Positions 1 to 64,000 of a stretch of DNA of 64,000 nucleotides are shown here, in pieces. This DNA comes from an archaeon. Lineage in GTDB: Archaea > Thermoproteota > Nitrososphaeria > Nitrososphaerales > UBA183. The notes under the pieces are model-generated. The model searched no databases and was not told where the DNA came from. It worked only from the letters and a program-made list of their open reading frames with translations. The stretch's first letter is position 1, and each line of letters begins with the position of its first letter. The position numbers were made by a program, and so were the translations under genes. The stretch is from positions 1 through 64,000 of the forward strand of contig JAKASI010000002.1 in the NCBI GenBank assembly GCA_021828185.1. Reading direction: 5' to 3'.

Positions 1-2
1 AG

Positions 3-1475
3 TTGATGAAGCTCCTGCTCGTCCACCAGAAGATACCAAAGGTCGTGTTCTCGTTCAAGCCGAACGACGCATATCTTCAGCTCCCCTACAACGTGGTTGA
101 CATCTCCAGGCACACCCCCGACCCATTCCAGGATGCCGATGGGTTCCTGATGGCCTACGAGCTCGCATACCCTGTCAACGTGAGAGGCATCATGCTTTCA
201 GAGGCAGCGGCCTTGGTCAAGAGCCTCGCAGGGAGGAGCAGGAACTGGGACGAGCTCAAACGCAACCTGAAGAGCGCGAAGAGAGACGCGACTGACATCC
301 AGAAGGAGGCGTTCGCCCTGATCGAGGGGCAGACAGAGAGCCTAGCCGTCGGGGAAGGCACGTTCAAGATCGACTTGACCAAGGATATGGTCCTCGACTT
401 CTCGTCCCTTGATGAATCGGCCAAGACGTTCTACGCCGAGATAGCCCTTCGGCAGATATGGGAGTCCCTTGCGATGGGCCCGGTAGCTTTCGCTCAGTAC
501 GGCAAGACCAACGTGCGTTTCCTCATCGCGATAGACGAGCTGCACAGGCTGATGCAGGTGTACGGGGAGTTCGGCGTCAAGAGCGTGATCGACACCTTGC
601 TGCGCATGGTGAGACAGTTCGGGGGAGTATACGCGGCCACCCAGAACCACACAGACGTTCCCGACAGGCTCAGGAACCTCTTCGGGACGCAGTTCGTCTT
701 CAACACTTCGTCGGAGAACGACCTGGACGCGATACGCAAGGTGGAGCCGGGTTACGCTTGGGTGGCAAAGGAGCTGTGGCCGTACCACTTCATCGATGTG
801 ACATTCAGAGCCGGCAGGGAAGGAATATTCCCTGTCTTCGAGGCGGAGCCTGTCGAGCTACCAGAGCGCGAGGTTGTGTACTCCGAACCCGTCAGCCTCG
901 CTCCCTCGGAGCTGCACGAACGAGCTTCGGCTATGTCGTCATACGAGGAAGCCATCCGCGCTACCTTGGCAGGGGAGGACCGCGTGGCGTCGCCGACGAG
1001 CCTGGCCGACGAGTTCGCAGAGAACAACGGCGTGGAAACGAACGTGGCCAAGCTCCGTGTCTCGAAGGCCCTCCAGGGAATGCTCAACAACGACGAGCTC
1101 CAGCGCACCAAGGTGGAGATGCCCGAGGACGGCAGGGTCAACGTCCTGTACTTCCGCAGGAGCGCGAACGAGAACGAGAGCCCGCTCCACAGGTGGATGG
1201 TCAAGCGCATAATCGAAGGATGCAAGGATGTCATACATGTGGCCTCTTCAGGCGAGGCCCTTCCGGATGTCGAGACGACCAGCAGATACGTTGAGGCAGA
1301 GACAGGGCTCAAGCGGAGGACCGACGACCTCGAGGACCGGATCGCAAGGTTCGGCAAGGCAAAGCCCTTTGTCATAGTCGTACCGAACGGCGACATCAAA
1401 GAGACTTACCGGAAGCTGGAAAGCGGTAGAGTTACTGTCAAGACGCTCTACGAGTTCCTTCACGAAGAGCCATAG
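3..1475 (+). CDS. HerA/VirB4-like ATPase, C-terminal part, with nuclease-like tail
   Basis: This is the 3' portion of a gene that begins before the window, because no Walker A motif is present and the frame is open to the left edge. A hydrophobic Walker B strand ending in IDELHRL lies near residues 174-182. It is followed by the ATQNHTDVPD segment (about 212-221), the sensor-like motif typical of HerA/VirB4/TraG-family hexameric DNA-pumping ATPases. After a linker, residues 390-490 form a separate domain with a PD dipeptide (421-422), E431, E433 and K437, then a hydrophobic strand FVIVVPN, which resembles a PD-(D/E)XK restriction-endonuclease fold. The family ATPase role is well supported; nuclease activity is inference. 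The neighbours downstream are unrelated, so its partner genes probably lie upstream of the window. Confidence 0.72.
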   Translation: MMKLLLVHQKIPKVVFSFKPNDAYLQLPYNVVDISRHTPDPFQDADGFLMAYELAYPVNVRGIMLSEAAALVKSLAGRSRNWDELKRNLKSAKRDATDIQKEAFALIEGQTESLAVGEGTFKIDLTKDMVLDFSSLDESAKTFYAEIALRQIWESLAMGPVAFAQYGKTNVRFLIAIDELHRLMQVYGEFGVKSVIDTLLRMVRQFGGVYAATQNHTDVPDRLRNLFGTQFVFNTSSENDLDAIRKVEPGYAWVAKELWPYHFIDVTFRAGREGIFPVFEAEPVELPEREVVYSEPVSLAPSELHERASAMSSYEEAIRATLAGEDRVASPTSLADEFAENNGVETNVAKLRVSKALQGMLNNDELQRTKVEMPEDGRVNVLYFRRSANENESPLHRWMVKRIIEGCKDVIHVASSGEALPDVETTSRYVEAETGLKRRTDDLEDRIARFGKAKPFVIVVPNGDIKETYRKLESGRVTVKTLYEFLHEEP

Positions 1476-1497
1476 ATGGCTCGCCCACACCAGCCGA

Positions 1498-1748
1498 CCC
1501 CCTTCAGGCTCGGACTCCGCTCCGGGGCAAATTCACCCCCCGCGATGCCTTGCGGCACCGCTCGCTCTGCTCGCTTCGCTCCCCCCTCTCTGCCCCTCGC
1601 TCGCCCTTCGCCCTCACCCCGCCTCGAAGCGGGGCCCTCACTCGCTCCGCTCGCTCGGGGGGTGTCGGCTGGTGTGGGCTCGCCAGAGAGGGGGGAGAGA
1701 ATTGAGTTCTGATTGGAAAACGGAGGAGATTTTGGTATCGGTATCCCT
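1498..1748. repeat. Dispersed GC-rich structured repeat, copy 1
   Basis: About 250 bases here reappear at 21747-21997 in the same orientation, with most positions identical and a few short indels. The copy contains a small hairpin (CCCCGC, loop, GCGGGG; 1617-1634). It also has a perfect 14-base inverted pair, CTCCCCCCTCTCTG at 1579-1592 against CAGAGAGGGGGGAG at 1684-1697, which would enclose the hairpin. A further inverted pair, about 16 bases long, joins 1484-1499 to the segment around 1661-1678. Open frames run through it on both strands but drift between the two copies, so it is better read as non-coding or as a mobile/RNA-like element than as a gene. Confidence 0.75.
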
Positions 1749-2045
1749 GAAGGGAGGAACATACCCTCCCCATCTTCCTTTCTTCCTAGTGGCTGTTCAA
1801 AAGGACTGGCACTCAATGGTGAACTGATCGCGCCATGTCTCATTCGGTTGAAGCGACTTCCACCAACCCGCTACCTGAACTTTGAAGGGGCAAGGCCGGG
1901 TTTGTAGTCTCTGCCACGGCAGGTTTCGACTCGACTTCTCCCTTTGGACACGCGCACGCAACTTCGGCAAATTTCAGCGTCACGGGTGCTGATGGGGCCC
2001 AATCCTTGCAAATGCGCGCGTGTTGATGAGATGATTTCTCCTTCA
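1749..2045. other. Intergenic stretch without recognisable gene
   Basis: Between the structured repeat and the leftward glycosyltransferase gene I see only short frames with no recognisable protein content. No clear TATA box points into a neighbouring gene. Confidence 0.5.
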
Positions 2046-3728
2046 TCATGGTATGTTCAAAGTAGTGTTTGATGCAAGGCTGTAATCTGGTCTCGTCCTG
2101 TTCTGGAACAAATCATATGCAGTATTCTGATAGACCAATTGATAGTGCTCCAAGAGAATGGTGGAGTTCGCCTGCCAGTAATTCTGGAGAGCCTCTATCT
2201 CTGAGTTCGGCTGCCGGGTCCAGACAAGGTATGTTCCGTAGACCCAGGGAAACCTTTGTGACGTATTCCAGTACTGGCCAGAGCCCAACGCTATGAAGGA
2301 CTTCAAGTCCAGGTTGCTGAGCAACATTATCTCCGAGGAGGCCCCAGAAGGGGTATAGAGCACAACATGGCCGCCGCGCACTGTGCTCGCCAACTCGTTG
2401 GCAAGCTGGAGATCAGCCTGATCAACCGAGGTGCCGAGGGGATAGGGCGACGTACCGTTCATCGCTGTAGTCTTGCCAAACACCAAGGGCTGCTGGACGA
2501 ATGTGTAACCGAACGATGAGACCACCAAGGTAGCTACAACCACAGATAAAATCTTGAATCTCAACTCTTTCCGCCTCGCAAAGAACACGACCAGAGCGAC
2601 GGAGCAGAAGACCAGAAACGGATAGAGGAAAACCAGGAACCGCCCGTTGAAGAATCCTCCTTGATACGGGTAAATCTCGCCGGAGCCTTCAACCATGGCG
2701 GCAAAGGTTGCGAGGGCAGGGACGAGGAGAATCAAGAGTGTCAGAACGCTGAATGTCAGCCTCCCTGTCCTCCAACGCATTGCCAGATAGACGACCAGAC
2801 CTACGAGAGCCACGGCAAGCACCTGCATGCCGTACATCGAGCTCGCTACTTCGCCCATGATGCGCAGAGAATTCAAAGGCTGCAGAAAGAGATGTGCACT
2901 AAACGGCTTGGCCAGGGCCTGATTCTGTGCAGAGTATGGCGAATCCACGAACGCAAGTGGATTGCGGAAGATCGCATAGTTCCAGAGCGCCCACGCTATC
3001 GGCCCAAGCGAGCTGTAGGCTACTGCGACGACCAAGAGAGCTCTTGTCCTGGCCTTCCAGCCCTCTTTCCTTAGTAGCACTAATACGAGGAATAGGACGA
3101 AAACCAACGCGAACGGAAGAATCCACGCTTCGTACCGTGTGAGCGTTGCAAGTGAAACTGCGAGCGAGCATTTCAGGATGTTCCTGTACTGCTTCCACGT
3201 GTCGGTCGAGTAGTGCCACATCTGGAGATAATAGACCGCGAGAATGAAGAACATCATGAACGGGGCCTCTGTCATGGGTATGATGCCCATGTAGAGCACG
3301 GATGGGTTCAGGAGATAGAGTATCGATGCAAGGATGCCTGCCTTCGTGGAGTTGAACTGGAACTTCGCTATCCTGAAGAGCAGAACGTTGGTGACCGCCA
3401 TTGAGAGCGCGCTTACGATAGTCCCGGCAAGACCAGTATGGAAGAGATAGTCATTCCAGATGAATGGCAACATCATGGTGTGAGGCAGTGGCAGCCACAC
3501 AGTCCCGAGCTGGGCATAGCCAGGAGTGATCCAGTCGATCACCTTGCGCGATATGACCAGATGCGATATCGAGTCACCATAGTACAGAAGCGAGTACGGA
3601 TTCCTCGATAACAGGTAGAGTGCAGACACCAACGCGATGGCGATGCTGGCGGGGAGGATGACGAACTCGGGTTTCCTCGCAAGCCTGGTCGAGAGGTGCC
3701 TGAGCTGGCTAGCCTGGCTTGGCCCCAT
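2046..3728 (-). CDS. Multi-membrane glycosyltransferase of the PMT/ArnT (GT-C) type
   Basis: The 560-residue product is dominated by ten or more hydrophobic segments. Its early acidic motif GDSISHL (about residues 51-57) is followed by a GTVWLPLPH stretch, an arrangement typical of GT-C enzymes that take sugar from a lipid-phosphate donor at the membrane. A C-terminal soluble region of about 130 residues follows. The start was placed at the ATG at 3728 because a strong GGAGG-type ribosome-binding site lies just upstream. The longer frame starting at 3779 would overlap the upstream gene by 70 bases, while the chosen start overlaps it by 20. It is translated with the GT2 gene upstream, which suggests joint action on a cell-surface glycan or glycoprotein. 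Substrate unknown. Confidence 0.7.
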   Translation of the reverse strand: MGPSQASQLRHLSTRLARKPEFVILPASIAIALVSALYLLSRNPYSLLYYGDSISHLVISRKVIDWITPGYAQLGTVWLPLPHTMMLPFIWNDYLFHTGLAGTIVSALSMAVTNVLLFRIAKFQFNSTKAGILASILYLLNPSVLYMGIIPMTEAPFMMFFILAVYYLQMWHYSTDTWKQYRNILKCSLAVSLATLTRYEAWILPFALVFVLFLVLVLLRKEGWKARTRALLVVAVAYSSLGPIAWALWNYAIFRNPLAFVDSPYSAQNQALAKPFSAHLFLQPLNSLRIMGEVASSMYGMQVLAVALVGLVVYLAMRWRTGRLTFSVLTLLILLVPALATFAAMVEGSGEIYPYQGGFFNGRFLVFLYPFLVFCSVALVVFFARRKELRFKILSVVVATLVVSSFGYTFVQQPLVFGKTTAMNGTSPYPLGTSVDQADLQLANELASTVRGGHVVLYTPSGASSEIMLLSNLDLKSFIALGSGQYWNTSQRFPWVYGTYLVWTRQPNSEIEALQNYWQANSTILLEHYQLVYQNTAYDLFQNRTRPDYSLASNTTLNIP

Positions 3729-5112
3729 CCTCTCCCTCCTCCGCGACAGAGAAGCCATGCGGAGTCTTGTGCCAGACATTCGGTTTCACAAAGAGTTCGG
3801 CAATCGCGATTATCGAAGCCAGGGCGTGCAGCATCTGGTAGAGCGGCGTGAAGATTGCATACTTCACCTTCCTGAGCGAATTCTCGCTCCCTTCTCTGAA
3901 GAGGGCCTCTACCGAGATTGTCGAGGAATATAGGATTCCGAATATGAAGCCGCCCATCAGTATGTACAGTGCGAACGGGTTGTACTCGAACGCAGCTTGG
4001 ACCCAGCCCGCCACCGGCTGCAGCGGAAGGCCGAACCAGTTGGCCCAGTAAACGATGAAGAATGCCCAGCCCACCATAGAGACAGCGGAGATGACGGGGT
4101 AGAACAGCAACAAGAAGCCGTAGAAGGCGGATTTCAGCCCGACTCTCCTCACCAGGCTTACAGGGTGCCTGAAGTGCTTGGCGAGCGTGTAAAGGAATCC
4201 TTTGTTCCATCTGACCCTCTGCCGTATCCAATAATAGAGCTTCGGCGGTGCCTCTTCCCATGTGACCGTGTTGATCGGTACGGTCAGGTAGCCCCTTTCT
4301 GCAAGGCGTATTCCCAGATCGGCGTCCTCGGTGACGTTGTAAGCGTCCCACCCCTGAAGTTCTCTCAGAACCTCTGACCTGAAGAAGTTGCTCGTGCCTC
4401 CCAACGGTATCATTGCCTTCATCGCCTTGAGTTCTGGGAGCATGGTAAGGAAGTGCTGGGTATACTCAACGGAGAAGAATTTCGTCAACAGCGACTGGTC
4501 CGGGTTGTAGTATGAGAGGCGTGCTTGTACGCACGCAACGTCCGGATGTTCAATCATGTACGCCGCGACCTTTCTCAGTTGACTTGAGTCAGGTCTGTCC
4601 TCGGCATCATAGATTGTTATTATCTCGCCCTTCGCGTTCGCGAGCCCCATGTTCAGGGCGTTTGGTTTCGTCCTCACCCCCCTGTAGATGTAATCTATCT
4701 CGATGACCGGGCCTTTATGGACCGTTATCCTTCTCGGTATCCCATACCTGTCATACTCGATACCGCCGACTCCAATCTTGGCGGGGAGGTCCAGTATCGC
4801 GTCAATCGTTTCCCTGTCGTCATGCTCGACCAAGAAACGAACGTCCAGCCTCTCCTTCGGGTAATTGCTGCTCAGTATGCTCCCTATAAGGAAGGGCAGC
4901 GTCTTCTTCTCCCTGAAGAGGGGGAGGAGTATAGATATTACAGGCAGTTTCGAGTCAGGTATAGCCTGTGCTTTTACATCGGAGACCTCCGCAATCTGCG
5001 CGTCCCTGCGGAGGATCCTCATCGCAACGTACAGCAGGCCGACGTCGTTGAACGAGAACAGGCCTGTGGCGAGTGCAACATAGACGAGGATCGCAGCTGC
5101 TGGGTCGCTCAT
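3709..5112 (-). CDS. Membrane-anchored family 2 glycosyltransferase
   Basis: A 467-residue processive-type GT2 enzyme. An N-terminal membrane segment (about 8-30) precedes the catalytic domain, which shows the nucleotide-sugar motif DAED (169-172), the acceptor-side GGTSNFF, the catalytic-base motif TED (261-263) and a QxxRW motif in RQRVRW (297-302). Three or four C-terminal membrane helices follow (about 325-430). This layout matches cellulose-synthase/hyaluronan-like enzymes that extend a polysaccharide and pass it across the membrane. It is followed with overlap by a GT-C glycosyltransferase gene and preceded by two regulator-like genes in the same direction, so a surface polysaccharide or glycosylation operon is likely. 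The sugar is unknown. Confidence 0.8.
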   Translation of the reverse strand: MSDPAAAILVYVALATGLFSFNDVGLLYVAMRILRRDAQIAEVSDVKAQAIPDSKLPVISILLPLFREKKTLPFLIGSILSSNYPKERLDVRFLVEHDDRETIDAILDLPAKIGVGGIEYDRYGIPRRITVHKGPVIEIDYIYRGVRTKPNALNMGLANAKGEIITIYDAEDRPDSSQLRKVAAYMIEHPDVACVQARLSYYNPDQSLLTKFFSVEYTQHFLTMLPELKAMKAMIPLGGTSNFFRSEVLRELQGWDAYNVTEDADLGIRLAERGYLTVPINTVTWEEAPPKLYYWIRQRVRWNKGFLYTLAKHFRHPVSLVRRVGLKSAFYGFLLLFYPVISAVSMVGWAFFIVYWANWFGLPLQPVAGWVQAAFEYNPFALYILMGGFIFGILYSSTISVEALFREGSENSLRKVKYAIFTPLYQMLHALASIIAIAELFVKPNVWHKTPHGFSVAEEGEDGAKPG

Positions 5113-5123
5113 TGTGCAGCAAG

Positions 5124-6176
5124 CTACGTTGCGATGGCCTGAAACGACTTCTCTAAGCTGGGAATCAGCGCATCCAACCTCTCCGACACCTCGTCGTTCG
5201 TAGACGCCTCTATCACGTGGGTGCCGAACTGTTTGGCCATCCCCTTGGCCTGGTTAGTCAAGCCAGGCATCGCGGTCAGTACGGCTGCATCAGGCTTCGA
5301 GTCGTAGGCCTTTGCGAAGAGCTTGATGACAGGTGACTCGTTGACTATGACGTTCGAAAAAGCGGTGTCAATCGCTATTGTCTTGCCGCCTTTCCTGCAG
5401 ACCATCGTGTACTTGTGCTGCACCCCACTTCGTCCCTCTAGGACTCCCGGGCGTTCTGCCTCCCACCCCAGGGTCCTCAGGTGGTTGATGATGGGCTTCA
5501 CGAGCACGAGCGAGCTATCCCTTGCCTGCTCACCGAGCGTGTATGAGAATACCTTGACGAGCGAGACATCCGCTCCGTCGAAAGTCCTATTGCAGTCCCT
5601 GCACTTCAGTGCTATCAGCGGATCACGGGCCCTCTTCCCGCAACCATTGCAGTAAAACCAGCTGCCCTTCAATCTGATGTCAGGCCTGTCCGTTCTTGAT
5701 GTCTTGCCGCATCTCGGACATACTATCGCAGCCCCCTCCCACCTGAAACTGGTCTCGACGTCGACATAGCCGCAGACTGTGTGCTCGATGACCATGCGTT
5801 TCTCAACGTTGCTTGACCTGCAAGATGGGCACAGGAAGTTCAGTGCGAGGTTTGGAGAACCGCATTTCTCGCATACGGGGACATAGGTGCTTTCCTGCGT
5901 GTTAAGGATTCCCACGGATGCCAGCTTCTCAAGCAAGGGAGGTATCTCAGCGGGCTGGAGGTCTGCGACTCTCTCGACCTCCGGATATCTGCATACGTGC
6001 GCTGCGTCGAAGACCGGCTTTAGCTCGCTGACTTCGCCTTCCACCAGAAGGCTGAGGACATCCTGTACGGCAGGGATGTTGTAGAGTTCAAGCACCTCCT
6101 GGCTTGTTTCAGCAGCTTCTCGGGTTGCCGGTGAATTTCTTCCTTTCACGTTCATTCTTGAATTCACCGCACTCAA
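5124..6176 (-). CDS. Zinc-ribbon protein with TackOD1-like domain and nuclease-like tail
   Basis: The 350-residue protein has three parts. Residues 20-95 look like a winged-helix region. Residues 100-205 are rich in paired cysteines (CEKCG, CPSC, an EHxxCG step, CPRCG, CNGCG, CRDC), a pattern matching the thaumarchaeal output domain TackOD1 as I remember it. The last 120 residues (after about 215) contain KGGKTIAIDTAF and alternating strands resembling a restriction-endonuclease-like or Rossmann-like sensor domain. The start overlaps the upstream ACT/V4R gene by four bases, so the two are probably co-translated. TackOD1 proteins are associated with archaeal signal transduction; what this one senses or cuts is unknown. 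Confidence 0.6.
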   Translation of the reverse strand: MSAVNSRMNVKGRNSPATREAAETSQEVLELYNIPAVQDVLSLLVEGEVSELKPVFDAAHVCRYPEVERVADLQPAEIPPLLEKLASVGILNTQESTYVPVCEKCGSPNLALNFLCPSCRSSNVEKRMVIEHTVCGYVDVETSFRWEGAAIVCPRCGKTSRTDRPDIRLKGSWFYCNGCGKRARDPLIALKCRDCNRTFDGADVSLVKVFSYTLGEQARDSSLVLVKPIINHLRTLGWEAERPGVLEGRSGVQHKYTMVCRKGGKTIAIDTAFSNVIVNESPVIKLFAKAYDSKPDAAVLTAMPGLTNQAKGMAKQFGTHVIEASTNDEVSERLDALIPSLEKSFQAIAT

Positions 6177-6928
6177 CCTTCAGCCACCAACAGGAAGAGC
6201 AAGCTGTTCTCATCGGACCATCTGGGACCGCGGACAACGTACTTGCGAGAGTTGATTTTCCCAAACGCCCCTGCGATGACGCCTGTCAGGAAGTCGTCGG
6301 TAACGATGCTGTCCTTTCTAGCCACGGCTGGGTTGTCGATGGTGATCTCGATTGCGCTGCCTTCTCCTTTTTCCCCGAGCAAGCCAAGGCCCGAAGCGCG
6401 GAAGAACATCCTGAAGTTTTCGACGAGAGTACTCTTATCCATTCCTTGGAATCTCTTCCCTATGTTCTCGACCACAGATTCGCCCGCAGCCAACCCCTCT
6501 TGGAAAAGTATGGAGTCCGCGGCCGTTCCGAGCGACGTCTTCAGGGAATTAATCAGCTTCAACCACTCGTTGGCGCCCACAGCGAATATTCTGTAATGCC
6601 CTCCGCTGGTCAGCGGGAACATCATCGCTTCGAAGAAGATGGAGTTCCTTGACTCTGCCTTGGCCTCAATTACGAACTCCTTCCTCCTCAGTTCGTCGAG
6701 CAGCTCGTTCATCGGTGTCTTCGAGTCCGCCATCTCCACATACAAGATCATGTACCCCTGACCCTCATCCTTCGATACCTGGACATGAGCTTGCAGGATA
6801 TCTACCGACCTCCCCCCCAGCAGGCTGGAGATTTCGCCAAGAACCCCCGGCCTTGATTTTGCAACGATGTATATTTCGTACACATCACGACCTGACGGCG
6901 CGGCGATTCCAGCGGATCTCGCAATCAT
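6173..6928 (-). CDS. ACT-domain regulator with V4R-like C-terminal domain
   Basis: Residues 15-90 form an ACT-type ligand-binding module (EIYIVAKSRPGVLGEISSLL near the start). The second half includes ILFQEGLAAGESVVENIGKR, which resembles the opening of a V4R small-molecule-binding domain, although the usual cysteine cluster of V4R is absent. No DNA-binding helix-turn-helix is visible, so it probably passes a metabolite signal to a partner, plausibly the zinc-ribbon protein with which it overlaps by four bases. It heads a four-gene leftward operon ending in two glycosyltransferases. The ACT assignment is fairly safe; the V4R assignment is tentative. Confidence 0.6.
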   Translation of the reverse strand: MIARSAGIAAPSGRDVYEIYIVAKSRPGVLGEISSLLGGRSVDILQAHVQVSKDEGQGYMILYVEMADSKTPMNELLDELRRKEFVIEAKAESRNSIFFEAMMFPLTSGGHYRIFAVGANEWLKLINSLKTSLGTAADSILFQEGLAAGESVVENIGKRFQGMDKSTLVENFRMFFRASGLGLLGEKGEGSAIEITIDNPAVARKDSIVTDDFLTGVIAGAFGKINSRKYVVRGPRWSDENSLLFLLVAEG

Positions 6929-7338
6929 CTATCGAAACCTCATTGGTAGGTATCATGTGTGCAGCGTCGAGGAACTAACAAGACTCCCAACAGTAAACCC
7001 ATGGTAAAACCAATGTGAGCCAGCGACCAAATCAAGCCATGTCTCGCCAAAGTCATCCTTTTGCATCTTCTCACTTCATAGCGATCTGGAACACCTGGCG
7101 GGCGTGGTCTTCGCAAATTCCGTTTATAACAACGCCCGAACACTGCGAAAGCGCCTCGAATTTGCACTTGGTCCAACGTGATTCGTGGTTATTTCCTGCT
7201 TCTCTTGGATTTGCTGACTTCAACGCGTGCGGGGGGGGGGTATGACATATTATACTCTGCTGTGAAACCACATAATGAATATCGAGAATTAGTTATGCGT
7301 CTTCTGTCGAGGCTCGTCAAGACGAGTCGCCGGCATTT
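6929..7338. other. Intergenic region upstream of integrase remnant
   Basis: No convincing gene was found. Short frames on both strands lack recognisable domains. A long G run occurs near 7230-7241. The end of the stretch leads into the tRNA-like attachment sequence. Confidence 0.45.
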
Positions 7339-7379
7339 AGGATTCGCTTAATTGTTTAATCAAATCCCTCCGGGCCCGC
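7339..7379 (+). other. tRNA-3'-end-like attachment site, left copy
   Basis: The 18 bases at 7362-7379 (AAATCCCTCCGGGCCCGC) look like the 3' half of a T-arm plus acceptor stem, as in archaeal tRNA-Arg genes, but the 5' half of the T-stem and the rest of a tRNA are missing. An ungapped comparison with 24281-24321 gives 34 identical bases of 41. The sequence overlaps the first codons of the integrase remnant, the arrangement expected for an SSV-type integrase whose attP lies inside its own gene. Confidence 0.55.
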
Positions 7380-8040
7380 TCGAGTTTCCGTACGGAACCA
7401 CTTCCCGCGTTGAATATACTGCATCGCTTCTTGGACGATTTGCAATCTTCAGGAGGGGTCAAGGTCCGAGGAAGCTCGAGCTGGCACACTCCCCCTACCG
7501 CCGCATGCTGGAGGAGGACGACAACTTCCGGAGGTGGGTGGAGTCGCTCGAGAGGGGGTCGGTGCTGACCGCCTCGGTCTACTTCAGGAGGATGGGGCGT
7601 TTGTGCGCGTCGATGAAGGTCACGCCGGCCGTTATAGCGGCGATGCCGGTGAAGGAGGGGGGGCGTTCATCCACGACCTGATCTCGTTCCTGGAGGGCTC
7701 CGGGAACGTGGGATCTACCATAGAGGGATGCGTCAAAGCCGTTCGGAATTGGATGACCTGGAACGACCTGCAGATACCGGGGAGGATCAAAGTGTTCGGT
7801 TCATCGGAGAACCCGACAGTGGAGGACGAGGTGACTCCCACGACGGGTTACGCGTATAAGGCGTTGAAGGAATGCCCTCGTTCGGTGTTGCTGCGTGCAG
7901 CCGATCTGCGAGTGGTGTGGCCAGCCGGCCGTCAGGCTGGACCCGACGCTCTGCGCCGAGCGCTACTACAAGTTCTGGTCGAGGTCCAAAGCGCCGCAAT
8001 CTCAAAGGGTCAACGGGACGGTCTACTCCGAATGAACTGA
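7352..8040 (+). pseudogene. Tyrosine integrase N-terminal fragment (SSV-type int remnant), frameshifted
   Basis: The first frame (7352 to about 7660) encodes a core-binding-domain sequence typical of archaeal integrases (DNFRRWVESLERGS, then TASVYFRRMGRLC). It then breaks at a G run near 7655-7668. The continuation in another frame (FIHDLISFLEG, TIEGCVKAVRNWM, then GRIKV) is the expected next part of the same domain. Beyond about 7840 similarity fades and no catalytic R-HxxR-Y set can be traced, so the gene is truncated as well as frameshifted. Its beginning lies inside the tRNA-like attachment sequence. It probably marks an old integration event rather than an active recombinase. Confidence 0.7.
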
Positions 8041-8160
8041 CAAGCGTGACTGTTCAGGTCCCGCCAGCAGCGCGGGGAGTTCGTAGCCCACGCCCTGTCA
8101 TGCGGTCGAGCGCGTAAAAGCCCCCCTGCTCCGGTTGGAGCGGCATAGAGGCGGTCGGGG

Positions 8161-8361
8161 GTGCAAAAAAGAGAGAAGGAGGGTGCGAGTGTTCCATGGG
8201 GGGTCGAACAGGAGATCAGGAGAGCAAGGAAAATCCCTGGCCTGATTTACGATGCCGGTGATTGGGGCAAGGAACCGTTGATCAGGGTCTTCGGCAGAGA
8301 CGCAATCGATGTGGCGCAGAAAATATCAACAATAGCTACGACCATCGGCAAGGGAAGATAA
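8161..8361 (+). CDS. Small hypothetical protein
   Basis: A 66-residue frame with a GTG start. The sequence has a plausible mix of charged and hydrophobic residues (for example DAGDWGKEPLIRVFGRD) but no recognised domain. It stands alone between the integrase remnant and pdxT, and could be a small accessory gene left from the same element or a chance frame. Confidence 0.3.
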   Translation: MQKREKEGASVPWGVEQEIRRARKIPGLIYDAGDWGKEPLIRVFGRDAIDVAQKISTIATTIGKGR

Positions 8362-8453
8362 GACGCACGTCGGTCGCCTACCGCTCAACGGCCGGATTAT
8401 TGCAGCGACCCTTCTAGCATGAACGCGCTTGGGCATCAACCGCCCCCAACGAC

Positions 8454-9095
8454 TTATCCAACGCTTTTTTGATGACTGCGGGCTTCTCGGTAGGATGCGG
8501 CGAGGCCGATTAGATATTCGTGGACCAGCGTGCTTCCGCTCAACTCGGGATGGAACGACGTCGCTATCGCATTGCGCTGCTGGACCGCTACGATGTTACC
8601 TTCAAATCTTGCTAGCTCCGTCACTCCTTCACCTGTCGATTTTATGACCGGCGCTCTGATGAAGACGCCGCTGAAGTCCTCCCCGCCAGGAATGGTGAGA
8701 TTCAACCTTGCTTCGAAGGATTCTCTCTGCCTTCCGAACGCGTTTCTCTCCACGGTGACGTCCAGGGTTCCGATCAGCGGTTGGTTTGTTTCGTTCACGA
8801 CCCTGTCATATGCCTTCTTTGCGAGCATTATCATTCCTGCACAGGTGCCAAGTACTGGTAGACCCCCGGTTATTCTATCGCGCAGCGCAGGCACAATCCC
8901 CTTTATCGATGAGAGGCCGCCCATCACAGTGCTTTCACCCCCTGGTATTATCAGCGCGTCAATCTTCTTCATGCTGTCCGTGTCCTTGACCAGCACCGCT
9001 TCGGCAGAATTTGTATGGGCGTTCTCCACGGCCTTGATGTGCTCCTCAAGATCGCCTTGAAGACCTAGAACCCCGACTGTCAGCTTCTCAGACAT
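8454..9095 (-). CDS. pdxT: Pyridoxal 5'-phosphate synthase glutaminase subunit
   Basis: A 213-residue class I glutaminase that hydrolyses glutamine and channels ammonia to PdxS for cytosolic PLP synthesis. The early [10 protein letters not shown] motif, the PGGEST turn, the nucleophile elbow GTCAG with the catalytic cysteine, and the SFHPE histidine-glutamate pair near the C terminus are all present, so the triad appears intact. Length matches the family. Its start overlaps the end of pdxS by eight bases, which implies co-translation of the two subunits. Confidence 0.96.
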
Positions 9096-10050
9096 TCGCG
9101 CCCCTCTCCTGCATCTTGAGTGCCAGTTCTTTACCGCCCGTACCCATCATCGACTTCCTTTCATCAACCGTCTTCTGTGCCTCGACCACTACCCTTGGAT
9201 CGTCGTAGTAAGTTACCGCAACAACAATCGATTTCGCCCTCTCGCGTGAATCCTCCGACTTGAAGACCCCAGACCCGACGAATACACCATCGCATCCCAG
9301 GGTCATCATCAGCGCCGCATCTGCTGGAGTAGCTATGCCCCCAGCGGCGAAGTTGACGACCGGTAATCTACCAAGCTTGGCTGTCTCCTCTGCCAGCTCG
9401 TAGGAAACCTTGAGCTCGCGGGCTATCCTCAGCAGGTCCTGCGTGTCGCCGGATTCGTAGACCCCCCTCAGCCTTCTGACCTCGTTATTTAGTACCCTAA
9501 TGTGCTTCACGGCCTCCGCGACGTTCCCCGTGCCTGGTTCTCCCTTCGTCCTTATCATGGATGCCCCTTCCGTGATCCTCCGAAGAGCTTCACCGAGCTC
9601 TTTGGCCCCATTTACGAACGGCGTGGTGAAATCCCACTTCCAGATGAACCTCTCCTCGTCAGCGGGTGTCAGGACTTCCGATTCGTCGACCATGTCGACC
9701 CCAACCTGCTGAAGCACCTTCGCTTCGTAAGTGTGCCCAATCCTGCACTTGGCCATCACCGGGATCGTAACGTGATCCAAGATCTCCTCTATCACTTTCA
9801 CGCTCGCCGTTCTCGCAACTCCTCCTTGCTGTCTGACATCGTACGGAAGCTTGTCGAGGACCATGACGGCGACGGCTCCTGCCTCCTCCGCGATCTGCGC
9901 TTGTTCTACCGTGGTGACGTCCATGACGACTCCGTGCTTTAGCATGTGAGCAAAGCCGCGCTTTACGAGGGTGGTGCCTGTCGTTCGCGGTCTTTCCAGC
10001 ACTTTACCAGAAGTGACAGCCACTTCTGGTTCTCCAGCCAGCGAAATCAT
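9088..10050 (-). CDS. pdxS: Pyridoxal 5'-phosphate synthase synthase subunit
   Basis: This TIM-barrel subunit condenses ribose 5-phosphate, glyceraldehyde 3-phosphate and ammonia into PLP. Diagnostic segments include [42 protein letters not shown] (active-site lysine), [25 protein letters not shown] and [17 protein letters not shown]. The open frame extends to 10245, but the ATG at 10050 gives a normal family length (320 residues). It also lies about 25-30 bases after a TATA box at 10073-10080, consistent with a leaderless transcript. It forms an operon with pdxT downstream and is divergent from folP. Confidence 0.96.
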
Positions 10051-10072
10051 GGCGGGGGTTGTCGCTAGGAGA

Positions 10073-10080
10073 CATATAAG
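10073..10080 (-). promoter_or_regulatory. TATA box for pdxS-pdxT
   Basis: On the minus strand this reads CTTATATG. It sits about 27 bases upstream of the chosen pdxS ATG at 10050, where transcription would begin at or next to the start codon; no ribosome-binding site is present there. Confidence 0.6.
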
Positions 10081-10290
10081 TTGCAACCTACATATCGGTT
10101 CATGCTGCATGCTTGCACAAAGTTGAGCATGTAGCAGACAGAATTCCCTCCAGCGGGCTTCATAGGGCTTTGTCACCACGCGCAAGGAAAAAGAGATGCT
10201 ACGAACTGCAGAGAGAAAAGCGAGCTTACGAAAAGAAACGCTCACGCTCGGGAAGAAAACAAGAGGGGAGCTTTTCGCATTTTACTGAAG

Positions 10291-11271
10291 GTGGTTCAGG
10301 CAGTCGCACCAACGAGTTCGGCAATCCTTTTTCCTCCACAGCTAACTCTTTATTCTCAAGCGAGTATCTTCAAGTCGTTGAAGAGTACCTCCAAACTGGG
10401 ATCTGTATCGGTCGGAACCGGTTTTCCAGTCCGGATAATGGCAGCGGTCAACATGAGCCCGGAGTCATTCTACAAGGGTTCTGTTGCCACTACTGCTCAG
10501 GAGATTTCGGCTCGTGCCAGCAGGGCGATCGAAGAAGGAGCCGACCTGATAGATATCGGCGCTATGTCGACCGCTCCTTACCTAGAGAATGAGGTCTCGG
10601 AGGAAGGTGAGGTGACCCGCATACGGCTGGCACTGCATGCGATTGCGGGGATGGACGAAGTTCCTATTTCAGTCGACACGCTTCGCGCGTCGGTTGCGAA
10701 CTTTGCTCTCGAGAGCGGCGCCTCTGTAGTCAATGACGTATCAGGGCTTAAGAACGACGGAGAGATGGCGAAGGTAGTCAGAGATCACGGCGCGTCGCTC
10801 CTTGCAATGGCGCATTCCTCAAAGACTTCCAGGACGAGACCGATCGTTCAGGTACGTAATGCATTGAAGGAGAGCCTGCGAATAGCAGAGAGAGCGGAGA
10901 TAGATGAACGGCGCATCGTGCTGGATCCAGGCATAGGCTTTTTCAGAGAGGAAGGGGCCGGGAAGGCATACTCGCCCCAGAGGCTGTTGCCGTGGTACGA
11001 ATGGGATTGCCAGGTGCTGGCCGACCTTGGAAAGCTGGAGCAACTGCACAGACCCTTGTGCGTGGGTCTGTCACGGAAGTCATTCCTCGGGAAGATTCTC
11101 GACCTGGAGAGCCCAGACGAAAGGCTTCTCGGCTCACTCGCCGCCACGGCGATCGCGGTGATGAACGGCGCACATCTGATAAGAACTCACGATGTGAAGG
11201 AGACGGTACACGCGGTCAGGATTGCCGAGGCAATAAAGAGGCGAGGTCGGCGAGCAAGTTCGGTTTCTTGA
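10291..11271 (+). CDS. folP: Dihydropteroate synthase
   Basis: A pterin-binding TIM barrel that joins the pterin pyrophosphate with p-aminobenzoate or a related acceptor. The first strand IMAAVNMSPESFYKGS corresponds to the family signature, followed by GADLIDIGAMSTAP, ISVDTLRASVA, VNDVSGLKND, LDPGIGFFREEG and GLSRKSFLG; all are expected ligand-binding loops. The start is uncertain. The frame opens at a GTG at 10291, but a TTG at 10378, about 30 bases after the AT-rich CTTTATTC, would give a more typical N terminus. Its 3' end overlaps the convergent folK gene by 56 bases. Confidence 0.93.
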   Translation: MVQAVAPTSSAILFPPQLTLYSQASIFKSLKSTSKLGSVSVGTGFPVRIMAAVNMSPESFYKGSVATTAQEISARASRAIEEGADLIDIGAMSTAPYLENEVSEEGEVTRIRLALHAIAGMDEVPISVDTLRASVANFALESGASVVNDVSGLKNDGEMAKVVRDHGASLLAMAHSSKTSRTRPIVQVRNALKESLRIAERAEIDERRIVLDPGIGFFREEGAGKAYSPQRLLPWYEWDCQVLADLGKLEQLHRPLCVGLSRKSFLGKILDLESPDERLLGSLAATAIAVMNGAHLIRTHDVKETVHAVRIAEAIKRRGRRASSVS

Positions 11272-11737
11272 AGACCTTCTTGTCTGTCCTCAGAGCGTCG
11301 AGCAATTCTGATACGCTCTTCTTCAGCACAGGGTGAACCAGTTCGGGCCTTATCTCGTTCAGGGGCACCAGCACGAATGGTCGTTCCGCGATTTTGGGAT
11401 GTGGTATCTCGAGCCCGGGTTCGGACACGATTTCGTCACCGTAGAATAGGATGTCTAGATCAATGTACCGAGGACCGTATCTCTTGCTGCGCTGCCTGCC
11501 CATCTCACGCTCGATAGCCTGAAGTCGTTCCAGTAGCTCTCTGGGTTCCAGATTCGTCTCCACCGAGGCAACGCAGTTCAGGAACCAGCTCTGGCTTTCG
11601 TAGTACATTGGCTCAGTTTCATAGACAGATGACATCTTGATCAGGCTCATCTGTCGACCAACCATTACGATGGCTCGTCGCAGACTGTCCTCTCTGTCTC
11701 CGAGGTTGGAACCGAGTGCTATGAGTGATTCAACCAT
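11216..11737 (-). CDS. folK: 6-hydroxymethyl-7,8-dihydropterin pyrophosphokinase
   Basis: HPPK transfers pyrophosphate from ATP to hydroxymethyl-dihydropterin, supplying the substrate of FolP. The LIALGSNLGDRE opening, SSVYETEP, FLNCVASVET, the central YGPRYIDLDILFY metal-binding signature and IPHPKIAERPFVLVPL are all visible. The ATG at 11737 was preferred to the longer frame from 11764 because it begins MVESLIALGSN and overlaps the end of folB by eight bases, as expected for coupled genes. The 3' end runs into convergent folP. Confidence 0.94.
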   Translation of the reverse strand: MVESLIALGSNLGDREDSLRRAIVMVGRQMSLIKMSSVYETEPMYYESQSWFLNCVASVETNLEPRELLERLQAIEREMGRQRSKRYGPRYIDLDILFYGDEIVSEPGLEIPHPKIAERPFVLVPLNEIRPELVHPVLKKSVSELLDALRTDKKVFKKPNLLADLASLLPRQS

Positions 11738-12092
11738 CCGATTCTCTCTCCCTTTCAATCTCAATGCCGATGGAAGGCTCGCTCGAGTACTTGGCCTTGC
11801 GCACCTTCACGATGACTCTTTCAACACCGAACACCTTCAGCGCACGTGTCGCAATTCCATCTGCAAGGCTCTCCAGGAGCCTGAATTCCCTCTTCGAAAC
11901 AAATTGCGAGATTTGCTGCATTACTTCCCTGTAGTTGACGGTGTTGTCAATGTTATCGTCTTTGCCTGCTGCCCTCAGTTTGATGATGAGACTTATGTCT
12001 AATATGACCTCTTGCGGCTCCCTTCGCTCTTCCTCTGTGATGCCAATCCTGCATTTGAGGCGCAGGTTGTCGAGGAAGATTCTATCGCTCAT
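11730..12092 (-). CDS. folB: Dihydroneopterin aldolase (FolB family)
   Basis: A 120-residue protein with the family pattern IFLDNLRLKCRIGITEEER (start), EVILDISL, NTVNYREVMQQI and LLESLADGIA, which in bacterial FolB lie around the pterin pocket. It would convert dihydroneopterin to hydroxymethyl-dihydropterin. It precedes folK in a two-gene operon, and folP sits convergently beyond, giving three consecutive steps of folate or pterin cofactor synthesis. Confidence 0.88.
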   Translation of the reverse strand: MSDRIFLDNLRLKCRIGITEEERREPQEVILDISLIIKLRAAGKDDNIDNTVNYREVMQQISQFVSKREFRLLESLADGIATRALKVFGVERVIVKVRKAKYSSEPSIGIEIERERESDG

Positions 12093-12635
12093 TCAGAATT
12101 CCGAATAGTCCTCAAGTCTGATTATAAAAGTGGGTGTTGCATCATACAGCTACATCCACCGCAGATCGTAGTTGGCGAAATCATGGAGTGAACCAAAGTG
12201 TTGCTAGGAGTGCAAACCGGAAGGATGGTGTCCTGCAAGATAGCAGCCGACTCTTCGAGATGATGAACAGATAGGCCGGCGGACAGCTGAGCGTGCGAGA
12301 GACCCGGTCAGCGTCTGATGGCGTTCCTGACTTGTGGGAGTGCTGATGCAAGTCCGTATTATCGTCCAACTCCCAGTAGAACTTGACTGTTTAGCGCCCA
12401 GTGGCTTGGTCCAATAACTTGTTTGATTCAGTTGCTAAGAACCATTCCTTGAAAATCTGCGCAATGGCAGAGATCTCGTGTCCCCTAGATCAAGAGAGAC
12501 CGGAGACGCGACGACGGCTAGCTCCCCTTCTGCCCCACACAGCCTTCCCATCTCTATCCCCTTGGCCTGACCTACAGCTCTAACACCACGTATCTTCTTT
12601 CTTCGAAAGTCCCCTTTCCCTACTATACCTTCAGC
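12093..12635. other. Intergenic stretch without recognisable gene
   Basis: About 540 bases between folB and a methyltransferase gene. The short frames on both strands (about 60 residues each) show no domain or coding signature. An AT-rich patch near 12120-12130 could hold the folB promoter. I see no tRNA. Confidence 0.5.
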
Positions 12636-13247
12636 TTACGGGCGCGTTTTGAGCGACACATACGCCCATCTGTTGGCCAAACCTTCTCCTCGCTCCAGCA
12701 CCTCGAACTCGCCGAGTATCTTTTCCCATTCCTCTTTCGTTACCGCACGCGAGTCCTTTCTCCTCACGGTCTTGGAAACGGTGAGATGGGCCCTTCCCTG
12801 GGGCTTCAGTACGCGCTTCATCTCTCGGACTGCTCCTGCATGATCGACCATGCAGCACAGAAGCCCATTCGCCAGAATGAAGTCAACCGACCCGCTCGGT
12901 ATGAAATCGATCTCCGCAGCGGAGCACGCGTGTGGCTCCACTGTGCCGTCGAGCCCTCGCCTTTCAGCCCTGGCCTTCAGCGCCTCTATCGCTCTTGGGT
13001 CGAAGTCAACCGCGTAGACCTTTCCTGATTTCCCCACCCTTTCGGCCATGGGCAGTGAATAGAAGCCTGGACCTGAACCGAGATCTCCCACAACCTGCCC
13101 TTGCTCGACATACTTCTCAACGAGCCTTTCAGGAGGGCTTAGCAGACGTCGCAGCACGTTGTCCGTCACGAAGACTGGTATTCGCCTGTCGTTCCCGCAA
13201 GGTGTCGTGCACCCTTCCATCGCAGGCGGCTCTTCCTTCTTTGCCAT
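12636..13247 (-). CDS. SAM-dependent class I methyltransferase
   Basis: A Rossmann-fold methyltransferase with motif I VVGDLGSGPGFYSLPMAE, motif II VYAVDFDPRAIEALK, and the GSVDFILANGLLCCM region in place of motif IV. Residues before the fold carry a short Cys-containing segment (EGCTTPCGND). The ATG at 13247 was chosen because the upstream codons to 13343 read through the intergenic gap and have no family counterpart. It follows the cupredoxin operon in the same direction. Methyltransferases of this type often act on small molecules or metalloids, but the substrate cannot be read here. Confidence 0.8.
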   Translation of the reverse strand: MAKKEEPPAMEGCTTPCGNDRRIPVFVTDNVLRRLLSPPERLVEKYVEQGQVVGDLGSGPGFYSLPMAERVGKSGKVYAVDFDPRAIEALKARAERRGLDGTVEPHACSAAEIDFIPSGSVDFILANGLLCCMVDHAGAVREMKRVLKPQGRAHLTVSKTVRRKDSRAVTKEEWEKILGEFEVLERGEGLANRWAYVSLKTRP

Positions 13248-13273
13248 GGCCCTAGTCACCAGTGTACGCCTGT

Positions 13274-13972
13274 TCAGCCCTTCACGATGATTTCTCCGTA
13301 CATCCCCAACTGGGCATGCCCGGGATAGGTGCACATGTACCAAAGAGTCCCGGGCGTGTCGAGTGAGAGGCTATAGGAGTATTCATGCGCCGTCCCCTGG
13401 CCATAATTTGCAGGGGGCAGGAAAGGCGCCATGGCGAACCTTGTCCCCTGCTGCCAGTTCGTCATCATCCCCTGCATGGCCATGTAGGGGTAGGGAGGGG
13501 GGAGCGCAGTGACTACGAAGTTATGATACATGTCTTCGTCCAGGTTAATGATGGTCGCATGAAGCGACGCTCCAATGGGTATCACGAGTATCGGGTCGAC
13601 CAGCCCGGATATCACAAAGACGTCATCCTTTGCATAACTCGGGGGCTGCCTTCCGGTCAGGTTGATAGCGCGGTCGCCGCCCATCGTGAACACGACCAGG
13701 GTTACGTTCTTGGAGTCGAAGACTATTGTATTGTTGTACGGAATCAACCTCGCGTCTTGAGGGGCGTTCTTAATCGTCTGGACTGCCTGTCCGACCTGTA
13801 CCGTTTGACCTTGGGTGGTCATCATTCCCTGCATTATCGACCATTGGGGAAGGTTGGCAGCGCCTTGGCTCTGCCCCAGCTGCAGGCCGTAGAGCGCACT
13901 AGGTACGGTCAAAGCAGAGACGAATCCTGTTCCTATCACCATTGCGAGCAGTATCGCGTACCTGTCCTTCAA
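13274..13972 (-). CDS. Sulfocyanin/rusticyanin-like blue copper protein
   Basis: A 232-residue protein with an N-terminal hydrophobic anchor or signal (about 6-28). Its C-terminal cupredoxin domain carries type 1 copper ligands His150 (in DEDMYHNF), Cys214, His219 and Met224 within the WYMCTYPGHAQLGM segment. This ligand spacing matches sulfocyanins and rusticyanins, which act outside the membrane as electron carriers to terminal oxidases in acidophilic archaea. It overlaps the four-helix membrane protein upstream by four bases. The nearby sulfide:quinone-type flavoprotein and DsrE proteins suggest electrons from sulfur compounds, though that link is inference. Confidence 0.85.
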   Translation of the reverse strand: MKDRYAILLAMVIGTGFVSALTVPSALYGLQLGQSQGAANLPQWSIMQGMMTTQGQTVQVGQAVQTIKNAPQDARLIPYNNTIVFDSKNVTLVVFTMGGDRAINLTGRQPPSYAKDDVFVISGLVDPILVIPIGASLHATIINLDEDMYHNFVVTALPPPYPYMAMQGMMTNWQQGTRFAMAPFLPPANYGQGTAHEYSYSLSLDTPGTLWYMCTYPGHAQLGMYGEIIVKG

Positions 13973-14385
13973 ACTGTTTCACCAGACTTGGCTGGCTGCC
14001 AGACCAGCCCTAGAATGCTCCCTATCAGCATCAACAGCGAGCCTATCATGAAGCCGAACATCGTTGGAAAGGCTATAATCGATGCGACCAGAACGAGAAC
14101 CGAACCCGTTCTGACCTTGCTGACATTCGTGCCATTCATCCATATGACTCCCAGGACGCCTAGGGCGATCACCACGGCTGCAAGGAGAGCGAAGAACGGG
14201 CTCCAGAAGAACCCACCGAACCAGGGCCCTCCGAACAGCGTCCATGGCCCCATCATAGGGTACCCGATTGTGCTACCATCACGCCAGTAGAGCGAGCCAT
14301 AGGCGAAGAAAGCCGCCCCCAATCCCTGAAGGACCAGGCCTACCAGCGAAAGCGTGAACGCAGCTACGGGCTTCTCTTCAACCAT
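13969..14385 (-). CDS. Four-helix membrane protein next to cupredoxin
   Basis: A 138-residue protein with four predicted membrane helices (about 8-28, 58-82, 90-108 and 112-130) and a Trp/Gly/Pro-rich loop (GPWTLFGGPWFGGFFW) between the first two. No known domain was recognised. It overlaps the cupredoxin gene by four bases and follows an ArsR gene by a few bases, so it probably partners the copper protein at the membrane. Confidence 0.65.
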   Translation of the reverse strand: MVEEKPVAAFTLSLVGLVLQGLGAAFFAYGSLYWRDGSTIGYPMMGPWTLFGGPWFGGFFWSPFFALLAAVVIALGVLGVIWMNGTNVSKVRTGSVLVLVASIIAFPTMFGFMIGSLLMLIGSILGLVWQPAKSGETV

Positions 14386-14391
14386 TGGATT

Positions 14392-14721
14392 TCATCTCTT
14401 CTTTGTAAGGACCCTCACGAGCCCCTCGTTCTCCCTGAACTGCTCAAGGAGAACCTGCTTCATCAATTCGCACGCCTGGATTATCTTTGGGTTCGAAACG
14501 CCGTAGTAGACGTTCACCCCGTCCTTCCTTGTCGTCACTATACTTCTCTGCCTGAGGACGGCAAGGTGCTGAGATACGTTAGGCTGCCTGACTCGAAGAG
14601 CGTTGGAGAGCTCCCCTACGGTCTTCTCTCCTTCCCTCAGGGCGTACAGGATGTCTATCCTGATCGCGCTCCCGAGCGTTTTGCAGAGCTCTGCATGCAT
14701 CTCGGAGATTCGGTCTGGCAT
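14392..14721 (-). CDS. ArsR-family winged-helix repressor
   Basis: About 109 residues. The HTH region reads TVGELSNALRVRQPNVSQHLAVLRQ, followed by a wing with a VYYGVSNP ending, as in ArsR/SmtB proteins. No clear CxC metal site is visible, so a metal or redox ligand cannot be assigned. The ATG at 14721 is about 22 bases from a TATA box (14738-14747), consistent with leaderless transcription, while the upstream frame to 14790 runs through the promoter. It is the first gene of the operon with the membrane protein and cupredoxin and is divergent from the DUF5320/PadR genes. Confidence 0.85.
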   Translation of the reverse strand: MPDRISEMHAELCKTLGSAIRIDILYALREGEKTVGELSNALRVRQPNVSQHLAVLRQRSIVTTRKDGVNVYYGVSNPKIIQACELMKQVLLEQFRENEGLVRVLTKKR

Positions 14722-14737
14722 ACCCAAGTGGACATTC

Positions 14738-14822
14738 GCATATATGCATCTACTTAAGAGTTTTGCGAGAATGGGGTGAGGCGGGAGCAACTCTTATATC
14801 AGCCCTGATATGGGAGATATAA
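14738..14822. promoter_or_regulatory. Divergent promoter region with ATATCAG/CTGATAT palindrome
   Basis: GCATATATGC at 14738-14747 serves as the TATA box of the leftward ArsR operon. A perfect inverted repeat, ATATCAG-CC-CTGATAT, covers 14796-14811, and GATATAAT at 14815-14822 fits as the rightward TATA box about 20-27 bases before the ATG at 14842. The palindrome abuts that box and is the natural operator candidate for the PadR or ArsR protein encoded on either side. Confidence 0.6.
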
Positions 14823-14841
14823 TCAGAGGCGATGTAATACA

Positions 14842-15018
14842 ATGCCAAGATACGGATGGGGCGGCCAATGCGGCTGCAGCTGCTCCGGGCCTGGTCATTT
14901 TTGGCCAAGGAGCAGGGACGAAGCGGTGGAAGAGCTGGAGGACTACAAGGCGGGCCTCGAGTCCGAGATAACCGCCCTGGAAAAGAGGATCCAGGACCTC
15001 AAAGGGAAGAAGGAGTGA
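14842..15018 (+). CDS. DUF5320-like small Cys/Gly-rich protein
   Basis: A 58-residue protein. The N terminus is rich in Gly and Cys (GGQCGCSCSGPG) and is followed by a charged coiled-coil helix (AVEELEDYKAGLESEITALE). This two-part layout matches small DUF5320-type proteins that commonly accompany redox or metal-related genes in anaerobes and archaea. It ends six bases before the PadR gene in the same direction, and its ATG lies directly after the TATA/palindrome region. Its function is not known; metal or cluster binding by the cysteines is inference. Confidence 0.65.
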   Translation: MPRYGWGGQCGCSCSGPGHFWPRSRDEAVEELEDYKAGLESEITALEKRIQDLKGKKE

Positions 15019-15024
15019 GAGGGG

Positions 15025-15384
15025 TTGCCGGGAGGATGGTGCAGGTGCGGCCCGTTCAGGGTGAACGTCGTGCCCCAGGGGATGCTCAAGCCCTACATCC
15101 TCCGGCTGCTCTCTGAGAGGCCGATGCACGGCTTCGAGATGATGGAGGAGATATTCCGGCGCACGAGAGGGATGTGGCGGCCGGGGCCTTCTGCCGTCTA
15201 TCCGACGCTCACGTGGCTCGAGGAGGAGGGCTACATCGAGCAGACGAAGAGCGAAGCGAAGGGGGAGAAGGCAAGGAGGCCGTTCAGAATCACGGCGAAG
15301 GGAAAGGATGCGCTGAAGGACTACGACAAGTTCAGGGGGGAGTGGCTCGAGGGGGTCTCTCAGCTCAGGGAGATGTGGTGGTGA
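15025..15384 (+). CDS. PadR-family transcriptional regulator
   Basis: A 119-residue winged-helix regulator with the PadR signature GMLKPYILRLLSERPMHGFEMMEEI, then SAVYPTLTWLEEEGYIEQ and a final RRPFRITAKGKDAL. A Cys-containing N-terminal extension (WCRCGPF) precedes the fold. The TTG start at 15025 lies after a GAGAGGGG purine stretch and only six bases from the preceding small gene, implying an operon. Adjacent thiol and metal-site proteins suggest it answers to thiol or metal stress; the palindrome at 14796-14811 is the probable site of autoregulation. Confidence 0.88.
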   Translation: MPGGWCRCGPFRVNVVPQGMLKPYILRLLSERPMHGFEMMEEIFRRTRGMWRPGPSAVYPTLTWLEEEGYIEQTKSEAKGEKARRPFRITAKGKDALKDYDKFRGEWLEGVSQLREMWW

Positions 15385-15385
15385 C

Positions 15386-15706
15386 ATGAGCAAGACCGTG
15401 GAGCTGCTGTGCTTCGAGAGGTGTCCGACCTACAAGACGACATTGAGAGACCTGGAGGAGATAGTAAACAAGGAGGCCCTGGACGTCCGCGTCGTGCTCA
15501 CCAGAGTTGACTCTGACGACGATGCGAAAAGGCTCAGATTCTTGGGCTCGCCGACTGTCAGGGTCGACGGCGTCGACATCGACCAGACCGCAAGGGGCTC
15601 CAGCCACTTCGGCCTCAGGTGCAGGGTCTACAGAGTCGATGGAAGGGCTCTCGACACTCCGTCAAGGGAGCTGCTGAGGCGAGCTCTGAAAGAGGAACCG
15701 GCATGA
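15386..15706 (+). CDS. Thioredoxin-fold protein with single-cysteine motif
   Basis: A 106-residue protein starting one base after the PadR stop. The LLCFERCPTYK segment replaces a CxxC active site with CxxxC, and FLGSPTVRVDGVDID supplies the cis-proline strand of the thioredoxin fold. The C-terminal part has a further cysteine in FGLRCRVYRVDG. Proteins of this form are common beside mercury or arsenic resistance genes in archaea. It overlaps the next thioredoxin-like frame by four bases. Role inferred as thiol-disulfide or metal handling. Confidence 0.75.
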   Translation: MSKTVELLCFERCPTYKTTLRDLEEIVNKEALDVRVVLTRVDSDDDAKRLRFLGSPTVRVDGVDIDQTARGSSHFGLRCRVYRVDGRALDTPSRELLRRALKEEPA

Positions 15707-15950
15707 CGGCCCAGGTCGCGCTTGTCGTAGCGGAATGGTGCCCTGCCTGCCCGAGCGCCAAAGAACTTGGAGGAATCTCAGGAATGAGATTGACTTTTAC
15801 GAAGAGATTGACATCGCCAGCCCACTCGGGGAGAAGCGGGTTGCAGAATTCAACATTCTGAGCGTGCCTACCACGATGATAGACAGGAGCGTCGCGTTCG
15901 TCGGGGTGCCGGAACGCAATGAGGCCATCAGGAGGGTGACGAAGGGTTGA
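15703..15950 (+). pseudogene. Glutaredoxin/thioredoxin-like protein with frameshift
   Basis: The first frame gives VALVVAEWCPACPSAKEL with a WCPAC redox site. The next residues of the fold (WRNLRNEIDFYEEIDI, then RVAEFNILSVPTTMIDRSV with the cis-proline) are in the frame one base over. The change occurs near 15766 at CTTGG, where one missing T would restore a continuous protein of about 82 residues. It may be a pseudogene or a sequencing error. It sits in the thiol/metal operon after the CxxxC protein. Confidence 0.7.
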
Positions 15951-16073
15951 ATTGCGAAGAGTGTGGGATGGAACTGACCGAGGAGAACACCTTCGGGAGA
16001 GTGATGCACGGGGTGGAAACATAACTTCTGCTGCTCCCACTGCGCCGACAGTTATCAGAAGGACAAAGCCTGA
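15947..16073 (+). pseudogene. TRASH-like metal-binding small protein with frameshift
   Basis: From a TTG that overlaps the preceding stop (TTGA), the frame encodes NCEECGMELTEENTFGRVMHG. After a one-base slip near 16018-16022 it continues as HNFCCSHCADSYQKDKA. The C-x2-C, H-G and F-C-C-x2-C spacing is that of TRASH domains, which bind copper or other heavy metals in archaeal metal-response proteins. One extra A in GAAAC would explain the break. Too short for a typical gene caller. Confidence 0.6.
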
Positions 16074-16079
16074 CTGATA

Positions 16080-16088
16080 TGCATATAT
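16080..16088 (+). promoter_or_regulatory. TATA box for the sulfide:quinone-reductase-like operon
   Basis: GCATATATA, about 36 bases before the ATG at 16122. The same GCATATAT core occurs as the ArsR promoter box at 14738-14747, so shared control by one regulator is possible. Confidence 0.5.
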
Positions 16089-16121
16089 ACGAATAGTCTT
16101 TCGTGTTCTGAGGAAGACGAA

Positions 16122-17276
16122 ATGAGCGCGAATCAGATTCTCATCCTCGGAGGCGGTGTCGGCGGCCTCGTCGCATCGAACGTGCTTGCGGAAAGGTTGG
16201 GAGACAGGGCGAAGGTGACGCTCGTGGAGAGGAAGGACAAGTTCCAGTTCCCTCCGTCGTATCCCTGGCTCATGCTGGGCATGAGAAAGCCTGAGCAGAT
16301 CCAGAGGGACCTGAGCGTGCTCAGGAGGAAGGGAATCAGGGTGGCGAACGAAGAGATCGTCTCAATTGATGTCGAAAAGCGTTCGGTGGGGACGAAGAAC
16401 GGCGAATTCTCCTACGACAATCTGGTCATATCCCTTGGAGCGGAGTACGCTCCACGGACGATACCCGGATTCCTGGAACGCGCGCATCACATCTACGACT
16501 TGGGGTCTGCGACGCGCTTCAAGGATGCGGTGGAGAAGTTCAGGGGCGGGACGATAGCGATTGGCATCTCGCGCACTCCCTTCAAGTGCCCCGCCGCTCC
16601 CTACGAGGTCGCGTTCCTCCTTGAAGACTACTACACGAGGAAAGGAGTGCGAGACAAGGTGAAGTTCGAGTTCTTCACTCCCGAGCCTGGTCCGGTCCCG
16701 GCAGTCGGGCCTGATATCGGGAACAAGGTGCTCGAGTTGCTCAGATCCAGAGGGATAAACTACCATCCCAAGCTGAGACTGAAGGAGATTAGGCAGAACG
16801 ATTTGAGCTTCGAGAGCGGGGAAACGATGCGTTTTGACCTCCTCTTCTGCGTCCCTCCTCATGTGGCTCCTCCGCCTGTGGTCGAGGCAGGTCTGACTAA
16901 CGAAACCGGATGGATTCCAGTCAACCCAAGAACGATGGAGACCAGTCATCGGGGTGTATACGCGGTGGGCGACGTAACTTCGATTCCCACTCCGTCAGGG
17001 TATATGCCCTTCCTGCCAAAGGCGGGCGTCTTTGCTCACGGCCAGGCGGAGGTCGCGGCAAAGAGCATAGCAACAAAGATCACGGGGAGGGGCAAGGCGA
17101 GGGCGTGGGACGGGAAGGGCTCCTGCTTCCTCGAAGTTGGTGGAGGCCAGAGCGCCTTCGTGAAGGGCAACTTCCTTTCAGAGCCCAGACCAGAAATCGA
17201 ATTTCACATGCCCGGAAGAGTCTGGCACGCCCAGAAGGTCATGTTCGAGAAGTACTGGATGAGACACTGGTTCTGA
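16122..17276 (+). CDS. Sulfide:quinone oxidoreductase-like flavoprotein
   Basis: A 384-residue FAD-dependent pyridine-nucleotide-disulfide-type oxidoreductase. The N-terminal dinucleotide-binding loop ILGGGVGGLVAS (8-19), the YDNLVISLGAEY strand, and the C-terminal FAD-contact motif GVYAVGDVTSIPTPSG followed by PKAGVFAHGQAEVAA match the SQR/flavocytochrome c sulfide dehydrogenase family. Cysteines are sparse (one in FKCPAAP, another near the C terminus), so a classical three-cysteine SQR mechanism is not certain. The end (PGRVWHAQKVMFEKYWMRHWF) looks like a membrane-associated tail. Three DsrE-family genes follow it, which supports a sulfur role. Confidence 0.85.
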   Translation: MSANQILILGGGVGGLVASNVLAERLGDRAKVTLVERKDKFQFPPSYPWLMLGMRKPEQIQRDLSVLRRKGIRVANEEIVSIDVEKRSVGTKNGEFSYDNLVISLGAEYAPRTIPGFLERAHHIYDLGSATRFKDAVEKFRGGTIAIGISRTPFKCPAAPYEVAFLLEDYYTRKGVRDKVKFEFFTPEPGPVPAVGPDIGNKVLELLRSRGINYHPKLRLKEIRQNDLSFESGETMRFDLLFCVPPHVAPPPVVEAGLTNETGWIPVNPRTMETSHRGVYAVGDVTSIPTPSGYMPFLPKAGVFAHGQAEVAAKSIATKITGRGKARAWDGKGSCFLEVGGGQSAFVKGNFLSEPRPEIEFHMPGRVWHAQKVMFEKYWMRHWF

Positions 17277-17291
17277 GGAGCGAACGAAGAG

Positions 17292-17660
17292 ATGAGTGAG
17301 AGCGCAGAGTCGAAGCACCTCGGCATGCTTCTCTTCGCCACACCATACAGCTCGGAGAGCACCTCGACCGCGATCAAGCTGGCGGGGGCAGCCTTGAGGA
17401 AGGGGCACCGCGTAACAATCTTCGCTTACGGCGACAGCGTTCACAACTTCACGAAGGGGCAGAAGGCTACGGGAATCACCAATGCCGAATCCGATTTCCG
17501 GACTCTGATTGGCGAGGGTTTGAAGGTGCAGCTGTGTGGCACCTGTCTCGCCTTCAGGGGCATAGGCAACGAATCGATCATGGAGGGGGCGGAGCCGAGC
17601 AGCATGCGCAATCTGTGCAAGCTGATTGACGATGCGGACAGGTTCGTCTCTTTCACATAG
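17292..17660 (+). CDS. DsrE-family sulfur carrier, CxxC type
   Basis: A 122-residue DsrE/TusD-like protein. Its fold begins with LLFATPYSSESTSTAIKLAGAAL and places a CGTC motif (Cys82, Cys85) at the position where the sulfur-carrying cysteine lies in DsrE and TusD. It starts 15 bases after the flavoprotein stop and is followed by two further members, giving a DsrEFH-like trio. Expected role: relay of persulfide sulfur in the cytoplasm. The direction of transfer (oxidation or thiolation) is not shown by sequence. Confidence 0.82.
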   Translation: MSESAESKHLGMLLFATPYSSESTSTAIKLAGAALRKGHRVTIFAYGDSVHNFTKGQKATGITNAESDFRTLIGEGLKVQLCGTCLAFRGIGNESIMEGAEPSSMRNLCKLIDDADRFVSFT

Positions 17661-17678
17661 GGGAGGGCATCAGTAGAG

Positions 17679-18038
17679 TTGGCCAAATCCCTGGCGATCG
17701 CGATAACCAAGGCTCCCTTCGGTACGATACATGCAGCCGAGGCGATCAGGCTGGCAAACGGAGCAATATCATACGGGCACGAAGTAACGATCCTCCTCCT
17801 TGGCGACGGAGTCTATATGGCGAAGACGGGACAGAAAGCTGAAGAAACTGGTTGGACCTCACTCTCCCCCCTGCTGGAAAAGTTGGTCTCGAGTGGTCGC
17901 GCCAAGGTACTTGTTGACAACGGCTCTACAGTCGAAAGGGGCGTCCATGCCGAGGACCTGGTGGCGGGCGCGGTGGTGTCGGAGGGGCGAAGCATTTCTT
18001 TAGCCATGGCAGACGCTGACAGGTGCGTCGTCTTCTGA
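17679..18038 (+). CDS. DsrE-family protein, DsrF/TusC-like
   Basis: A 119-residue protein with a TTG start. AIAITKAPFGTIHAAEAIRLANGAI and GHEVTILLLGDGVYMA are typical DsrE-superfamily strands. It lacks the active-site cysteine of its upstream neighbour; the only cysteine is near the C terminus (ADRCVVF). That fits a structural partner such as DsrF/TusC in a hetero-oligomer. It lies between the CxxC paralogue and a DsrH-like gene. Confidence 0.78.
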   Translation: MAKSLAIAITKAPFGTIHAAEAIRLANGAISYGHEVTILLLGDGVYMAKTGQKAEETGWTSLSPLLEKLVSSGRAKVLVDNGSTVERGVHAEDLVAGAVVSEGRSISLAMADADRCVVF

Positions 18039-18052
18039 GGTGCCTTGGGGGC

Positions 18053-18376
18053 TTGACTAATCCGTTACTGGTGATCTTCTCTTCAGGGAGGAACTCTGAC
18101 CATACAATCGCCGGCTTTGAGCTCTTGCGCAATCTCTTGGGAAGGAAGCGTGTGATGGTTCTCCTGACGCAGGATGCGGTGCTGCTTGCGCTGAAATCTC
18201 GGTTGGGCGCGAGTGACGCTTTCGGCGGCGTGTCTGAAGCTTATGTGCTCGCCGACCACCTTGCGAAGCGGGGTTTCGGGCAGGACTCCCTCGTGGAGCC
18301 CTTCAAGGTTCTGGGTTACGACCAGGCCGTCGACCTGATAATGGCGGATGGAATTTCGATTGCCGGTTCTTTCTAG
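18053..18376 (+). CDS. DsrH/TusB-like protein
   Basis: About 107 residues from a TTG at 18053, chosen because the longer frame from 18023 overlaps the preceding stop and adds an unlikely Arg-rich leader. The core LLVIFSSGRNSDHTIAGFELL and VMVLLTQDAVLLAL resemble the small DsrH/TusB subunits. It completes a three-gene DsrE-like set after the flavoprotein, and 200 bases without genes follow. The assignment rests on position and fold pattern rather than strong motifs. Confidence 0.65.
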   Translation: MTNPLLVIFSSGRNSDHTIAGFELLRNLLGRKRVMVLLTQDAVLLALKSRLGASDAFGGVSEAYVLADHLAKRGFGQDSLVEPFKVLGYDQAVDLIMADGISIAGSF

Positions 18377-18594
18377 CAAATCACGAAGCGCCATTCCAAT
18401 CCGGCAGAGGTGCGCCACATCGAGTGGGATGACTAGGCGATTCTATTTTTGAATGCGTTGGAGAATACGAAGGAAAGAGATCAGAAGCGGAAAAAGGCTT
18501 GGCTGATTTGCAGAAAACATTAGGGCTGTGAGCTAGTCTCTCACAATTCCTCCTCTTCTCCATTCTCACCCTTTGGATAGGATGGTTCCTTCGA

Positions 18595-18945
18595 ATGGAA
18601 CGGGTTGTAGTTCCGCTAATGGGAAGCGAAATTTACCATATTTCCTCGTTCATTCTGATAACCTCATTCATGGCGGTCTTTGGCTTCACAAAGGCAGTCT
18701 TGAACATGGTCGCTGGGAGATGGTCGGACAAGGTCGGAAGAAAGCCAATACTTGTTCTTGGCTGGATAGTTGGACTTCGACTCCGTTCATTCTGATATTC
18801 GCTCCTTCTTGGTCTTGGGTCATCCTCGCAAACGTGCCGATGGGTTTCAATCAGGGGCTTGCGTGGACGATGACTGTTACATCAAAGATAGACATTGTCG
18901 GATCAAAGATAAGAGGCTTTTCCCTCGGGGTCAACGAATTTTCTG
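18595..18945 (+). pseudogene. Major facilitator superfamily transporter remnant
   Basis: The frame from 18595 carries two helices and the loop 2-3 signature GRWSDKVGRKPILVLGW, diagnostic of MFS transporters. Near 18775 the protein continues in the next frame as FILIFAPSWSWVILANVPMGFNQG and IRGFSLGVNEFSG, then stops. Only about a quarter of a normal transporter is left, with one frameshift, and it has no start of its own. It probably decayed in place after the sulfur operon. Confidence 0.7.
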
Positions 18946-19037
18946 GACGACGTATCAGCGAGCTGGGTGGCCGCCGTGAGATCACACGCCTGTTCCGACC
19001 AGGGTGAGCAGATTCGGGTCAAACACTTTAAGGCCAC

Positions 19038-19850
19038 ATGTCGAGAATCCGGAATCGAAGTGCCGTGAGTCAAAGCGCCGGAAGCTCAGTCGCGCTCGCG
19101 GTCGACGGGGTCTCGAAGTCCTTTGGAACGATACGCGCCGTGGACGGGGTGAGCCTGAGCCTCAGGAAGGGGGAGGTCCTCGGACTCCTGGGGCCGAACG
19201 GCTCTGGGAAGAGCACCACCATGAAACTCATCCTCGGGGTGATAAAGCCGGACTCGGGACAGATCTCGGTCTTTGGGAAGGACGTCGTCAGGGACGCGGC
19301 AGAGACGAAGCGGATGGTGGGGTACGTCCCCGAGACCCCCCAGCTCTACGAGTTCCTCAGCGGGGTCGAGTACCTGGACTTCGTCGCAGACATGCACGAG
19401 ATGAGCGGGGACCTGAGGAAGGAGCGGATAACGCAGTTCCTCGACGCCCTGGAGCTCTCCGGCCATGAGAACCAGATGATAAGCGGCTACTCCCAGGGGA
19501 TGAAGCAGAAGGTCGCAATCACAGGGGCGCTGATGCACCGCCCCCAGCTGCTGATTCTCGACGAGGCGCTCAACGGGCTCGACCCCCGCTCCGCCAAGAT
19601 TGTGAAGGACCTGATCAGGAGCCTCGCTCAGGAGGGGTACGCCGTCCTCTTCAGCACCCACGTCCTGGAGATAGCGGAGGCCATCTGCGACAGGGTAGCG
19701 ATAATGTACCAGGGGAAGGTCCTCGCCGTAGGCACGGTTCCGGAGCTCAAGTCAAAGGCAGGGCTCCCTGGCTCTTCCCTCGAGGAGGTTTTCCTGAAGA
19801 TAACCGGCACCTCCGACCTGAGGGACATCGTAGAGGCCCTCAGCAGGTGA
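19038..19850 (+). CDS. ABC transporter ATP-binding protein
   Basis: A 270-residue CcmA/NatA-type ATPase. Walker A is GPNGSGKST, the Q-loop region reads MVGYVPETPQLYEF, the signature is ISGYSQGMKQKV, Walker B is LLILDEALNGLD, and the switch histidine lies in FSTHVLE. The start may be the ATG at 19038 or a GTG at 19065, which sits better relative to the CTTTAAGG box at 19024-19031. The stop overlaps the GTG start of the permease gene. Together they form an export-type system; the substrate is unknown. Confidence 0.92.
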   Translation: MSRIRNRSAVSQSAGSSVALAVDGVSKSFGTIRAVDGVSLSLRKGEVLGLLGPNGSGKSTTMKLILGVIKPDSGQISVFGKDVVRDAAETKRMVGYVPETPQLYEFLSGVEYLDFVADMHEMSGDLRKERITQFLDALELSGHENQMISGYSQGMKQKVAITGALMHRPQLLILDEALNGLDPRSAKIVKDLIRSLAQEGYAVLFSTHVLEIAEAICDRVAIMYQGKVLAVGTVPELKSKAGLPGSSLEEVFLKITGTSDLRDIVEALSR

Positions 19851-21496
19851 ACACCGGAAAAGTATACAGGATCGCCAGCGTCCTCGTGAAGTCCCAGCTG
19901 AGGTCCGGAAGGTCGGGGACCAGGTCGTCGCGCCTGTTCGGCAACCCCCTGACCGTCTCGGCAGTCGACGCCGTCGTGTTCGCCGGGTCGATGGGGATGG
20001 TCTACCTGGTTTTGGGGGCGGTCGGGAGCTTCCCGTCCGACATGGAAGCGATTGTGGACGCTATCACCCTCCAGATATTGACCTCGCTCCCTGCCTTCGT
20101 CTTCCTCGGGGTCTTCCTCGCAGCGGTACTGTTTGAGATGGGGGTCTCCTCGAAGTTCGCGTCCAGCGACGTAGTCAACTGGCTCCCCCTCTCCCAGGCA
20201 GAATACGTCGCGGCCTCCACGCTATCCGTCTGCTACATGTACTCGTTCCTCCCCGCACTGGTGCTGGGGGTGACCTACCCCTTCGCAGCCAGGATCGGCG
20301 TGCAGCTCGCCTGGGGGGTCGCCGGGGCGCTCTGCCTGGTGTCCCTCTTCGGGGTCGGCGCGCTGGTGGAGGTGATGAGGGCGGCCATCAACAGGGTCAC
20401 CTCGCTGGCCTACGGGAAGGCGAGGCGCGGCACCATGGTCATCCGACTCGTGGTGACGGTGATAGTGATCCTCGCTGTCGAGGTAGGGTTCAACCCGGTC
20501 ATCCTTTCCAGCTTGATCGGCACCTTCACCGGGGTGGTCAGCGCCGCCCTCTTCGTCCCAGTCTTCTGGCCGTCGGCGTCCGTGGGGTACCTCATCCAGG
20601 GGGAGGGGCTCCTTTCGGCGGCCTTCTTCGCGCTGTCCGTTCTCTTCGCCGGGGTTATCCTAGCTGTCGCAGTGAAGGTGAGGGCGAGGTACTGGTCCCC
20701 GGTCCCCGTCACCATAGAGGTGACCGGAGCCTCGTACGCCCCCCACGCTGGGGGGCTCCTCCGCTCCCTCGGGCTGTCGACCGTCGAGTCGGCGATTGTG
20801 AGGAAGGACCTCAGGGGGTACACCAGGAGGCGGGAGCTGATGCCCTACCTTGCCATCCCCTTCGTGTTCGTAGCCCTCATATTCTTCCAGGAGGCGTCCA
20901 TAGGGGGCAACGGGTCCACCGACGTAGGGGTTGCGGTGTACCCCTTCTGGCTGGTGGGTGGGATCTTGGGGGTCATCATGGCCTCGACGGGCATCGGCCA
21001 GGAGGGGAAGGCGATACTGAACGTCTACGCTGCCCCGATACAGCCGAGGGCGCTCCTGAAGGCCAAGCTGCTCATCGCCTTTGTCTTCGGTGCTGCGACC
21101 ATCGTGGCCATGGCTGCCATCTCCTCCCTCCTGGCGTCTGCGACCCTGGACGGGTTCGTCGTTTCCCTCGTCGCCTCGCTGGTCATCGCCCTGGAGTGCA
21201 CCCTCATAGGGGTCGCTGTGGGGGTCAGATACCCAGACCTCCAAGAGAGGCCGAGGCCCAGGTTCATCCGCCCCATGGGGATGCTGATAGCCATGACGCT
21301 GGGGGTCGTCTCGTCTTTTGTCACGGCCCTGCCGCTGGTGGTCTGGCCTTTCGCCGGAGGATACTTCGAAGGGCTGGGAGTCTCGTTCGGGACGGCTGTG
21401 GTTGGAGGGCTGGCCTTCGGGGGGCTGGTCAGCTTCGCCGCCTACCGTTTGGCCCTTTCGGGGACGTCAAAGCTGATGGAAGACATGTCGATCTAG
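19847..21496 (+). CDS. ABC transporter permease (exporter type)
   Basis: A 549-residue membrane protein with about a dozen hydrophobic segments arranged in two halves. It begins at a GTG whose last two bases are shared with the ATPase stop codon (GTGA), so the two are translationally coupled. A short hydrophilic loop near the middle contains the YTRRRE segment. No substrate-binding protein is nearby, which suggests export, as with NatAB-like or drug/peptide export systems. Exact substrate not deducible. Confidence 0.8.
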   Translation: MNTGKVYRIASVLVKSQLRSGRSGTRSSRLFGNPLTVSAVDAVVFAGSMGMVYLVLGAVGSFPSDMEAIVDAITLQILTSLPAFVFLGVFLAAVLFEMGVSSKFASSDVVNWLPLSQAEYVAASTLSVCYMYSFLPALVLGVTYPFAARIGVQLAWGVAGALCLVSLFGVGALVEVMRAAINRVTSLAYGKARRGTMVIRLVVTVIVILAVEVGFNPVILSSLIGTFTGVVSAALFVPVFWPSASVGYLIQGEGLLSAAFFALSVLFAGVILAVAVKVRARYWSPVPVTIEVTGASYAPHAGGLLRSLGLSTVESAIVRKDLRGYTRRRELMPYLAIPFVFVALIFFQEASIGGNGSTDVGVAVYPFWLVGGILGVIMASTGIGQEGKAILNVYAAPIQPRALLKAKLLIAFVFGAATIVAMAAISSLLASATLDGFVVSLVASLVIALECTLIGVAVGVRYPDLQERPRPRFIRPMGMLIAMTLGVVSSFVTALPLVVWPFAGGYFEGLGVSFGTAVVGGLAFGGLVSFAAYRLALSGTSKLMEDMSI

Positions 21497-21746
21497 TTCG
21501 GTGCAGGTGACGAGGCAAGACAGAGTCCGCACGTCGCTGCTGCCGAAGTCTCTTCAGAGCGGAACCCCCTTTCCTAGGCCCGTGACGGGTCTGTGATCCG
21601 GACCGCCGCCCGAATCCGTTCGACCGCGTACGCAAGGTTTCAGACCAGAGGCCCGGGGACGGTTCTGGTCCATGATTGGTCCGGACCCCTCCGGAATCGA
21701 GCCTGACCGGATGTTTGGTCCCAGGTTTGCGTGGTAAACTGTGCGG
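21497..21746. other. Intergenic stretch without recognisable gene
   Basis: GC-rich sequence between the ABC permease and the second structured repeat. Short frames on both strands have no domain content; I see no promoter or RNA gene. Confidence 0.45.
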
Positions 21747-21997
21747 GCCCCTTCAGCCTCGGCCTTCGCTCCGGGGCAGATTCACCCCCCGCGATGCCTC
21801 CGGCACCGCTCGCTTTCGCTCGCTTCGCTCCCCCCTCTCTGCCCCTCCGCTCGCCCTTCGCCTTCACCCCGCCTCGAAGCGGGGCCCTCGCTCGCTTGTT
21901 CGCTCGGGGGGTGTCGGCTGGTGCAGGCTCGCCAGGGAGGGGGGATGGAATTGGGCTCCGATTGGGAAAGGGAGGAGGTTTCGGTGGTGATACCTCT
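21747..21997. repeat. Dispersed GC-rich structured repeat, copy 2
   Basis: Matches 1498-1748 in the same orientation. It keeps the hairpin CCCCGC-CTCGAA-GCGGGG (21867-21884) and the long-range inverted pair, CTCCCCCCTCTCTG at 21828-21841 with CAGGGAGGGGGGAT at 21933-21946. That second arm differs by one G-U-compatible change and one terminal mismatch. Copy 2 lacks the extra outer inverted pair seen in copy 1. The conserved pairing with drifting reading frames favours a structured non-coding element. Confidence 0.75.
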
Positions 21998-22123
21998 AAA
22001 ATAAGGAAGATACTTCCCGAGGCAGCTTCGCATATTCGGGAACGCCACTCTTCTCCAATTCTTTCGAGCTGTACGAAGTGCCAAGGCAGAACCTTATGGA
22101 AACTCGATAGTCGTTAACGGCCT

Positions 22124-22555
22124 TCAATCCGACAGCTGAGCGATTTCGTTCTTTTCTCGGTATCTGAAAGAGACTGTATCGGAGGTGAACACGGCAAGAA
22201 AGCCGAGGGCCAACCAGAAGGCTAAATCAAGGGAGAGATTGACCAAAGAGAATGTCACATGTGAGATACATCCCATTTGCAAGAAGGGAAAACAGTAGGA
22301 GTAAACTAAACGAGTCTGGAATGAGAGCGGATAACCCTGGTAAACCAGATGGTAGGTCATGAGGACTACAGACGAGTCCCCATTGTTGTATATGGTATGG
22401 GATGTTGAGTTTGAGGAATGATAAAGGGACGCGAAGGTGACTAGTAATGCTATCAGGACAGACAGGGCAAGGTCTCTGAGTAACCATCGTGTCAGGATCT
22501 TGTTCCCTCTACTCAGCTTCCTATCAGCAGGAAAAATAACTGTGACTTGCCATTG
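22124..22555 (-). other. Possible small membrane protein or remnant
   Basis: A frame open from 22555 to 22124 encodes hydrophobic segments (for example LALSVLIALLVTFASLYHS and LDLAFWLALGFLAVFT) but has no ATG, GTG or TTG before 22360. From that ATG only 78 residues remain. It is in frame with, and directly after, the stop of the secreted protein gene upstream. It could be a gene with an unusual start, a remnant that lost its start, or chance. No family was recognised. Confidence 0.3.
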
Positions 22556-23305
22556 TCAGCATTGAGAACTCCCGAAGGACTGATACATGTCGGTCGTGCC
22601 CGAGTTCTGAAGGCAGCCATAAATCATATTGGAGTTCTCTTGCGTGCCTATGTATATTGGAGGCCCTATTGCGTCTAGGTTGACGCTTGAATAATAGGTC
22701 AGGGTACCAGCGCCAGAAGTGAATGTGGCACTTTCACCATTGTTGTCCGAGCCACACCAGTATACATTCGATCTGAGCCAGTACCAGTTGGTCGGCGGGT
22801 AAACAGTAGTTCCTGAGCTCCCTGCTCCGCTGCCCCCTCCCAAGAGGTTAAAGCTGACCGCCATGATATAGCCACCCGAGTTAGTGTCTTCGGACATCTC
22901 CCACGATGCGTCTTGGTTGAACATACCCTTTACTGTTGTCAACTGGTTTGGTATGTAGTACCATACCAGCCCCCCTGAAGAGTCGAAGACTTCGACAAGG
23001 AAGATGCTCCCAGAGGTACTACTCTGCCCGCCAATTCCAGCTTGAAAGGCATCCCCATTGGTCTGATAGTTTTGGGAGGTCACCTTGTCAGGGTTGTATT
23101 GTAGGCTCATGTCGCCGTTCGGGCTGGTATAGCTCATAGACTGGCTCAAGGAAGCGTAAACTTCCACCCAACCGCTGCTGAGCTTCTCCCCTGCGCAGCA
23201 CGAGAATCCGAACTCTCCGTTGTCGTTTCCAACCCATTGGGTGGCATATGCGGTCGAGGCAAGCACCGGGGTAAAAAGAAGCAAGACGAAGCATAGCACT
23301 CCCAA
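22556..23305 (-). CDS. Secreted beta-rich protein of unknown function
   Basis: A 249-residue protein with an N-terminal signal peptide (hydrophobic core about 4-18, ending near ATA). The mature part is rich in Ser, Gly, Thr, Tyr and Trp, with paired cysteines early (FSCCAGE) and late (YWCGSDN, YGCLQN and the C-terminal Cys), suggesting disulfide-stabilised beta structure outside the cell. The middle (SGGLVWYYIPNQLTTVKGMF) resembles carbohydrate- or surface-binding jelly-roll proteins, but I cannot name a family. It follows another secreted protein gene by 14 bases in the same direction. Confidence 0.6.
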   Translation of the reverse strand: MGVLCFVLLLFTPVLASTAYATQWVGNDNGEFGFSCCAGEKLSSGWVEVYASLSQSMSYTSPNGDMSLQYNPDKVTSQNYQTNGDAFQAGIGGQSSTSGSIFLVEVFDSSGGLVWYYIPNQLTTVKGMFNQDASWEMSEDTNSGGYIMAVSFNLLGGGSGAGSSGTTVYPPTNWYWLRSNVYWCGSDNNGESATFTSGAGTLTYYSSVNLDAIGPPIYIGTQENSNMIYGCLQNSGTTDMYQSFGSSQC

Positions 23306-23319
23306 GCCAGTGATAGTTG

Positions 23320-23994
23320 CTACGCGTCAGCTTCCACCTGGATACTCAGTGGATAGGGCGTGGCTTCCTGCGGGTAGGTCATCGGGAGCGTTTTCGGCAG
23401 TGCCCCGGTTGACGTGGCGGCGTAGGAAGCGACCGACCCGATTCCCCCCATCTGAATCCATAATGAACCAGTGTCATATGCAGTGATGGTCACCGTTGTC
23501 CCGGCTGGCAGTGCGCTGTGCAGGAAGAGGGTGACTGTATACACGGAAAGAGAATGAGAGAAATGGACGTAGTTCCCACTGGTCGAGTTCTGTATGGTGG
23601 CTGGTTGCGCCACGCTTTGTGATATCGCATAGGACTGGTACGCGCTCAAATTCCCATTGATGTAAAGCCCCAGTGTCAGAGTGCCTCCCTGGCTGGTCTG
23701 ATAAGGAAACACGTTCACTACACCGCTCACGAACTGATTCACGCTCTTGTTGGCCACAAAGGTGGTGGATACCAAGGTGTCGGAGGGGAGGAGCCAGCCG
23801 GTGTAATTAGAGGCAGGGTTACCGAATTCATTCAATTCAGGGGAACCTGGAAGGACGTTGGCGTAGCCGCCACTTGAAGGTCGTTGGAAAGCACCACCGA
23901 AAGCGAGTACGGAGACCAAAAGGATTCCTCCGGCGAACGTAACGAATAGGAAGCCTTTCTGGTTTGTCCTCAATATCACATTGTTTGATGCCAA
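23320..23994 (-). CDS. Secreted or membrane-anchored protein of unknown function
   Basis: A 224-residue protein with one N-terminal membrane or signal segment (about 14-33, FLFVTFAGGILLVSVLAFGG). The exterior region is rich in Ser, Thr, Asn and Gly, with several N-x-S/T sequons (NYT, NKS, NLS, NST) and alternating beta-strand patterns. No catalytic motif was recognised. It is the first gene of a two-gene unit with the disulfide-rich secreted protein. Probably a cell-surface component. Confidence 0.55.
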   Translation of the reverse strand: MASNNVILRTNQKGFLFVTFAGGILLVSVLAFGGAFQRPSSGGYANVLPGSPELNEFGNPASNYTGWLLPSDTLVSTTFVANKSVNQFVSGVVNVFPYQTSQGGTLTLGLYINGNLSAYQSYAISQSVAQPATIQNSTSGNYVHFSHSLSVYTVTLFLHSALPAGTTVTITAYDTGSLWIQMGGIGSVASYAATSTGALPKTLPMTYPQEATPYPLSIQVEADA

Positions 23995-24038
23995 TCAGCT
24001 ACTTATCCGTTACACCATCGGCAGCTTTGGGACGTAAT

Positions 24039-24191
24039 TCAGCGAGGTATCCGGCTGACGAGATAAGGCTGCAGATAGGTTAGGTACGAGTACCGTCTGA
24101 CGTTGTAGACATCCCTCCTGAGGAAAGATTCTGTATCCTTCCTCCACGCCAGTCTCTTCTTCAGCTTCCACGGGAACCTCCTCTTGTCCAC
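24039..24191 (-). CDS. Possible 50-residue basic protein
   Basis: From a GTG at 24191 the minus strand encodes 50 residues rich in Lys and Arg with a regular aromatic pattern (RRFPWKLKKRLAWRKD and VRRYSYLTYLQPYL). A competing frame, 24010-24240 on the same strand, is longer but acidic and featureless. The basic frame looks more protein-like, perhaps a small nucleic-acid-binding protein or the tail of a lost gene. Evidence is weak. Confidence 0.25.
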   Translation of the reverse strand: MDKRRFPWKLKKRLAWRKDTESFLRRDVYNVRRYSYLTYLQPYLVSRIPR

Positions 24192-24280
24192 TGAGTTGAC
24201 CGATTAGGATATCGAGCGCATGTGGTAGACGCTCAACCATTGCTGAGGGTCACCCACGAACTCATATGTCATCTCCTTCC

Positions 24281-24321
24281 AGGATTCGCTTAAGTAATTA
24301 ATTGCATCCCACCGGGCCCGC
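24281..24321 (+). other. tRNA-3'-end-like attachment site, right copy
   Basis: Shares 34 of 41 bases, without gaps, with 7339-7379. This includes the identical 13-base beginning AGGATTCGCTTAA and the GGGCCCGC acceptor-like end. No integrase sequence follows it. It is a candidate right end of an old integration event or an independent insertion scar. Confidence 0.5.
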
Positions 24322-24449
24322 CTCTTGCAAGGGTCGAATACCCACCCCTTTCTTCTGGATGGATTCGATTCCCGCGGAGGTCGCGTCGCATGCCCATGCC
24401 AGAACCTGAATATGGCAGCTTCGTTGCCACCCTATGGATAGGGTCATAA

Positions 24450-24719
24450 GTGGTTCTCAGCTCCGCACGGGGAGTGGCTCTCATTCGAAGCAGAGGGATC
24501 AGCCCGATTGTTGGCACCGTACTCATCGTTATGGTTACACTCATTGCTGCAGTGGCCATCGCTGGGTTCGTATTCGGCCCTTCCTTGCCAACATGGCGTT
24601 CAGGGTCTACCGGGCCAGACCGAAGGTTTCAGATCACGAGAATGGCATCCATAAAGACCACATTCGTTGCCCGTCTTGAACAGCGTCACCACAATCAAAA
24701 TGGGCTTGCGTCCCGTTAG
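24450..24719 (+). CDS. Archaeal type IV pilin-like protein, truncated
   Basis: The N terminus shows a class III signal peptide: basic residues, RSRG before the cleavage point, then a long hydrophobic helix ISPIVGTVLIVMVTLIAAV, as in archaeal pilins and archaellins processed by PibD/FlaK. Only about 45 residues follow the helix, ending in a basic tail, where a full pilin would have 100 or more beta-rich residues, so a frameshift or truncation after FVFG is likely. The GTG at 24474 is an alternative start nearer the signal. It lies alone beside the right attachment-like site. Confidence 0.55.
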   Translation: MVLSSARGVALIRSRGISPIVGTVLIVMVTLIAAVAIAGFVFGPSLPTWRSGSTGPDRRFQITRMASIKTTFVARLEQRHHNQNGLASR

Positions 24720-24904
24720 GAGGAGTGGGCCTGTCGCCATGGGCCTAACGCACTCTCTCTGCTCTCCAGACAATGAAACTCATCCCAGAACGGTTCGGCG
24801 AAAATCCTAGCTAGACCGTCCTTGTACGTGGTCCCATGTTGACCTTGCGGAGTGAACCGAAGAAGGTAGGTAACCCTAAATACATTGGAACTTTGTAGAT
24901 TTCG

Positions 24905-25210
24905 TTGAGCGAAGTCTCCACGTTCTTCAGACATTGTCCTTCCTGCGGCAGAAGATTCGAAATCAGGCTTGTCAATAAGAAGCTGGTAGACAACAGGACG
25001 ACAACGCAGGACATCAAGGGAGCAATGGTCGCTCCGGGTGGCATCGGGGCCATGGGAGGAATGGGCGGAGGATATGGGATGGGGAATTACGTGTACGTCG
25101 AAGAGGACGTGCCTCTCACCATCGACGTGGAAGAGTTCCAGTACACCTACAAATGCAAGCATTGCAGTCATGTGTGGACTGAACTTCACAACGAAGAAAG
25201 CAGAGGCTAA
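24905..25210 (+). CDS. Double zinc-ribbon protein with Gly/Met-rich loop
   Basis: A 101-residue protein from a TTG start. It has one CPSCG knuckle near residue 11 and a second CKHC knuckle near 84, which together can make a single zinc site. The intervening 70 residues include a conspicuous Gly/Met-rich loop (GGIGAMGGMGGGYGMG). No family was recognised. It lies upstream of, and convergent with, the ClC channel gene. Zinc binding is a reasonable inference; function unknown. Confidence 0.6.
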   Translation: MSEVSTFFRHCPSCGRRFEIRLVNKKLVDNRTTTQDIKGAMVAPGGIGAMGGMGGGYGMGNYVYVEEDVPLTIDVEEFQYTYKCKHCSHVWTELHNEESRG

Positions 25211-25306
25211 GCACGAACAGAATTCTGAGACCACAATCTTCGTGCTTAAGGAGTCGCCTAATTCTCTAAGCGCATCTCTCTGGGCCAGCCTGGCGGCGAT
25301 GAGTGC

Positions 25307-27124
25307 CTAGGTGGGCTCTGACTTGGAGAGCAGATCCATCGCCCTCTCGTAGGCCCGGAGGACATCGGTCCTCGTTATTATTCCGACCAGCTTCCCTGAA
25401 TCCTTCGTCACCACCGGGAGCCTCCCGACCCCGTGGTTGATCATCGTCTCCATGACCCTGAACAGGGAGTCGTCCGCTTGGGCAACCAGCACGTTCTGGG
25501 TCATCACGTCCTTCAGGGAAGTGCTTGCCATCTTCTCCCGCGGGATTCTCTGCAGGTCGCTCACAGTGACTACCCCCACCACTTTGTCAGAGTCGACTAT
25601 CGGTATCCCCCGGAACCCCTTTTCGATGACAAGCTGGTACGCTGCCGCCACATTATCTGTGGGGGAGAGCGTGATCACCGCGTGGTTCATGGCATCGGAG
25701 ACGAACAACTTCGTGAGGAGGGGGACGTTGTACTCTCCCCTGTGGGCCGGGGAGTCTGCCCTCTTCAGCACCTGGCTCCTGTAGATGGTGTACTTCGGGG
25801 TGGTTACGAAGTAGGCGGCCACGACCGCGACCATGGAAGGAGCGAGGAGGTTGAGCGAGCCAGTCATTTCGCTCACCATGAGCATGACGGCGATGGGCGT
25901 CCTCCCCACCCCTCCGAAGAGCGCCATCATCCCGACCACAACCAGCGGGGCGGGGATGGGGATCCATCCTGGGAGGAGCTGGTTCACCACCATCCAGAAC
26001 GCAGCGCCCACGAACCCCCCGATGACAAGCGAAGGTGCGAACACCCCGGCGCTCCCGCCGGACCCGACTGTGAACCCGGTGGCGAGGATCTTGAGGAGGA
26101 TAACCGCGACCAGGACCGCGAAGAGCGGGAGCGAAACATAGTTCGTCGTGACCTGGGAGAAGTTCCCGTTGATCAGGGCCTGCAAGAAGCCGTACCCGAG
26201 TCCTATCACCTGCGGGAAGAAGATCCCGATGACCCCGGCGACGGCGGCGCCGAGCATAGGACGGGCGTACCGGGTCACTGGGAGTCCTGAGAACATCCTC
26301 TTCACTGAGTAGAAGGTCGTGGTATGGAGCCTCCCCACCAGCCCGCAGATGATCCCCAGCGCCGCGTAGATCAGCAGGTTCCTGGGTTGCGTGAAGGCGT
26401 AGGTCAGGCCGTTCCCGAAGATGGGGGTGAATCCGGCATAGGAGGCGAAGATGATGTACCCGATGGGGGACGCTATGAAAGAAGGGATCAACGCTTCGAC
26501 CTCGAAGTCTCCTCCGCTGTAGAGGATCTCCCCGGACAGGATTGCGCCTCCGAACGGGGACTTGAAAATGGAGCCGATCCCGGCCCCGATCCCCACCGCG
26601 ACGGCTATTCGCCTGTCTTTGACCGGCAGCTTCAGAAGGTCACCAATGAACGACCCGAAGCCCGCTGCGATCTGGGCGGTCGGACCTTCCCTTCCTCCGC
26701 TCCCGCCGGACCCGATGGTGAACGCAGACGCCAGGGCCTTCACCAGCGGTATCCTCTTCCTGATCTTCCCGTCCCGCCTGTGGAAGGCAGCGATGGCTTC
26801 GTCAGTCCCGTGCCCCTCGGCCTCCGGGGCGAAACGGTAGATGATGAACCCGGCTATCACCCCGCCGATGATGGTGGAGACAGGGATCAGGAGGAAGTTG
26901 GGAGCCACGGAGGCGGGGGCCGCCGCTTCGCCGGCGGGGTTCGGCGGATAGAACCCGGTTATCCCGCCAAGCATCACGTTGGTCACTGTCTGGATGGCGA
27001 AGTAGAATGCGACCGCACCCACCCCTGCGATGGTCCCGATCAGGATGCCGACGACGACCCATTTGGCAAGGTATCCCTGTTGTATTAACCGGTTGACTCT
27101 CGTCCCAATGGCGGAACCGCTCAA
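25307..27124 (-). CDS. ClC-family chloride channel/antiporter with CBS pair
   Basis: A 605-residue membrane protein. The ion-filter segments are recognisable: GSGGSGGREGP (138-148), with the gating-type glutamate at 146, and GSGGSAGVFAPSL in the second half; the first serine-filter position is changed from the usual GSGxP. About ten helices are followed by two CBS modules (roughly 470-600, VSDAMNHAVITLSPTD and LKDVMTQNVLVAQADD), which usually bind adenine nucleotides and gate transport. It follows two ferredoxin genes in the same direction. Whether it moves chloride, nitrate or another anion is not clear. Confidence 0.92.
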   Translation of the reverse strand: MSGSAIGTRVNRLIQQGYLAKWVVVGILIGTIAGVGAVAFYFAIQTVTNVMLGGITGFYPPNPAGEAAAPASVAPNFLLIPVSTIIGGVIAGFIIYRFAPEAEGHGTDEAIAAFHRRDGKIRKRIPLVKALASAFTIGSGGSGGREGPTAQIAAGFGSFIGDLLKLPVKDRRIAVAVGIGAGIGSIFKSPFGGAILSGEILYSGGDFEVEALIPSFIASPIGYIIFASYAGFTPIFGNGLTYAFTQPRNLLIYAALGIICGLVGRLHTTTFYSVKRMFSGLPVTRYARPMLGAAVAGVIGIFFPQVIGLGYGFLQALINGNFSQVTTNYVSLPLFAVLVAVILLKILATGFTVGSGGSAGVFAPSLVIGGFVGAAFWMVVNQLLPGWIPIPAPLVVVGMMALFGGVGRTPIAVMLMVSEMTGSLNLLAPSMVAVVAAYFVTTPKYTIYRSQVLKRADSPAHRGEYNVPLLTKLFVSDAMNHAVITLSPTDNVAAAYQLVIEKGFRGIPIVDSDKVVGVVTVSDLQRIPREKMASTSLKDVMTQNVLVAQADDSLFRVMETMINHGVGRLPVVTKDSGKLVGIITRTDVLRAYERAMDLLSKSEPT

Positions 27125-27198
27125 AATTCGAAGATACCTGAGGCTCCCGCCAACGGCTCAAAAAGGTTCGCGACTGAATGTCTCGGGTCCGTCCTGCT

Positions 27199-27501
27199 TC
27201 AGCGTAGCAGGTCTTCGACGGATGGGTACCGTCTGGCGTCCCTGGCCCCGACCGTCACTCCGTTCTCCGCGCACTGTGCAACGCACGCCATGCACCCGAA
27301 GCAGAGCGCTTCGTTCAGCACTGTGCATCTTCCCCCCGAGTCGGTGCCGAAGACCCCGACCGGGCAGGTGGCAGCGCACTCCCCAACGCCGCTGCACGCG
27401 GTTACCTTCACGGAGTAGGAGTTCAGGGGGCACTCGATCAACTGAGACCTGGCTGCCAGTCCCTCCAGCAGGGTCGGCGTCCGCGGGTCGCGCCATCGCA
27501 T
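27199..27501 (-). CDS. Ferredoxin with two [4Fe-4S] cluster motifs
   Basis: A 100-residue protein. The first cluster motif is divergent (ACSGVGECAATCP) and the second regular (CFGCMACVAQC). The short N-terminal part includes a further Cys (IECPLNSYSV). The ATG at 27501 was chosen over the frame start at 27528 because it lies about 30 bases after a TATA-like CCTTATTAGG (27531-27540) and so suits a leaderless message. A palindrome at 27551-27568, matching one in the V4R/HTH promoter, lies just upstream. Expected role: electron transfer. Confidence 0.85.
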   Translation of the reverse strand: MRWRDPRTPTLLEGLAARSQLIECPLNSYSVKVTACSGVGECAATCPVGVFGTDSGGRCTVLNEALCFGCMACVAQCAENGVTVGARDARRYPSVEDLLR

Positions 27502-27530
27502 CAAGGCTGGACCCGACCGGACCGCCAACT

Positions 27531-27568
27531 CCTAATAAGGCGCCGGGGCGATTCTCAGAAATGAGAAG
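27531..27568 (-). promoter_or_regulatory. Promoter and operator of the 4Fe-4S ferredoxin gene
   Basis: CCTTATTAGG (27531-27540) acts as a TATA box. Ten bases upstream is ATTCTCA-GAAA-TGAGAAG (27551-27568), an inverted repeat with a 4-base spacer that nearly equals the perfect ATTCTCA-TAGG-TGAGAAT at 29836-29853. A site just upstream of the TATA box would suit an activator. Confidence 0.6.
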
Positions 27569-27570
27569 AC

Positions 27571-28092
27571 CTAGTTCCTTTCGATCTCTGCCGAAGCCGG
27601 CTCGGGCTTCCTTGGAGGCGTCCTTAGCTCCTTGGGCTTCTTCATCCCCCGCCACACCTGGCTCACTCCGCGCGCCTCGGTCATCGGCTTCCAATCCGAT
27701 ATCCCGGACCACATGCTGCTGATAGGGCGCTTGAGGTATTCTCTCGTATATTCAGAGAGCGGGTGCCATCTTCCGTCGTCGACCAGCCGCTCTCTCCTGA
27801 CTATGACCGGCCTGGGCCTTGCCGAAAGCGGCTTCGTCTCGTCCGGCAGAACCGAGACCGCGTTCGTGGGGCACTCCCTCACGCAGATCTGACATCCGGT
27901 GCACCTCTCCTGGTCTATCAGGTACGGCTTCTCCATCATCCATTCCCTCGGGGGGACTCCCCCCATCACTGCACCCCAGAACGTGGTATCGGTGGGTCTG
28001 GTAAACTCAATACAGGTGGAGGGGCAGAGGTCCATGCAGGCTCCGCAGTTCATGCACTTCGTTTCGTCGACGACGAACTTGAAGAGCCCCGT
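27571..28092 (-). CDS. Two-cluster ferredoxin-type subunit with C-terminal extension, probable ACG start
   Basis: The sequence carries CMNCGACMDLCP and, about 35 residues later, CTGCQICVRECP, both complete [4Fe-4S] motifs. A basic 75-residue C-terminal tail follows, rich in Trp and Pro. The only ATG (28053) would remove the first cysteine of the first cluster. The frame upstream, back to the preceding gene's stop, holds no ATG, GTG or TTG, but the codons ACG GGG CTC TTC AAG TTC give a typical ferredoxin opening after a GGGGAGAGGG site. A start at the ACG at 28092 is therefore proposed (173 residues). It lies 12 bases after the membrane-protein gene and is probably its redox partner. Confidence 0.78.
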   Translation of the reverse strand, partial: TGLFKFVVDETKCMNCGACMDLCPSTCIEFTRPTDTTFWGAVMGGVPPREWMMEKPYLIDQERCTGCQICVRECPTNAVSVLPDETKPLSARPRPVIVRRERLVDDGRWHPLSEYTREYLKRPISSMWSGISDWKPMTEARGVSQVWRGMKKPKELRTPPRKPEPASAEIERN

Positions 28093-28104
28093 AGTCCCTC
28101 TCCC

Positions 28105-28977
28105 CTATTGTATGTAGTTGACGCCCTCCCTTGCGGGAGGCGCCGCTTGCGTTGGACCGCTCGCAGTGTTCGAGCCGGGCCGAGACGTCGCCGGCTGCTC
28201 TGGATATGACCTGCCTGGGAGTCCAGCAGGCGAGACGGGCCCCTGGGCTTGAGTTATCTTCGGGGTCGGCTTGCCCATCCTCGAGTGCAGGATCGGGTGG
28301 GCCAGACCGAAGAGCCCGAGCACCCCGAGGGCGGTAAAGCACACATCGAAAGTCGCCATGGACAGGTCCACGTTGCTGAGGGAACTGAAGGTGTTCGAGA
28401 CGGAGTACCAGAATCCGCTCCCCGAGCTCACCCCTGCCGGGAGGGTGGCGAGCTGTAGCGGGCTCTCCGTGACGAATATGGTGCCGAAGATCCACAGAGC
28501 GGCGCCCCCGAAGACCAGGGCCGTCACCACTCTGAAGGCAGTTCTGCTCTCGTCTGCATCGACGTAGAGCTTGGTGACCAGCGCGGCCCCGAAGAGGACC
28601 ACCGAGACTGGCATGAAGGGCACTGCCATGGAGTAGTCCTGGAATGTCCCTGGGAAGAACACCATGAGGCCCATGACGAAGGCCATGAACATCAGGCCGT
28701 CCCTGAGCAGGACGTAGGTCAGCCACCAGATGTCGGCTCCGAGCCGTAGGGTGAACTTCTCAAGGGTCCGGAGGAAGTACCCCCTTGCAATCTGCAGGGA
28801 GAACGCCATGGCTGTGACGAAGACCATCGCCACGGCTATCGTGGTCTCGAGCCAGATCGATCCTCCAGAGACCAGGCCGCTCTGACTTAGCGCGAACGCC
28901 GGGGCCGAGTTGAGGAGGAGCGCCGATGCTGCGATTATGGTTCCAACAAGCTTTCCGCTTTTCTTTGGGAAGCTCAT
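28105..28977 (-). CDS. Multi-helix membrane protein, probable redox-complex subunit
   Basis: A 290-residue protein with an N-terminal signal-like helix (about 8-30) and five to six further helices up to about residue 235. A Pro/Gly/Ser-rich, probably disordered tail of some 55 residues ends the protein. No heme- or quinone-binding motif stands out, and I do not recognise the family. It is followed by two ferredoxins and a ClC channel in the same direction and is preceded by two palindromic operators (29017-29060). A membrane anchor for ferredoxin electron transfer is inference from this context. Confidence 0.6.
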   Translation of the reverse strand: MSFPKKSGKLVGTIIAASALLLNSAPAFALSQSGLVSGGSIWLETTIAVAMVFVTAMAFSLQIARGYFLRTLEKFTLRLGADIWWLTYVLLRDGLMFMAFVMGLMVFFPGTFQDYSMAVPFMPVSVVLFGAALVTKLYVDADESRTAFRVVTALVFGGAALWIFGTIFVTESPLQLATLPAGVSSGSGFWYSVSNTFSSLSNVDLSMATFDVCFTALGVLGLFGLAHPILHSRMGKPTPKITQAQGPVSPAGLPGRSYPEQPATSRPGSNTASGPTQAAPPAREGVNYIQ

Positions 28978-29016
28978 GCCAGGCGTTGAAGGCCGGGGGG
29001 GAGATAGGGGCGCTCC

Positions 29017-29060
29017 CTAATGTGTTAGGCTGCCGATGTAAGCGGCCGCTAACCAGTTAG
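29017..29060 (-). promoter_or_regulatory. Paired CTAA-N4-TTAG operators of the membrane-protein gene
   Basis: CTAATGTGTTAG (29017-29028) and CTAACCAGTTAG (29049-29060, extended to a 5+4+5 palindrome GCTAACCAGTTAGC) lie 32 bases apart centre to centre, close to three helical turns. A third member of the family, CTAACGGTTTAG, lies in the V4R promoter. They probably bind the adjacent HTH regulator. Confidence 0.6.
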
Positions 29061-29143
29061 CAACGCTCACGTGAAAATGCAGCCAGACGGACCCGCTATC
29101 TGCTATGGGAGTTGGAACTACCAGGCCAGAACTTCCGCGGTGC

Positions 29144-29788
29144 CTACTCTTCTTGGAACGGGACGCCCAGGGCGTTTGCCATGATCCGTCTTTCGGCGCT
29201 CCGGAGAATCTCGCTCAGGGTGGACGGCTTGATCCCTACGAGCTCGCTAAGGCCCGTGAGGCTGATTCTGCGCGGGAACTCGAAGTACCCCTGCGCGACT
29301 GCAGTCGCCATTATCTCCTTCTGTCTCCCGGTCAGGGTTGCCCTGCGCTCGAGAGGAGCCACGTCTTCAATGCGGGCTTCAATCCCTTCCTTCGAAAGCT
29401 TCGCCAAGATCTGTCTGAAATCGCTGGTCTTGCGTACGATGAACCTCCAAGACGACGGCTGGGCGTTGGAGTTGAGCGGACATTCCAGGCAGACTATCGC
29501 CGCGTCGCTGGATGTCCTGCAGATGGCCGGCCTGTCCAGGACCACCAGGAGAGGCGCGGTCTCTCCGACCCTCTCGCCCTCCACGACCTGCCTAACCCCT
29601 TCGGTCTTCCTTATCTCGGTGGTCGCGGCGCGGATCGACTGTTCGGTCCCCCTGAGCTCCAGCAGCAGCGTCATCCCCGTCTTGTTGAATGATTTGCAAT
29701 CAACGACGCTCAGTTTGGTGCCGTTCACCTTCGCGGCATTCTGCAGCTTGTTCTCCGCCCTTATCTGCAGAGCTATCTGTCTGAGCAT
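29144..29788 (-). CDS. Bat-type HTH-10 transcriptional regulator
   Basis: The C-terminal 60 residues read LTGRQKEIMATAVAQGYFEFP, RRISLTGLSELVG and IKPSTLSEILRSAERR, the HTH-10 domain of archaeal Bat-like activators. The first 150 residues form a sensor-like region with two cysteines close together (IVCLEC) and one in AICRTSS, possibly a redox or ligand switch. The ATG at 29788 fits a leaderless start about 30 bases after the TATA box at 29814-29823; the frame itself extends to a GTG at 29812. It is divergent from the V4R gene and is the likely reader of the palindromes in this region. Confidence 0.85.
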   Translation of the reverse strand: MLRQIALQIRAENKLQNAAKVNGTKLSVVDCKSFNKTGMTLLLELRGTEQSIRAATTEIRKTEGVRQVVEGERVGETAPLLVVLDRPAICRTSSDAAIVCLECPLNSNAQPSSWRFIVRKTSDFRQILAKLSKEGIEARIEDVAPLERRATLTGRQKEIMATAVAQGYFEFPRRISLTGLSELVGIKPSTLSEILRSAERRIMANALGVPFQEE

Positions 29789-29792
29789 CTCT

Positions 29793-29901
29793 GAACAGGT
29801 TAGGGTAGGCACGTTGTATATAACGCGGAAGCACGATTCTCATAGGTGAGAATGGTACCGTCGCCCGAGTCCCCCCCTAACGGTTTAGGGGACTGGCTTA
29901 A
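29793..29901. promoter_or_regulatory. Divergent HTH-10/V4R promoter region with three palindromes
   Basis: The leftward TATA box lies at 29814-29823 (TTATATACAA on the minus strand). Perfect palindromes are ATTCTCA-TAGG-TGAGAAT (29836-29853) and CCCCTAA-CGGT-TTAGGGG (29874-29891). An imperfect CTAACCTGTTCAG on the minus strand (29793-29805) overlaps the expected HTH start point. CTTAAC at 29898-29903 can serve as the rightward TATA box for the V4R gene, whose ATG is 25-30 bases downstream. Confidence 0.6.
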
Positions 29902-29926
29902 CCCATGCCCCTCCCTAATCGCGTCC

Positions 29927-30403
29927 ATGGCCCCAAAGGCACTGGAAACCCAAAGGACTGACGAGTCCTTCTGGAAGCAGTTCCCCACGATGACTGACTA
30001 CTTCGCTCCCGGGATCCTACCGCTTGTGAAGTACCTGGGGATCTCCTCGAAACAGCTCATGCACGAGCTTGGCGAGCAGATCGGCAAGGACGCCGCTACG
30101 AAGCTCTCCCACCTCACCGTCGAACAGATGATCGACGAGTTCGCGAACGTCTGGCGGGGGTACGGCATCGGCTCCCTAACTGTGGAGAGCAAAGACCCGC
30201 TCGTCCTGCAGATCTCGAACTGCACGGTCTGCGGTCAACTCCCGGGGACTGGCGAGATGTTCGAGTGCGCCTTCCACGAGGGGTTCTTCCAGGGGGCCCT
30301 GGCAACGAGACTCGGAAAGCCGGTCACCGTCCATCAAACGACCAACTACGAAGGGGAAGCCGGCACCTGGTGCAGGCGGCTGGTCGCAGACATGGCGAAG
30401 TGA
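29927..30403 (+). CDS. V4R-domain small-molecule-binding protein
   Basis: About 158 residues. The C-terminal half carries the V4R pattern: ISNCTVCGQLP, then MFECAFHEGFFQGALATRLG, and the EAGTWCRRLV end, with four cysteines and a histidine placed as in V4R/hydrocarbon-binding proteins. The ATG at 29927 is the last candidate before conserved sequence and lies 25-30 bases after CTTAAC, suiting a leaderless message. It is divergent from the HTH-10 gene, whose operators flank both promoters, so it may supply the ligand signal for that regulator. Ligand unknown. Confidence 0.75.
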   Translation: MAPKALETQRTDESFWKQFPTMTDYFAPGILPLVKYLGISSKQLMHELGEQIGKDAATKLSHLTVEQMIDEFANVWRGYGIGSLTVESKDPLVLQISNCTVCGQLPGTGEMFECAFHEGFFQGALATRLGKPVTVHQTTNYEGEAGTWCRRLVADMAK

Positions 30404-30440
30404 AGCGGTGCTCGCGCTGGGACCTTCCCGAGCGGAGGCT

Positions 30441-30974
30441 CTAGCTCAGAGGAGTCTCCACAGGTGAGGCCAGATACGCGGTCAGCTCTTCAAAGAAAAG
30501 CCTCTTCGTCGCCAGGGGGCGCAGTGCGAACCCTTTCGCGCGGGCGACCCGGCGGAAATCCTCCGGCTCGGCCTCGTCGTTCAACACGAACACGATTTTC
30601 CCTCCTTTCTTCACCGCTCTGAGCGCTTCCAGCAGGAACTTCTTGGGGACTTCGAGCGAGGCCCCTCCGTCCACCGCCTTGTCCTCGATCGGTGCTCTGA
30701 CGTAGGGGGGGTTGAACGCGACAAGGTCGAAAGCCTCCTCCCGGAGGCAGGACGCCCCGTCAGCGAGGACGAAGTCCGCCCCGGCCCCCTTCCAATCCGT
30801 CATCGAGGGCCTCACAAGGTCAGTCCCGACCACGACCTGGAACCTTCCGGCCAACGGAACGAGGTTGCCGCCGTTGCCGGCGCCTATCTCCAGGCAGCGC
30901 TCTCCCGAGCGCCCCTCCAGGGCATTCCTGAGGAGGGCCGAGTCCTCCGAAGCTAGGTACTGGTCCCTGCTCAT
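30441..30974 (-). CDS. HemK/Mtq2-like class I methyltransferase
   Basis: A 177-residue protein with motif I CLEIGAGNGGN (27-37) and the catalytic NPPY tetrapeptide (88-91) used by glutamine and N6-adenine methyltransferases. Its size and the absence of a PrmC N-terminal domain match the archaeal Mtq2-type enzymes that methylate the GGQ glutamine of release factor aRF1, perhaps with a Trm112 partner. It shares four bases with the small gene upstream. The substrate is inference from the family. Confidence 0.82.
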   Translation of the reverse strand: MSRDQYLASEDSALLRNALEGRSGERCLEIGAGNGGNLVPLAGRFQVVVGTDLVRPSMTDWKGAGADFVLADGASCLREEAFDLVAFNPPYVRAPIEDKAVDGGASLEVPKKFLLEALRAVKKGGKIVFVLNDEAEPEDFRRVARAKGFALRPLATKRLFFEELTAYLASPVETPLS

Positions 30975-31234
30975 TGGGTCAAGCCGTCGCCCTTGAACGA
31001 CTTGTATTCTTCCGGGGTCAGCACCTGCGTGATGTTCTGGGTCTGGTAGTAGTATGCAGGCGTCCCGTCAGGAGAGAACGCCGGGCTGTTGTCCGGGTTC
31101 TGGAGCCTGTATATCTTGACCACCGACGGCTTCACCCCTATCACGGTGCCGTCGTCCAGAGCGTAGTAGCTGAACCGCTCCTGAAGAGGCTTGAACCCCA
31201 CCAGTTTGCCCTTGGGTTGCTGCGATGGAATCAT
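30971..31234 (-). CDS. Conserved-looking hypothetical protein
   Basis: About 87 residues from the ATG at 31234 (the frame opens at 31270, overlapping the next gene). Segments such as KGKLVGFKPLQERFSYYALDD and GVKPSVVKIYRLQNPD look like a compact beta-barrel, perhaps a nucleic-acid-binding fold, but no family is recognised. It overlaps the methyltransferase gene by four bases and follows the asparagine-synthase-like gene, so it belongs to the same transcription unit. Confidence 0.55.
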   Translation of the reverse strand: MIPSQQPKGKLVGFKPLQERFSYYALDDGTVIGVKPSVVKIYRLQNPDNSPAFSPDGTPAYYYQTQNITQVLTPEEYKSFKGDGLTQ

Positions 31235-31256
31235 GCCCCGCCACCCGTCTGGGGCG

Positions 31257-32021
31257 TTAAAAGGGTGCACCGGCCACCAGCTTCTGGACGCCGGAGCTGT
31301 ACTGTGCCGCCTTCTTCCCGGCCCCAGCCTGGGCGTCGGGGACCTCCAGCATGGCCGCCGCCCTCCTCAGGACTGCCTTCCGCACCCCGTCCCTGATCTT
31401 GAACGCCACAGGGAGCCCCATGGCGAGGTCGACCACCCCCCTCGCCCCGAACGGGAACCTGGGCTCGGCCCACCGCCCGCACGCTGCGGCGTCGCGGATC
31501 CTTCCCCTCCGGGCGTACTCCTGCACGTCGGCTCTCATCATCGAGGATGCGGCGCCGCTTCCCTTCGCCTTCAGCTCTTCCGCGTACTTCGCGTAGCCGC
31601 CGAACAGCTCGTCGGCCAGCTGCCCCAGGAGGATCACCCTGGTCCCCGCCTGATTGGCGCTCCTGGCCACTATGGAGTACAGGCACCAGAGGCTCCTGTC
31701 CATGAGGGTCGGCTCGAACGGCAGATTGATCAGCCTGAGCGCTTCCTCGACGTTCTCTTTGGTGAGCTCGGTCGCCACGAGTTCGATTCCGAGGGCAGAC
31801 GCGGCCTCCCGCGCCCGGACCCGGTCCGAAGCGCCGCCCGCATACGCCGTGCACGCCACCACCTCTGTCCGTCCTGCCGCGCACTTGGCCACGATCGAGC
31901 TGTCCACCCCCCCTGAGAAGGCAACGGCCACCCGCTTCTCGTCTCCCACCGCTGACCTCACCGACTCTGCGACCGTACGCGCGACCTCCCGGGCCGCTTC
32001 TTCGAAGCTCAGGCTGCTCAG
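31257..32021 (-). CDS. Stand-alone asparagine-synthase-like PP-loop ATPase, probable CTG start
   Basis: The PP-loop VAFSGGVDSSIVA and the LLGQLADELFGGYAKY segment match the synthetase domain of AsnB-type enzymes, but the N-terminal glutaminase domain is absent, giving about 254 residues. The first GTG lies at 31961. The 20 codons before it still read as a coding amphipathic helix (SFEEAAREVARTV) and run back to a CTG at 32021 that overlaps the helicase stop as CTGA, the usual form of a coupled start. Archaeal stand-alone forms may use free ammonia or act on other acyl substrates. It is followed by a small gene and a methyltransferase. Confidence 0.78.
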   Translation of the reverse strand: MSSLSFEEAAREVARTVAESVRSAVGDEKRVAVAFSGGVDSSIVAKCAAGRTEVVACTAYAGGASDRVRAREAASALGIELVATELTKENVEEALRLINLPFEPTLMDRSLWCLYSIVARSANQAGTRVILLGQLADELFGGYAKYAEELKAKGSGAASSMMRADVQEYARRGRIRDAAACGRWAEPRFPFGARGVVDLAMGLPVAFKIRDGVRKAVLRRAAAMLEVPDAQAGAGKKAAQYSSGVQKLVAGAPF

Positions 32022-34162
32022 CTACGTGACACCTGTTCCTTGATCTTCCTGGCGACAGCCGTCCCGATCTTGTCCACCAGGGCGAGCCTGTCCGCTGTGG
32101 CTTCCTTCAGGTCTTCCAGGCTCCTGAACCCCGCCGTATGGAGCGCCCTCGCCCTCACCCTCCCCACCCCCGCGACGGTCGTCAGCTCCACAAGCTCCTC
32201 GCCCACGCCGCTGGCTACCCTCCTCCGGAGCAGGTCCGCCTGTCTGACCATCTCCGGGGCCTTGAACAGCTTCGCGACCTCCCCCAGGGAGTGAAGCAGC
32301 CAGTCGGCGTTGTCGACCGCCCTGTGCATGTCCCCCGGTTCGACCCCCAGCCTGGTGAGGAGCTGCTCTTCCCTCCACTCGTCGATCCATCCATGGAGGG
32401 CCATGACGCTCCTCATGTCCTGGAGCACCCTGTCGTAGTCCCCGAAGTCCCGCGTGCTGTGCCTCTCCAGCATCTCGGAGGAGTGCTCCTCCATGAACGC
32501 CAAGGCCTGGTCGTAATCCTTGCTCCTGAGGGGGAACTTCGGCTCGAAGTCGGGAGAGGACGCGACCAGGTGGAGGATCCCTGCCGTGTAGTTCCTCCCC
32601 TGCCCGGCCCGCCTGACCCCGTCTCTGAACAGGGCGCCGGTGACCGGGTCGATGTAGAGCATCGAGACCCTCCTACCGAAGTCGGTGGCGTAGAACAGCC
32701 CGCCGTGAGACTCCAGGAACCTCTCCGCCAGGAGGTACCCCAGGGCCCTCTCCGTGAGCCTGGCGGTCTCCTCGGCCCCCTTCTGCATCGCCAGCAGAGT
32801 CTTCGCGAACAGCCCGTCCAGGTCCGCCTTCGAAAGCCCGTTCCCCGTGGCGACCGTGGCGAGGGTGTGGGACCGCATCGCCGATTCGTCTGAAAGCCTC
32901 GACTCGATGGGCTCTGGCGGCTCTTTGACGTAGTGCTCGAGGAAGTCGGCAGCGGGGGCCGAGGGAGGGGGGATCATGACGGTCTCGCCGTGATCGTCAT
33001 ACTGCGGACGCCCGGCCCTCCCGGCCATCTGCCTGTATTCGAGGACGGGTATCTCTGCGTTCCCTCCATACTCGGCATCGTACCTCGTCAAGTCGGCGAC
33101 AACAACCCTCCTTGCAGGAAGATTCAGCCCCATACTCAGCGTCGGCGTGGCGGTCAGCAGCTTGATCGCCCTGGCCCTGTAGTAGTCCTCCACGATCCTC
33201 CTGTGCTCCGCCTCCAGCCCCGCATGGTGGAACGCCGACCCCTTCGCCACCACCTCAGCCAGGAGCCTGCTGAGGCTGGTCTCCTCCCCGGAGGCCAGTA
33301 TGCGCCTGGATGCCTCCGATACCGCCTTCTTCTCGTCAGGGGTGAGGCTCCGCTGGGTCAGTTCAGCCGCCCTCGTCGCCAGGCTGACCGCCCTCCTCCT
33401 CGTCCCTGCGAAGATCAGAGACTGCCCCCCGCCCTTGACCGTGTCCATGGCGACGTCGATGGGCGCGCCGTAGGTGGACCTCGGCACCTGCCTCTCCTCT
33501 CCGTCTGAGAACACGATCCTCCCGTAGTCGTACACCCCCTCCCTTAGCGGGACAGGCCTCCAGTCCAGCTCCACGGGGACCGCGTGGAGCCATTCCGCGA
33601 GGGTCTTGGCGTTGCTGATGGTCGCAGAGAGCGCGAGGAGCTGGGCGTCAAGGCCGAGGTGCAGGGCCTTCGTGAGTATCATCTCGAGGGTGGGGCCCCT
33701 GCTGTCGTTCCCCGCCAGGTGGACTTCGTCTGCGATGAACAGCCCGACGGAATTGATCCAGGGGACTCTGTGCCTCATCACCGAGTCGAACCTCTCGTTG
33801 GTGAGGACGATGATGTCGGACCTCCCCAGGAAGTCCCCGCTCGAGTCGAAATCCCCGGTCGAGATGGCGGTGCTGATTCCGAACCTCCTGAACTCCGAGA
33901 ACTCGGCGTACTTCTCCGAGGCTAGCGCGCGAAGAGGGGCGAGGTACACCACCCTCCTCTTCTGCTCCTTCGCCTTCCTGTACGCCGCCATGAGGGCGAG
34001 CAAGGTTTTCCCACTGGCGGTGGGTGTGCTTACAACCAGGCTCCTTCCATCGAGAAGTCCGGCCAGGATCGCCTGCTCCTGCGGAGGATACAGCTCCACT
34101 ATCCCCTTCTCCTTGAAGAACTGGATGAGCTCCTCGGGGATCTTTACCTCCTCTACCTTCAA
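32018..34162 (-). CDS. Hel308-type superfamily 2 DNA helicase
   Basis: A 714-residue Ski2-like helicase. Motifs are Q-motif YPPQEQA, Walker A TPTASGKT, LAPLRALASEK, ADEVH (DExH), ALSATI, AFHHAGL, TATPTLSMGLNLPA and QMAGRAGRPQYD. A winged-helix and ratchet region follows, then a C-terminal helix-hairpin-helix (LTTVAGVGRVRARALHTAGF). Hel308 remodels stalled forks and unwinds lagging strands. Context supports a repair/replication role: the MCM and GINS genes are just upstream in the same direction, separated by an HNH endonuclease gene. Confidence 0.95.
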   Translation of the reverse strand: MKVEEVKIPEELIQFFKEKGIVELYPPQEQAILAGLLDGRSLVVSTPTASGKTLLALMAAYRKAKEQKRRVVYLAPLRALASEKYAEFSEFRRFGISTAISTGDFDSSGDFLGRSDIIVLTNERFDSVMRHRVPWINSVGLFIADEVHLAGNDSRGPTLEMILTKALHLGLDAQLLALSATISNAKTLAEWLHAVPVELDWRPVPLREGVYDYGRIVFSDGEERQVPRSTYGAPIDVAMDTVKGGGQSLIFAGTRRRAVSLATRAAELTQRSLTPDEKKAVSEASRRILASGEETSLSRLLAEVVAKGSAFHHAGLEAEHRRIVEDYYRARAIKLLTATPTLSMGLNLPARRVVVADLTRYDAEYGGNAEIPVLEYRQMAGRAGRPQYDDHGETVMIPPPSAPAADFLEHYVKEPPEPIESRLSDESAMRSHTLATVATGNGLSKADLDGLFAKTLLAMQKGAEETARLTERALGYLLAERFLESHGGLFYATDFGRRVSMLYIDPVTGALFRDGVRRAGQGRNYTAGILHLVASSPDFEPKFPLRSKDYDQALAFMEEHSSEMLERHSTRDFGDYDRVLQDMRSVMALHGWIDEWREEQLLTRLGVEPGDMHRAVDNADWLLHSLGEVAKLFKAPEMVRQADLLRRRVASGVGEELVELTTVAGVGRVRARALHTAGFRSLEDLKEATADRLALVDKIGTAVARKIKEQVSRS

Positions 34163-34178
34163 GGGAGCCCTCCTCCGG

Positions 34179-34670
34179 CTACGTTCCTAGCCTTGGCCGT
34201 CTGAGCTCGTTGTTCTCTTCCCGTTTAACCCAGTTACAGTTCATGCACAAGACTTGGAGTCCCGAAGGGTAGTTGTTTTTCTTAAGCCAGAAATGGAATT
34301 TGGCGCCGCCGGCTCCGCCAAATCCATTTCTCCTCTGTTCGGCGCCGCCCCCGTTGATATGACCGAGGCCGAGGGCTCTTATGTCCGAGTAGCCACACTT
34401 CGAGCGAGCCAAAGTGCCGTTGGAATAGTGCGGCAATACTTCGGCTTTCAACTTCTGCTTTGACCTGTGGGCAAGTCCTGCTAGGCGGTCACTATTCTTG
34501 GTCCTGTATCTTACCCAGTACTCGTGCCTTCGTGCTGGCTCTCGCCCCCTAAAAACGGCCCTCTGACGCTCAATACAAATCCCACCCTGCCTTCTTCCGT
34601 ACTTGTTAGCGAGGGTTAAGGGAGTTCCACAGCGGCGGCAGTCTAGTCGACGCCAGTGTTCTATCCCCAT
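34179..34670 (-). CDS. Free-standing HNH endonuclease
   Basis: About 163 residues from the ATG at 34670, two bases after the MCM stop. The N terminus has a zinc knuckle (CRRCGTPLTL). The C-terminal half holds KCGYSDIRALGLGHINGGG and NNYPSGLQVLCMNCNWVKR, a form of HNH nuclease common in phages and as homing endonucleases, with an H-N-H-like His and a CxxC zinc pair. The expected first cysteine before KCGY appears as arginine, so activity may be reduced. It is wedged between mcm and hel308, which are often neighbours, and looks like an insertion. Confidence 0.72.
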   Translation of the reverse strand: MGIEHWRRLDCRRCGTPLTLANKYGRRQGGICIERQRAVFRGREPARRHEYWVRYRTKNSDRLAGLAHRSKQKLKAEVLPHYSNGTLARSKCGYSDIRALGLGHINGGGAEQRRNGFGGAGGAKFHFWLKKNNYPSGLQVLCMNCNWVKREENNELRRPRLGT

Positions 34671-34671
34671 A

Positions 34672-36720
34672 TCAACTACCCAACCTACGCAAGAACCCGG
34701 GCTTGGATTCATACACCATCCCTTCCCGGAACATCGTCCGAATCATCTTCTCTGCGTCCTCGTCCGAGAACTTGGCCTTGATCAGCTCCTCCTTGAACAG
34801 CTTCCTTTCCACCGGCTTCTTCTCAGTCCCCTCCAGAGCCTTCAGCACCTCCATGGCCGCCCTCAGGTTCTTGGTCTCTCCCACCGGCTTGCCGAGCTGT
34901 ATCCCGAAGTCGGTCTTCTTGGTGGTCGCGTCGGTGAGCACGTCCTCCACCATCCTGTTCATCAGCGCGATGGCGGAGAGCGCGTCCTCCTCGGTCACCT
35001 CGGTCCTCAGCAGCACCCTCGCCCTCGCCGTCGAGATCCTGATCAGCGCCTCGAGGGTCCTCGGTGTGGGGGGGATCGAGTCCTCAGCTCCCCCCGTCCT
35101 CCTCAGCTCTAGATAGAAGTCCCTCAGCCTGTCGGAGGCGGCCTTGGTTAGATCGGGCGAGACCCTCTTGGCGTAGGACAGGTACTTCTTGAGCAGACTG
35201 AATTCGATGGGAGGCGGGACCGCGTACGATTTCTTGGCATGAACGGCGAGGATGTGGCTGGCGAGCCTTTCGTCCTCAGCCGGCGTCGGCTGGTCGCGGA
35301 AAACGAAGATGACGTCGAAGCGCGACAGAAGGGGGAGCGGCAGAGTGCCTATGTTCTCCGTCAGGTTCTGGAAAGGATTGTAGCGTCCTAGGACCGGGTT
35401 GCAGGCGGCCAGTATGGCCGTTCTTGCGTTCAAGGTCGCATAAATCCCCCCCTTTGCGATGGTACATGTCTGCTGTTCCATCATCTCGTGCAATGCTGTC
35501 CTGTCTTCGGGCTTCATCTTCTCGAATTCATCGACGGCGGCGATTCCCAAGTCGGCCAGTACAACGACCCCCGCTTCTAGCATGAGTACGTTCTTCTCCC
35601 TGACCACTGCGGCCGAGAGTCCGGCGGCGGTGCTCCCCCGGCCGCTGGCGTAGAGTCCGCGCGGTGCGACCTGCGCTGCGAACTTCAGCATCTCGCTCTT
35701 CCCGGTACCAGGATCTCCCACGAATAACACGTTCATGTCCCCCCTCAACTTCGTTCCATCGGGGAGGACTGTAGCGCTCCCGCCCGCAAGAAGCAGCAGT
35801 ATGGCCTCCTTCTCCGCCTCGTGTCCTATTATCACCGGCGCAATGGAGGATACGAGCCTGCCATAGGCGTCCGGCGAAGTCGCGATCTTCTTGATCAGGT
35901 CCTCGTCTTCCTTCGTGAGGACCACCTGGTCGGGCTCCTTCCCCTTGACCTCCACGTGGTTGCAGTCAATCTGGGACCTGAACAGCCTCGTCCTGACCTG
36001 ACCCACGGAGTAGTCGGGGACCGCCCTGAGGATCCCCGTCATCACGACCCTGTCCCCCGGCCTCGCCGTGTTCACTATGTCCCCTTCCACGTTCACGTCG
36101 AAGAACTGCGGGAGCTGCCCGGGGGGGAGCTCTTCGGGGAGCTCCTGGATCCTGACGACCTGGAAGTCGACGAACCCGCTGTGCCTCCTGTCCAGCTCGA
36201 AGTTCCTGACCTCCCCGCAGAGTTCGCACTTCGGCGGCTTCTTGAGCGCCATGTCGTCCTGCTCCTGATAGGTGAGGTGCCCGCTCGGGCACACCCACGC
36301 CCCTTCGGTCATCATGGGGCGGAGCTCCGAGGTCCTCACGACCATCCCGGAGACCGCGATCATGTGGTCGATGTGGGAGGTGTCGACTTTCCTGAGCGGG
36401 ATGAGGTCAGGGAGGCCCCGGAGCCTTACGGTGAGCTCGCGTTTCACCCTGTCCGCATAGAGGGCGTTCTCGCTCCTCATGGTCTCGAAGGCGGCGATCT
36501 CGAAGGACCCCAGCAACGAGTCCGGCTCGAGGAGGACCCTGTTCGCCAGGTCGTTGTTGTACTTCAGGAGGTCCCCGAAGTCGACCACCAGCGACTTCCC
36601 TTCGCTCGATATCAGCTGGGAGATCTTCTCCCTGTAGACCGGGTTCCCTTTCCTGTCCTCCACGGACTTCAGGAAGTCCTCGAACATCTCGGAAAGCTTG
36701 CCGCTCGCGAGCGTCGCCAA
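34672..36720 (-). CDS. mcm: MCM replicative helicase
   Basis: A 682-residue AAA+ helicase. The N-terminal domain carries a zinc site (CPSGHLTYQEQ and KCELCGE). The catalytic core shows Walker A GDPGTGKSEMLKFAA, the helix-2 insert region, Walker B AAVDEFEKM, the sensor 1 AACNP and the arginine finger LLSRFDVIFVF; a small winged-helix domain ends the protein. No intein interrupts it. The start is a TTG immediately after the stop of the GINS gene, so the two are tightly coupled. It forms the heart of the CMG-type helicase with GINS. Confidence 0.97.
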   Translation of the reverse strand: MATLASGKLSEMFEDFLKSVEDRKGNPVYREKISQLISSEGKSLVVDFGDLLKYNNDLANRVLLEPDSLLGSFEIAAFETMRSENALYADRVKRELTVRLRGLPDLIPLRKVDTSHIDHMIAVSGMVVRTSELRPMMTEGAWVCPSGHLTYQEQDDMALKKPPKCELCGEVRNFELDRRHSGFVDFQVVRIQELPEELPPGQLPQFFDVNVEGDIVNTARPGDRVVMTGILRAVPDYSVGQVRTRLFRSQIDCNHVEVKGKEPDQVVLTKEDEDLIKKIATSPDAYGRLVSSIAPVIIGHEAEKEAILLLLAGGSATVLPDGTKLRGDMNVLFVGDPGTGKSEMLKFAAQVAPRGLYASGRGSTAAGLSAAVVREKNVLMLEAGVVVLADLGIAAVDEFEKMKPEDRTALHEMMEQQTCTIAKGGIYATLNARTAILAACNPVLGRYNPFQNLTENIGTLPLPLLSRFDVIFVFRDQPTPAEDERLASHILAVHAKKSYAVPPPIEFSLLKKYLSYAKRVSPDLTKAASDRLRDFYLELRRTGGAEDSIPPTPRTLEALIRISTARARVLLRTEVTEEDALSAIALMNRMVEDVLTDATTKKTDFGIQLGKPVGETKNLRAAMEVLKALEGTEKKPVERKLFKEELIKAKFSDEDAEKMIRTMFREGMVYESKPGFLRRLGS

Positions 36721-37284
36721 CTAGCGTCCTCCCCCGAGGAGCCCCGCCTTCCATTCCTTTGAAAGCGACTGGGACAGGGAGAAGAACGACGCTTCCTCAG
36801 GAGCGAGCCTGTCCGCGAGGGTAGACGCCGGGGCCGACGAGCCCGACAGTGACAGGAGCTTGCTCAGCCGTATCCCGACCAGGTCATAGCAGACGGTCCT
36901 CATCCTCTCGAAATCCTCTCTCCTCGCCCTCCCCTCGGTCACGGCCGCGTTCAGAGCGCCGAGCCGCCTCCTCATCCTGACGTAGAAGTCCGGGGGGAGG
37001 CTCGAGAGCTGCAGGGGCCCCATCATCTTCTCCTTGCTGAGAGAGCTGTATATCTCGTTCTCGAAGGGAGGCTCCGTTACCTCGGCCATCCCCTGGGCCA
37101 CCAGTTCGTCCGCCACCCACCTAGGGAGCTCGACGGACTCCCCTTCGTTCAGCCGCTCGATGTGAAAATCCCCGACGTCCAAGTTCTCGACGGACGAGCG
37201 CATCTTCGCCCTCGATGTCCCCAGCAGGTACTCCCTCTCCCTCCGCTCGAGCATCTGCCTTAGGGTGAGTTGTTCATCGGACAA
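36721..37284 (-). CDS. Archaeal GINS complex subunit
   Basis: A 187-residue protein from a TTG at 37284. The longer open frame extends into the permease gene but is a shadow there. The central helical region LPPDFYVRMRRRLGALNAA, ARREDFERMRTVCYD and LVGIRLSKLLSLS corresponds to the GINS A-domain, preceded by a small B-like beta domain (VGDFHIERLNEGESVELPRWV), the order found in the Gins51/Sld5 type. Its stop abuts the mcm start. GINS binds MCM and stimulates the replicative helicase. Confidence 0.85.
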   Translation of the reverse strand: MSDEQLTLRQMLERREREYLLGTSRAKMRSSVENLDVGDFHIERLNEGESVELPRWVADELVAQGMAEVTEPPFENEIYSSLSKEKMMGPLQLSSLPPDFYVRMRRRLGALNAAVTEGRARREDFERMRTVCYDLVGIRLSKLLSLSGSSAPASTLADRLAPEEASFFSLSQSLSKEWKAGLLGGGR

Positions 37285-37355
37285 AGCGGGCGGCGACGGG
37301 CCTGTGTCGATAATAAACGTTGGGCGAGTTTCCCGACCTCGGGCCGGGTCCCTTC

Positions 37356-38501
37356 CTATCTCGCTTCCTGCTCTGGCGAGCCTGCCGCCTCGGCGAGATT
37401 TCCGACCAGAGCTCCCCCCTCCGGCCGTTCTGAGGCCGGGTCTTCCGCTCTGGTCCCCACTATCTTCTCGATCACGCCTCTCGAGAGGGTCGGAGTGGAT
37501 TTCTCCCGTATGATCCCTTCGGGTCTGATGTACAGGATCGCCAGCAGGAGTCCCGCGAAGATGAGGTCCTGGATGAAGTTGGGGTTGAAGAACACGTAAG
37601 GGGTGATGAGCGGCTGAATCTGCTCGAGCCCTTTCAGTATTAGGACGAAGAAGAACGTCCCGAGGGCCACCCCCTTGTTGTTCGCCGCCCCTCCCATGAT
37701 GACGATGAGGAACGGCCAGAACGTCCAGTCGAACCTCGTCCAGGTGCTGGCACCCACGAACGCGACCTGGAAGGTGTACATCGCACCAGCCATCCCACCC
37801 AGCGCCGAGGCGATGACGAGCGCGTTCCGGCGCATCTTCGATGTGTCCTTTCCCAGCGCCGAAGAAGCGTCGTTGTTGTCCCTCATGGCTCTCAGCGACC
37901 TGCCTAGGGGGGACCGGCCCACTTTCTCGACGTAGAGGTAGACGAGGCCTGCGAATGCCACCATGGCGACCGCGATCGCCGCGTTCGTCAGGTCGGTAAT
38001 CCCAATGGTTGAGAAGTAGTAGAACGGGTTGATGGCCAGGATAGACTGCGTCCCCCCCACCAATGGAGTGTAGGTATTGAGGAAGATCTGGAAGAACTGG
38101 GCCATCCCGAGGAGCAGGAGCCCCAGGTAGTCCTCCCTGAGATGGATGGCAGGGTAGGTGAAGATGCCGCCGAAGATCCCCCCGACGGCCCCCCCAATCA
38201 CAAGGCCTAGGACCACGAGCGCTGCGAGCAGCAGTGGGTAGCCTGGAAGTACCGAGTTGACCTGGCCCAGGATGGAGAAATTGAAGATGATGAAATCCTG
38301 CCCCTTGCCTATCCCGAGGACCCATGCGGCAAGCCTCCCCGTTATCGACCCTGAGAAGGCGGCTCCTCCAGCGATGAACAGGACTTTCCCGAAATTGGGG
38401 ATCCCAGCGTAGCCAAACTCCAGGTTCAGAGACAGGCTGATGGCCAGATAGAGCGCGTAGAAACTGGCGAAGTTGGCCACGAAGGAGATGTAGTCGAACA
38501 T
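37356..38501 (-). CDS. livM: Branched-chain amino-acid-type ABC permease LivM
   Basis: A 381-residue membrane protein with about nine helices and the LivM family features SLNLEFGYAGIPNFG, HLREDYLGLLLLGMAQ, GRSLRAMRDNNDASSALGKDT and SALGGMAGAMYTFQ, which include the coupling-helix region for the ATPase. A hydrophilic C-terminal tail of some 45 residues is unusual. It begins one base after livH. With the divergent binding protein and two ATPases it forms a complete HAAT-family importer. Confidence 0.93.
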   Translation of the reverse strand: MFDYISFVANFASFYALYLAISLSLNLEFGYAGIPNFGKVLFIAGGAAFSGSITGRLAAWVLGIGKGQDFIIFNFSILGQVNSVLPGYPLLLAALVVLGLVIGGAVGGIFGGIFTYPAIHLREDYLGLLLLGMAQFFQIFLNTYTPLVGGTQSILAINPFYYFSTIGITDLTNAAIAVAMVAFAGLVYLYVEKVGRSPLGRSLRAMRDNNDASSALGKDTSKMRRNALVIASALGGMAGAMYTFQVAFVGASTWTRFDWTFWPFLIVIMGGAANNKGVALGTFFFVLILKGLEQIQPLITPYVFFNPNFIQDLIFAGLLLAILYIRPEGIIREKSTPTLSRGVIEKIVGTRAEDPASERPEGGALVGNLAEAAGSPEQEAR

Positions 38502-38502
38502 G

Positions 38503-39618
38503 TTACTTCTTCTCCGGCCTGAGCAGGCGCCTGAAGTCGACCGAGAAGATCCCCTGGGGGACGATCAGGAGCGCGAAGGCCATGATTATGAGGGGGATGC
38601 CGACCTGAAACGGGTTCACGATGGCGCTGCCGAGGCCGTTGACGAACTCCGGTGCGACGAAGTCTATCGGGAGCCCGGCTGTGGCGTCGGCGATGACCCA
38701 GACCCCCAGGGCAAGAAGAATCCCTCCGCCTATCATCGGCCGCAGTGACTTCTTCCTTAGCAGGGAGGCCCCCAGAAGTATCAAGATGACGCAGATGAAG
38801 ACAGTCCCTCCGTAGCCGAAGCCGGCCCCAAGCCAGATGGTCATCAGAATCTCGCTTCCTCCGATTATGAGCCCTCCTACCGCAGACCCGAAGATGCTGG
38901 TCAGGCCCCCGAGCACGCTGGCAGCGAAGATGCCTATGATGAGGTCGTTCCCTGTGTTCACGCTCAGCAGGGGAAGGTCCAGCGTCAGGAACGCCCCTGC
39001 GAATCCTGCCAACCCCCCAGCAAGGAACCACGACGCTGTATAGACGAGATCCACGTTTATTCCGAGAATCCTAGCCAGCGGGGGGTTCTCGATGGAGGCC
39101 CTCATGGTGACGCCGAACTTCGTCCGCGTGAGCAGGAGGTAGATGACAAGTACTGTCGCGGCGACCGCGACCGGTGCCGCAACGTCAATCCCCGGATACC
39201 CTCCGAGGCTGAAGTCGGGGCCGAGCGTGTAGAACTCCTTGGCGTCGGGGAAAGAGTAGGCGTTGGTGAGGTAGTCGGTGTAGATGCCGAAGATCCCGGC
39301 GAATCCGATGTCGGCGCCGAAGGTCGCAATCATCAGGGAGACGATTGACGCGCCGCGCCGGGCCAGGGGGCGCAGTATCGTGAGGTACATCGCCACCGAG
39401 ACCAGCCCGGCGACCACGAAGCCGAGGATGCTCCCGACATAGGGGCTCGAATGGTAGACCTTCACAGTCGCATAGGACGAATAGACCCCGAGCACCACCA
39501 TGTCGCCGTAGGCGAAATTGGGGACCTTGGTGGTCATGTACGTCAGGGTCAGTCCCATCGCCATTAGGGCGAAAAGCGAGGCGTACACCTCGGCGGAAAT
39601 CAAGTACGTTGCTACCAA
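38503..39618 (-). CDS. livH: Branched-chain amino-acid-type ABC permease LivH
   Basis: A roughly 371-residue permease. YASLFALMAMGLTLTYMTTKVPNFAYGDMV and GVTMRASIENPPLARILGINVD (coupling region) mark the LivH family; the C-terminal half is longer than usual. The frame opens at 39705 and has an ATG at 39669, but both lie at or upstream of the shared TATA element (39650-39659). The TTG at 39618, which gives LVATYLISAEVYAS as N terminus, is preferred. It is co-transcribed with livM and divergent from the binding-protein gene. Confidence 0.9.
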   Translation of the reverse strand: MVATYLISAEVYASLFALMAMGLTLTYMTTKVPNFAYGDMVVLGVYSSYATVKVYHSSPYVGSILGFVVAGLVSVAMYLTILRPLARRGASIVSLMIATFGADIGFAGIFGIYTDYLTNAYSFPDAKEFYTLGPDFSLGGYPGIDVAAPVAVAATVLVIYLLLTRTKFGVTMRASIENPPLARILGINVDLVYTASWFLAGGLAGFAGAFLTLDLPLLSVNTGNDLIIGIFAASVLGGLTSIFGSAVGGLIIGGSEILMTIWLGAGFGYGGTVFICVILILLGASLLRKKSLRPMIGGGILLALGVWVIADATAGLPIDFVAPEFVNGLGSAIVNPFQVGIPLIIMAFALLIVPQGIFSVDFRRLLRPEKK

Positions 39619-39649
39619 GTGCCCTGGGCTTCGCTTTTCCCCTTTGGAA

Positions 39650-39659
39650 GCGTTAAAAT
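39650..39659. promoter_or_regulatory. Bidirectional TATA element between livH and livK
   Basis: GCGTTAAAATA reads as a TATA box in both directions (CGTTAAAATA right, TATTTTAACG left). It lies 28-35 bases before the rightward TTG start of the binding protein and 32-41 bases before the leftward TTG start of livH, suggesting coordinated expression of both halves of the transporter. Confidence 0.5.
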
Positions 39660-39686
39660 ACTTTCGCATATTAGCAGAGGGTTCCG

Positions 39687-41075
39687 TTGAAAAAGAGAGG
39701 TGCAACTACAGCCTCACTTATCGGAACACTGATTGTGGGACTTCTCATCGGTGCTGGCGTGGTCTATGTGGCCGCGCCATCACTGGGAATCGGGTCATCT
39801 GCAACGGCGACACAGTACGTCACTACAACAGTCACCGGCTCGCAGGCGCAGTCCGCAGGGCTCTGTAACGGCCAGACGATCACCATCGGCGCGCTCAACG
39901 ACCTGAGCGGTGGTCTGTCGGTCCAGGGCCAGGGCACCCAGGCGGCCGAGCAGCTCGCGATCCAGGACGTCAACAACTACATGACCACTGCAGGGTGTAA
40001 CCTGAAGTTCGCCCTGAACAGTCAGGACTACAAGCTCGACGCGCAGACAGCCCTGTCCATCATGCAGACTTTCCAGTCTTCAGGTGTCCAGGTCGTCGTC
40101 GGGCCCCTTGACAGCGGCACCACCGGCTCGCTGCTGAGCTTCGCCAACACGAACCACATAGTCATGATCAGCCCATCGTCCACGTCACAGGCGCTGGCAA
40201 TCCCCAACGACTACCTGTTCAGGACGGCGCCAAGCGACGCAGCCCAGGGACAGGCGGACGCGAAGGAGCTTCTGGCCTCCGGTGCCAAGGCGGTCATCAT
40301 CGTGAACAGAGATGACACCTACGGCAACGGCCTCGCCAACGCCACTGCGTCTTGGCTCAAGGCGGACGACCCCAGCATTGTGATCGGCGGTCCAACGAAA
40401 TACTCGACGACAGCGAGCGACTTCACTTCCACCATCCAGACGATGGTCAGCCAGTACAACCAGTTCTCATCCCAGGTAGGAGCGGCCAACGTCGCAATCT
40501 ACATCGTGGCGTTCCAGGAATACGGCGCCATACTCAGCCAGGTGAACACCCAGGCACCGCAGCTTCTGAACACGGCCCTTCCATGGTTCGGAATGGACGG
40601 GATCGCCCAGAACACTGACCTGACCAACTCGACGAGCACCGTCGCCACCACTGCAGCCAAGGTCGGAGTCTATTCGACCCTCTTCGGAATCCTCCAGAAC
40701 AACACGAAGTCACTGGACTTCTACAACAGAATCGCAGGCACAGCGGCTGGCGCGAAGATCCTGGGAGGCGGAGCCTTCTATGACTTCGAAGGTTATGACG
40801 ACGTCTGGCTTGCGGCGCTATCTATAGTCTCGGCTGGAGCCAACTCCGGCCCCTCCATCAAGGCAATTCTGCCCTCTGTAGCGGCCAACTTCTACGGCCT
40901 CACGGGTCCCGAGACCCTGAACGCCGCAGGCGACCGCGCCCTGTTCCCAGGCTCTGGCTATCAGATCTGGAAGGTCGTAGCCACTGGGTCTAGCTCTTGG
41001 GCGTGGGTTTTGGCTGGACAGTGGGACTACTCAACCAACACAGTGACCTGGACGCCAGGCAACGCTCCGGCGTAA
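39687..41075 (+). CDS. livK: ABC transporter substrate-binding protein (LivK/HAAT type)
   Basis: A 462-residue lipoprotein-like periplasmic-type binding protein. An N-terminal helix (about 8-30) anchors it. A Ser/Thr-rich linker follows, then the type I fold with ITIGALNDLSGGLSVQGQGTQ, VVVGPLDSGTTGSLLSFA, MISPSSTSQAL and FRTAPSDAAQGQA, the usual amino-acid-binding loops of LivJ/K proteins. The start is a TTG about 30 bases after the shared TATA element, so the message is probably leaderless. The ligand could be a branched-chain amino acid, amide or urea; sequence does not decide. Confidence 0.92.
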   Translation: MKKRGATTASLIGTLIVGLLIGAGVVYVAAPSLGIGSSATATQYVTTTVTGSQAQSAGLCNGQTITIGALNDLSGGLSVQGQGTQAAEQLAIQDVNNYMTTAGCNLKFALNSQDYKLDAQTALSIMQTFQSSGVQVVVGPLDSGTTGSLLSFANTNHIVMISPSSTSQALAIPNDYLFRTAPSDAAQGQADAKELLASGAKAVIIVNRDDTYGNGLANATASWLKADDPSIVIGGPTKYSTTASDFTSTIQTMVSQYNQFSSQVGAANVAIYIVAFQEYGAILSQVNTQAPQLLNTALPWFGMDGIAQNTDLTNSTSTVATTAAKVGVYSTLFGILQNNTKSLDFYNRIAGTAAGAKILGGGAFYDFEGYDDVWLAALSIVSAGANSGPSIKAILPSVAANFYGLTGPETLNAAGDRALFPGSGYQIWKVVATGSSSWAWVLAGQWDYSTNTVTWTPGNAPA

Positions 41076-41108
41076 GAAGTTCCCCACCCTTCTTTTTCGT
41101 GGTAATTC

Positions 41109-41867
41109 TTGGAAAGCCTTCTTCAGATTAGAGACCTGCGGAAGTCGTTCGGGAGCCTGCGCGCGCTCGACGGCGTGAACCTCGACGTGAAGGAGAAGGA
41201 GGTCCACATCCTGATCGGCCCCAACGGGTCCGGGAAGACCACCCTGATCAATGTGGTGAGCGGTCTTCACAAGGCAGACTCGGGGAGTGTCACCTATGCA
41301 GGGAGCGACATCACAGGGATCCCGCCCCACAAGGTCTATGCCATGGGCCTTTCGAGGACCTTCCAGATTCCCAACCTGTTCACGAAACTCACGGTCATGG
41401 AGAACGTCCTGGTGGCTACGAAGGACAATCCCGGAGAGTCGTTCGTGAAATCCCTCTTCAAGAGGTCGTGGGTGAAGGAAGAGACCGAAGCCACGCGCAG
41501 GGCGTTCACGATCCTCCAGCTGCTCGGGCTCGACAGGGTGTGGGACCGCGAGGCGGCCACACTGAGCGGCGGGCAGATGAAGCTCCTCGAGCTGGCGAGG
41601 GCCCTCATGAGCGGGGGAAAGCTGATTCTCCTTGACGAGCCAATCTCCGGGGTCAACCCGACGCTCGCCCACGAGATCTTCGGGCGGATCATCAGGCTCA
41701 GGGACGAGCTTGGCGTGACCTTTCTCATCGTCGAGCACAGGCTCGAGATCGCGCTGAGCTACGTCGACGTGGTGACAGCCATGGCCCAGGGGATTGTCAT
41801 AGCCGCAGGGAAGCCTGAGCAGGTGATGTCTGACTCCAGGGTCATCGAGGCGTACCTGGGTGCCTGA
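41109..41867 (+). CDS. livG: ABC transporter ATP-binding protein LivG
   Basis: A 252-residue ATPase with Walker A GPNGSGKTT, signature TLSGGQMKLLELARAL, Walker B LILLDEPISGVNP and switch histidine IVEHRLE. The AMGLSRTFQIPNLF segment in the helical domain is characteristic of LivG. The TTG start lies 33 bases after the binding-protein stop, across a short T-rich tract (TTCTTTTTC) that may attenuate transcription. It is followed three bases later by livF. Confidence 0.94.
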   Translation: MESLLQIRDLRKSFGSLRALDGVNLDVKEKEVHILIGPNGSGKTTLINVVSGLHKADSGSVTYAGSDITGIPPHKVYAMGLSRTFQIPNLFTKLTVMENVLVATKDNPGESFVKSLFKRSWVKEETEATRRAFTILQLLGLDRVWDREAATLSGGQMKLLELARALMSGGKLILLDEPISGVNPTLAHEIFGRIIRLRDELGVTFLIVEHRLEIALSYVDVVTAMAQGIVIAAGKPEQVMSDSRVIEAYLGA

Positions 41868-41870
41868 GCC

Positions 41871-42590
41871 ATGCTGAAGGTCGAAGGCATCTCCGCCGGC
41901 TACGGCAGGCTCCAGATACTCACGGATGTCAGCCTGGAAGCCCCGCCGGGGGAGATCACGGTTGTCGTAGGGCCGAACGGCTCCGGGAAGAGCACCCTCC
42001 TCAAGAGCATAGCCGGGCTGACAAGCATCTACAGGGGGACGGTCTCGATGGACGGCAGGACCCTCAGCGGACACCCGCCCCACGCCATAGCCAGGATGGG
42101 GCTCGCGTACCTCCCGCAGACCGAGAGCGTGTTTACCCAGCTCACCGTCTCCGAGAACTTCAAGATGGCAGCCTACATGGTCTCGGGGGCCGAATTCAGG
42201 GCGAGGCTCGAGGACTCGCTCGAGATCTTCCCGCAGCTCAAGGCCTACCTGGGCTCGAAGGTCGTCAACCTCAGCGGCGGAGAGAGACAGATGGTGGCCA
42301 TGACCATGGCCCTGCTCCGCAAACCACGGGCCATACTCTTCGACGAGCCGACCGCCAACCTTTCCCCGAAGTACTCCACCGAGGTCCTCAACACCGTGCA
42401 CGCCCTCGGAAAGGAGAGGGGGCTCACCATCGTGCTAGTGGAGCAGAACGCAAGGAGGGCGCTGGAGATGGGCGACAGGGCCTATCTCCTCGTAGGAGGG
42501 AAGAATGCCTTCATGGGGACTTCCCAGGAGCTCCTCTCGCATCAGGAGCTCGCGAAGCTCTACCTTGGCATGAAGGTCGCCCAGGCCTGA
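41871..42590 (+). CDS. livF: ABC transporter ATP-binding protein LivF
   Basis: A 239-residue ATPase with Walker A GPNGSGKST, MGLAYLPQTESVFTQLTV (LivF-type Q-loop region), signature NLSGGERQMVAMTMAL, Walker B AILFDEPTANLSP and VLVEQNARRALEMGDRAYLL, the last being typical of LivF. It starts three bases after livG and ends the transporter operon about 20 bases before the promoter of the RFC gene. Confidence 0.95.
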   Translation: MLKVEGISAGYGRLQILTDVSLEAPPGEITVVVGPNGSGKSTLLKSIAGLTSIYRGTVSMDGRTLSGHPPHAIARMGLAYLPQTESVFTQLTVSENFKMAAYMVSGAEFRARLEDSLEIFPQLKAYLGSKVVNLSGGERQMVAMTMALLRKPRAILFDEPTANLSPKYSTEVLNTVHALGKERGLTIVLVEQNARRALEMGDRAYLLVGGKNAFMGTSQELLSHQELAKLYLGMKVAQA

Positions 42591-42691
42591 GCCTCTTCCT
42601 CCGCCAACGGATAAATACGAAATATCGTCGAGCCGGCATCGGTTTGCGGCGGAAACTCAGGAGTGTGGCCTAGCTGCCGGTCGAGGACCTG

Positions 42692-43642
42692 ATGTGGGTC
42701 GAGAAGTACAGGCCGTCGGCCCTCGAAGACCTGGTCGACCAGTCCACGATCAGGCAGAGGCTCTCGCAGCTCCTCGAAAAGAAGGCGCAGCTCCCTCACC
42801 TCCTCTTCGCAGGCCCTCCGGGGTCGGGGAAGACCACTACGGCGCTCATAATCGCCAAGCAGCTACTGGGAGAGCACTGGCGGGACTACACCCTCGCGTT
42901 GAACGCGAGCGATGAGAGAGGAATTGATGTCGTAAGGGAGAGGGTCAAGACATTCGCGCGGTACACGGATCGCGCAGCGGGGGTCCCCTACAGGCTCGTC
43001 ATCCTTGATGAGGCAGACGAACAGACATCGGACGCCCAAACTGCCCTCCGCAGGATCATGGAGGAGAACTCGGAGCACACGCGCTTCATCCTGATCTGCA
43101 ACTACTCTTCGGGGATCATCGAGCCTCTGCAGAGCCGGTGCGCCATCTTCCGGTTCCAGCGCCTCGACGAGGCTTCGGTCACCGGGCACCTGAAGGTCAT
43201 CGCCAAGAAGGAGAAGCTGAAGCCGTCGGGGGACGCCGTCTTCGGCGCCGTCTACGAGGCCACAGGGGGGGACATCAGGCAGGCCATCAACATGATGCAG
43301 GCGGCCGCTTCTTCCGGGGAGCTGACCTCCGAGTCCGTGAAGGCGGTCTCAGGCGCGAGCGCGAAGGCGAGGGTCGCGGAGATAATCGGGACCGCCCTCG
43401 AGGGGGACTTCGAAGGCGCCAGGACCAAGATGGTCGAGCTGACCAGGGTGTACGGCATCCCTGAAAGGGACTTCCTGAAGTTCGCCAACGAGGCGCTGGG
43501 GACCCTCAGGGTCCCGGACATGGCGAAGGCCATATCGATCCTGGCCGAGTACGACTTCCGCCTGGTCCAGGGCTCTCAGCCCGAGCTCCAGCTCACAGCC
43601 ATGCTCGCGCAGCTTTCAGGGCTGAAGAGGAAGGCGGACTGA
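42692..43642 (+). CDS. rfcS: Replication factor C small subunit
   Basis: A 316-residue AAA+ clamp loader subunit that opens the PCNA ring. It starts MWVEKYRPSALEDLV, as RFC small subunits do. Walker A is AGPPGSGKTT, Walker B ILDEADEQT, sensor 1 ICNYSSGIIEPLQSRC with the SRC arginine finger, and sensor 2 TGGDIRQAINMMQ. In frame, six codons before the ATG, lies a CTG preceded by a stop, with an AGGAG site 10 bases earlier, so a slightly longer product is possible. The TATA box is GATAAATA (42610-42617). HisS follows directly. Confidence 0.96.
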   Translation: MWVEKYRPSALEDLVDQSTIRQRLSQLLEKKAQLPHLLFAGPPGSGKTTTALIIAKQLLGEHWRDYTLALNASDERGIDVVRERVKTFARYTDRAAGVPYRLVILDEADEQTSDAQTALRRIMEENSEHTRFILICNYSSGIIEPLQSRCAIFRFQRLDEASVTGHLKVIAKKEKLKPSGDAVFGAVYEATGGDIRQAINMMQAAASSGELTSESVKAVSGASAKARVAEIIGTALEGDFEGARTKMVELTRVYGIPERDFLKFANEALGTLRVPDMAKAISILAEYDFRLVQGSQPELQLTAMLAQLSGLKRKAD

Positions 43643-43643
43643 A

Positions 43644-44924
43644 GTGGACCTCTCCCTCCCGAGGGGGGTCAGCGACATAGAGCCGGATAGGTTCGCGCTC
43701 CAGGCGAGGGTGGGGGCCGCCTTCGAGGAGGTCTGCAGGATCTACAACTTCCGGATGATGGAGCCCGCCTCCCTCGAACACCTCGGCACCCTGAGGGTCA
43801 AGAGCGGAGAGGAGATTGACAAAGAGATCTACGCCTTCAAGGACAAGGGCGGCCGCGACGTCGGCCTCAGGTTCGACCTGACAGTGGGGATGACGCGCTT
43901 CGTCTGCTCCCGCAAGGACCTGAAACTCCCGGCCAAGTTCGGAGCCCTGGGGAGCATCTGGCGCTACGACGAGCCGCAGTACGGGCGCTACAGGTGGGCG
44001 CACCAGTGGGACCTCGAGATCTACGGCCCTCCGTCCGTGGCGGCCGACGCCGAGGTCGTGGACGCCAGCTCAGCCATCCTGAAGCGGCTCGGCCTAGACG
44101 CGGTCATCAAGGTCGGAGACAGGAGGGTCGTAGAGGAGTTCATCAGAAAGCAGCTCAGGATCGCCGACCAGGAGAGACTCGTTGAGCTAATGCGCGCCCT
44201 GGACAAGGTGGAGAAGAAGACTTTCGACGAGCTCAGGTCAGAGTACTCGGCGAAGGGGTTCGCCCCCGGCGAGCTCGACTCCCTGCTGGAGTTCGGGAAG
44301 ACGCGAGGCTCCCCAGACGAGATGCTCGCCAGGCTCGCGGAGCTCAAGCTCGAATCCGTCGGCGACCTCCGGGAGCTGGCCGACGCCCTGGACTCGAGGG
44401 GGGTGGCGAACGTCGAGTACAATCTCAGCATAGTGAGGGGGATCGACTACTACACCGGAATCGTCTTCGAGGCCTCGGACAGGAAGAACCCGCGCCTCGG
44501 GTCGCTCTTCGGCGGGGGGAGATATGACGCCCTCCCTCGCCTCCTGGGGAGGCCCGACCTTTCGGCCACCGGAGCAGCCGGAGGCATCGAGCGGACGGCC
44601 ATGTCTCTGGCGGAGGCGGGCCCCCGGGAGGGGACCCTCTCCTACGTCGCTGTGGCGGGGACCGGGGGGACGGCCCACGCGCTCAAGGTCCTTAGGGCCG
44701 TCAGGGACGCCGGGATCCCGTGCGAAGCTCCCTTCCAGCCCAGGGCCCTCTCGAAGCAGCTGGAAGAGGCGAGCAAGATGGGGGCCGCCTGGGTCCTCAT
44801 CGTGGGGGATAAGGAGGCCAAGGTCGGGGCAGTCACCCTCCGGAACATGGCGGACAGGAATGAGGAGTTCCTCTCCCTCGAAGAGGCGGTCGGACGGATC
44901 AGGCGCGCTGAAGCGATGGCATAA
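43644..44924 (+). CDS. hisS: Histidyl-tRNA synthetase
   Basis: A 426-residue class II synthetase that starts at a GTG one base after the RFC stop. The histidyl-specific motifs are present: LRFDLTVGMTRFV (motif 1 region), SIWRYDEPQYGRYR (motif 2), GIDYYTGIVFEA (histidine-binding loop) and GGGRYDALPRLLG, then motif 3 GAAGGIERTAMS. After GRYR the usual Glu-Phe is replaced by Trp-Ala, a mild oddity. The C-terminal anticodon domain has the expected length. Transcribed with rfcS. Confidence 0.95.
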   Translation: MDLSLPRGVSDIEPDRFALQARVGAAFEEVCRIYNFRMMEPASLEHLGTLRVKSGEEIDKEIYAFKDKGGRDVGLRFDLTVGMTRFVCSRKDLKLPAKFGALGSIWRYDEPQYGRYRWAHQWDLEIYGPPSVAADAEVVDASSAILKRLGLDAVIKVGDRRVVEEFIRKQLRIADQERLVELMRALDKVEKKTFDELRSEYSAKGFAPGELDSLLEFGKTRGSPDEMLARLAELKLESVGDLRELADALDSRGVANVEYNLSIVRGIDYYTGIVFEASDRKNPRLGSLFGGGRYDALPRLLGRPDLSATGAAGGIERTAMSLAEAGPREGTLSYVAVAGTGGTAHALKVLRAVRDAGIPCEAPFQPRALSKQLEEASKMGAAWVLIVGDKEAKVGAVTLRNMADRNEEFLSLEEAVGRIRRAEAMA

Positions 44925-44960
44925 TCTTTTATTCCAAGGCCTAGGCATGACGGGCAAGCG

Positions 44961-45191
44961 ATGGAGAAAGCAATCGTACTCGTCAACCTGAGCCCCGGCA
45001 CCGAAGAGGCGAACATCAACGCCCTGAGGGGGATGACCGGGATAAAGTCGGTCTACCAGCTGTACGGGCTCTACGACCTGCTTGTGATGGTGGAGGGGGC
45101 GGACGACCAGGCGGTCAAGGCGATCATAGCCGACAACCTGAGGTCGAAGCCGGGCGTGGTCTCGACGATCACAATGAAGATTCTCTCCTGA
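44961..45191 (+). CDS. Lrp/AsnC ligand-binding (RAM) domain protein
   Basis: A 76-residue protein consisting only of the regulator-of-amino-acid-metabolism domain: AIVLVNLSPGTEEANINAL, IKSVYQLYGLYDLLVMVEG and a VVSTITMKIL end. There is no DNA-binding domain, so it probably forms mixed oligomers with Lrp proteins or binds amino acids. CTTTTATTCC (44928-44937) is the promoter box. It sits between hisS and the threonine-degradation genes, where sensing of an amino acid would make sense. Confidence 0.85.
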   Translation: MEKAIVLVNLSPGTEEANINALRGMTGIKSVYQLYGLYDLLVMVEGADDQAVKAIIADNLRSKPGVVSTITMKILS

Positions 45192-45234
45192 AGCGCCCCA
45201 ACGTTTTAACGTCAAGGCACTGGGCTGACCGCCG

Positions 45235-46224
45235 ATGCCCAAGGTCCTGGTCACCGGCGCGGCAGGACAAATTGGCTCCGAACTCGTCGCCGCCCTGAAG
45301 GCGAGGTACGGCGACGGGAACGTCGTGGCCACCGACAAGGCAGTGACCCGGGCCCAGGCCGCGGCAGGCGTTCTGGAGCCCCTCGACGTCATGCACCTTT
45401 CGTCGGTCGAGCGGGCGGTCAGGGCGCACAACGTCGACACGATCTATCACCTCGCGGCGATACTCTCCGCAGTCGGAGAGACGAACCCTGACCTCGCCTG
45501 GGACGTCAACATGGGCGGGCTGAAGAACATCCTTGACGTGTCGACCAGGTACGAGGTCGCCCGGGTGTTCTGGCCAAGCTCCATCGGGGTGTTCGGCCCA
45601 GACGCCCAGAAGGCGATGGCCCCTCAGAACGCCCCGCTGAACCCCACCACGATGTACGGGATAACAAAAGTCGCCGGCGAGCTGATGTCGTCATACTATT
45701 CCCTGAAGCACGGCCTGGACGTCAGGAGCGTCCGGTTCCCCGGGCTCGTCAGCAGCGATGCCAAGCCCGGCGGAGGGACGACCGACTACGCGGTGGAGAT
45801 ATTCTACTCTGCCCTCCAGTCGGGGCGATACACGTGCTTTCTCAGGGAGGACACCACCCTCCCCATGATGTACATGCCCGACGCCCTCCGGGGGGCCATC
45901 GAGCTGATGGAGGCGGACGCCGGCAGCGTGAAGCTCCACAGGGGGTACAACCTGGCCGCAATGAGCTTCTCCGCCGGGCGCCTGGCCTCGGAGATTAAGA
46001 AGCACCTTCCCGGATTCGTCGCGACCTACTCCCCAGACTCCCGCCAGGCCATCGCGGACTCGTGGCCGAAATCCATCGACGACTCCGCGGCCAGGAGAGA
46101 CTGGGGATGGAAGGAGGAGTACGACCTGCCGGCCATGGTGACCGACATGCTCTCCCGGCTCGGCCGGAAGCTCTCTGAAGGGGAAAAGACGTTTAACCGG
46201 TCGTCGACGCGAAAGCGACGATAG
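45235..46224 (+). CDS. L-threonine 3-dehydrogenase, short-chain/epimerase type
   Basis: A 329-residue NAD-dependent enzyme of the UDP-glucose-epimerase superfamily. VLVTGAAGQIGSELV holds the glycine-rich nucleotide loop, PSSIGVFGP and YGITK give the catalytic Ser/Thr-Tyr-Lys set, and RFPGLVSSDAKPGGGTTDYAVEIFY is diagnostic of the epimerase-like threonine dehydrogenase. It would oxidise threonine to 2-amino-3-ketobutyrate. Kbl, which cleaves that product, follows after only two bases, so the pair makes the threonine-to-glycine route. Confidence 0.92.
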   Translation: MPKVLVTGAAGQIGSELVAALKARYGDGNVVATDKAVTRAQAAAGVLEPLDVMHLSSVERAVRAHNVDTIYHLAAILSAVGETNPDLAWDVNMGGLKNILDVSTRYEVARVFWPSSIGVFGPDAQKAMAPQNAPLNPTTMYGITKVAGELMSSYYSLKHGLDVRSVRFPGLVSSDAKPGGGTTDYAVEIFYSALQSGRYTCFLREDTTLPMMYMPDALRGAIELMEADAGSVKLHRGYNLAAMSFSAGRLASEIKKHLPGFVATYSPDSRQAIADSWPKSIDDSAARRDWGWKEEYDLPAMVTDMLSRLGRKLSEGEKTFNRSSTRKRR

Positions 46225-46226
46225 AT

Positions 46227-47435
46227 ATGCGAGACCCCACTTCCTTCCTCAAGGAGGAGTACGACGACCTGGTCCGCCAGGAGCTGGACTGGAAGCTGCG
46301 GGTACTCGGGGGCCCGAGCACCCCCTGGTGCAGGGTCGACGGGAAGAAGGTCCTCATGTTCTGCTCGAACAACTACCTCGGCCTCAGCAACCACCCGAAG
46401 GTCAAGGCCGCAGCCGTCGAAGCCATCGAAACGCACGGCGCAGGCTCCGGTTCCGTGCGCCCCATCGCAGGGAACATGGACCTGCACGTCGAGCTTGAGA
46501 GGCGTCTGGCGAAGTTCAAGGGGGCGGAGGCGTCCCTGGTCTATCAGACCGGGTTCGCGGCCAACGCGGGCCTTATCCCCCAGCTCGCGGGGAAGGGAGA
46601 CCTCGTCGTCAGCGACGAGCTCAACCACGGCAGCATCATCGACGGGGTCAGGCTTTCGCAGGCCGAGAGGGCGGTCTACAGGCACACGGACACGGACGAC
46701 CTCGCGCGGGTGCTCGACGGGGCCGAGCGGTCCTCCCCGGCCTACAGGCGGGTCCTGGTCATAACCGACGGCGTCTTCTCGATGGACGGGGACATCGCCC
46801 CCTTGGACAAGATAGCCGCCCTCGGGGCAGAGCACGGCGCCATGGTCTACGTGGACGACGCCCACGGGGAGGGGGTCCTCGGGAAGGGCGGAAGGGGGAT
46901 CGTCTCCCACTTCGGGCTCCCCCGGGAGAGGGTTCAGGTCGAGATGGGCACCTTCTCGAAGGCCTTCGGGGTCGTCGGAGGGCACGTCTCCGGCTCGAAG
47001 GACCTCGTGAACTTCGCCTACAACAAGTCCAGGACCTGGCTCCTCAGCGGCTCCCACCCGCCGGCCGTGGCTGCAGCATGCCTGGCGGCGGTGGACGTCC
47101 TAGAGAGGGAGCCCCAACACGTCCAGAGGCTCTGGGAGAACACCCGGTACTTCAAGAAGGCCATGAAGGACCTGGGCTTTGACATCGGGAGGAGCGAGAC
47201 CCCGATAACCCCAGTCATGGTCGGTGAAAGCGGCAAGGCGAAGAAGCTCAGCTCGAGGCTCTACGAGATGGGGGTCTTCGCCCTGCCGATAGTCTACCCG
47301 ATGGTCGCCCAGGGCAAAGCCCGGATCCGGACTATCATGAACGCGGCCCTCGCGAAGGAGGACCTGGACTTCGCGGTCGGCGCCTTCGAGAAGGCGGGGA
47401 AGGAGCTCGGGATTGTCCCGGCCGCCCGGGCCTAG
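46227..47435 (+). CDS. kbl: 2-amino-3-ketobutyrate CoA ligase (glycine C-acetyltransferase)
   Basis: A 402-residue alpha-oxoamine synthase. CSNNYLGLSNHPKV, ETHGAGSGSVRPIAGN, LVYQTGFAANAGLI, YVDDAHGEGVLGKGGRG and GTFSKAFGVVGGHVSGS, with the PLP-binding lysine in the last, are intact. It converts the product of the upstream dehydrogenase plus CoA to glycine and acetyl-CoA. AONS/SPT relatives share these motifs, but the neighbouring threonine dehydrogenase decides for Kbl. Confidence 0.93.
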   Translation: MRDPTSFLKEEYDDLVRQELDWKLRVLGGPSTPWCRVDGKKVLMFCSNNYLGLSNHPKVKAAAVEAIETHGAGSGSVRPIAGNMDLHVELERRLAKFKGAEASLVYQTGFAANAGLIPQLAGKGDLVVSDELNHGSIIDGVRLSQAERAVYRHTDTDDLARVLDGAERSSPAYRRVLVITDGVFSMDGDIAPLDKIAALGAEHGAMVYVDDAHGEGVLGKGGRGIVSHFGLPRERVQVEMGTFSKAFGVVGGHVSGSKDLVNFAYNKSRTWLLSGSHPPAVAAACLAAVDVLEREPQHVQRLWENTRYFKKAMKDLGFDIGRSETPITPVMVGESGKAKKLSSRLYEMGVFALPIVYPMVAQGKARIRTIMNAALAKEDLDFAVGAFEKAGKELGIVPAARA

Positions 47436-47474
47436 CATAGGTTAAGAGACGAGAGCCGGAGGCACGACGCTGAG

Positions 47475-47897
47475 TTGCCGTTCAGATACCTTCCCGACGT
47501 CGCCCTCGCAGACATCGCCTTCGAGGCTGAATCCCCGACCGTGGACGGCCTCTTCGAAGAGTGCGCCCGGGCCATAACGGACATAATGGTGGACCCGAAG
47601 TCCCTGCGCCCGGCCACCGAGAGGAAGTTCGCCCTGGAGTCCGAGGACCTTGACCGGCTCCTCTACGACTTTCTGACCGAGCTCATCGTCGTCAAGGACG
47701 TGGACTCCCTCCTCTTCGGGGAGTTCAAGGTCAGCGTTTCCGCCGATTGGAGGTCTCTCACCGCGGTCGCCCGGGGGGAGCCCATCGACAGGGAGAGGCA
47801 CCGCCTGAGGAACGACGTCAAGGCGGTCACCATGCACCTCTTCGGGATAAGCCAGGAGGGGGCAAGATGGAAGACCACTGTCGTCCTCGACATCTGA
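47475..47897 (+). CDS. Archease, RtcB activator
   Basis: A 140-residue protein with a TTG start about 30 bases after AGGTTAAGAG. The PDVALADIAFEAESPTVDGLFEECARAI opening contains the conserved aspartate of the metal site, and GEPIDRERHRLRNDVKAVTMH is the conserved archease core with the second acidic ligand. Archease speeds guanylylation and turnover of the RNA ligase RtcB, whose gene lies immediately downstream. Confidence 0.92.
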   Translation: MPFRYLPDVALADIAFEAESPTVDGLFEECARAITDIMVDPKSLRPATERKFALESEDLDRLLYDFLTELIVVKDVDSLLFGEFKVSVSADWRSLTAVARGEPIDRERHRLRNDVKAVTMHLFGISQEGARWKTTVVLDI

Positions 47898-47952
47898 GTC
47901 CAAACGCTTAAAGTAGCAAACCAGAGGCGACCAAGCTCCAGGGTGCGTCTCG

Positions 47953-49410
47953 CTGGTCTCCAATCCCGCCATCAAGCAGGTCTCCGATGTCTCCTGGGAG
48001 ATCCCGACGTCCTACAAGCCTGGGATGAACGTCCCCGCCCGGATCTACGCGACCAAGAAGCTCCTCGACAACATGGACTCGGGGGTCATTGAGCAGGCAA
48101 CCAACGTCGCCTGCCTCCCAGGGATAGTGAGGTACTCCTACGCCATGGCCGACGCCCACTGGGGGTACGGCTTCCCCATAGGCGGCGTGGCGGCATTTGA
48201 CACCGAAAAGGGCGTGATTTCACCTGGAGGAGTCGGTTTCGACATCAATTGCGGAATGCGGCTCATCAGAACGAATCTGCGCTATTCAGAGGTCAAACCG
48301 AGGGTCAAAGAGCTCGTGGACCTCATCTTCAACCTGGTCCCCGCAGGGGTCGGGGTGAAGGGGTCCCAGAACTTCGCCCAGTCCCAGATGGGGGACATAA
48401 CCTCCCTGGGGGTCAAGTGGTGCGCGGAGCACGACCTCGCCTGGGACGACGACCCAGCCCACGTGGAAGAAGGGGGGTTCATCAAGGGGGCAGACATCTC
48501 GAAGGTCAGCAGGCAGGCCATTAGCCGCGGGATCAGCCAGTTCGGGACCCTGGGCTCGGGGAACCACTACCTCGAGATCCAGGTCGTCGACCCGGCCAGG
48601 TACTTCGACCCGAAGCTCGCCAGGGAGTTCGGGATCGTCCACGACGACCAGGTCATGGTCATGATACACTGCGGGAGCCGCGGCTTCGGGCACCAGGTCT
48701 GCACCGACTACCTCCGCAACTTCGAGTCGGGGATGCGGCGGTTCGGGATCGAGGTCAGGGACAGGGACCTCGCCTGCCTCCCGTTCAGCTCGAAGGACGG
48801 GAAGGACTACTATGCGGCCATGGTCTGTGCCGCCAACTTCGCCTTCGTCAACCGCCAGATAATCGTCAACAAGGTGAGGGACGCCTTCTCCAGGGTCTTC
48901 CACCGGGACGCCGAGTCGCTGGACATGCACCTGATCTATGACGTCTGCCACAACGTCGCCAAGGTTGAGAAGCACCGCTACGACGGCTCCAGCGTCGAGG
49001 TCCTGGTCCACAGGAAGGGGGCGACCCGCTCGTTCGGACCCGGGCACCCGGACATCCCCGCCCCCTACAGGGAAGTCGGCCAGCCTGTCATCATAGGGGG
49101 GTCCATGGAGACCGGGTCCTACCTGCTCATCGGGACGCAGAAGGCCATGGAAGACACCTTCGGGTCCACGGCCCACGGCTCCGGGAGGACGATGTCCAGG
49201 ACGGCTGCCAAGAGGGAGGTGCGGGGCGCCGAGCTGCAGCGCAGGATGCTCGAGAAGGGGATCTACGTGAAGGCTGCGACCATGGACGGCCTGGCCGAGG
49301 AGGCGGGGATGGCATACAAGGACATATCGGAGGTAGTGGAGACCATGGACAGGGCGGGGATATCGAAGAAGGTCGTCGCGCTCAGGCCTGTGGGGAACAT
49401 CAAAGGGTGA
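47953..49410 (+). CDS. rtcB: tRNA-splicing ligase RtcB, probable CTG start
   Basis: The enzyme joins 2',3'-cyclic phosphate and 5'-hydroxyl RNA ends using GTP. Visible motifs are EQATNVACLPGIVRYSYAMAD, HWGYGFPIGGVAAFD, GGVGFDINCGMRLIRTN (metal Cys), LGSGNHYLEIQ, HCGSRGFGHQ, and TAHGSGRTMSR holding the guanylylated histidine. The first ATG (48025) would cut off a conserved leader, since the in-frame residues just before it (VSDVSWEIPTSYKPG) match the usual RtcB N terminus. No ATG, GTG or TTG exists upstream before an in-frame stop. The CTG at 47953, some 40 bases after GCTTAAAGT, is the best start. Confidence 0.93.
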   Translation: MVSNPAIKQVSDVSWEIPTSYKPGMNVPARIYATKKLLDNMDSGVIEQATNVACLPGIVRYSYAMADAHWGYGFPIGGVAAFDTEKGVISPGGVGFDINCGMRLIRTNLRYSEVKPRVKELVDLIFNLVPAGVGVKGSQNFAQSQMGDITSLGVKWCAEHDLAWDDDPAHVEEGGFIKGADISKVSRQAISRGISQFGTLGSGNHYLEIQVVDPARYFDPKLAREFGIVHDDQVMVMIHCGSRGFGHQVCTDYLRNFESGMRRFGIEVRDRDLACLPFSSKDGKDYYAAMVCAANFAFVNRQIIVNKVRDAFSRVFHRDAESLDMHLIYDVCHNVAKVEKHRYDGSSVEVLVHRKGATRSFGPGHPDIPAPYREVGQPVIIGGSMETGSYLLIGTQKAMEDTFGSTAHGSGRTMSRTAAKREVRGAELQRRMLEKGIYVKAATMDGLAEEAGMAYKDISEVVETMDRAGISKKVVALRPVGNIKG

Positions 49411-49417
49411 CGCGCCG

Positions 49418-49834
49418 ATGGCTCCCATCCACCTCCCGTCCGATCCTCTGGGGATCCTCGTCTACATCGTCGGTCTGCTCATACTCTGGATTGTGGCTTC
49501 CATCCCCGTCTATTTCTCGGGGAAGATGATCAAGGGCGAGCGGGCCGGCTTCGGGGTCGCCATGCGGGCCACGCTGTTCGGGGTGATCGCCTACTACGTC
49601 GTCTTCTTCATCGTGGCCCTCCCTCTCGGCGCCGTGATCGGGCCGTCGGCAAGCGCCATAGGCCTCGTCCTGGGGTTCTTCGCCTGGCTGGCGGTGTTCA
49701 AGGGGTCCTTCCGCACCTCCTGGCTCGGCGCGGTGGGGATCGTGGTCCTGGCGTGGATCATCCTCCTCATAATCGACTTCATCCTCGTGGCCGTCTTCGG
49801 GAACGTGAAGTTCCCGGACTTCTTCCCCTTCTAG
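49418..49834 (+). CDS. Four-helix membrane protein
   Basis: A 138-residue protein with four predicted helices (about 10-33, 48-70, 77-95 and 101-128). No known domain recognised. It begins seven bases after the RtcB stop, so it may be co-transcribed with it, and it is convergent with the PAC2 gene. Confidence 0.6.
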   Translation: MAPIHLPSDPLGILVYIVGLLILWIVASIPVYFSGKMIKGERAGFGVAMRATLFGVIAYYVVFFIVALPLGAVIGPSASAIGLVLGFFAWLAVFKGSFRTSWLGAVGIVVLAWIILLIIDFILVAVFGNVKFPDFFPF

Positions 49835-49838
49835 TCGG

Positions 49839-50621
49839 CTACCCTATGTACCCGGGCCTCTGTTCGCGCCCCGTCTGAGGGGCGGCCTCCTTCGATTGCT
49901 CGGCCATGGCCTGGAGCTGGCTGATGACCTTCTTGGTCTCCTCCGCCTTCTCCTTGAGCTTCGAGGTGTCTATGGGGAGCCCCATGACCTTGGAAAGGAG
50001 CTCGAGGACCGCCCTTGATGCCCCGGCGTCCACCACGTACCCGGACGTCTCTCCCAGGAGGCACGCCCCCTCCAGCCCCCTCAGCGCGGCCACCCCGATC
50101 AGTATGCCGTTCATCCCGCTGATCCCGCCGTCCTTCATCAGGGTCGCCCCGTTCTCCGTGAGGGAGTCGAGAACGGCGCGCGACGTCCCCGCCCCGTAGA
50201 CCTTCGGCGAGTTCGAGAACGACCCGGTTATGTAGGCCGCGAGGGTGTAGACCTTCTTCACCCCGCACTTCTTGGCGAACTTCACGACCGCGTCTGAAAG
50301 CTCGTATTCTCCCTCGGCCGTCGTCGGCTGGGCGTCGGCGGTAAACACGAAGAAGCTCTTCCCTCTCTTCCCTGCGACGAAATACAGCTCCCCTCTGGGC
50401 GGGTCGGCGGTCCCGTCCTCCTTCACGCTGACCTGGGGCGGGAAGGTCGGGCTCGAGTACTCCGCGACCCTCTTCGACCTGAACGAGCTCACAAGATGGT
50501 CGGCTGCGAGCTTCCCCACGTATCCGCTCCCCGGAAGGCCGCAAACCAGGACCGCGTCCTCCGACTCCGGGACTTCTATGACCTTCTCCGAGACGACAGG
50601 CGCCCTGTCCCCCCCGCTCAT
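49839..50621 (-). CDS. PAC2-family proteasome assembly chaperone
   Basis: A 260-residue protein. The conserved PAC2 features LVCGLPGSGYVGKLAADHLVSSF, EYSSPTFPPQ, ELSDAVVKFAKKCGVKKVYTLAAY, GGISGMNGILIG and CLLGETSGYVVDAGASRAVLELLS are all present. A charged coiled-coil tail follows from about 220. Archaeal PAC2/PbaB-like proteins help assemble the 20S core, and the proteasome beta gene lies 10 kb downstream. It overlaps the PDCD5-like gene by four bases. Confidence 0.9.
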   Translation of the reverse strand: MSGGDRAPVVSEKVIEVPESEDAVLVCGLPGSGYVGKLAADHLVSSFRSKRVAEYSSPTFPPQVSVKEDGTADPPRGELYFVAGKRGKSFFVFTADAQPTTAEGEYELSDAVVKFAKKCGVKKVYTLAAYITGSFSNSPKVYGAGTSRAVLDSLTENGATLMKDGGISGMNGILIGVAALRGLEGACLLGETSGYVVDAGASRAVLELLSKVMGLPIDTSKLKEKAEETKKVISQLQAMAEQSKEAAPQTGREQRPGYIG

Positions 50622-50989
50622 TTCTTCCTCCCCAGCTTCTCGCTCAGGTCGACCAGCTTCCCCTGGTCCATCACCTTGATCGAGGTCTTCAGCCTGAACC
50701 TCAGGCCGAGCTCCCTGAATATCGAGAGCAGCTCCCCCCCGGCGACCTTCTCGGTCAGGCGCCTGTCCCTGATCATCGCCGCCAGCTCCTTCACCAGCCT
50801 CCCGGTCTCCTCAGGGTAGAAAGAATAGGCAGCCTCCAGCACCTCGTCCCCCCGGTCGTAGAGCATCCCCTCCACCACCTGCCTGTCTGTCTTCTCCTGC
50901 TTCGCCTGCGGCGCAGCCGCCTTCAGCCTCCTCCTGATCTCCTCCAGCTTCCTCTGCTCCAGGAGCTTCAGGTCGGCGTCTTCTTCCAT
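50618..50989 (-). CDS. PDCD5-like (DUF122) DNA-binding protein
   Basis: About 123 residues from the ATG at 50989. The acidic-then-basic opening EEDADLKLLEQRKLEEIRRRL and the helical body with EETGRLVKELAAMIRD and RRLTEKVAGGELLSIFREL resemble archaeal PDCD5/TFAR19 homologues, though the C-terminal part is longer than usual. PDCD5 relatives bind DNA or chaperonins. It precedes the PAC2 gene with a four-base overlap. The family assignment is moderate. Confidence 0.6.
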   Translation of the reverse strand: MEEDADLKLLEQRKLEEIRRRLKAAAPQAKQEKTDRQVVEGMLYDRGDEVLEAAYSFYPEETGRLVKELAAMIRDRRLTEKVAGGELLSIFRELGLRFRLKTSIKVMDQGKLVDLSEKLGRKK

Positions 50990-51012
50990 GGTCTTTTCGG
51001 GCACCCGACACT

Positions 51013-52252
51013 GTGGCAATAAAACGGTTGCTGACGGCTGCGGCCGACCTCGACGGTCCGCTCCAGGGGATCAGATTGTGGGTTGAGGGTACTTTCTGGT
51101 CCCAGCGCTCACATTATCTCTGGGGCGCGTCAGGGGATGATCTGGCAGGGGAGGGGGCCGCCGACGATGGCGTCCATGAAGGGCTCCTGGCGCTTCTCCG
51201 CACCAGGGGGCTCAGCATCAAGGACCTCGACGAGTCCAGGAGGGAGGAACTGCGCGCCCTCCTCGACTGCCTCCACAACACGGAGGGGAAGTCCCCCAAC
51301 GACGTAGCGAAGCCGGTCGGGAACAAGACGAGCGGGTACACGTCCTGGGTCTGCAGGGAGTTGGGGGTGCGGAGGCGCCCCTTCGAGGAGGCGAGGCTCA
51401 AGGGGATCAGGGAGAAGCGTAGTAAGTACGAGCGGGGGCCGTTCGACGGGACGGACGAAGACAGGGCGTACCTGCTGGGGCTGAGGCATGGAGACTACTC
51501 AGCTCACAGGCCATTCGGCGGCCGCTGTGAGAGTGTCGACAAGCACGACCCGTCCCGCGATGGCGCAACCGTTCAGGTCTTTCTTCGAACCGTTCGGGCA
51601 TGTCTACCAGCACCCGAGATACCAGAAGGACACGAAGACCTACGAACGGAGTCTCTGCATAGTCCTAGACGACAGCTTCGATTTCCTCCTGGCCCCTTTT
51701 CCCGCGCAATCCGAATGGATTCTCTCGAAACCTTCGGTTGCTCGCGCTCACCTTGCGGGCCTCCTCGACGCCGAAGGGAGCATCGGAATCTACCCTATGA
51801 GATTGCTCACATCGTTGAACGTCATATACTACAATACGAATCCGAGCCTGGTGTGGTTTGTGCACAAAGCAATCAAATCGTTGGGGTTCAGACCTCTTGA
51901 GCCCTACCTTGACAAGAAGAAGGGCTTCCGTTCCCCCGGCTGCCAAATCGAAATGAAGGAGGACTAGTGGCGAGTGATGACTGCAAGGTTCGTGGAAGGT
52001 CAGGAGTCTCTGAGGAGCCTGCCGCCAAGGCGCGTAGAGAAGGTCGAGAAGAAGGGTCTGGCGATCAGTCTAGAACTTGGCCAGCCCTGGAGGGTCACCG
52101 GGCCGAAGGCCGAGTCAGTCAGAATGAGCATCGCGGCGGCTCGGGATGCTTTTGTCGAAGCCCAGCGGTTGTTCTTGGCGAATCCACGCCACAAGGCGCA
52201 GGATGCTCTGGTTTCGGCCTCTGTTGCTTCGGATGATCCTATGGCTGAGTGA
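51013..52252 (+). pseudogene. LAGLIDADG homing endonuclease, decayed
   Basis: Frames together encode one protein of about 410 residues. A DNA-binding N-terminal part (SPNDVAKPVGNKTSGYTSWV) is followed by a first LAGLIDADG-like helix AYLLGLRHGDYS. Near 51525 the frame changes, then continues FRSFFEPFGHVYQHPRY. The second motif is HLAGLLDAEGSIGIYP, followed by NTNPSLVWFVHKAIKSLGF. At 51965 an in-frame TAG interrupts KED-WRVMTARFVEG, where the family would have tyrosine, and coding sequence goes on to 52252. One frameshift and one nonsense codon mark a decayed gene. It lies between convergent and divergent housekeeping genes and is a free-standing mobile endonuclease remnant. The start is uncertain. 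Confidence 0.75.
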
Positions 52253-52667
52253 TCTTGATTGCCTGGGTCGGGCAGCTCGTCTCACAGGCCATGCAGAAGA
52301 TGCAGTCCATCTCCCTGATGGGCTCCGACTTGTCCGTCCTGTACTGCTTCCATTCGTCGCCCCCGTTCTCGAGGACCTTGTCCTTCCCGGTCCCGGCCTG
52401 TCCTGGGTTGAGGAGCCATTCGAAGACGAACACCGGGCAGACGTCCATGCAGACTCCGTCGGCGGTGCACGCCTCCCAGTCGACCGCGACCTGGCTTCCG
52501 TGGATCCCGTTGGTGGTCGGGTAGGGGGTCCCGTCCCCGCTCGTCCTGGCAGTCCCGGCAGCTCTGACCTTGTGGCCGTTGTGCTCCCCGGTCACCGGGT
52601 ACTGGTCCGCCTTCGAGAGGAAGTTCGGGTCTATCGGTGTTGTCTTGTAGTCTACTTCACGAGTCAT
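52239..52667 (-). CDS. Zinc-containing seven-iron/dicluster ferredoxin
   Basis: About 142 residues from the ATG at 52667, close after the TATA box CTTATAAC (52698-52705). The N-terminal extension holds GEHNGHK and GIHGSQVAVDW, whose three histidines match the zinc ligands of Sulfolobus-type ferredoxin. Cluster motifs are CTADGVCMDVCP, in which one cysteine is replaced by aspartate so that a [3Fe-4S] or labile cluster is likely, and CIFCMACETSCP. A 25-residue loop between them is longer than in Sulfolobus. It is a probable general electron carrier for 2-oxoacid oxidoreductases. Its 3' end overlaps the decayed endonuclease. Confidence 0.93.
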   Translation of the reverse strand: MTREVDYKTTPIDPNFLSKADQYPVTGEHNGHKVRAAGTARTSGDGTPYPTTNGIHGSQVAVDWEACTADGVCMDVCPVFVFEWLLNPGQAGTGKDKVLENGGDEWKQYRTDKSEPIREMDCIFCMACETSCPTQAIKITQP

Positions 52668-52698
52668 GCCTGTCGAATTGTCGTCCCGGGTGAGGGAG

Positions 52699-53415
52699 TT
52701 ATAAGCTAAGCGCCGAATTCGATGACTGGCCGCTCCCCAGGATCTCGAAGCTTCCGTCGGACCCAACTCTGTAGACTGTTATGGGCTTGAACGTGAAGAT
52801 CCCCACCTCTGCCACTCCGGGGGTGGACCTGACCTTCATCTCCAGCTCCCGCGGGTCCTCCACCGGCTCGAACATGGTGTCGAGGATGATGTTCCCGTTC
52901 TCCGTGAAGTAGGGGTACCCCTTCGGGAGGAGCCTCTCGTCAGGCACCCCTCCCAGCATCGACAGCTTCACCTTGGCGCTCTCCCTCGCCATGGGGACGA
53001 CCTCCACCGGGACCCTGACCCCGTTCTCGCAGAGCCTCTTCACGAACTTGTTCTCCGCTGCCACCACGGCGATGCTCTTCGCGCTCCCCATGACCACCTT
53101 CTCTCTGAGGAGGGCGCCCCCTCCTCCCTTGATCATGTTCAGCTCCCTGTCCACCTGGTCGGCCCCGTCTATGACCAGGTCGACCGACCCCCGGAAGGGG
53201 ACGAGGCTGATCCCGCACCTCGAAGCGACCAGCTCGATCTGCGTCGACGTGGGGACCCCGCTGATCCCCTTCGCCTTCGCCATCACGAGGGGGGAGAGCT
53301 CCTCCAGGAGTGCGGCGACCGTGGACCCGCTCCCGAGGCCCAGGGTGGTCCCCGGCCCGATGCTCTTCGCGATGTCCTTCGCGACCGCTTTCAGAGCATC
53401 TCTGAGCCGGTCCAT
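52699..53415 (-). CDS. rpiA: Ribose-5-phosphate isomerase A
   Basis: A 238-residue enzyme interconverting ribose 5-phosphate and ribulose 5-phosphate. GLGSGSTVAALLEEL, the VIDGADQVDRELNMIKGGGGALLREK active-site stretch and KYxx-like VVAAENKFVKRLCEN match the family, and the catalytic glutamate and lysine are kept. It supplies the PdxS substrate and nucleotide synthesis. It shares one base with the coiled-coil protein gene upstream, and its 3' end holds the ferredoxin promoter. Confidence 0.95.
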   Translation of the reverse strand: MDRLRDALKAVAKDIAKSIGPGTTLGLGSGSTVAALLEELSPLVMAKAKGISGVPTSTQIELVASRCGISLVPFRGSVDLVIDGADQVDRELNMIKGGGGALLREKVVMGSAKSIAVVAAENKFVKRLCENGVRVPVEVVPMARESAKVKLSMLGGVPDERLLPKGYPYFTENGNIILDTMFEPVEDPRELEMKVRSTPGVAEVGIFTFKPITVYRVGSDGSFEILGSGQSSNSALSL

Positions 53416-54077
53416 CAGTTTTCCTGCTGCTTCTTCTCTATGTCTATCTGTTCGAGCCTGGTCAAAGCGTCCATCACTTCGTCCCTGATCTGCTTCACCC
53501 TCTTCTCCGACTCGCTCATCTCCGGCCTCGCCCTCCGCTCGACCACCCTCTCGAGGTCTGTGGCCTTCTCCACCCTGGGGGCGGCCTCCTTCTTCTCGGG
53601 TGGCTGAGCGGTCACTCCAAGCCTCTGCTTCGCCGCGTCCAGGCGGGCCTCGATGTTCTGTATCTTGCTCTCGAAGAGCGTCACCAGCTCCCCCCGGAGC
53701 CCTTCGAGCTCGCCCACTTCCACCACGAGCTCCACGTCCTTCAGCTTGGACTGCAGGTCCTTGATCTGGTCGCTGTAGCGCTTCGAGATCATCTCCCTCT
53801 CCTCCCGGGTTATCCTCCCCTCGTTCTCTGCCTCGTAGAGCTTCATCATGGCCGACGAGAGCAGATCCCTCTCCACCATGATGGTGCGCATCTCCCTCCT
53901 GGAGCGTTCAAGGCCCGCCGAGGTGACGGTGGCCTCCGCCGACCTCGTCCCAGGGTCCGCGCGGGCGACGGCGGCCTTCTTCTCCCCGGGCCTGCGGTAG
54001 AACACAGCGTACGAAGTAATGCCTCCTAGGCCGATTCCCACGACTCCGGCGACGACCACAGTCAGCAGATCGACCAT
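53415..54077 (-). CDS. Membrane-anchored coiled-coil protein
   Basis: A 220-residue protein with one N-terminal membrane helix (about 5-26) and then mainly charged helices with heptad patterns (about 55-150 and 170-215). There is no enzymatic motif. It overlaps the rpiA start by one base. It could be a structural or scaffold protein at the inner face of the membrane; nothing more can be said. Confidence 0.6.
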   Translation of the reverse strand: MVDLLTVVVAGVVGIGLGGITSYAVFYRRPGEKKAAVARADPGTRSAEATVTSAGLERSRREMRTIMVERDLLSSAMMKLYEAENEGRITREEREMISKRYSDQIKDLQSKLKDVELVVEVGELEGLRGELVTLFESKIQNIEARLDAAKQRLGVTAQPPEKKEAAPRVEKATDLERVVERRARPEMSESEKRVKQIRDEVMDALTRLEQIDIEKKQQEN

Positions 54078-54255
54078 GAAGGTGTTTCCTTGCGCGTGCT
54101 ACTGCGCGGTTGGTATAAAGCGGTTCTGGGAAGTCTTCAGTTGACGGAAGTCAAGACCGGCATTAAGTTTCGGCGAGCCCTCCCCAGACAGGTCGTAGCA
54201 ACTCGGCTCTGTCTTTGTAGCCCTCGGAAGCACCCGGGGGGCAGATGCGCGTTCA

Positions 54256-54816
54256 TTGGTGTCTGTGAAGGCCGCCAAGTCGACCAGATCCCGCTACAGG
54301 GCGACACCCCAGACGACGGAACTCCTCCAGACCTTTCGGATGATGGTCAATCTCGCCAAACACATCGTCACCAAGGCCAAGGTGAACCATGAGGGAATCG
54401 TCCTCGAGAAGCTGAAGGGGACTCGCTGCAAGAGCAGGAAGGGGGATAACGATGGCCCCGCAAAGAGGCGCAGGTTCGCCCTCTGGCCGTTCAGAGAGCT
54501 TCAGGGGTTCATCGAGTACAAGTCCCGATGGGAAGGAGTGCCATTCGAGTACGTCTCGGCTGCGTGGACCTCACAAACTTGCCACATCTGCGGTTTCATC
54601 AACCGGAAGCTGAAGGTGACCGAAAGGGAGTGGCTGTGCCCTTGTGGTGCCACCCTCGACCGCGACCTCAACGCCGCCGTCAACATCGAGCGCCGCGGGA
54701 CAATGCCATGTCTGGGTGAGGTTCGCCCAGGAGCGCAGGGCACAGACGAAGCCGTGAAGGGGAACCCGACGACGCTTGTAATCCTCCGAGCAGAAGCCCT
54801 GAAGGGAGGAGAGTAG
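54256..54816 (+). pseudogene. TnpB (IS200/IS605) C-terminal fragment
   Basis: The last 150 residues match TnpB: RuvC-II (HEGIVLEKLKG) with its catalytic glutamate, RELQGFIEYKSRWEGVPFEY, TSQTCHICG and CPCG as the zinc-ribbon pairs, and DRDLNAAVNIERRG with the RuvC-III aspartate. The N-terminal half, including RuvC-I, is missing, and the first 35 residues from the TTG at 54256 do not resemble TnpB, so no active guide-dependent nuclease is expected. No TnpA or clear terminal repeat is visible. It is an insertion remnant between two housekeeping operons. Confidence 0.85.
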
Positions 54817-54886
54817 GTTGTCGGGCCACCGAAGATTCCCAGAACCTATGGAGCCGATTCGGCTCTTCGGCCGGCGGGGTAGGCGT

Positions 54887-55117
54887 CTAGTCTGGAGGCG
54901 GGGAGATCATGATTATGTTGTCCCCCCTTACTATGAGCGTCCCCAGCGTCGTCGACTGTCCGTCCTCCGAGACCTCTTCGGCCCTCTCCAGAGCGAGGTT
55001 CATGTGCTGGTCGAACCCCTGCAGGTTCCCCCTGATCACCTTCCCTCCTTTCAGCTTGATGAGGACGACCTTCCCCATGCTGGTCTCGAGCTCCTTGACG
55101 GCCATGTCGACGGACAA
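54887..55117 (-). CDS. Sm-like (LSm) RNA-binding protein
   Basis: A 76-residue Sm fold. Sm1 is GKVVLIKLKGGKVIRGNLQGFDQHMNLAL with the conserved aspartate and asparagine of the uridine-binding pocket, and Sm2 is LGTLIVRGDNIIMI. Archaeal Sm1-type proteins form heptameric rings on RNA. The TATA box (minus strand CTTAAATAAATG around 55147-55158) lies about 30 bases upstream, so the message is probably leaderless. Divergent from the PUA-domain gene. Confidence 0.95.
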   Translation of the reverse strand: MSVDMAVKELETSMGKVVLIKLKGGKVIRGNLQGFDQHMNLALERAEEVSEDGQSTTLGTLIVRGDNIIMISPPPD

Positions 55118-55149
55118 GTTCTTCCCTTGTGTCGGCCGTCCGGATTCAT

Positions 55150-55157
55150 TTATTTAA
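55150..55157 (-). promoter_or_regulatory. TATA box of the Sm gene, overlapping the PUA gene start region
   Basis: The minus strand reads TTAAATAA, about 33 bases before the Sm ATG at 55117. On the plus strand the same bases lead straight into the AAGGAG site of the PUA gene, so the two genes share a very compact divergent control region. Confidence 0.55.
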
Positions 55158-55164
55158 GGAGTCA

Positions 55165-55659
55165 TTGTTGTCGACTCGGTTGAAGAAGTGGGTCCTCTCC
55201 CGCCGCGACTCCACGGATATGATATCGAAGATCGAGTCCGCCCTCGGCCTCTCCCTGAACCTCCCGAAGTCGGCCCAGGCTGAGTGCGCCGAGCCGGAGG
55301 AGGGGGCGGTGTTCGTCGGGCTCGACGGGTACGAGTTCGTCCAGTCGGGGGACGCGTTCTTCCCGTTCCTCGGGTCGGCCGCGGCCCTGGGGCTCTTCCC
55401 CTCGGCCATCGTCGACGAAGGGGCGATCAGGTTCCTCCTGAACGGAGCCGACGTCATGCGCCCGGGGATACGGAAGCTGGACGACTGGGGGGCGGCAGGG
55501 AGGATGGTGGTCGTGAAGGAAGAGAAGAAGGGGAGGGCCATCGCCGTCGGGACCTCCATGGTCTCCAGCGCCGAGGCCCAGGGGATGGCGAAGGGGGGGT
55601 GCATACGGAACCTCCACCACGTGGGGGACAGGTTCTGGAGCCTGCACAGGTCGCTCTAG
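55165..55659 (+). CDS. PUA-domain RNA-binding protein (MCT-1/Tma20-like)
   Basis: About 164 residues from a TTG at 55165 (an adjacent TTG at 55168 is equally possible), preceded by AAGGAG. The N-terminal 85 residues form a pre-PUA domain. The PUA domain begins near AIVDEGAIRFLLNGADVMRPGI, followed by VVVKEEKKGRAIAVGTSMVSSAE and a GCIRNLHHVGDRFW end, as in archaeal MCT-1/DENR-related proteins. It may act in tRNA modification or translation initiation. Confidence 0.85.
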   Translation: MLSTRLKKWVLSRRDSTDMISKIESALGLSLNLPKSAQAECAEPEEGAVFVGLDGYEFVQSGDAFFPFLGSAAALGLFPSAIVDEGAIRFLLNGADVMRPGIRKLDDWGAAGRMVVVKEEKKGRAIAVGTSMVSSAEAQGMAKGGCIRNLHHVGDRFWSLHRSL

Positions 55660-55781
55660 CAGGGAACAGTTTCGCGGACCCCTCTCCTTATATGCTGAGA
55701 ACGAAATTCGTGAACTCTGAACAAAACTCTACAACAGAGTCTAACTAATTCAGACGCTCGATATGTATTGGAGGCCCGCCT

Positions 55782-56120
55782 ATGCTTAATAATGACCGCG
55801 GGTCGAGGAGAAACAACAGCCAAATGTCCGGAGTGATGCAGGAGAGGAAGCTGGAAGGGAAGAGCAAGGAGATCCTTCTGAAGGCTCTCGCCCTCCGGAG
55901 CATCGAGGACATCCCCAAGATTCAGGAGGACGTCACCAACAAGACGATAGTGATCCTCAAGGTGACTCCGCTCGCCCAGAAGAGCCTCGAGGAGTTGAAG
56001 TCGTCCGTGGAGCAGCTCTACGAGTTCGCGACCTCCGTGGGCGGGGACATCGCCAGGCTGGGGGACGAGAGGGTCGTGATCACTCCCCCGGGCGTACGGA
56101 TCTGGCGCGGGCTCCAGTAG
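55782..56120 (+). CDS. sepF: SepF cell-division protein
   Basis: A 112-residue protein with an N-terminal basic leader and the SepF core LRSIEDIPKIQEDVTNKTIVILKVTPL, then YEFATSVGGDIARLGDERVVITPPGVRIW. Archaeal SepF anchors FtsZ to the membrane, so the organism probably divides with FtsZ. The usual amphipathic membrane-binding helix at the very N terminus is not obvious in this start, which could mean a later or earlier initiation site. The promoter region includes CCTTATATG around 55685. Confidence 0.88.
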   Translation: MLNNDRGSRRNNSQMSGVMQERKLEGKSKEILLKALALRSIEDIPKIQEDVTNKTIVILKVTPLAQKSLEELKSSVEQLYEFATSVGGDIARLGDERVVITPPGVRIWRGLQ

Positions 56121-56133
56121 AGCCGGCTGCCGT

Positions 56134-56658
56134 TCAGCGCAGCGTCTTCCGCAGGACCGAAAGCGCCACTCTGGTCCGACCCACTTTCTCCGTCGTCTTC
56201 CCTGCCTCCGTGAATCCGTTCTTCCTGTAGAACCCGATGGCCCTCTTGTTGAGGGCCTCAGTCCGCACAGTCATGGCCCTGAACCCGAGCCTCGCTGCCA
56301 GCGCAAAAGACTTCCGGAGCAGGCGGCTGCCAATCCCGGCGCCCGAGGCGCTCTGCAGGACGACTATCCCCGAGAGCTCCGTGGCTCCGTGTCCTTCAGT
56401 CCTCAGGCTGGCGAACCCCACGACTTCGCCCTCGGAGACGGCGACCAGCATCTTCACGTTCGGACTCGCGAGTCTTTCGGCGAGGAACTGCACCGAACTG
56501 ATCTCTTTGATGGCCCCTTCCGTCGCCCCTGTGAAGCCCAGCGCCCCCGGGCCCGCCTCTTTCCAGGCCCGCATGAAGAACCCGCCTAGGGCCTTCGCGT
56601 CGGCCATCTTCGCAGCTCTGACCTCTATTCTGCGCACCGCTGCCGGGTCCTCGGGCAT
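56134..56658 (-). CDS. GNAT-family N-acetyltransferase
   Basis: A 174-residue acetyltransferase. Motif A contains GIVVLQSASGAGIGSRLLRKSFALA, where the pyrophosphate-binding QxxGxG/A loop appears as SASGAGIG, and motif B RTEALNKRAIGFYRKNGFTEAG is clear. The substrate (amino group of a protein, tRNA or metabolite) is not deducible. It stands between SepF and a secreted protein gene, convergent with SepF. Confidence 0.85.
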   Translation of the reverse strand: MPEDPAAVRRIEVRAAKMADAKALGGFFMRAWKEAGPGALGFTGATEGAIKEISSVQFLAERLASPNVKMLVAVSEGEVVGFASLRTEGHGATELSGIVVLQSASGAGIGSRLLRKSFALAARLGFRAMTVRTEALNKRAIGFYRKNGFTEAGKTTEKVGRTRVALSVLRKTLR

Positions 56659-56826
56659 CCGGACGGACCTTGGTTCGAGGCCCCTTAAGGGGAGTTCCAG
56701 TCCAAGTCTGGGACCGGACGCCGAGCATCCCCTCTTCAGCAGACCCTCATTGCAGACGACCTTGACATCGACAAGAGGGGTCGGCCGGACTGAGTCGGCG
56801 ACTTCGGCGGTGTTGGATGGGTACTT

Positions 56827-57351
56827 TCATTCACCGACCAGGAGGAGGAGGCTGTTCGGAGGGGCATGAGTTGTGACCCGTTCTATCCCCACAGTAGGAC
56901 TCGAACCAGCAATGAAGTGGACGTGGTTAGGTTCCTTCCGGCTGTCGTATGTCATGGCTCCCCCGATGGTCGTGGCGTTGTTGAAGTATTCCACCTTCCC
57001 GTTGGGAAGAACGACCTGAATCTGTGGAAGATTCCCCTGGCAAAACTCCGCCCCACAAGTCCCGCCGGGACAAGGGACTCCAATGAAGGTCACCTTCGCG
57101 CAAGCTTGGCCTGCTCCTCCGGTGGGCGGGGGCGGTGTGGCGTGGTTGCACGGATAACTGAAATTGAACGTAAAGCCGCTCAGTAGGGTTGTTGTGAGGT
57201 CGTCCGTGAGGGTTACGTTCATCTCCCAGTGTCTCGTCCCATTGACGACGACGCTGGGAGTCGGACTTCCCGCGCCCTTGGCTATGAACAGCACAGCTGC
57301 GGCCGCAGCGACGACGGACGACTGGAAAGAAGGCAAGGTCGCGCCCTTCAT
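56827..57351 (-). CDS. Secreted hypothetical protein
   Basis: About 174 residues from the ATG at 57351. The N-terminal hydrophobic stretch SSVVAAAAAVLFIAKG looks like a signal or membrane anchor. The exterior part has several N-x-S/T sequons and four cysteines (one early, CPGGTCG, and FCQGN), suggesting disulfides. No family is recognised. It ends in a hydrophobic LLLLVGE tail. Probably exported; function unknown. Confidence 0.5.
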   Translation of the reverse strand: MKGATLPSFQSSVVAAAAAVLFIAKGAGSPTPSVVVNGTRHWEMNVTLTDDLTTTLLSGFTFNFSYPCNHATPPPPTGGAGQACAKVTFIGVPCPGGTCGAEFCQGNLPQIQVVLPNGKVEYFNNATTIGGAMTYDSRKEPNHVHFIAGSSPTVGIERVTTHAPPNSLLLLVGE

Positions 57352-57438
57352 GTCCTTCGCCTCTTTTCTGAGCGCCGGATGCACGCCTAGTCTCTGGAAC
57401 GGCTCGGCGGCTTCGGCATCGGACAGAACAGGCTGCCG

Positions 57439-59352
57439 CTAGTACACCCTGATTGCTTCCTGCACGGCAGGATGTATCGCAGGGATGCGGTAGATCCTCT
57501 GGATTGCGTACGCCAGGTTCTCTGTCTTCCGCTTCTCCCCGTGGTTCACGAGGACCAGCTGCAGCTTCGGCCTCACCTTCCCCACGAATCTGATGATCTG
57601 GTTGTAGTCGCTGTGGCCGCTGAACCCCTCCACTTTCTGCACCTTCGCCCTGACGTCGACTATCTTGATCTTCCCGTTCTGGTCCATCAGGCTGGCCTGG
57701 CTCCCGCCGTCGAGCACCCTCCGACCCATGCTCCCCTGGACCTGGTAGGACACGAAAAGTATCTTGTTCTTCTCGGAAGGCGCAAGGTGCTCGAAGTAGT
57801 CGAGGACCGGCCCTCCCTCGAGCATGCCTGAGGTCGCCATGATGACCGCGGGCCCCTCCCTATAGGCCTCCTCCCTGTCCGTCGGGTGCTCCACCTCGGT
57901 GAAGTACTCCGACTTGAAGGGGTTGACCCCCTCTTCGAGGATCTTCGTCCTCAGCTCCCTCGACAGGTAGTCGGCGTAGGAGACGTGTATCGCAGTCGCC
58001 TCGGAGATCATCCCCTCCGTGAAGACCGGGGCCTCCACGAGCACCTTGTTCCTCATGTACTGGTCTAGGACGATGAGTATCTCCTGGGCCCTCCCGACTG
58101 CGGGGACCGGTATCAGCACCTTCCCTCCCTGCCTGAGGGTCTCGTTGATGGCGTTGACGAAGTTCATCTCCACCTCCTCCCTGACCGGCATGATGTCCTC
58201 CTTCGCCCCGTAGGTGCTCTCCGTGATGAGCGTCTCGACCCGCGGATAGTTCCAGGTGGCTGAGTCGAAGAGCGCGGTCCTCCCGTACTTGTAGTCCCCG
58301 GTGTAGACGATGTTGTGCGCCCCCTCCCCAATGTGGAGGTGGACCGTCGCCGAGCCCAGTATGTGCCCCGCGTTGTTGAAGACGAGCTTGATGTCGGGGG
58401 AGATGTCTGTGACCATCCCGTAGGGAAGGGTGATGGCGTGCTGGATGACGTCCCTGATGTCCTTCTGGTCGTAGATGAGCCTCCCTCCCTCGATCTGGGC
58501 GATCTTGACGAAGTCGTTCTGCAGCAGGGTCATCAGGGGCAGGGTCGGCTCGGTGCAGTACACCGGCCCGTCGTAGCCGTACTTGTACATTGCAGGGAGG
58601 AAGCCCTGGTGGTCCAGGTGCGCGTGGCTGATCACTATGGCGTCGATGTCTCTCGGAGAGACGTCAGCCCAGTCCAGCCTCGGATAGGCGTCCCAGGTGT
58701 TCCTCGCGCCGGGGTGGATTCCGCAGTCCAGCAGCACCTTGCTCTCTGCGGTCTCGACGAGTATGCACGACCTCCCCACCTCCTGGAATGCCCCAAGGGT
58801 CTTGATGGTGACGTGCTCTTCCAGCGCCATCCTCGGCCTGAAGATCGCCTCCCCCAGCTCCTTCAGGAACTTCTCTCTCGCCTCGCTCCCGCTCTTCAGG
58901 GCGTAGTACATGTTCTGGATGGCGGTGGATTTGATGTGGGGCGCCTTCCTGACCTTGATCTTCCACCCTGTCTGGTCCATGGCCGCTCCGAGGTCGAAGC
59001 CTGCCTCCTGCGACAGGAGCTTTGGCGTCTCGGCCTCGACGGTTATCTCCCCCAGGGCGTCGTCGAAGAAGTAGTTCGACACTCCCGCCTCGGCCGGGAA
59101 GAGCCTCTCCAGGATCTGCCTCGCTTCGCTCTCCTGCTTCCTGATGGACTTCTCAGTCCTGGTGACGACCCGCTTCTTCAGCGAGTTCACTATCTCCGAT
59201 ATCACGTAGCTGTTCTTGTGGAGGAAGGCGGGGTTCCTGGTGTAGAGAGCGATCCTCGGGCCCTCGTATTCGATCCTTGTGATCTGAGCCTCCGCTGGGA
59301 TATTGTTCAGAATGGCGCTCATTAGGCTCACGCCGTTTGCTTTCTGTTCCAA
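57439..59352 (-). CDS. aCPSF1 (FttA) KH/beta-CASP ribonuclease, transcription terminator
   Basis: A 637-residue archaeal cleavage and polyadenylation factor 1. Residues 1-170 hold two KH-like domains. The metallo-beta-lactamase core has HAHLDHQGFLP (HxHxDH), NAGHILGSATVHL and YTGDYKYG. The beta-CASP insert includes VPAVGRAQE, the ATSGMLEGGP turn, and the final SGHSDY histidine motif. This enzyme cleaves nascent RNA to terminate transcription genome-wide in archaea. The start is a TTG two bases after the proteasome beta stop, so they are co-transcribed. Confidence 0.97.
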   Translation of the reverse strand: MEQKANGVSLMSAILNNIPAEAQITRIEYEGPRIALYTRNPAFLHKNSYVISEIVNSLKKRVVTRTEKSIRKQESEARQILERLFPAEAGVSNYFFDDALGEITVEAETPKLLSQEAGFDLGAAMDQTGWKIKVRKAPHIKSTAIQNMYYALKSGSEAREKFLKELGEAIFRPRMALEEHVTIKTLGAFQEVGRSCILVETAESKVLLDCGIHPGARNTWDAYPRLDWADVSPRDIDAIVISHAHLDHQGFLPAMYKYGYDGPVYCTEPTLPLMTLLQNDFVKIAQIEGGRLIYDQKDIRDVIQHAITLPYGMVTDISPDIKLVFNNAGHILGSATVHLHIGEGAHNIVYTGDYKYGRTALFDSATWNYPRVETLITESTYGAKEDIMPVREEVEMNFVNAINETLRQGGKVLIPVPAVGRAQEILIVLDQYMRNKVLVEAPVFTEGMISEATAIHVSYADYLSRELRTKILEEGVNPFKSEYFTEVEHPTDREEAYREGPAVIMATSGMLEGGPVLDYFEHLAPSEKNKILFVSYQVQGSMGRRVLDGGSQASLMDQNGKIKIVDVRAKVQKVEGFSGHSDYNQIIRFVGKVRPKLQLVLVNHGEKRKTENLAYAIQRIYRIPAIHPAVQEAIRVY

Positions 59353-59354
59353 GA

Positions 59355-60032
59355 CTAATTTTCAGTTGTAAACTGAGCCAGGAGTTTGTCCTTCTCCTGC
59401 TCGGATATCTCCCTGAACCCTTCCTTGTCCAGGATTGCCACGTCGAAGTGGTCTCCCGTGGCCACGTTCCTCCTCGTCGCCGCGATTATCGCCTTGGCAG
59501 CCAGCGGATACGCCTTGGCCACCGACAGTCCCTCCTTGAACTCCGCTTCCAGTATCCCGTAGGCTACCGGGGACCCGCTCCCGGTTGCGATCATCTTCTC
59601 CTGGTTAATCGAGCCGAAAAAGTCGACGTTGAAGAGCGACCCGCCGCTGGTGTCCACCCCGCCCACGAGGACGTCCGCGATGAACGGATAGAGCCTCGAG
59701 GAGAAGAGGACGTTGGACACTACCTGGGCCGCAGCCTTCACCGGCATGGGCCTCCCTCTCTCGATCCTGTAGAGGTTGGAGTAGTACTTCAGGGTGTCCA
59801 CGACGTTCTGCGCGTCGGCGACCCCTCCTGATATCGTCATGGCTATGTTGTCGTCGATCTTCAGCAGTTTCTTTCCCCTCTTGTGGGCTATGAACCCCCC
59901 GGCCGTGACCCTGGTGTCTGTTGCCAGGACGACCCCGTCGGAGCAGACCAGCCCGACGGTCGTCGTGCCGTGGTAAACTGCAGACCCTAGGGTATTCCTG
60001 TTTGTTTTGAAACCCATCGACATGATGTCCAC
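59355..60032 (-). CDS. psmB: Proteasome beta subunit
   Basis: A 225-residue precursor. A propeptide of about 21 residues precedes the catalytic threonine in HGTTTVGLVCSDG, and conserved LATDTRVTAGGFIAHKRGKKLLKID (catalytic Asp and Lys) and GSGSPVAYGILEAEF follow. It forms the active rings of the 20S proteasome; the PAC2 assembly factor is encoded nearby. Its promoter box lies at 60071-60081. Confidence 0.96.
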   Translation of the reverse strand: MDIMSMGFKTNRNTLGSAVYHGTTTVGLVCSDGVVLATDTRVTAGGFIAHKRGKKLLKIDDNIAMTISGGVADAQNVVDTLKYYSNLYRIERGRPMPVKAAAQVVSNVLFSSRLYPFIADVLVGGVDTSGGSLFNVDFFGSINQEKMIATGSGSPVAYGILEAEFKEGLSVAKAYPLAAKAIIAATRRNVATGDHFDVAILDKEGFREISEQEKDKLLAQFTTEN

Positions 60033-60070
60033 AACCCTCGAAAAAGGACGAAAACGCCGTGCCCCAGTCG

Positions 60071-60081
60071 CTTATTATATC
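60071..60081 (-). promoter_or_regulatory. TATA box for psmB-aCPSF1
   Basis: The minus strand reads GATATAATAAG. It lies about 40-50 bases upstream of the psmB ATG at 60032, leaving room for a short leader. Confidence 0.6.
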
Positions 60082-60117
60082 TTTCCGAGGCTCCGCCCAG
60101 TCAGGGCCCCGAGCAGA

Positions 60118-60300
60118 CTATCTGGTCCCGGGCAGATGCAGCGCAGCGATTCCGATTGCGATGCCTGCGATGAGGAACCAGAGCCCATAGAGGTATCCCC
60201 GCAGGAGGCCGTAGCTTCCGAAGATCACGAAGACCACTACAATCCCGAACAGGAGTGCCAGGGCCCAGAAGCGGCTCCGAGAGCCCAGGCGCGAGACCAT
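60118..60300 (-). CDS. Small two-helix membrane protein
   Basis: A 60-residue frame with an Arg-rich head and two hydrophobic helices (about 11-28 and 35-54: WALALLFGIVVVFVIFGSYG and LYGLWFLIAGIAIGIAAL). Its composition is clearly membrane-like, so it is probably a real gene. It is divergent from the G1P dehydrogenase gene. Function unknown. Confidence 0.5.
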   Translation of the reverse strand: MVSRLGSRSRFWALALLFGIVVVFVIFGSYGLLRGYLYGLWFLIAGIAIGIAALHLPGTR

Positions 60301-60464
60301 GACCGGAACACTCCGCGCGGTCGTGGCGGCGACTCGCTGCGGAGCTCAGACAAAGCCTCCCAGGCCGTTCCCAAGGCATCAGCAGGGACCATGGCGACGA
60401 AAGGCAAGAGCCTGGGCTGCTGCCTCACGGCGTCCTTAAATGACGACCGGGGAGCTCGGCCGTC

Positions 60465-61502
60465 GTGGACTCCTACCACCTGATGGAGCTCCCGACCAAG
60501 GTCCTGATCGGGGACGGGGTCATCGAGAAGCTCGGGGAGTTCCTCAGCGAGTCCGCGGGGGACAGGAAGATCGTGATCTCGTCTGGTTCCAGCGTCACCT
60601 CCAAGGTGAGGGCGGAGGTCGATTCAGCCATCGGGAGAGAACCGGTCTGGGTAGAGGTGTCAGCGGCGGACATGGAGAACGTCGAACGCGTCATGTCTGC
60701 AGCGTCCGGGTGCGGGTGCATCGTCGGGGTCGGGGGAGGGAAGAGCGTAGACGTCGGAAAGCTGGCAGCCTTCAAGCTGCACCTCCCGTTCTACTCGGTC
60801 CCCACGAGCGCATCGCACGACGGAATCTCCAGCCCCTTCGCTTCCCTCAGGGGGCTGGACAGGCCCTACTCCGTCATGGCGAAGCCGCCGGTGGGGATAC
60901 TGGCGGACATAGACGTGATCTCTTCGGCCCCCAGGCGCCTCCTGGCCTCGGGGTGCGGAGACCTGGTTTCGAAACTGACCGCGGTCAAGGACTGGCAGCT
61001 GGCCAGGAGGGTCACCGGGGAGTACTACGGAAGCTACTCGGCGAGTCTCGCATTGATGAGCGCCAACGTGGTGCTGGACCATGCGAGGCAGATCGGGAGG
61101 TTCGACAGGGACAGCGTGCGCGACCTCGTGGAGGCGCTCATCAGCACAGGGGTGGCCGCAGGCATAGCCGGGAGCTCCAGGCCGTGCTCCGGGTCCGAGC
61201 ACCTGTTCAGCCACTATCTCGACCTGGTGGCGCCCGACGCGGGGCTCCACGGAGAGAAGTGCGGAATAGGGACCATCATGATGGCGAAGCTCCACGGCAT
61301 CGACTGGCGGAAGGTCAGAGCTGCCCTGAAGAGCGTCGGGGCGCCGGTGGAGGCCTCCCAGATAGGAGTGGACGACTCGATGGTGGTGGAGTCCCTTGTA
61401 AGGGCGAGCTCGATAAGGCCCGACCGCTACACGATACTCTCCAGGAGAAAGCTCACGAGCACGAGCGCCAGGGCCCTGGCCAGGGCTACGGGCGTAATCT
61501 AG
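60465..61502 (+). CDS. egsA: sn-glycerol-1-phosphate dehydrogenase
   Basis: A 345-residue NAD(P)-dependent enzyme that makes the glycerol backbone of archaeal ether lipids. GVGGGKSVDVGKLAA (nucleotide site), SVPTSASHDGISSPFAS, and the zinc ligands in SGCGDLVSK, GSEHLFSHYLD and HGEKCGIGTIMMA are all in place. It begins at a GTG about 26 bases after CTTAAATGA (60434-60442), hence probably leaderless. It ends with a four-base overlap of the convergent FKBP gene. It is a strong marker for archaea. Confidence 0.97.
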   Translation: MDSYHLMELPTKVLIGDGVIEKLGEFLSESAGDRKIVISSGSSVTSKVRAEVDSAIGREPVWVEVSAADMENVERVMSAASGCGCIVGVGGGKSVDVGKLAAFKLHLPFYSVPTSASHDGISSPFASLRGLDRPYSVMAKPPVGILADIDVISSAPRRLLASGCGDLVSKLTAVKDWQLARRVTGEYYGSYSASLALMSANVVLDHARQIGRFDRDSVRDLVEALISTGVAAGIAGSSRPCSGSEHLFSHYLDLVAPDAGLHGEKCGIGTIMMAKLHGIDWRKVRAALKSVGAPVEASQIGVDDSMVVESLVRASSIRPDRYTILSRRKLTSTSARALARATGVI

Positions 61503-62281
61503 GCGGTCTTGGTCGGCGCTTCCTTCTTCTTCCTCGTCTTGGCCCCGGCCGGCTCCGGGGCCTTCTCTGCCTTCGGCTCCTCCTTTTTCTGCGGGGCTTT
61601 CGGATTGGCGAACTTCTCCAGGAAGGTCAGGGTCCCGACGCTTGGGACGAACTTGAACACGTCGTTCGAAATCCCCCTCTTGATGATCTGCAGCCCTTCG
61701 ACCAGGAAGAGCTCCTCGGGGATGGTCACGGTGAGCGCCCCGTCCGCGATCTCGACCGAGGCCCTCTTCCCGTCTGCTGCGAGCCTCCGGTCCACCAGCG
61801 CTCGGACCTTGTCCTCGTCGGTGTCGACCGTCTTCAGGACTTCGAAGTCGTAGATTATCGACTTGCCTGCGAGCCTGTGGTTGAAGTCCACCTGCGCCCG
61901 GCCAGACCCGATGAACCTGACCGTCCCGACCCTGTTGTCGATCTCGACCGGGTCCCCCACGGCCAGCTCGTGTTCCCTCTCTCCGAACTTGCGCAGGGGG
62001 ATCATCCTGAGCTGTGTCGGGTCTCTGACTCCGAAGGCCTTGTCCGGGGGGAGCTCGATCTGCTTCTTCTCTCCCACGGAGAGCTTGGCCACCTCGGCGT
62101 CCAGGCCGGAGATCAGCCACCCTTCCCCGACGGCGACCAGCTTCGGTTCGTACTTCTTCGTGTCTTCATAGATCTTGAGCTTCTTGGCTTCGTCCTCGAC
62201 CGTTGACTCGATCCCTTCTCCCGTGTCCTTGACCCGGGCGGTGTAGTTTGCGAATATCAGGGCCCCCTTCGCGAACGGCAT
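61499..62281 (-). CDS. FKBP-type (SlyD-like) peptidyl-prolyl isomerase
   Basis: A 260-residue protein. The N-terminal FKBP part (GALIFANYTARVKDTGEGIES) is followed by an inserted chaperone flap (EIDNRVGTVRFIGSGRAQVDFNHRLAGK) as in archaeal long FKBPs. A C-terminal domain of about 90 residues ends in a Lys/Pro/Ala-rich tail. It catalyses proline isomerisation and acts as a chaperone. Convergent with egsA, with a four-base overlap. Confidence 0.93.
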   Translation of the reverse strand: MPFAKGALIFANYTARVKDTGEGIESTVEDEAKKLKIYEDTKKYEPKLVAVGEGWLISGLDAEVAKLSVGEKKQIELPPDKAFGVRDPTQLRMIPLRKFGEREHELAVGDPVEIDNRVGTVRFIGSGRAQVDFNHRLAGKSIIYDFEVLKTVDTDEDKVRALVDRRLAADGKRASVEIADGALTVTIPEELFLVEGLQIIKRGISNDVFKFVPSVGTLTFLEKFANPKAPQKKEEPKAEKAPEPAGAKTRKKKEAPTKTA

Positions 62282-62318
62282 AGGATTCGACCGGCCTTCG
62301 TGTTGGGTTTAAATGCTT

Positions 62319-63416
62319 TCACGGGGTCCTGAAGGTTGCCATCGTTTCACGGATGGCCTTCAGCGTCGTGTTGACGTACCGTTCGTTTATCTGGCCCATG
62401 CACCCCACCCTGGATACCTTCCCGGCGAACGGTCCGAACCCTCCAGCTATGACGACCCCCTTGTCATGGGCAAGGGCCTTCCTGAACTTGGCATCGTCCA
62501 CCCCCTGGGGGTAGTATGACGCCACGACCGTCTTCGACCGGACCGACTTCTCGGCCACGGGCTTCAGCCCCTGGCTGGCAAGGCCGTCATAGAGCATCTC
62601 GCTCATCCTGTCGTGCCGCTCCACCCTCTTCGCAAAGCCCTCCTCCAGGAGCTCTTCGAGAGCCTCGTCCAGGGCGTAGTACAGCGGGAGCGCCGGAGTG
62701 AATGGGGTCTCCCCCTTCGTCGCGTACTCGAGGTACCTCGGCAGCTCGAAGTACCTGGTCTTCGGGGGCGAAGTCCTGAGGAACTCCTCCACCCTCTTGC
62801 TCACCGACAGGAGGGCCAGGCCGGGCGGCGCCGCGATGCACTTCTGGCTCCCTGTGATGCAGATGTCGACCCCCCACCTGTCGACGGGGATCGCGTACCC
62901 TCCCAGGCTCGATATGGCGTCGATGACCGCGAAAGCTCCGTGGTCCCTCGCAAGCCTGGTGGCCTCTTCCACGTAGGGGGCTGCCACTCCGGTGCTGGTC
63001 TCGTTGTGGACGAGGAAGAGCGCCTTGAAGTCCCCCTGGGCGTCCATGGCGGCCTTCAGCTGTTCGATGGTGGGGACCTTCCCGAACTCCGACTTGACCC
63101 TGACCGCCTCCCCACCGGCCATCTCGACAGTCTCCGCGAGCCTCGTGCTGAACTCTCCGAACACGGCGACGACCGCGGCGTCCCCCGGCCTTATGAGGTT
63201 CCAGACCGCGGCCTCGACCCCTCCGGTCCCGGACGACGAGAGGACGACGACGTCCCCCTCGGTCTGGAAGAGGCGCCTCGTCTTGTCAAGAATCCCTTTG
63301 CCCAGCTCTCTGAACGCGTCCCCTCTGTGGTTGATTATGGGGCGGAGCATCGCCTTCATCACCCGGTCAGAAACGTTCGTCGGGCCGGGGAGCATGATCA
63401 GGTCTTGCTTATCCAT
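62319..63416 (-). CDS. Class V aminotransferase, alanine-glyoxylate/serine-pyruvate type
   Basis: A 365-residue PLP enzyme. LPGPTNVSDRVMKAM is the usual opening, SSSGTGGVEAAVWNL binds the phosphate, VHNETSTGVAAP and VIDAISSLGGY precede the lysine-containing TGSQKCIAAPPGLALL, and KGETPFTPAL follows. It resembles alanine-glyoxylate or serine-pyruvate aminotransferases, which in archaea can serve glycine or serine metabolism and link to the Tdh-Kbl genes. Its 5' end overlaps nadM by eight bases. Confidence 0.9.
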   Translation of the reverse strand: MDKQDLIMLPGPTNVSDRVMKAMLRPIINHRGDAFRELGKGILDKTRRLFQTEGDVVVLSSSGTGGVEAAVWNLIRPGDAAVVAVFGEFSTRLAETVEMAGGEAVRVKSEFGKVPTIEQLKAAMDAQGDFKALFLVHNETSTGVAAPYVEEATRLARDHGAFAVIDAISSLGGYAIPVDRWGVDICITGSQKCIAAPPGLALLSVSKRVEEFLRTSPPKTRYFELPRYLEYATKGETPFTPALPLYYALDEALEELLEEGFAKRVERHDRMSEMLYDGLASQGLKPVAEKSVRSKTVVASYYPQGVDDAKFRKALAHDKGVVIAGGFGPFAGKVSRVGCMGQINERYVNTTLKAIRETMATFRTP

Positions 63417-63945
63417 GGCCGCTCCCCCTCAGGTCCTTGCGCATAAGTGCTCTCACCCGCTCGACCCCTCCGAACTTTCTGACCAGCTTGGCCACCTCGG
63501 GGGGGACCAGGCTCTCCCAGTCCTTCCTTTCCAGAATTCTGTCCCTGACGTTGGTCGCAGAGTACCTGCTCCTGTCCAGATAGGGGACCGCCCTCACCTC
63601 CATCCCTTCCTCCTTGAAGAGGAGGAATGTGAGCGCGTCGTTGGTGAACACCACGTCGAACTTCGGGACCATGGACACCACGCTCGAGACCCAGAGCGAA
63701 TGCGAGTCCGCGTCTGCTATGGGGATCGCCATCCACTTCGACGGGTCGACCCCGTTGGCGTCGAGGGCGTCCTTGATCATCGCGATCCTCTCTCCCGCGG
63801 TGAACGGGTTGTCCCTCTCGTGGCTCCTCTGGGCTGAGCCCACGACCACGTAGAGATAGGCGACCCGCTTCAGGGCGTACCTGACGGCCTCCAGATGGCC
63901 GAGATGGAAAGGCTGGAAGCGGCCCACCAGAAGACCGACCCGCAT
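63409..63945 (-). CDS. nadM: Nicotinamide-nucleotide adenylyltransferase, archaeal NadM type
   Basis: A 178-residue nucleotidyltransferase making NAD from NMN and ATP. GLLVGRFQPFHLGHLEAV holds the HxGH-like motif, GSAQRSHERDNPFTAGER the expected loop, and YSATNVRDRI the ISSTxxR-like nucleotide motif in archaeal form (SRYSATNVR). The ATG at 63945 is about 30 bases after a TATA box (63975-63983). It is the first gene of a unit with the aminotransferase. Confidence 0.94.
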   Translation of the reverse strand: MRVGLLVGRFQPFHLGHLEAVRYALKRVAYLYVVVGSAQRSHERDNPFTAGERIAMIKDALDANGVDPSKWMAIPIADADSHSLWVSSVVSMVPKFDVVFTNDALTFLLFKEEGMEVRAVPYLDRSRYSATNVRDRILERKDWESLVPPEVAKLVRKFGGVERVRALMRKDLRGSGHG

Positions 63946-63974
63946 ACCCCTCGTTTTTCCTGCCCCGGTCTGGT

Positions 63975-63983
63975 CTATTTAAG
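63975..63983 (-). promoter_or_regulatory. TATA box for nadM
   Basis: The minus strand reads CTTAAATAG, about 30-38 bases before the nadM ATG at 63945. No upstream gene is visible before the window ends. Confidence 0.6.
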
Positions 63984-64000
63984 AAGAAGCGCGCCGTTTC

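Follow-up and report, generated by a model that had tools for sequence, protein, structure and literature searches.

A conserved membrane protein-ferredoxin gene pair of archaea and a putative redox regulon around it

A membrane protein (TM) and a two-cluster ferredoxin (Fd1) form an almost obligate gene pair in two distant archaeal groups, the Nitrososphaeria and the Micrarchaeota. We give about an even chance to the view that TM, Fd1 and a second ferredoxin (Fd2) are the membrane end of a respiratory route that depends on ferredoxin, co-controlled with the 2-oxoacid oxidoreductases POR and OFOR; the electron step and the acceptor are what we infer. The genes were studied in the window, the whole 64-kb stretch of DNA that was analyzed. 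An earlier sequence-only reading had described a module of six genes there, and all six were found in place, as follows.

25307-27124, minus strand: ClC-type chloride channel/exchanger with two CBS stretches (Pfam)
27199-27528, minus strand: Fd2, a small ferredoxin (Fer4 families)
27571-28092, minus strand: Fd1, a two-cluster [4Fe-4S] ferredoxin (Fer4 families over the cut-off)
28105-28977, minus strand: TM, a membrane protein of 290 amino acids, family undescribed
29144-29788, minus strand: HTH10, an HTH_10 regulator (PF04967)
29927-30403, plus strand: V4R protein (PF02830, just under the cut-off)

The ClC protein matched PF00654 (287.9 bits, E = 1.5e-85) and the CBS family PF00571 (105 bits, E = 2.5e-30), both over the cut-off. 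Both regulators had been described as lying divergently upstream; HTH10 is indeed divergent from the V4R gene, but it is read in the same direction as TM.

The TM-Fd1 pair and its conservation

The gene order that had been proposed was largely kept in relatives. Fd1 followed TM in all 11 Nitrososphaeria loci, and Fd2 and HTH10 were found in 9 and 7 of them, respectively. Among the 54 Micrarchaeota loci, which were found in 53 of the 62 carrier genomes, Fd1 was the next called open reading frame after TM in 51 and stood beside TM in 52. No mention of the pair was found in the accessible parts of the open-licence literature.

TM had been taken for a membrane protein of an unrecognized family, and the searches bore this out. 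The window protein matched no Pfam or NCBIfam family at E <= 1 and no PHROG, and when used as a profile it found no relative among PDB sequences. Pfam models of the NrfD type gave no match at E <= 1 for the window protein and none listed at E <= 0.05 for 108 members, and no complex I membrane-subunit family of Pfam or NCBIfam was matched. Other members had Pfam matches, Pox_I5 and DUF2157 among them, none better than E = 0.0019 and none in more than 5 of the 108; these look like chance and were set aside. Two fold searches gave no informative match: the 50 matches listed in each were general helix bundles, with no NrfD/PsrC or Nuo chains among them. The family searches support TM as an undescribed membrane protein family. 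The protein has a signal-like N terminus and about five transmembrane helices; in its AF2 model, a signal-like helix at the N terminus is joined by five other long helices, and the core is modelled with confidence. The 108-row alignment had 12 invariant residues (Q62, R65, Y67, F68, R70, K74, F75, T76, R78, A81, D82 and W85), and the invariant stretch QxxRxYFxRxLxKFTLRxxAD sits between the first two transmembrane helices. No His or Cys was conserved in this alignment, which thus gives no hint that TM binds haem or an Fe-S cluster. Tandem copies of TM were seen in 7 of the 54 Micrarchaeota loci, an observation that is suggestive only.

Fd1 has the features of a 2[4Fe-4S] ferredoxin: Fer4 families over the cut-off and two C-x2-C-x2-C-x3-C-P motifs, whose eight cysteines did not vary in any of the 21 sequences aligned. 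It also carries an FTRP loop and a conserved C-terminal tail. Its first ATG is at 28053, and a start there would lose the first cluster cysteine. Since an ACG at 28090-28092 aligns with the ATG, TTG or GTG starts of relatives, this ACG is inferred to be the start codon. Two other ideas about Fd1 were rejected. The first was that it is a missing NuoI; a separate NuoI-like gene was read by eye in the same operon of one Micrarchaeota genome (G753), and Fd1, taken from its first ATG, scored 32.1 bits against the NCBIfam NuoI model, under the cut-off of 113.05. Weak NuoI matches in six carrier loci fall on Fd1 itself and were left out of the counts. The second was a TM-Fd1 fusion by stop-codon read-through. 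The window, L001 and L004 have in common a TAG and an in-frame spacer of 12 nt, but L002 has a spacer of 13 nt and L003 one of 10 nt, and a ribosome-binding site is therefore the better explanation of the common letters.

Fd2 has a first motif C-x5-C-x3-C, a second motif C-x2-C-x2-C-x3-C and a further conserved cysteine, C68. The second cysteine of motif I is replaced by V, I, D, N, S or K in all 9 rows counted (L031 was left out). According to the accessible part of a published account, this replacement marks the [3Fe-4S] cluster in archaeal 7Fe ferredoxins (PMC2946596). By this rule, Fd2 is predicted to hold one [3Fe-4S] and one [4Fe-4S] cluster.

Regulators, palindrome and regulon

HTH10 scored 62.6 bits against PF04967 (cut-off, 23.1) and is of the HTH_10/Bat type. 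Its open reading frame first starts with a GTG at 29812, and its relatives begin at MLRQ, which corresponds to 29788. Counted from 29812, cysteines C39, C98, C108 and C111 were invariant in 7 rows. The V4R protein came just under the cut-off for PF02830 (E = 2e-6). Its stretch 122-226 of 236 matched the MsvR model NF053755 (E = 3.7e-20) at 72.6 of 220 bits, below the cut-off, and no HTH or other DNA-binding domain was matched in Pfam or NCBIfam. It is rich in cysteine, and C114 and C149 did not vary across the 9 rows aligned, as in the MsvR type of V4R domain with conserved cysteines. It resembles an MsvR-like sensor domain in which no DNA-binding domain was found. The earlier reading had suggested a ligand- or redox-responsive system; a redox-type regulatory pair is supported, and the conserved cysteines of both proteins favor a redox signal.

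The module's two promoter regions contain palindromes of the form CTAA-N4-TTAG and one of another sequence.

29017-29028, no strand: operator CTAATGTGTTAG, 39 nt upstream of the TM start
29049-29060, no strand: second operator CTAACCAGTTAG, upstream of TM
29877-29888, no strand: operator CTAACGGTTTAG, between HTH10 and V4R
28998-29030, minus strand: conserved block of the TM promoter, CTAAN4TTAGGGA-N8/9-CTATCT, shared by the window and five relatives (by eye)
29834-29855, no strand: imperfect palindrome ATTCTCA..TGAGAAT, immediately upstream of the TATA-like box of HTH10 (by eye)

The right half of the imperfect palindrome, GGRAATCGT, was kept by eye in L001, L004, L031 and L032. The claim that shared palindromes link the promoters held: CTAANNNNTTAG had three exact matches in 64 kb, all in these two regions, against 0.12 +/- 0.33 expected from dinucleotide shuffles, and none of 100 shuffles reached three. 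With one mismatch allowed, there was no excess in the 64 kb (6 matches versus 6.96 by chance). Upstream of TM, the palindrome keeps a distance of 38-40 nt from the gene in the window and in five relatives (L001, L002, L004, L031 and L032), and L032 also has two palindromes upstream of TM.

In five carrier genomes, CTAANNNNTTAGGG gave 56 strand matches compared with 6 for the reversed control; when merged by hand, the 56 made 43 unique sites. The genes downstream were assigned by a Pfam scan of one or two members per type and by similarity for the remainder. Six of the 43 sites precede TM (in 5 of 5 genomes), four lie between HTH10 and V4R, and three precede other HTH10 genes, one of them with a ClC gene. 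Another seven belong to the 2-oxoacid oxidoreductases, four before POR gamma-delta/alpha operons, each 3 nt from the start codon, and three before OFOR/Kor operons. The palindrome was also found at Kor delta in G433 and at an HTH10/V4R pair located away from TM in G003. In G001, the distance between a DsrE site and the called start is 267 nt. A CopA-type ATPase was rejected as a target in G004 because the palindrome there precedes the neighboring secreted protein (53 nt) and not the ATPase. The best reading of these sites, for Nitrososphaeria near the window, is a redox regulon that would couple the ferredoxin-reducing enzymes POR and OFOR to TM, Fd1 and Fd2.

Other sites precede an A-type Fe-S assembly gene (G482) and radical SAM genes (G458 and G438), the latter with a putative role in the haem pathway. 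They would suit a different role, in which TM anchors Fd1 at the membrane and Fd1 supplies electrons to an enzyme of biosynthesis or repair, such as one for lipid saturation or for work on Fe-S clusters or haem. We judge this improbable: no enzyme of such a kind recurred among the clustered neighbors of the 54 Micrarchaeota loci, and co-regulation with POR/OFOR indicates central electron flow.

The sequence-only reading had further coupled the module to anion movement; in full, one complex would let ferredoxin electron flow drive or gate the ClC protein. In the window and in L004 the ClC gene comes after Fd2, and in G002 a ClC gene shares an operon with an HTH10 paralogue that bears the palindrome. 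The G002 operon, however, points to co-regulation and not to a shared complex, and co-regulation suffices for the rest. ClC was near TM in 2 of the 11 Nitrososphaeria loci (the one in L032 is another ClC, encoded on the opposite strand; L001 stops short of the position where it would be) and in none of the 54 Micrarchaeota loci. Beyond co-regulation, the coupling thus found no support, and such a complex is highly improbable.

A proposed ferredoxin route to respiration

In the respiratory route that we prefer, soluble Fd2, predicted to be of the 7Fe type, would take electrons from POR/OFOR and pass them to the two [4Fe-4S] clusters of Fd1. Fd1 would dock at a basic cytoplasmic patch of TM, the invariant stretch described above, and TM, without cofactor ligands of its own, would hold quinone. 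The pair could then work as a small ferredoxin:quinone oxidoreductase, or the electrons could go to complex I. The HTH_10 protein would bind the palindrome and regulate its own gene. Oxidation state is the likely signal, given the MsvR-type sensor domain without a DNA-binding domain in the V4R protein and the invariant cysteines of both regulators, and a repressor would fit because the palindrome abuts the start codons of POR operons. More tentatively, and with less confidence, TM-Fd1 may be a ferredoxin:quinone oxidoreductase of a new and minimal membrane-bound kind, with no relation to complex I, Rnf and the NrfD type. It would be a respiratory exit for POR/OFOR ferredoxin in some aerobic archaea and would serve a minimal electron-transport chain in Micrarchaeota without cytochrome bd, with an HTH_10/V4R cysteine switch on entry and exit.

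The genes of respiration bear on this route. COX1 and NuoH were each present in all 11 Nitrososphaeria carriers, and cytochrome b was within about 3 kb of TM in L037 and L051. Among the Micrarchaeota, strong cytochrome b matches were not associated with TM (4/62 with TM versus 4/102 without), and any match was rarer than expected with it (10/62 versus 39/102; p = 0.003). In the 164 genomes of the Micrarchaeota order, none of which had COX1 over the cut-off, TM and cydA avoided each other (both, 7; TM only, 55; cydA only, 46; neither, 56; Fisher p = 5e-6, in a test that ignores phylogeny and on incomplete MAGs). The avoidance could mean that TM-Fd1 runs in reverse, as a quinol-oxidizing end module that gives electrons to a soluble acceptor and replaces the terminal oxidase in Micrarchaeota. 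The potential of ferredoxin clusters is normally too low for them to accept electrons from quinol, and the Nitrososphaeria carriers all have COX1, which together with the limits of the test makes a reverse module quite improbable.

Two operons, nuoHIJKLMN-TM-Fd1 in G753 and TM-Fd1-nuoABC in G738, both of Micrarchaeota, raise the idea that the pair is an accessory electron-input arm of a NuoEFG-less complex I, tethering ferredoxin at the membrane with no quinone reduction of its own. The accessible part of one paper describes the Micrarchaeota NADH dehydrogenase as being without nuoEFG (PMC5864196), and NuoH was found in 55 of the 62 Micrarchaeota carriers. However, it was equally common without TM (88 of 102 genomes; Fisher p = 0.81), which means that complex I has no need of TM, and the flanks of most carrier loci showed no nuo gene. 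We regard such an arm as unlikely.

The accessible parts of two papers state that the reoxidation of ferredoxin in aerobic archaea is unresolved, one for thermoacidophiles (PMC2946596) and one for haloarchaea (PMC8305020). On the respiratory reading, TM-Fd1 would be a small two-gene candidate for the missing route from ferredoxin reduced by 2-oxoacid oxidoreductases to respiration, and the palindrome regulon would link both ends of this electron flow. A conserved, unannotated membrane family is also added to the bioenergetics of Micrarchaeota and one branch of Nitrososphaeria.

Comparison with known systems

The NuoEFG-less complex I (photosynthetic NDH-1 type; also suggested for haloarchaeal Nuo) is likewise membrane bound, leads from Fe-S clusters to quinone and is thought to be fed by ferredoxin, and TM-Fd1 lies within nuo operons of two Micrarchaeota. 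TM differs in matching no Nuo family of Pfam or NCBIfam, and Fd1 is separate from NuoI in the G753 operon. NrfD/PsrC membrane subunits are cofactor-free bundles of eight helices paired with a multi-cluster Fe-S protein of the NrfC/PsrB type. The proposed TM-Fd1 partnership is similar in joining a ligand-free helix bundle to a multi-cluster Fe-S partner, whereas TM has about five helices and no Pfam match.

For the regulators, the closest comparison is MsvR of methanogens, for which the accessible part of one paper describes an inverted repeat with a 4-nt spacer, autoregulation and a link to oxidative stress genes (PMC3729527). The V4R domain with conserved cysteines and the 4-nt-spaced repeat are alike here, and autoregulation and the stress link would be parallels. 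The window V4R protein differs in that no DNA-binding domain was found and in scoring 72.6 bits, under the MsvR cut-off of 220, and the palindromes differ as well (CTAA-N4-TTAG here, TTCGTA-N4-TACGAA for MsvR). Finally, Fd2 resembles the archaeal 7Fe (zinc-containing) ferredoxins that serve 2-oxoacid:ferredoxin oxidoreductases, as far as the accessible account of them goes, in the replaced second cysteine of motif I, and it differs from them by its additional conserved cysteine, C68.

A membrane protein family and its ferredoxin partner

Leftwards from 29812, the minus strand encodes HTH10, TM, Fd1, Fd2 and ClC in that order; V4R is encoded divergently on the plus strand.

25307..27124, minus strand, ClC: CBS-ClC protein (PF00654 + CBS)
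27199..27528, minus strand, Fd2: small ferredoxin (Fer4)
27571..28092, minus strand, Fd1: two-cluster ferredoxin (Fer4)
28105..28977, minus strand, TM: membrane protein
29144..29788, minus strand, HTH10: HTH_10 regulator (PF04967)
29927..30403, plus strand, V4R: MsvR-like sensor protein (PF02830 slightly below the cut-off, sub-threshold MsvR match)

By its matches, the window derives from a Nitrososphaeria (Thaumarchaeota) relative; 'Nitrososphaerales archaeon A_CRE_07' and 'Thaumarchaeota archaeon REEA66' are examples of the MAGs that were its nearest named matches. The apparent start codon of Fd1 is ACG (28090-28092), where relatives have ATG, TTG or GTG; this reflects an unusual start codon or an error in the sequence. 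Intein-like inserts, seen by eye in MCM of locus L004 (3-2834) and Hel308 of L001 (1-1683), were absent from the window copies.

Pfam and NCBIfam scans of the window TM protein returned no family, there was no PHROG match, and no sequence relative was found in the PDB, even with a 108-row profile at E<=10. The protein collection yielded 400 homologues, the best 120 of which all lacked a Pfam domain; a second search with a Micrarchaeota query gave 200, the best 120 again without one. Named sources among the homologues listed were Thaumarchaeota/Nitrososphaerota, Micrarchaeota/Micrarchaeales and one labelled Marsarchaeota. TM was rare in the phylum of G004, a carrier (a genome with TM), occurring in 1 of 398 whole genomes. 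It was found in 12 of 300 genomes drawn from the order of G004 (one of them, G518, a weak partial match) and in 62 of 164 from the order to which the Micrarchaeota genome G005 belongs. The AF2 model had a confident helical core (mean pLDDT 80.6), and no solved fold stood out in fold searches. The best-conserved stretch, QxxRxYFxRxLxKFTLRxxADxWW (residues 62-85), is basic and is predicted to be cytoplasmic by the positive-inside rule; the alignment contained no conserved His or Cys.

Fd1 followed TM at all 11 Nitrososphaeria loci (L001-L004 and L031-L037). In Micrarchaeota, where the 54 loci compared represent 53 of 62 carrier genomes, Fd1 was the next called ORF at 51 and lay behind one small ORF in L062. 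Only L049 and L050 (2/54) lacked Fd1, and both hold divergent TM paralogues (7320-7997 and 7634-8290, respectively). These paralogues adjoin two recurrent predicted secreted proteins, with a YHS copper-type P-ATPase nearby in L050. A tandem TM pair preceded Fd1 at 7 of the 54 loci. A conserved protein of ~140 aa lay near TM-Fd1, on one side or the other, at 12 of the 54 (e.g., L045 6287-6709); the single copy scanned had no NCBIfam match.

Relatives of Fd2, HTH10 and ClC occurred at 9, 7 and 2 of the 11 Nitrososphaeria loci, respectively, and those of V4R at 4 by direct search and 8 by clustering. At E<=1e-5, none of these four had a relative at any of the 54 Micrarchaeota loci. In L034, L035 and L037 (TM identity, 59-62%), the order TM, Fd1 and a gene named c18 was constant; Fd2 and V4R came next, their mutual order varying, and HTH10 was close by. 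The c18 gene lies immediately 3' of Fd1 (L034 10822-11337; L035 7600-8046; L037 8537-9061), and Pfam scans of two copies gave no match. L033 carried V4R upstream and, downstream on the opposite strand, Fd2. The divergent HTH10/V4R pair of G003 was located elsewhere.

A palindrome at the module and beyond

The candidate operator CTAA-N4-TTAG lies at 29017-29028, 29049-29060 and 29877-29888. The 64-kb window contained 3 copies of CTAANNNNTTAG, all inside the module, against 0.12 expected, and 0 of 100 shuffles reached 3. One copy ended 38 to 40 nt upstream of TM in the window, L001, L002, L004, L031 and L032, each time within the block CTAAN4TTAGGGA-N8/9-CTATCT, and a further copy was found between HTH10 and V4R in L001, L004, L031 and L032. 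Copies also lay near TM, HTH10 or V4R in L034, L035 and L037, and between the HTH10/V4R pair of G003 or at its V4R start; on reading the locus sequences, none was found in L003, L033 or L036. A second conserved, imperfect palindrome is present near the HTH10 promoter (29834-29855).

In five carriers (G001, G002, G004, G465 and G482), CTAANNNNTTAGGG gave 56 strand hits versus 6 for the reversed pattern; merging by hand left 43 unique sites. The flanks of each site were read; ten products were checked by Pfam and the rest assigned by similarity to those ten.

Genes at the 43 palindrome sites (site upstream of the gene or operon unless stated otherwise)
TM: 6 sites
Between HTH10 and V4R: 4 sites
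HTH10 genes elsewhere: 3 sites (G002 twice, one with a ClC gene behind; G482 once)
Pyruvate:ferredoxin oxidoreductase (POR) gamma-delta (PF01558 + Fer4) and alpha (PF01855, PF17147) operons: 4 sites, palindrome end 3 nt from the start codon in 4/4
2-Oxoacid:ferredoxin oxidoreductase (OFOR/Kor) operons: 3 sites
Peroxiredoxin (PF00578), G002: palindrome ends 1 nt upstream of the start
A-type Fe-S assembly gene, G482: single site
COX2-like gene, G465 (identity read from the CuA motif): single site
DsrE gene, G001: single site, at 267 nt
Tat-signal [2Fe-2S] protein, G002: single site
Remaining, unassigned: 18 sites, two of them before related secreted proteins (G001 and G004)

The pattern was also enriched over its reverse in the distant carrier G458 (12 versus 3), slightly so in G433 (4 versus 2) and G438 (12 versus 8), and counted 2 versus 0 in G003. 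No enrichment was found in carriers G426 (3 versus 6) and G443 (2 versus 20), and four genomes without TM had 1, 1, 0 and 3 copies versus 0, 3, 3 and 4. Despite little enrichment, G433 had a site ~80 nt upstream of Kor delta. Related radical SAM-like genes, recognized by eye, lay near the palindrome in three genomes, at L201 (2733-3830), L202 (3732-4817) and L150 (3725-4816), with one gene in between in L150. We hold with considerable confidence that CTAA-N4-TTAG marks a regulon.

Respiratory neighbours and a possible electron path

In G753, TM-Fd1 ends a nuoHIJKLMN operon, with 50 nt between NuoN and TM and nuoABCD converging; in G738, it lies upstream of nuoABC and nuoD (NuoA, B and C of G738 were assigned by Pfam scan, the others by similarity or eye). 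A variant in which TM-Fd1 would form a complex I arm is one that we consider improbable. Cytochrome b was near the TM locus in L037 and L051, NuoN in L066 and SdhA in L081; respiratory neighbours at 6 of 65 TM loci in all are suggestive rather than strong. COX1 and NuoH were present in all 11 Nitrososphaeria carriers. In the Micrarchaeota order (164 genomes), NuoH was found in 143, cydA in 53 and COX1 over the cut-off in none. TM and cydA were negatively associated there (both, 7; TM only, 55; cydA only, 46; neither, 56; p 5e-6 ignoring descent).

Sequence comparison shows the gene pair, the new family, the palindrome and the regulon content in near relatives. For the module as a whole, we give about an even chance to ferredoxin-to-membrane electron transfer. 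In such a transfer, Fd2 would be the 7Fe acceptor of POR/OFOR, an assignment following a motif rule in the excerpted text of PMC2946596; Fd1 would dock on TM, and quinone or complex I would be the next electron acceptor. HTH10 would bind the palindrome.

The regulator and its signal

The palindrome occurred within ~90 nt upstream of HTH10 genes in the window, G001, G002 (two), G003, G004, G458, G443, G465 and G482 (two). Since such a position usually marks autoregulation, HTH10 appears to be the prime candidate for binding the palindrome. In L002, where HTH10 is not adjacent, an upstream protein had sub-cut-off SufR/ArsR-type matches.

Cysteines C39, C98, C108 and C111 of HTH10 were kept in 7/7 sequences, and two cysteines of V4R in 9/9. 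The V4R proteins of the window and L037 matched the sensor half of MsvR, under the cut-off. In Methanosarcina MsvR, according to a portion of PMC3729527, V4R cysteines modulate redox-sensitive DNA binding. Taken together, the kept cysteines, the match and the role of the MsvR cysteines make a redox signal likely. HTH10 may supply the DNA binding and V4R, as a separate protein, the sensing.
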